This document shows, piece after piece, positions 1-10,000 of a stretch of DNA of 10,000 nt. Position numbers and translations under genes: made by a program. This DNA is from Rheinheimera sp. (GTDB taxonomy: Bacteria > Pseudomonadota > Gammaproteobacteria > Enterobacterales > Alteromonadaceae). Where the stretch lies: NCBI RefSeq assembly GCF_020217005.1, contig NZ_JAIWOI010000080.1, positions 1 through 10,000 on the forward strand, in the 5' to 3' direction. Positions within the stretch are counted from its first letter, which is position 1, and every line of letters begins with the position of its first letter. Below the pieces are notes generated by a model. The model saw only the letters and a program-made list of their open reading frames with translations, was not told where the DNA came from and searched no databases.

Positions 1-1
1 A

Positions 2-2437
2 TTTGCTGACATCATAGTGAAAGTAGGTGAAGACGGCGAAGTAACGCGTGTCCGTGATATTGGCAGGGTGGAATTAGGTGCCCAGTCCTATGCCCTGCGT
101 TCATTGCTGAACAACAAAGATGCTGTAGCTATTCCTATTTTCCAGGCTTCAGGCTCAAACGCAATTCAGATTTCTGATGATGTGCGCGCTACTATGGCTG
201 AGCTGTCTAAAGGTTTCCCTGAAGGTTTAACTTACGACATCGTCTACGACCCGACCGTTTTTGTTCGCGGTTCTATTGAAGCTGTCGTCAAAACTTTGCT
301 GGAAGCTATATTGCTGGTAGTGCTGGTGGTGGTGTTGTTCCTGCAAACCTGGCGTGCTTCTATTATTCCGTTAGTGGCTGTGCCTGTGTCGCTGGTAGGT
401 ACCTTTGCCTTTATGCATATGCTGGGTTTCTCGCTGAACGCTTTATCCTTATTTGGTCTGGTCTTGGCCATAGGTATAGTAGTAGATGACGCTATAGTCG
501 TAGTCGAAAACGTCGAGCGGAATATTGCCGATGGTTTATCGCCTATGGCCGCCACCCAAAAAGCCATGAAAGAAGTGACAGGTCCTATTGTGGCCACTAC
601 TTTGGTGTTGGCTGCGGTCTTTATTCCTACCGCTTTTATGTCAGGGTTAACAGGTCAGTTCTATAAGCAATTTGCCTTAACTATCACTATTTCTACCTTT
701 ATCTCGGCTCTGAACTCTTTAACCTTAAGCCCGGCTTTATCGGCGCTGTTGTTGAAACCTCATGGTGCTCAACCTGATGCTTTAACCCGTGTACTGAATA
801 AAGCTTTTGGCAGTTGGTTATTTGATCCTTTTAACCGCCTGTTCAACAAAGCGTCCAAAGGTTATGGCCTGATGGTACGTAAAGTGATTCGGTTTGGTGG
901 TATTATCGGTATTCTGTACATAGGTCTGGTTGGCTTAACTGCTGTACAGTTCCAGCAAACTCCAACTGGTTATGTACCAGGCCAGGATAAACAGTACTTA
1001 GTGGCTTTTGCTCAGTTACCGGACGCTTCATCTTTAGATCGTACCGAAGCTGTGATTAAAGAAATGTCGCGTATTGCGGCTGAACATCCGGGTGTGGCGA
1101 ACTCTATCTCCTTCCCTGGCTTGTCGATCAACGGTTTTACCAACAGCCCAAGCGCCGGCATAGTCTTTGTCGGTCTGGATGACTTCGATAAAAGAACATC
1201 CCCAGAATTATCAGGCAACGCCATAGCTGCAGCGTTAAACCAGAAGTTTGCCGGTATTCAGGACGCTTTTATTGCGATATTCCCGCCGCCGCCAGTACAA
1301 GGCTTAGGCACTATAGGCGGCTTCCGTCTGCAAATTCAGGACAGAGCTAACCTTGGTTATGAAGAGCTGGCCGCTGTGACTATGCAGGTGATGCAAAAAG
1401 CCTGGGCCACGCCTGAACTTTCTGGTGTGTTCTCCAGTTATCAGGTGAATGTTCCTCAGTTGGATTTAGAAGTGGATCGGACCAAAGCCAAACAACAAGG
1501 CGTGAATCTGGATGAAATATTCCAGACGCTGCAGGTTTATATGGGCTCGGCTTATGTCAACGACTTCAACCAGTTTGGCCGGACCTACCAGGTCAATGTG
1601 CAGGCGGATCAACAGTTCCGTCAGGACCCTGAACAAATCCGCCAGTTGAAAGTACGTAACAACGCCGGTGAAATGATCCCGCTGGGTTCCTTTATTAATG
1701 TAAAACATTCAGCTGGCCCTGACCGTGTGATGCACTACAACGGTTACACCACAGCTGAAATTAACGGTGGTCCGGCTGCAGGTTACAGCACAGGTGAAGC
1801 ACAAGCTGCTATTGAAAAAATTCTGGCCGAAACTTTACCGCAAGGCATGACCTACGAATGGACTGAACTGACGTACCAGCAGATTCTGGCTGGCAATGCC
1901 GAGCTGTTCATATTCCCGCTGGTGATACTGTTGGTTTTTATGGTGTTGGCCGCTCAGTACGAAAGCTTAACTTTACCTCTGGCAATTATCCTGATTGTGC
2001 CTATGACCTTATTGTCGGCTATGACAGGCGTTTGGATCTATGGTGGCGATAACAACATCTTCACTCAGATAGGTTTAATAGTACTAGTGGGGCTGGCGAC
2101 CAAAAACGCCATCTTAATAGTCGAATTTGCCAAAGAGCTGCAGGACCATGGCATGAAAACTATGGATGCCATTCTTGAAGCGGCACGCTTACGTCTGCGT
2201 CCGATTTTAATGACTTCCATCGCCTTTATTATGGGTGTAGTGCCTATGGTGCTCTCCACTGGCGCTGGAGCAGAAATGCGTCAGGCCATGGGTGTAGCGG
2301 TATTCGCCGGTATGATTGGCGTCACAGTATTCGGTCTGATCTTAACACCACTGTTTTACTACGCTCTGGCCAAACGCCGTGATCGCCAGCAAGCAAAGGC
2401 TCAGGTCACAGACACAGAGGAAACTCATCATGCGTAA
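2..2437 (+). CDS. mexF: RND multidrug efflux transporter, inner-membrane permease, MexF/OqxB-like (5' partial)
   Basis: This is a proton-driven drug/H+ antiporter of the HAE-1 RND family, acting in the inner membrane as the pump of a tripartite efflux complex. The frame is open from the first bases, so the N-terminus (about 250 of the roughly 1060 residues usual for MexF) lies upstream. Visible parts are the end of the first porter domain, the TM2-TM6 block, the second periplasmic loop and TM7-TM12. The proton-relay residues are intact: the Asp-Asp pair in TM4 (VVDDAIVVVEN, codons at 485-490), the TM10 Lys (GLATKNAILIVEF, codon at 2102) and the Arg of RLRPILMTS (codon at 2192). The stretches FPPPPVQGLGTIGGFRLQI and NGFTNSP resemble MexF from memory, so the symbol reflects family resemblance, not proven orthology. 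The stop overlaps the start of the next gene by 8 bases, indicating one operon. Substrates cannot be read from the sequence. Confidence 0.95.
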   Translation, partial: FADIIVKVGEDGEVTRVRDIGRVELGAQSYALRSLLNNKDAVAIPIFQASGSNAIQISDDVRATMAELSKGFPEGLTYDIVYDPTVFVRGSIEAVVKTLLEAILLVVLVVVLFLQTWRASIIPLVAVPVSLVGTFAFMHMLGFSLNALSLFGLVLAIGIVVDDAIVVVENVERNIADGLSPMAATQKAMKEVTGPIVATTLVLAAVFIPTAFMSGLTGQFYKQFALTITISTFISALNSLTLSPALSALLLKPHGAQPDALTRVLNKAFGSWLFDPFNRLFNKASKGYGLMVRKVIRFGGIIGILYIGLVGLTAVQFQQTPTGYVPGQDKQYLVAFAQLPDASSLDRTEAVIKEMSRIAAEHPGVANSISFPGLSINGFTNSPSAGIVFVGLDDFDKRTSPELSGNAIAAALNQKFAGIQDAFIAIFPPPPVQGLGTIGGFRLQIQDRANLGYEELAAVTMQVMQKAWATPELSGVFSSYQVNVPQLDLEVDRTKAKQQGVNLDEIFQTLQVYMGSAYVNDFNQFGRTYQVNVQADQQFRQDPEQIRQLKVRNNAGEMIPLGSFINVKHSAGPDRVMHYNGYTTAEINGGPAAGYSTGEAQAAIEKILAETLPQGMTYEWTELTYQQILAGNAELFIFPLVILLVFMVLAAQYESLTLPLAIILIVPMTLLSAMTGVWIYGGDNNIFTQIGLIVLVGLATKNAILIVEFAKELQDHGMKTMDAILEAARLRLRPILMTSIAFIMGVVPMVLSTGAGAEMRQAMGVAVFAGMIGVTVFGLILTPLFYYALAKRRDRQQAKAQVTDTEETHHA
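2416..2420 (+). promoter_or_regulatory. Ribosome binding site deciding the start of the outer-membrane factor
   Basis: AGAGG lies nine bases before the ATG at 2430. It selects this start over an in-frame ATG at 2379, which would add 17 charged residues in front of the signal peptide. Confidence 0.6.
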
Positions 2438-3854
2438 AACTCTTCGTTTAACAGCCATCAGTGTGGCTCTGGCATCCCTGTTATTTGGATGTGCTTCGGT
2501 AGGACCAAGCTATGCGGCTCCCGCCACAGCGAATCAGGTGCAACTGCCTGCAGAATATAAAGCAGCAGACAAAGCCCAGCACTGGTGGCAGCAGTTTAAT
2601 GATCCAGTGTTAAACCAGTTAATAGAACAGGCTTTGCTGAATAACCAGACCTTGGCCGCAGCACAAGCCAACGTAACACGGGCTTATGCCATCTTTGAAG
2701 ACAGCGATAATGATGGTCTGCCTCGTTTGGATATCACGGCTAGCCAGCAAAACAATCAGGTACCGGACAGTGCAGCACAAAATGCAGGTCAAATTCAGCG
2801 TCAGGCTAATCTGGGTGGCGCTTTAAGCTGGGACCTGGATTTGTTTGGCAAGCTGCGTCGCGCCGCTGAAGCGGCAGATGCCAGAGCTCAGGGCGCAGAA
2901 CTGGCCTGGCAAGAAGCGAAAGTACAATTGTTAGCCCAGGTAGCCGCCAGTTATGGTGACTACCGGGGTGCCCAGCTGCGCTTGAATGTGGCAGAACAAA
3001 ACCTCGGCAACTTACGTCGTACCAAACAAATTATTCTGGCGCGCCGTGATGCCGGGGTGGCCTCCGATCTGGAAATCAGCCGTATTGATGCGCAAATTTA
3101 TCAGTTGCAAAGCACTCTGCCACAGTATCAGTTTGCTAAAGCCCAGGCCAACGCCACTATAGCGGCTTTAGTAGCCCAGGCTGCAGAGCAGTTTGTCGTA
3201 GACACTAAAACAGAAGCTTTGCCTGAACTGAACAAGCCATTGTCTTTTGCTAATCAGCACAACTACTTAAAGTTCAGAACTGATGTCGCTGTTGCAGAAC
3301 GCGAACTGGCCGCTAGCACCGCCGATATAGGAGTAGCCACAGCAGAGCTGTACCCGCAAGTCTCTGTCAGTGGATTCTTAGGTTTTATTTCCAGCCCGGG
3401 ACTGAGCCTGGGTTCACAGAATGAAGCCTGGAACATAGCACCTAGCCTACGCTGGCAAGCCACAGAGCTGAGTTCTATTCAGGCCAGGATCCGTGGTGCT
3501 GAAGCAGAGCAGCAAATGGCCTTTGCCCGCTTTCAACAAACAGTATTTGATGCCCTGGCGCAAATGCAAACTTCGTTGCAAGGCTACAGAACCAGCCGTG
3601 AGCAACAGTTAAGCTCACAGCAACAGGTCCTAGCTACTGAACAGGCGGTGCAATTAACCCGTGCTCAATACGAAGCTGGCACCATCGAGTTTCTGGACTT
3701 ACTGGACGCTGAACGGGAGTGGTTAGCAGCCCGGGATCAGCAAGCTGTATTGTCCACTCAAAGTTTCCAGCGTTTAGTGGCAATCTACCGCGCCTTTGCC
3801 GGTGGAATAGAGCTGGAGCCAGGTACCCAGCAACTGGCTTTAGCGAAAGAGTAA
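2430..3854 (+). CDS. Outer-membrane efflux channel lipoprotein, NodT/OprN-like
   Basis: This is the outer-membrane exit duct of the tripartite pump, expected to form a TolC-like trimer docking with the upstream transporter through a periplasmic adaptor. The 474-residue length is normal for NodT-family factors. The ATG at 2430 yields a lipoprotein signal peptide with lipobox LFGC, lipidation expected at Cys21, followed by the usual short linker. Two outer-membrane efflux (OEP) repeats cover about residues 60-255 and 280-460. Family hallmarks visible are the HWWQQFNDPVLNQLIEQAL opening, SWDLDLFGKLRRA near residue 135, LYPQVSVSGFLGF in the second repeat, and YEAGTIEFLDLLDAERE near the end. The start sits inside the last codons of the transporter gene, so translational coupling is likely. 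An intrinsic terminator follows 46 bases after the stop, marking this as the last gene of the efflux operon. Confidence 0.95.
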   Translation: MRKTLRLTAISVALASLLFGCASVGPSYAAPATANQVQLPAEYKAADKAQHWWQQFNDPVLNQLIEQALLNNQTLAAAQANVTRAYAIFEDSDNDGLPRLDITASQQNNQVPDSAAQNAGQIQRQANLGGALSWDLDLFGKLRRAAEAADARAQGAELAWQEAKVQLLAQVAASYGDYRGAQLRLNVAEQNLGNLRRTKQIILARRDAGVASDLEISRIDAQIYQLQSTLPQYQFAKAQANATIAALVAQAAEQFVVDTKTEALPELNKPLSFANQHNYLKFRTDVAVAERELAASTADIGVATAELYPQVSVSGFLGFISSPGLSLGSQNEAWNIAPSLRWQATELSSIQARIRGAEAEQQMAFARFQQTVFDALAQMQTSLQGYRTSREQQLSSQQQVLATEQAVQLTRAQYEAGTIEFLDLLDAEREWLAARDQQAVLSTQSFQRLVAIYRAFAGGIELEPGTQQLALAKE

Positions 3855-3863
3855 GGCACAAAA

Positions 3864-3883
3864 GTTGGAGCATGAGCTCCAGC
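3864..3883 (+). other. Short hairpin downstream of the efflux operon
   Basis: TTGGAGC-atga-GCTCCAG forms a compact stem (up to 8 pairs including one T-G) with a four-base loop, ten bases after the outer-membrane factor stop. No T run follows, so it is not a terminator by itself. It could protect the 3' end of the transcript that ends at the terminator further on. Confidence 0.4.
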
Positions 3884-3899
3884 CTCACTATTAACCTTT

Positions 3900-3940
3900 G
3901 GGCGCCGTTTAGTCCCATTTCCTTACGGCGCCCTTTTTTT
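3900..3940 (+). terminator. Intrinsic terminator of the efflux operon
   Basis: A perfect 9-bp GC-rich stem (GGGCGCCGT, 3900-3908, pairing with ACGGCGCCC, 3925-3933) with a 16-base loop is followed at once by seven T residues (3934-3940). There is no A run on the left side, so it reads as a terminator for the plus strand only. It separates the efflux genes from the following PepSY unit. Confidence 0.9.
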
Positions 3941-3976
3941 CTGCTCTTGGGATAAATGTCAGTCACCGCAGACCTA

Positions 3977-4005
3977 TTGATAACTATTCTTATCCGCATT
4001 ACTAT
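3977..4005 (+). promoter_or_regulatory. Sigma-70 promoter of the PepSY gene
   Basis: TTGATA (3977-3982, five of six matches to the -35 consensus) is separated by exactly 17 bases from TACTAT (4000-4005, four of six matches to the -10). Transcription would start near 4012, leaving a leader of about 33 bases before the GTG at 4045. The position just after the terminator and before the gene supports it. Confidence 0.55.
3978..3994 (+). promoter_or_regulatory. Candidate Fur box overlapping the promoter
   Basis: TGATAACTATTCTTATC covers the -35 element and the spacer. Against the 7-1-7 Fur pattern TGATAAT-N-ATTATCA it matches 11 of 14 positions. It also contains GATAA and TTATC in inverted order, although six bases apart rather than the usual three or nine. 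Placement over the promoter of a PepSY_TM gene, a family often repressed by Fur with iron, makes the reading sensible. The match is imperfect. Confidence 0.45.
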
Positions 4006-4044
4006 TAAGCCAATTTTTAGCTTGAGAAAAAGGCTGAGTATCAG

Positions 4045-5196
4045 GTGTTTAAACTCAAACAACGCTTTTGGTTTTTAGTACATGGCTGGGTAGGTTTGCC
4101 TGTTTGGCTGATTTTTTGTGCTGTATGTTTCACTGGCACTATTGCCGTGTTCAGTCATGAACTCACTTGGTTAACTAACCCTAATTCCAGAGCAGAAAAT
4201 CCGCAAAATCTGCCGGTCAAAGCTGCCACTGAATTAATTGCCGCAGTAAAAGCTGAAGTACCGGACGCAGAAATTGGTAGCGTGATGGTGATGGAACCTT
4301 ACCTGGTTAATGCCATTGTATTCTCTACTGCCAAAGCACCTTTTGGTATAGCTTATGTAAACCAGTACACGGGCCAGGTCCAGGAGCTGAATTACGGCCT
4401 GAACTTTATTAGTTTTATGCGCGCCCTGCACGGCTGGTTATTATTCCCATGGCACAGCAGCTACAGTGTTGGCTATTATCTGGTCAGTGGCATGGCCATC
4501 CTCATGCTGCTGTCTTTAATTACTGGTTTAATTATTTATAAAAATTTCTGGAAAGCTTTTACTCAACCTAAAATCCGGTTGCATCAAGGCCGTAAAACCT
4601 TGCTGACCGACTTGCATCGTTTAGCGGGAGTCTGGTCTATTTGGTTTTTAGTGGTTATGAGTCTGACCGGATTATGGTATCTGGTGCAGGCTATTTTATG
4701 GCACAACGATATTGAGTTTTATCACGAACCCAAGATCCTGACGGCAGCCGAAGTGCCCGCAGCGGGACAAAAACACACACCACCATATTCACTGCAGGAT
4801 GCGTTAGTGATCGCCAAACAAACGCTGCCAGAGCTGCAACCAGCTTATATTATGATGCCGGAGCATAACCGCGATTTATACCGTATTTCAGGTTCAGGTA
4901 ATTCGGTATTTTTTGATCAGTATTCCTATACCGTACTGGTTAATCCATGGACAGGCGCAGTTACAGATGTGCATACACCAGACAAGATGTCAGGTCTTGA
5001 AGTGGTGAGCCATATTGCAGATCCACTGCATTACGGCACTTTAGGTGGTATCTGGACCAAAATTATCTGGTTCCTGTTTGGCTTGTTGTTATCTGGCATG
5101 TCCATCACTGGCTTTATGATTTGGGGCAGCCGCACTATCAGAGCGGCACGCAGCGAACCCGCAACTTGTTATACTACTTCAGAGGTCAATTCCTGA
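4045..5196 (+). CDS. PepSY-associated transmembrane protein, probable iron-regulated/siderophore-reductase-like
   Basis: This 383-residue inner-membrane protein has four predicted helices at about residues 12-36, 143-165, 193-217 and 337-360, with two large periplasmic stretches between helices 1-2 and 3-4 that match the PepSY-type arrangement. Conserved-looking histidines sit at or near the helices: H13 (VHGWVG), H38, H129 (LHGWLLFPWH), H191 (LHRLAGVWS), H323 and H329 (DPLHYGTLGGIW). In PepSY_TM proteins such as FoxB/PiuB types these are thought to bind heme and move electrons across the membrane to reduce ferric siderophores; that role here is inference. The start is GTG at 4045 with an AAAAAGG-like ribosome site at 4027-4033; the residues after it (FKLKQRFWFLVHGWVG) match the usual opening of the family. 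Its stop overlaps the next start by one base. A promoter and Fur-like box lie upstream. Confidence 0.88.
   Translation: MFKLKQRFWFLVHGWVGLPVWLIFCAVCFTGTIAVFSHELTWLTNPNSRAENPQNLPVKAATELIAAVKAEVPDAEIGSVMVMEPYLVNAIVFSTAKAPFGIAYVNQYTGQVQELNYGLNFISFMRALHGWLLFPWHSSYSVGYYLVSGMAILMLLSLITGLIIYKNFWKAFTQPKIRLHQGRKTLLTDLHRLAGVWSIWFLVVMSLTGLWYLVQAILWHNDIEFYHEPKILTAAEVPAAGQKHTPPYSLQDALVIAKQTLPELQPAYIMMPEHNRDLYRISGSGNSVFFDQYSYTVLVNPWTGAVTDVHTPDKMSGLEVVSHIADPLHYGTLGGIWTKIIWFLFGLLLSGMSITGFMIWGSRTIRAARSEPATCYTTSEVNS
5181..5185 (+). promoter_or_regulatory. Ribosome binding site deciding the start of the CxxC protein
   Basis: AGAGG ends ten bases before the ATG at 5196 and lies inside the last codons of the PepSY gene. 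It supports the ATG at 5196, which overlaps the PepSY stop as TGATG, over an in-frame ATG at 5121 deep inside the PepSY coding region. Confidence 0.6.
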
Positions 5197-5654
5197 TGGC
5201 GCAACGTGCAGATACCTGGTGGCAACGAAACAAATTTAAACTCAATGGCCTGGTGCTGGTTTTACCATTCTGGTTTTTGTATGAATCGATGAATCCGGTG
5301 TTTCCGCCGTCCTGGCCCACACAAAAAGTTGGCGCTTTTGAAGTAACACCAACGCCACTCACCAATGACGCGCCTTATCAACATCATGGCGATTGGGTAA
5401 AGGACTTCAGCCTGCAATTCTGCCAGGGTTGTGTCGCCAATATACGTCAGGCCTACATGGCAATAGCCTCGGAACAACCTGCTATCGAAGATTTTGCCCA
5501 AGCCGATTTGAGTATTTTGCACGGCAGCTCCTTTGCGCAGCATGTGCACGCCAAAGCGTCAGCCCAGCCGAAAACAGGCGATAAAGTCTGGTTATTGATT
5601 GAAGACTGGCAAGGACAACTGCATGTAGGCTCGTGGGACTGGCCACAGTCTTAA
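5196..5654 (+). CDS. Small membrane-anchored CxxC protein of unknown function
   Basis: I do not recognise a named family for this 152-residue protein. It has a basic N-terminus (MAQRADTWWQRNKFK), one hydrophobic helix at about residues 17-30, and then a soluble domain that should face the periplasm. The domain carries a CxxC pair (C76-Q-G-C79, in FCQGCV) and several histidines (H63, H64, H109, H116, H118, H143). These could bind a metal or form a redox-active disulfide. The C-terminus is rich in tryptophan and ends in an extended-strand pattern (KVWLLIEDWQGQLHVGSWDW). Translation is coupled to the PepSY gene by a one-base start/stop overlap, so it probably works with that protein, for example as a thiol or metal partner in iron handling. 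The coupling is seen; the function is inference. Confidence 0.8.
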   Translation: MAQRADTWWQRNKFKLNGLVLVLPFWFLYESMNPVFPPSWPTQKVGAFEVTPTPLTNDAPYQHHGDWVKDFSLQFCQGCVANIRQAYMAIASEQPAIEDFAQADLSILHGSSFAQHVHAKASAQPKTGDKVWLLIEDWQGQLHVGSWDWPQS

Positions 5655-5662
5655 TTATCTTT

Positions 5663-5717
5663 AAAATGGGGTCAGATCACATTGTTAACTGTTAACAATG
5701 TGATCTGACCCCATTTT
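5663..5717. repeat. Perfect 55-bp palindrome, REP/MITE-like element and possible terminator
   Basis: Two 27-bp arms (5663-5689 and 5691-5717) are exact reverse complements around a single T at 5690. The arm runs AAAATGGGGTCAGATCAC and then ATTGTTAAC; the innermost GTTAAC occurs on both sides of the centre. Elements built on a GGGGTCAGA core recur between genes in several gammaproteobacteria and are often associated with REP-associated tyrosine transposases; I recall this and cannot check it here. With A4 on the left and T5 on the right the fold would also terminate transcription in both directions, which suits its place nine bases after the CxxC gene stop. No transposase gene is in the window and no second copy was seen. 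Confidence 0.85.
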
Positions 5718-5796
5718 TAATTTTTGTTACAAAACCCAGCACAAATTAACCTAACAAAGCGTTACACTGAAGCAGCTCATGTTCAGGGGATAGGCT

Positions 5797-6801
5797 ATGA
5801 AACTGTTTTGGTTACTGCTGCTGTTTTTTTATCCGGGTCAGGTCCTGGCAAACAGCTGGCCAGGTTTTGCCAAACAGCAGTCCTGCCTTGAACTTTATCC
5901 TGATTTTCAACAGCTGGTGAATGACGTACGTCAACACAAAGCCTGGTATACAGCTGAGCATTGGTTAGCCCCCTGGTTATTGCCTAAACAACAATTCCAA
6001 CACACACAGCAACTGGAATGTGCCCAACTGGAATACCAATCAGACAGTTTTTTAGTTCAGGCCTGGGGCTTACAGCCAAAAGCCCAATCTAATGAAAAAT
6101 GGCCGGTGATTATCTACAACAGAGGTGGTAATTCGGCGTTGGGCCGATTGGATTTTGTCTCTGTGTTACGTCAACTTAGCCCTTTGGCGCAACAAGGTTT
6201 CATTGTATTAGCCAGTCAGTACCGTGGCTCTGTGCCACAAGACCAGCAGACCTATGGCAAAGACCAGTTTGGTGGCGCTGATGTGCGTGATATTCATCAG
6301 TTGATAGAACTGGCAAAAAAACTGCCTACGGCTGACGCAGATAACATATTTTTATACGGGATCAGCAGGGGCGGCATGATGAGTTATCTGACAGCACGGC
6401 AACGTGACGATATCCGCGCTATGGCTATCACCGGAGCCCCAACAAATTTAGTCACAGAATTGCCACGAAAACCTGAAATGGAGTTAATTTTCCGTAGTCT
6501 GATCCCTGACTACGACCAAAACAAAGTGAAGGAACTGGAACAACGGTCGGTAATATATTGGGCGGAAGAATTGCCCGCTACTTTGCCTATTTTGTTGATC
6601 TACGGTGGTCAGGACCAAAGGGTGCATCCGGATAATTCCAAACTGCTGGCCGCCAAATTGACCGGGCTCAAAAGGCCGGTGCGACTGATAGAGTTTAAGG
6701 ACGCTGATCATTTGCTGACTGACTACAAAGAACAGGAACGCCAGGCCATGCTCAGCTGGTTTCGTCAGCATCAAGTGAATGCCGCCACAGCTGCGCCTTA
6801 A
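5797..6801 (+). CDS. Exported alpha/beta hydrolase, prolyl-oligopeptidase (S9)-like
   Basis: A 334-residue secreted serine hydrolase. A clear signal peptide (MKLFWLLLLFFYPGQVLA) should be cut before Asn19, placing the enzyme in the periplasm or outside. The fold shows the order expected of dienelactone-hydrolase/S9 enzymes: an oxyanion-loop region NRGGNSALG, the nucleophile elbow GISRGG with Ser190, the acid in GGQDQRVHP (Asp273), and the His in DADHLLTD (His305), so the catalytic triad looks complete. Cys30 and the Cys of LECAQLEY could form a disulfide after export. The ATG is preceded by AGGGGA at six bases. The gene is set apart from its upstream neighbour by the palindrome and overlaps the convergent cyclase gene by four bases. 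The substrate, whether a peptide or an ester, cannot be read from the sequence. Confidence 0.9.
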   Translation: MKLFWLLLLFFYPGQVLANSWPGFAKQQSCLELYPDFQQLVNDVRQHKAWYTAEHWLAPWLLPKQQFQHTQQLECAQLEYQSDSFLVQAWGLQPKAQSNEKWPVIIYNRGGNSALGRLDFVSVLRQLSPLAQQGFIVLASQYRGSVPQDQQTYGKDQFGGADVRDIHQLIELAKKLPTADADNIFLYGISRGGMMSYLTARQRDDIRAMAITGAPTNLVTELPRKPEMELIFRSLIPDYDQNKVKELEQRSVIYWAEELPATLPILLIYGGQDQRVHPDNSKLLAAKLTGLKRPVRLIEFKDADHLLTDYKEQERQAMLSWFRQHQVNAATAAP

Positions 6802-7853
6802 TCCGCCAACTCTACTCTGTCACGGCCAAGCTCTTTGGCTTTGTACAACGCCTGATCGGCTCTTTGTACCAACTGATCCACTGCGCTGTCTGCTGTACTG
6901 GCAATACCGATACTCAGGCTGCTCTCCATGCCAGACTCTTGCATCTGCTGTTTAAACTGTTGCTGCACTCTGAACGCCAAATGCGTTAAACCTTCAGCAT
7001 CTGTATCTGTAGCAGCCAGCACAAATTCATCTCCTCCCAATCGGCAGGCGATATCACTTTGACGTGCAACGGCAATCAATGCCTGGGCCAAATGCTTCAA
7101 TGCCAGGTCCCCAGTTTCATGGCCGTATTGATCGTTGAGCTTTTTAAACTCATCAATATCAATCATCATCAGTGCTAAAGGTGTCCCCTGAGTGTTAGCC
7201 TGCAGCACGTATTGCTCAAATTTAATCTGGAAGGCCCGCCTATTGTCTAATCCCGTTAACACATCGGTATGAGCCAGTGTTTCCATTTGCTGTGCTTGCT
7301 GGTAAAGCTTATCTATCGTTTTCTCTGCAACCTTGACCTTTTTTTGTTGCAGTTGCATTTGCTGATCCAAAGCCATTTGATAAGCCAGAGCGTCAGCAAT
7401 CAGTTTTAAACTGCAGAACAAATGTTCTGAAATGACTAACCGCTCTCTGCTGGCCCCACATAAAGTACCTATAGTTTTACCGCCGGATAATACCGGTACG
7501 GCGAAAAAACTCTGCATACCTAAAGCGGCGGCATTTGAGTTGGGAAATAATTCGGGGATAACATCAGATTGCTGTAAATTTGCGTCAAACAACAAGCGAC
7601 ACATAGAGTCAGACCATTCGACAACAGCGCCTTCCTGTAAAGGAATGGTCATTTGTCCTTCCACCAAAACTACCTGCTGAGTCAAAGCACGCCAATCAAT
7701 CCGTGTTAAGAAAGCTGTATCCAAAGCTGTTAAATGCCGCACTAACAGCAACAGCGGTCTGGCGGACTGTTCAAGAGCTACACTGGTATAACTTTGACGT
7801 TGTGGCATAAAGTCTCTGATTGACGATCTGAGTACAGATCCTTGTAGCAGCAT
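6798..7853 (-). CDS. GAF-GGDEF diguanylate cyclase
   Basis: This enzyme makes the second messenger cyclic di-GMP from two GTP and is probably cytoplasmic, since no membrane segment is visible. In the 351-residue reading a GAF-type sensor domain covers about residues 30-160 (with SDSMCRLLF and FFAVPVLSGGKTIGTLCGAS). A glutamine-rich coiled-coil linker covers 160-192, and the GGDEF domain 190-348. The domain has the DVLTGLDNRR opening, metal-site IDIDEFKKLND and an intact GGDEF at 273-277. An RxxD inhibitory site (R264-D267) stands five residues before it, so activity and product feedback are both expected. The start is uncertain: the ATG at 7853 lacks a clear ribosome site, while the ATG at 7808 (residue 16, MPQRQS) has GAG at five bases and keeps the whole GAF domain. 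The signal sensed is unknown. It is convergent with the hydrolase gene. Confidence 0.93.
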   Translation of the reverse strand: MLLQGSVLRSSIRDFMPQRQSYTSVALEQSARPLLLLVRHLTALDTAFLTRIDWRALTQQVVLVEGQMTIPLQEGAVVEWSDSMCRLLFDANLQQSDVIPELFPNSNAAALGMQSFFAVPVLSGGKTIGTLCGASRERLVISEHLFCSLKLIADALAYQMALDQQMQLQQKKVKVAEKTIDKLYQQAQQMETLAHTDVLTGLDNRRAFQIKFEQYVLQANTQGTPLALMMIDIDEFKKLNDQYGHETGDLALKHLAQALIAVARQSDIACRLGGDEFVLAATDTDAEGLTHLAFRVQQQFKQQMQESGMESSLSIGIASTADSAVDQLVQRADQALYKAKELGRDRVELAD

Positions 7854-7928
7854 TTGCAGTTAATTATGAGTTTTGTACGTGCTTTTTAGCGAACAGAGCA
7901 CAATAAGGGTAATTATTTTTGCGCTAGC

Positions 7929-7955
7929 TGTCGAAATGCCAGAGACCAAACCGAC
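7929..7955 (+). promoter_or_regulatory. ECF42-type sigma factor promoter (TGTCGA-N17-CGAC)
   Basis: TGTCGA at 7929-7934 is followed after 17 bases by CGAC at 7952-7955. From published work on ECF42 sigma factors in Streptomyces I recall TGTCGA as their -35 and CG(A/T)C as their -10 motif. Both occur here at normal promoter spacing, directly ahead of an operon that ends in an ECF42-type sigma gene. Transcription would start near 7961, with a leader of about 25 bases that carries the strong AAGGAG site at 7974-7979. Autoregulation is therefore likely, but not shown. Confidence 0.7.
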
Positions 7956-7985
7956 TAACCTTGACATCAACACAAGGAGAGACTT

Positions 7986-8414
7986 ATGACTCAGTCAATT
8001 CAACAGTTAGCAACAAGCTGGGCTGCGGCAGTAGCAAGCCAGGATCTGACGCGGATTATGACGTTTTATGCCGATGAACTTGTTGCCTATGATGCTGTGG
8101 CGCAATTGCAGTTTACTGGTAAAGCAGCCTATCAGGCCCATTGGCAAAAATGCCTGGAATTCTGCTCAGGCGGTCATTCCAAATTTGAACTTCGGGATCT
8201 GAAGATCCAACAAAACGATGCGATCGGTTTTAGTCATGCTTTGGTGTATTGCGAGGGAAGCAATGAAAAAGGTGAGACTCAGGGTTGCTGGATGCGGCTG
8301 ACTCAAGGCTGGCAAAAACAGCAGGACAACTGGCGTATTTTTCATGACCATTTTTCTGTACCTTTTGATATGGTATCTGGCGCTGTGTTGTTTGAACTGA
8401 CCCCGGATCTTTAA
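7986..8414 (+). CDS. NTF2/SnoaL-like fold protein
   Basis: A 142-residue cytoplasmic protein of the NTF2-like superfamily. Visible features are the opening helix with QQLATSWAAAVASQDLTRIMTFYADELVAYD, the middle helix GKAAYQAHWQKCLEF, and the closing strands with GCWMRLTQGWQKQQDNWRIFHDHFSVPF. That order is typical of SnoaL/YybH-type proteins, which act as small-molecule enzymes or binding domains; nothing here identifies a substrate. An excellent AAGGAG site lies six bases before the ATG. It is the first gene after the ECF42-type promoter and is followed 25 bases later by two DGPF genes and the sigma gene, so it belongs to that operon. Its role in the response is unknown. Confidence 0.85.
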   Translation: MTQSIQQLATSWAAAVASQDLTRIMTFYADELVAYDAVAQLQFTGKAAYQAHWQKCLEFCSGGHSKFELRDLKIQQNDAIGFSHALVYCEGSNEKGETQGCWMRLTQGWQKQQDNWRIFHDHFSVPFDMVSGAVLFELTPDL

Positions 8415-8439
8415 CAAGAATGACAAAAGGAAAGCTGCA

Positions 8440-8784
8440 ATGAAATACTTATGCTTAGTCTACAGCGACGAAAAACTCCTGCATTCGTTACCAGAGAGCC
8501 CAAAAGACGAAGAGTGTTTTGCTTATGCCTCTGCAGTGCAACAGAGCGGTCGGATGCTGGCTGCCGAAGCGCTGCAACCCATAGATACGGCCACCACAGT
8601 TCGGGTGCGATCAGGTAAAACCTTGTTAACAGATGGTCCCTTTGCCGAAACTAAAGAACAATTGGCTGGCTTTTATCTGGTTGAAGCAAAAGATTTAAAC
8701 GAAGCCATCCAGTTGGCAGCTGGTATTCCGGCCGCCCGCGTAGGCTCTGTCGAAGTTCGCCCCATCCGTCAACTGGAGGTTTAA
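8440..8784 (+). CDS. YCII/DGPF-family protein, first copy
   Basis: A 114-residue protein of the YCII-related (DGPF) family, which has a dimeric ferredoxin-like alpha/beta fold. It opens with the usual strand MKYLCLVYSDE, has RSGKTLLTDGPFAETKEQL in the middle with the signature DGPF at 65-68, and ends with VGSVEVRPI, the typical last strand. Length is normal. AAAGGA stands eight bases before the ATG. The family is strongly linked to ECF42-type sigma factors in many bacteria, and its biochemical activity is not established; its low resemblance to catalytic YciI leaves enzyme activity open. It is separated by only one base from the second copy and is probably translationally coupled to it. Confidence 0.93.
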   Translation: MKYLCLVYSDEKLLHSLPESPKDEECFAYASAVQQSGRMLAAEALQPIDTATTVRVRSGKTLLTDGPFAETKEQLAGFYLVEAKDLNEAIQLAAGIPAARVGSVEVRPIRQLEV

Positions 8785-8785
8785 T

Positions 8786-9193
8786 ATGAGATTTATGTTA
8801 CTGATGATACCTAAAGGCTATGAAAGTGCTGCGCCTGGCACTATGCCTGAAACCGATGCAGTTGATGCTATGATGGACTACAACAGAAAACTGCAGGACG
8901 CTGGTATTTTACTCGGCTGCGAAGGCTTGCATCCGCCGTCTATGGGCGCTCGTGTCAGTTTTAATTCAGGGAAAGCACTGGTTACTGACGGACCTTTTAC
9001 TGAAACAAAGGAAGTGCTGGGAGGTTTTTGGATGATTCAGGTCCCCTCCAAAGCTGAAGCCATTCGCTGGGCCAGTTTATGCCCTGCCAGTGATAATGAA
9101 GTGATCGAAGTACGCCAGGTTCAGGAAATGGAAGATTTTTCTGAAGATATTCAGCAGATAGCTGCTGATTTCGTCACGATGCAAAGCAGTTAA
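8786..9193 (+). CDS. YCII/DGPF-family protein, second copy
   Basis: A 135-residue paralogue of the gene just upstream. It shows the same architecture: first strand MRFMLLMIPK, then the helix with DAMMDYNRKLQDAG, the block SGKALVTDGPFTETKE with DGPF at 68-71, and last strand EVIEVRQV. It differs from the first copy by an acidic C-terminal tail of about 20 residues (MEDFSEDIQQIAADFVTMQSS) beyond the usual domain end. A strong GGAGG at 8775-8779, inside the end of the first copy, precedes the ATG by six bases. The two proteins share the DGPF block but are clearly diverged elsewhere, so this is an old duplication. They may form a heterodimer, which is inference. Confidence 0.93.
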   Translation: MRFMLLMIPKGYESAAPGTMPETDAVDAMMDYNRKLQDAGILLGCEGLHPPSMGARVSFNSGKALVTDGPFTETKEVLGGFWMIQVPSKAEAIRWASLCPASDNEVIEVRQVQEMEDFSEDIQQIAADFVTMQSS

Positions 9194-9197
9194 ACTG

Positions 9198-10000
9198 TTG
9201 AACAATCAGGTGACAGCCGAAGCTATTTCGGCTTTGTATCAGCAGGAAAGCCGCAGGGTACTCGCCACTCTGATCCGCTTGCTGGGTGATTTTGAACTGG
9301 CCGAAGAGGCGCTGCAGGACGCATTTACCTGTGCTTTGCAGCAGTGGCCTGTTGATGGATTCCCTGCCCAACCCAGAGCCTGGCTGGTGTCCGCTGGGCG
9401 TTTTAAAGCCATAGATAAAATCCGTCAGCAGCGGACTCAGCGCCAGCATCAGCAGCAGTGGCATTTTGAGCAGGATGACGACAGTGCGGTTTGTCAGCTA
9501 CAGGACCTGACTGGTCATGATTGGCAGGACGATGAACTGCGGCTGATCTTTACCTGCTGTCACCCGGCTTTATCCAACGAAGCTCAAGTAGCGCTGACGT
9601 TACGCGAAATTTGTGGCCTGACAACAGAGCAAATTGCTAAAGCCTTTTTAACCAACCCTGTCACCATAGCCCAGCGTATTGTCAGGGCAAAAAACAAAAT
9701 CCGTGATGCGGCTATCCCCTACGAAATTCCAACTCAGGAGCAATTACCACAACGGCTGGATGCGGTACTTAAAGTCATTTATCTGTTGTTTAACGAAGGC
9801 TATAGCCAAAGTTCAGGCGATCAGTTGTTGTGTCAGGAACTTTGTGTTCAGGCGATACGGCTCGGCTTCTTATTATTGGAGTTGCAACCTGAAGCTGAAA
9901 CTATGGGTCTATTGGCATTGCTGTTATTGCAACAATCCAGACGCCATGCCAGGACCACGGCAGAAGGCGACCTGATTTTACTGGCCGATCAGGACCGAAG
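9198..10000 (+). CDS. ECF42-type extracytoplasmic-function sigma factor with C-terminal extension (3' partial)
   Basis: A sigma-70 family factor of the long ECF type that partners with DGPF proteins. Counted from GTG 9210, region 2 covers about residues 5-75 (QESRRVLATLIRLLGDFELAEEALQDAF, then RAWLVSAGRFKAIDKIRQQ). Region 4 covers 108-165, with the signature DDELRLIFTCCHPALSNEAQ and TTEQIAKAFLTNPVTIAQRIVRAKNKI. The extension characteristic of the group follows (VIYLLFNEGYSQSSGD at 189-204, LCVQAIRLGFLLLEL, LLALLLLQQSRRHAR) and is cut at residue 263; about 150 residues are missing. There is no ATG in frame after the stop at 9159. Candidates are TTG 9198 and GTG 9210; the latter reads MTAEAISALY, the usual family opening. 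Neither has a good ribosome site, so coupling to the upstream stop at 9193 is likely. No anti-sigma gene is visible. Confidence 0.93.
   Translation, partial: MNNQVTAEAISALYQQESRRVLATLIRLLGDFELAEEALQDAFTCALQQWPVDGFPAQPRAWLVSAGRFKAIDKIRQQRTQRQHQQQWHFEQDDDSAVCQLQDLTGHDWQDDELRLIFTCCHPALSNEAQVALTLREICGLTTEQIAKAFLTNPVTIAQRIVRAKNKIRDAAIPYEIPTQEQLPQRLDAVLKVIYLLFNEGYSQSSGDQLLCQELCVQAIRLGFLLLELQPEAETMGLLALLLLQQSRRHARTTAEGDLILLADQDR

Follow-up and report, generated by a model that had tools for sequence, protein, structure and literature searches.

The closest described counterpart of the locus studied here is the ECF42 sigma factor RpoE10 of Sinorhizobium meliloti. According to the available text of PMC6180224, RpoE10 promoters with mapped starts have the form TGTCG(G)-N17-CGTC, in agreement with earlier predictions for group ECF42, and both mapping methods put the SMc01149 start 9 bases downstream of CGTC. 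An ECF42 promoter of this form in a proteobacterium is already known from that work. The same text describes a motif before SMc01151-rpoE10 that overlaps a mapped start; SMc01151 was not raised by over-expression of RpoE10, so the motif before the sigma operon showed no RpoE10 response. Elsewhere, the portion of PMC8999054 available describes three ECF42 factors of Streptomyces venezuelae (Sven_0747, Sven_7131, and Sven_4377), places ECF42 regulation in the TPR extension, suggests that the YCII protein takes part, and states that interaction partners are still to be identified. It also names ECF-10 of Pseudomonas putida, an ECF42 factor from the Gammaproteobacteria with links to oxidative stress and antibiotics. 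A Xanthomonas ECF42 is active in S. meliloti (PMC10880074), and ECF42 function across species is thus already in print. The available portions of PMC9023288, PMC8103513, PMC7730460, and PMC9205884 hold nothing further on the ECF42 promoter. Our literature search, outside which most subscription journals lie and which is therefore no proof of novelty, returned nothing joining Rheinheimera with extracytoplasmic function sigma and nothing on DGPFAETKE.

The window (the whole 10,000-nt stretch of Rheinheimera DNA that was analyzed) shares with the S. meliloti system, as far as the available text describes it, a 17-base layout, a YCII gene before the sigma gene, and glyoxalase-like genes as targets, which in Rheinheimera are predicted. 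A further S. meliloti target is a predicted hydrophobic-ligand binder, annotated as SRPBCC at a like locus in our set (L179). The window differs from S. meliloti in its TGTCGA and CGAC elements, in having two DGPF genes, and in opening the operon with an NTF2-like gene. With the S. venezuelae factors, so far as that source describes them, it shares the TPR-type C-terminal extension and a YCII/DGPF neighbor, although these belong to another phylum. For Streptomyces ECF42 factors, work by Liu in 2018 is said to have given the motif TGTCGA with CG(A/T)C. A gammaproteobacterial ECF42 comparison is offered by P. aeruginosa plasmid pMKPA34-2 (L190), which likewise combines a sigma gene with a pair of YCII genes and one NTF2-like gene, along with glyoxalase-family genes. 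One motif copy precedes the YCII pair and another the NTF2 gene. Unlike in the window, sigma is the first gene there, and the two units led by a motif, YCII-YCII and NTF2 with glyoxalase-family genes, lie behind it and do not include it.

Organization of the locus

The candidate promoter and the genes around it are arranged as follows.

6798..7853, - strand: divergent GAF-GGDEF gene (PF00990, E 9.1e-44; PF01590), outside the operon, on the other side of a 132-base gap
7929..7934, + strand: predicted ECF42 promoter, -35 element TGTCGA, unchanged in all 11 orthologous operons and recurring at ECF42 loci
7952..7957, + strand: predicted -10 element CGAC with the next TA, at exact 17-base spacing, with none of the 6 bases varying among the 11 orthologs
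7964, + strand: predicted transcription start A, within a few bases, by analogy with the S. meliloti SMc01149 start
7974..7979, + strand: ribosome-binding site AAGGAG, mostly kept in the ortholog alignment
7986..8414, + strand: NTF2-like (SnoaL_3) protein of 142 aa, operon gene 1 (PF13474, E 3.9e-15)
8440..8784, + strand: YCII/DGPF protein 1 (PF03795, E 1.2e-23)
8786..9193, + strand: YCII/DGPF protein 2 (PF03795, E 1.2e-21)
9198..10000, + strand: ECF42-type sigma factor, cut at the window end (Sigma70_r2, Sigma70_r4_2, DUF6596)

The gaps within the operon measure 25, 1, and 4 bases, and the two PF03795 genes lie directly 5' of the sigma gene. The window's own sigma copy ends at residue 267. 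PF04542 and PF08281 (sigma regions 2 and 4) are found in this part and in a full-length ortholog (L066, 415 aa), which contains DUF6596 (E 2.5e-34) and the whole extension, with TPR matches only below Pfam's cut-offs. The window, which ends inside the sigma gene, contains no anti-sigma gene, and a scan for sigma-70-like promoters found no TTGACA/TATAAT-like pair at 7700-8419 on either strand. Elsewhere in the window, an intergenic perfect inverted repeat at 5668-5712 has 22-base arms (GGGGTCAGATCACATTGTTAAC and its complement) and a 1-base loop; flanked by A- and T-rich stretches, it is a mobile-repeat or terminator-like element.

An earlier, sequence-only reading had proposed a TGTCGA and CGAC pair 17 bases apart, and the pair is indeed present on the + strand, with CGAC at 7952-7955. 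It is the single match to TGTCGA-N16..18-CGWC in the window, and 30 bases lie between its end and the NTF2-like ATG at 7986. Shuffled windows gave a mean of 0.01 matches, with one match reached in 2 of 200 shuffles, a control that flatters the motif. The window's own genome (3.92 Mb in 379 contigs) holds 33 matches to this loose pattern, eight of them N17 with CGAC, a rate at which a single strand of the 132-base gap would be expected to hold 0.00013 matches. Reversing the letters of the loose pattern yielded 240 matches versus the 33 real ones, which counts against giving the bare genome count meaning. Because reversed words have other base neighbors, this control is a poor yardstick, and altered spacers and the opposite strand were relied on instead. 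Following genes were sorted for 30 of the 33 loose matches; the rest, one on contig C371 and two on C375, lack the extended motif described below. The only other match to CTGTCGAA-N16-CGAC in this genome, on C100, was set aside since the site faces away from the following gene, which by eye is probably a cold-shock gene.

Conservation in orthologous operons

Conservation is a stronger test than the number of matches in a genome. We compared the window with 10 other operons of the genus with a sigma identity of at least 82% (n = 11). All 11 have TGTCGA-N17-CGAC at a distance of 30 to 33 bases upstream of the NTF2 start, bearing out the expectation that the motif would be kept in orthologous loci. 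The 10 bases of the motif, and the TA after them, do not vary in any row, whereas invariance in the spacer is limited to 1 of 17 bases, in the upstream sequence to 7 of 60, and in the surroundings as a whole to 13 of 97 (Fisher p 3e-8 for motif versus surroundings, a guide only because the ortholog rows are related). Eight named intact operons (L031-L037 and L042) also show the motif; these come from the same genomes as L064-L067 and L069-L072 and were excluded from locus counts. In Rheinheimera mesophila (L078; G003:C20; its duplicate L044 was likewise left out of the locus counts), the operon is missing, the sigma gene is truncated with internal stops, and the site before an MFS gene is kept. 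Either a recent loss or a gap in the assembly probably explains the absence of the operon there.

These patterns bear on whether the match arose by chance or belongs to the control region of the divergent GGDEF gene. Other short blocks in the gap, such as TACGT and AATAA, are also conserved, as a shared control region might lead one to expect. Against this stand the 0.00013 matches expected in the gap, the invariance of the motif next to a free spacer, and the presence of the same motif before unlinked genes. The explanation is already contradicted by these findings, and we give it next to no credence.

Recurrence at ECF42 loci of other bacteria

ECF42-type loci were collected by the presence of DUF6596 (PF20239). 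Counting the window's genome each time, this domain occurs in 16 of 22 genus genomes, 20 of 229 class genomes, and 62 of 299 phylum genomes. The set took in 17 of 17 places in the genus outside the window's genome and 20 of 22 in the class. For the phylum, 98 places were listed, of which 80 were fetched, 4 were already in the set, and 14 were left out. A plasmid collection supplied 15 loci, read among 60 listed of 141 matching records.

Of the first 43 loci, 27 carry TGTCGA-N17-CGWC on the sigma strand and 0 carry it antisense, and other spacers from 10 to 24 reach at most 3 of 43 on either strand. These loci are not independent, as 17 are from the genus and account for 14 of the 27 matches; the other 13 matches are from outside the genus. 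Across the 80 additional phylum loci, N17 counts on the sense and antisense strands are 22 and 5 for TGTCGA with CGAC, 25 and 0 for TGTCGA with CGTC, and 26 and 4 for TGTCGG with CGWC. Other spacers reach up to 13 of these 80 loci, so single N17 matches there can be chance. Scanning the 15 loci from the plasmid collection turned up the two published S. meliloti promoters near rpoE10 (L179), as well as two motif copies in each of four cyanobacterial loci.

The recurrence has bounds. An exact and sensibly placed pair is found in only three of nine actinobacterial loci (L180, L181, and L189), one-mismatch versions are at about the right place in an acidobacterial locus and an Acidimicrobiales locus (L040 and L043), and the exact pair is missing at more distant sigma genes, for example L075, L077, and L094-L098. 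The earlier suggestion that promoter recognition is conserved across phyla consequently stands for other proteobacteria and Cyanobacteria, where the pair is found at ECF42 loci, and is overstated if extended to all phyla, given the actinobacterial count. As judged from these loci, the predicted ECF42 promoter form is widely kept, yet non-uniform. Two of the distant loci, L075 (G006:C60) and L077 (G009:C13), represent a second ECF42-type gene in a genome of the genus, with 33-36% identity to that of the window. TGTCGA-N17-CATC is at about the right place in L075 and L098.

Because 10 of 10 motif bases are invariant and the exact N17 spacing recurs at ECF42 loci, we predict with high confidence that 7929-7957 is an ECF42 promoter. 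The sequence-only assignment of such a promoter to the DGPF-DGPF-ECF42 operon, with its NTF2 gene in first position, is supported by the same recurrence.

We also considered a specificity code between promoter and sigma factor. Mutual information between sigma residues and base 6 of the -35 or base 3 of the -10 seemed strong in 101 sequences. The code was dropped because a tree of 99 sequences contains only 7 changes of the -10 base and 4 supported independent pairs, and relatedness may be the source of the association.

A predicted regulon in the genus

The operon orthologs suggested an extended motif, TGTCGAW-N16-CGACTA, which was scanned in the 22 genus genomes. There are 38 sites, compared with three when the spacer is one base shorter and 26 matches in the reversed-letter control, again a poor yardstick. 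All but one of the sites (37 of 38) precede one of six kinds of genes: an operon of the window's kind (11 sites), a parallel NTF2-first operon (3), a glyoxalase-like gene (12), an MFS gene (7), a DUF4287 gene (3), or an AHSA1 gene (1). The remaining site is inside a long coding frame. Sorting by following gene covers 35 sites, the other three being operon sites (window, L068, and L071), and families were checked on one protein per kind (PF00903, PF07690, PF14117, and PF08327). The earlier reading had proposed to check by a genome scan whether sites precede DGPF, NTF2 or glyoxalase-like genes, and sites do precede a glyoxalase-like gene once the motif is sharpened to its extended form.

The distribution of sites tracks that of the sigma gene. 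Each of the 38 extended sites belongs to a genome that carries an ECF42 gene, although in R. mesophila that gene is truncated. Sites occur in 15 of the 16 genomes with an ECF42 gene versus none of the six without (Fisher p 9e-5) and, when operon sites and the coding match are excluded, in 13 of 16 versus 0 of 6 (p 0.001); the ECF42 genome G016 has no extended site. This association argues against the promoter being read by another ECF sigma, such as one of group ECF41, as does the fact that the TGTCGA-N17 pair goes with ECF42 genes in other bacteria. A reader of group ECF41 would fit the mapped promoter of S. meliloti rpoE9 (ECF41), which, in the text available from PMC6180224, contains TGTCAC and CGTC. 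We find such a reader very improbable and retain the ECF42 sigma as the predicted one. Useful additions to what has been described are this predicted multi-gene regulon and the finding that genomes lacking the sigma gene have no sites.

In the window's genome, three extended sites are found, located before the operon, a glyoxalase-like gene (C177:3392-3420), and an MFS gene (C93:4327-4355). Placement of the C177 site inside a 163-aa frame was rejected, as the frame is probably spurious and the site precedes the glyoxalase-like gene. A perfect site lies 46 to 62 bases upstream of that gene in 12 of 12 orthologs (at least 82% identity), all from ECF42 genomes. Genome G013, with a related ECF42 locus, has a homolog of 63% identity with TGTCGA-N17-CGTC and a second, partial copy with no site. 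Homologs of 58-63% identity in three ECF42-less genomes, which may not be true orthologs, have no site, nor do 11 paralogs of 40-46% identity. Considering these comparisons, the glyoxalase-like gene is a highly probable target of the sigma factor.

Of 14 genomes with the MFS gene, nine have a perfect site before it, one has a site with one mismatch, and four have none; one further copy, the fifteenth, runs into the end of its contig. Searched at E 1e-80, the six ECF42-less genomes and G016 yielded no MFS ortholog. On this pattern, the MFS gene of the window's genome is predicted to be a target with good, if lesser, probability. For DUF4287, three of three close orthologs have the site, and four more distant homologs, two of them from ECF42-less genomes, have none.

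Proposed mechanism, possible autoregulation, and position of the sigma gene

Our main reading, to which we assign a probability of roughly 0.8, is that 7929-7957 is read by the operon's own ECF42 sigma factor, which would raise its own level and also serve unlinked targets. Region 4 of the sigma factor would recognize TGTCGA, and its region 2 would recognize CGAC(TA). If the distance from CGTC to the S. meliloti SMc01149 start is carried over, transcription would begin near A7964, rather than at the 7961 previously expected, and yield a leader of ∼22 bases with AAGGAG followed by the NTF2-like gene. Four tightly spaced genes follow the promoter, with sigma at the end, and we therefore infer that the sigma gene would be cotranscribed with the others and that active sigma would increase its own supply, amounting to positive autoregulation. 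The same sigma would switch on the unlinked glyoxalase-like and MFS transporter genes in this genome and, in some relatives, DUF4287 or AHSA1 genes.

A census of layouts addressed how commonly a site is positioned to drive the sigma gene. Of 139 loci processed with a crude gene finder, 135 were usable, with L045, L063, L078, and L183 excluded for having no usable sigma frame; some UP calls in the census may be chance (L086, L089, and L142). In 88 of 135 loci, a site heads a same-strand chain of genes ending in sigma. This is the commonest layout and also that of the window, and with control spacers of 13-16 and 18-21 the same chain is counted 3 to 13 times. The site is only behind the sigma gene in 12 loci and only before a divergent gene in three, and 32 have no site by the census rule. 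The window's layout fits feedback, but layouts differ among the 135 loci, so that feedback is no constant feature across the family. Nor is layout proof of function, given that the like-placed motif in S. meliloti did not respond to RpoE10.

Alternatively, the ECF42 promoter could serve the NTF2 and DGPF genes, with sigma mainly supplied from an internal or constitutive promoter and no meaningful feedback. Such an arrangement would be in line with S. meliloti rpoE10, which is reported, in the available text of PMC6180224, not to be self-activating behind its like-placed motif, and with the 15 of 135 loci in which the only motif is unable to drive the sigma gene. Two weak sigma-70-like matches within the operon (8420-8449 and 8847-8874) could provide the internal promoter, but two such matches are at the level of shuffled sequence (mean 2.2). 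The tight gaps of the operon (25, 1, and 4 bases) and the predominance of the sigma-last order behind a site (88 of 135) also speak against a separate supply. We judge this alternative unlikely while allowing it appreciable weight. Positive autoregulation by the operon's own sigma is plausible and, on balance, somewhat more likely than not, as gene order and spacing fit it.

More tentatively, the ECF42 factor of Rheinheimera may govern a small, self-amplifying, chromosome-wide regulon whose sites come and go with the sigma gene. It would comprise the NTF2-DGPF-DGPF-sigma operon and the glyoxalase-like, MFS, DUF4287, and AHSA1 genes. Across the family, sigma may switch between positions inside the regulon and outside of it, where it is first or divergent, so that feedback would be an evolvable option. 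The existence of both kinds of layout makes the role of feedback testable. A compact predicted regulon with an enzyme and a transporter, in a genus that is not known to be harmful, offers concrete genes for assaying the signal to which ECF42 factors respond.

In four loci on Nostoc and Leptolyngbya plasmids (L183-L186), two motifs 81-83 bases apart face a divergent YCII/DGPF gene. They point away from the sigma gene, which is therefore not behind the motif in these loci. Three other loci (L080, L111, and L125) have two ECF42-type motifs in tandem before one set of genes.
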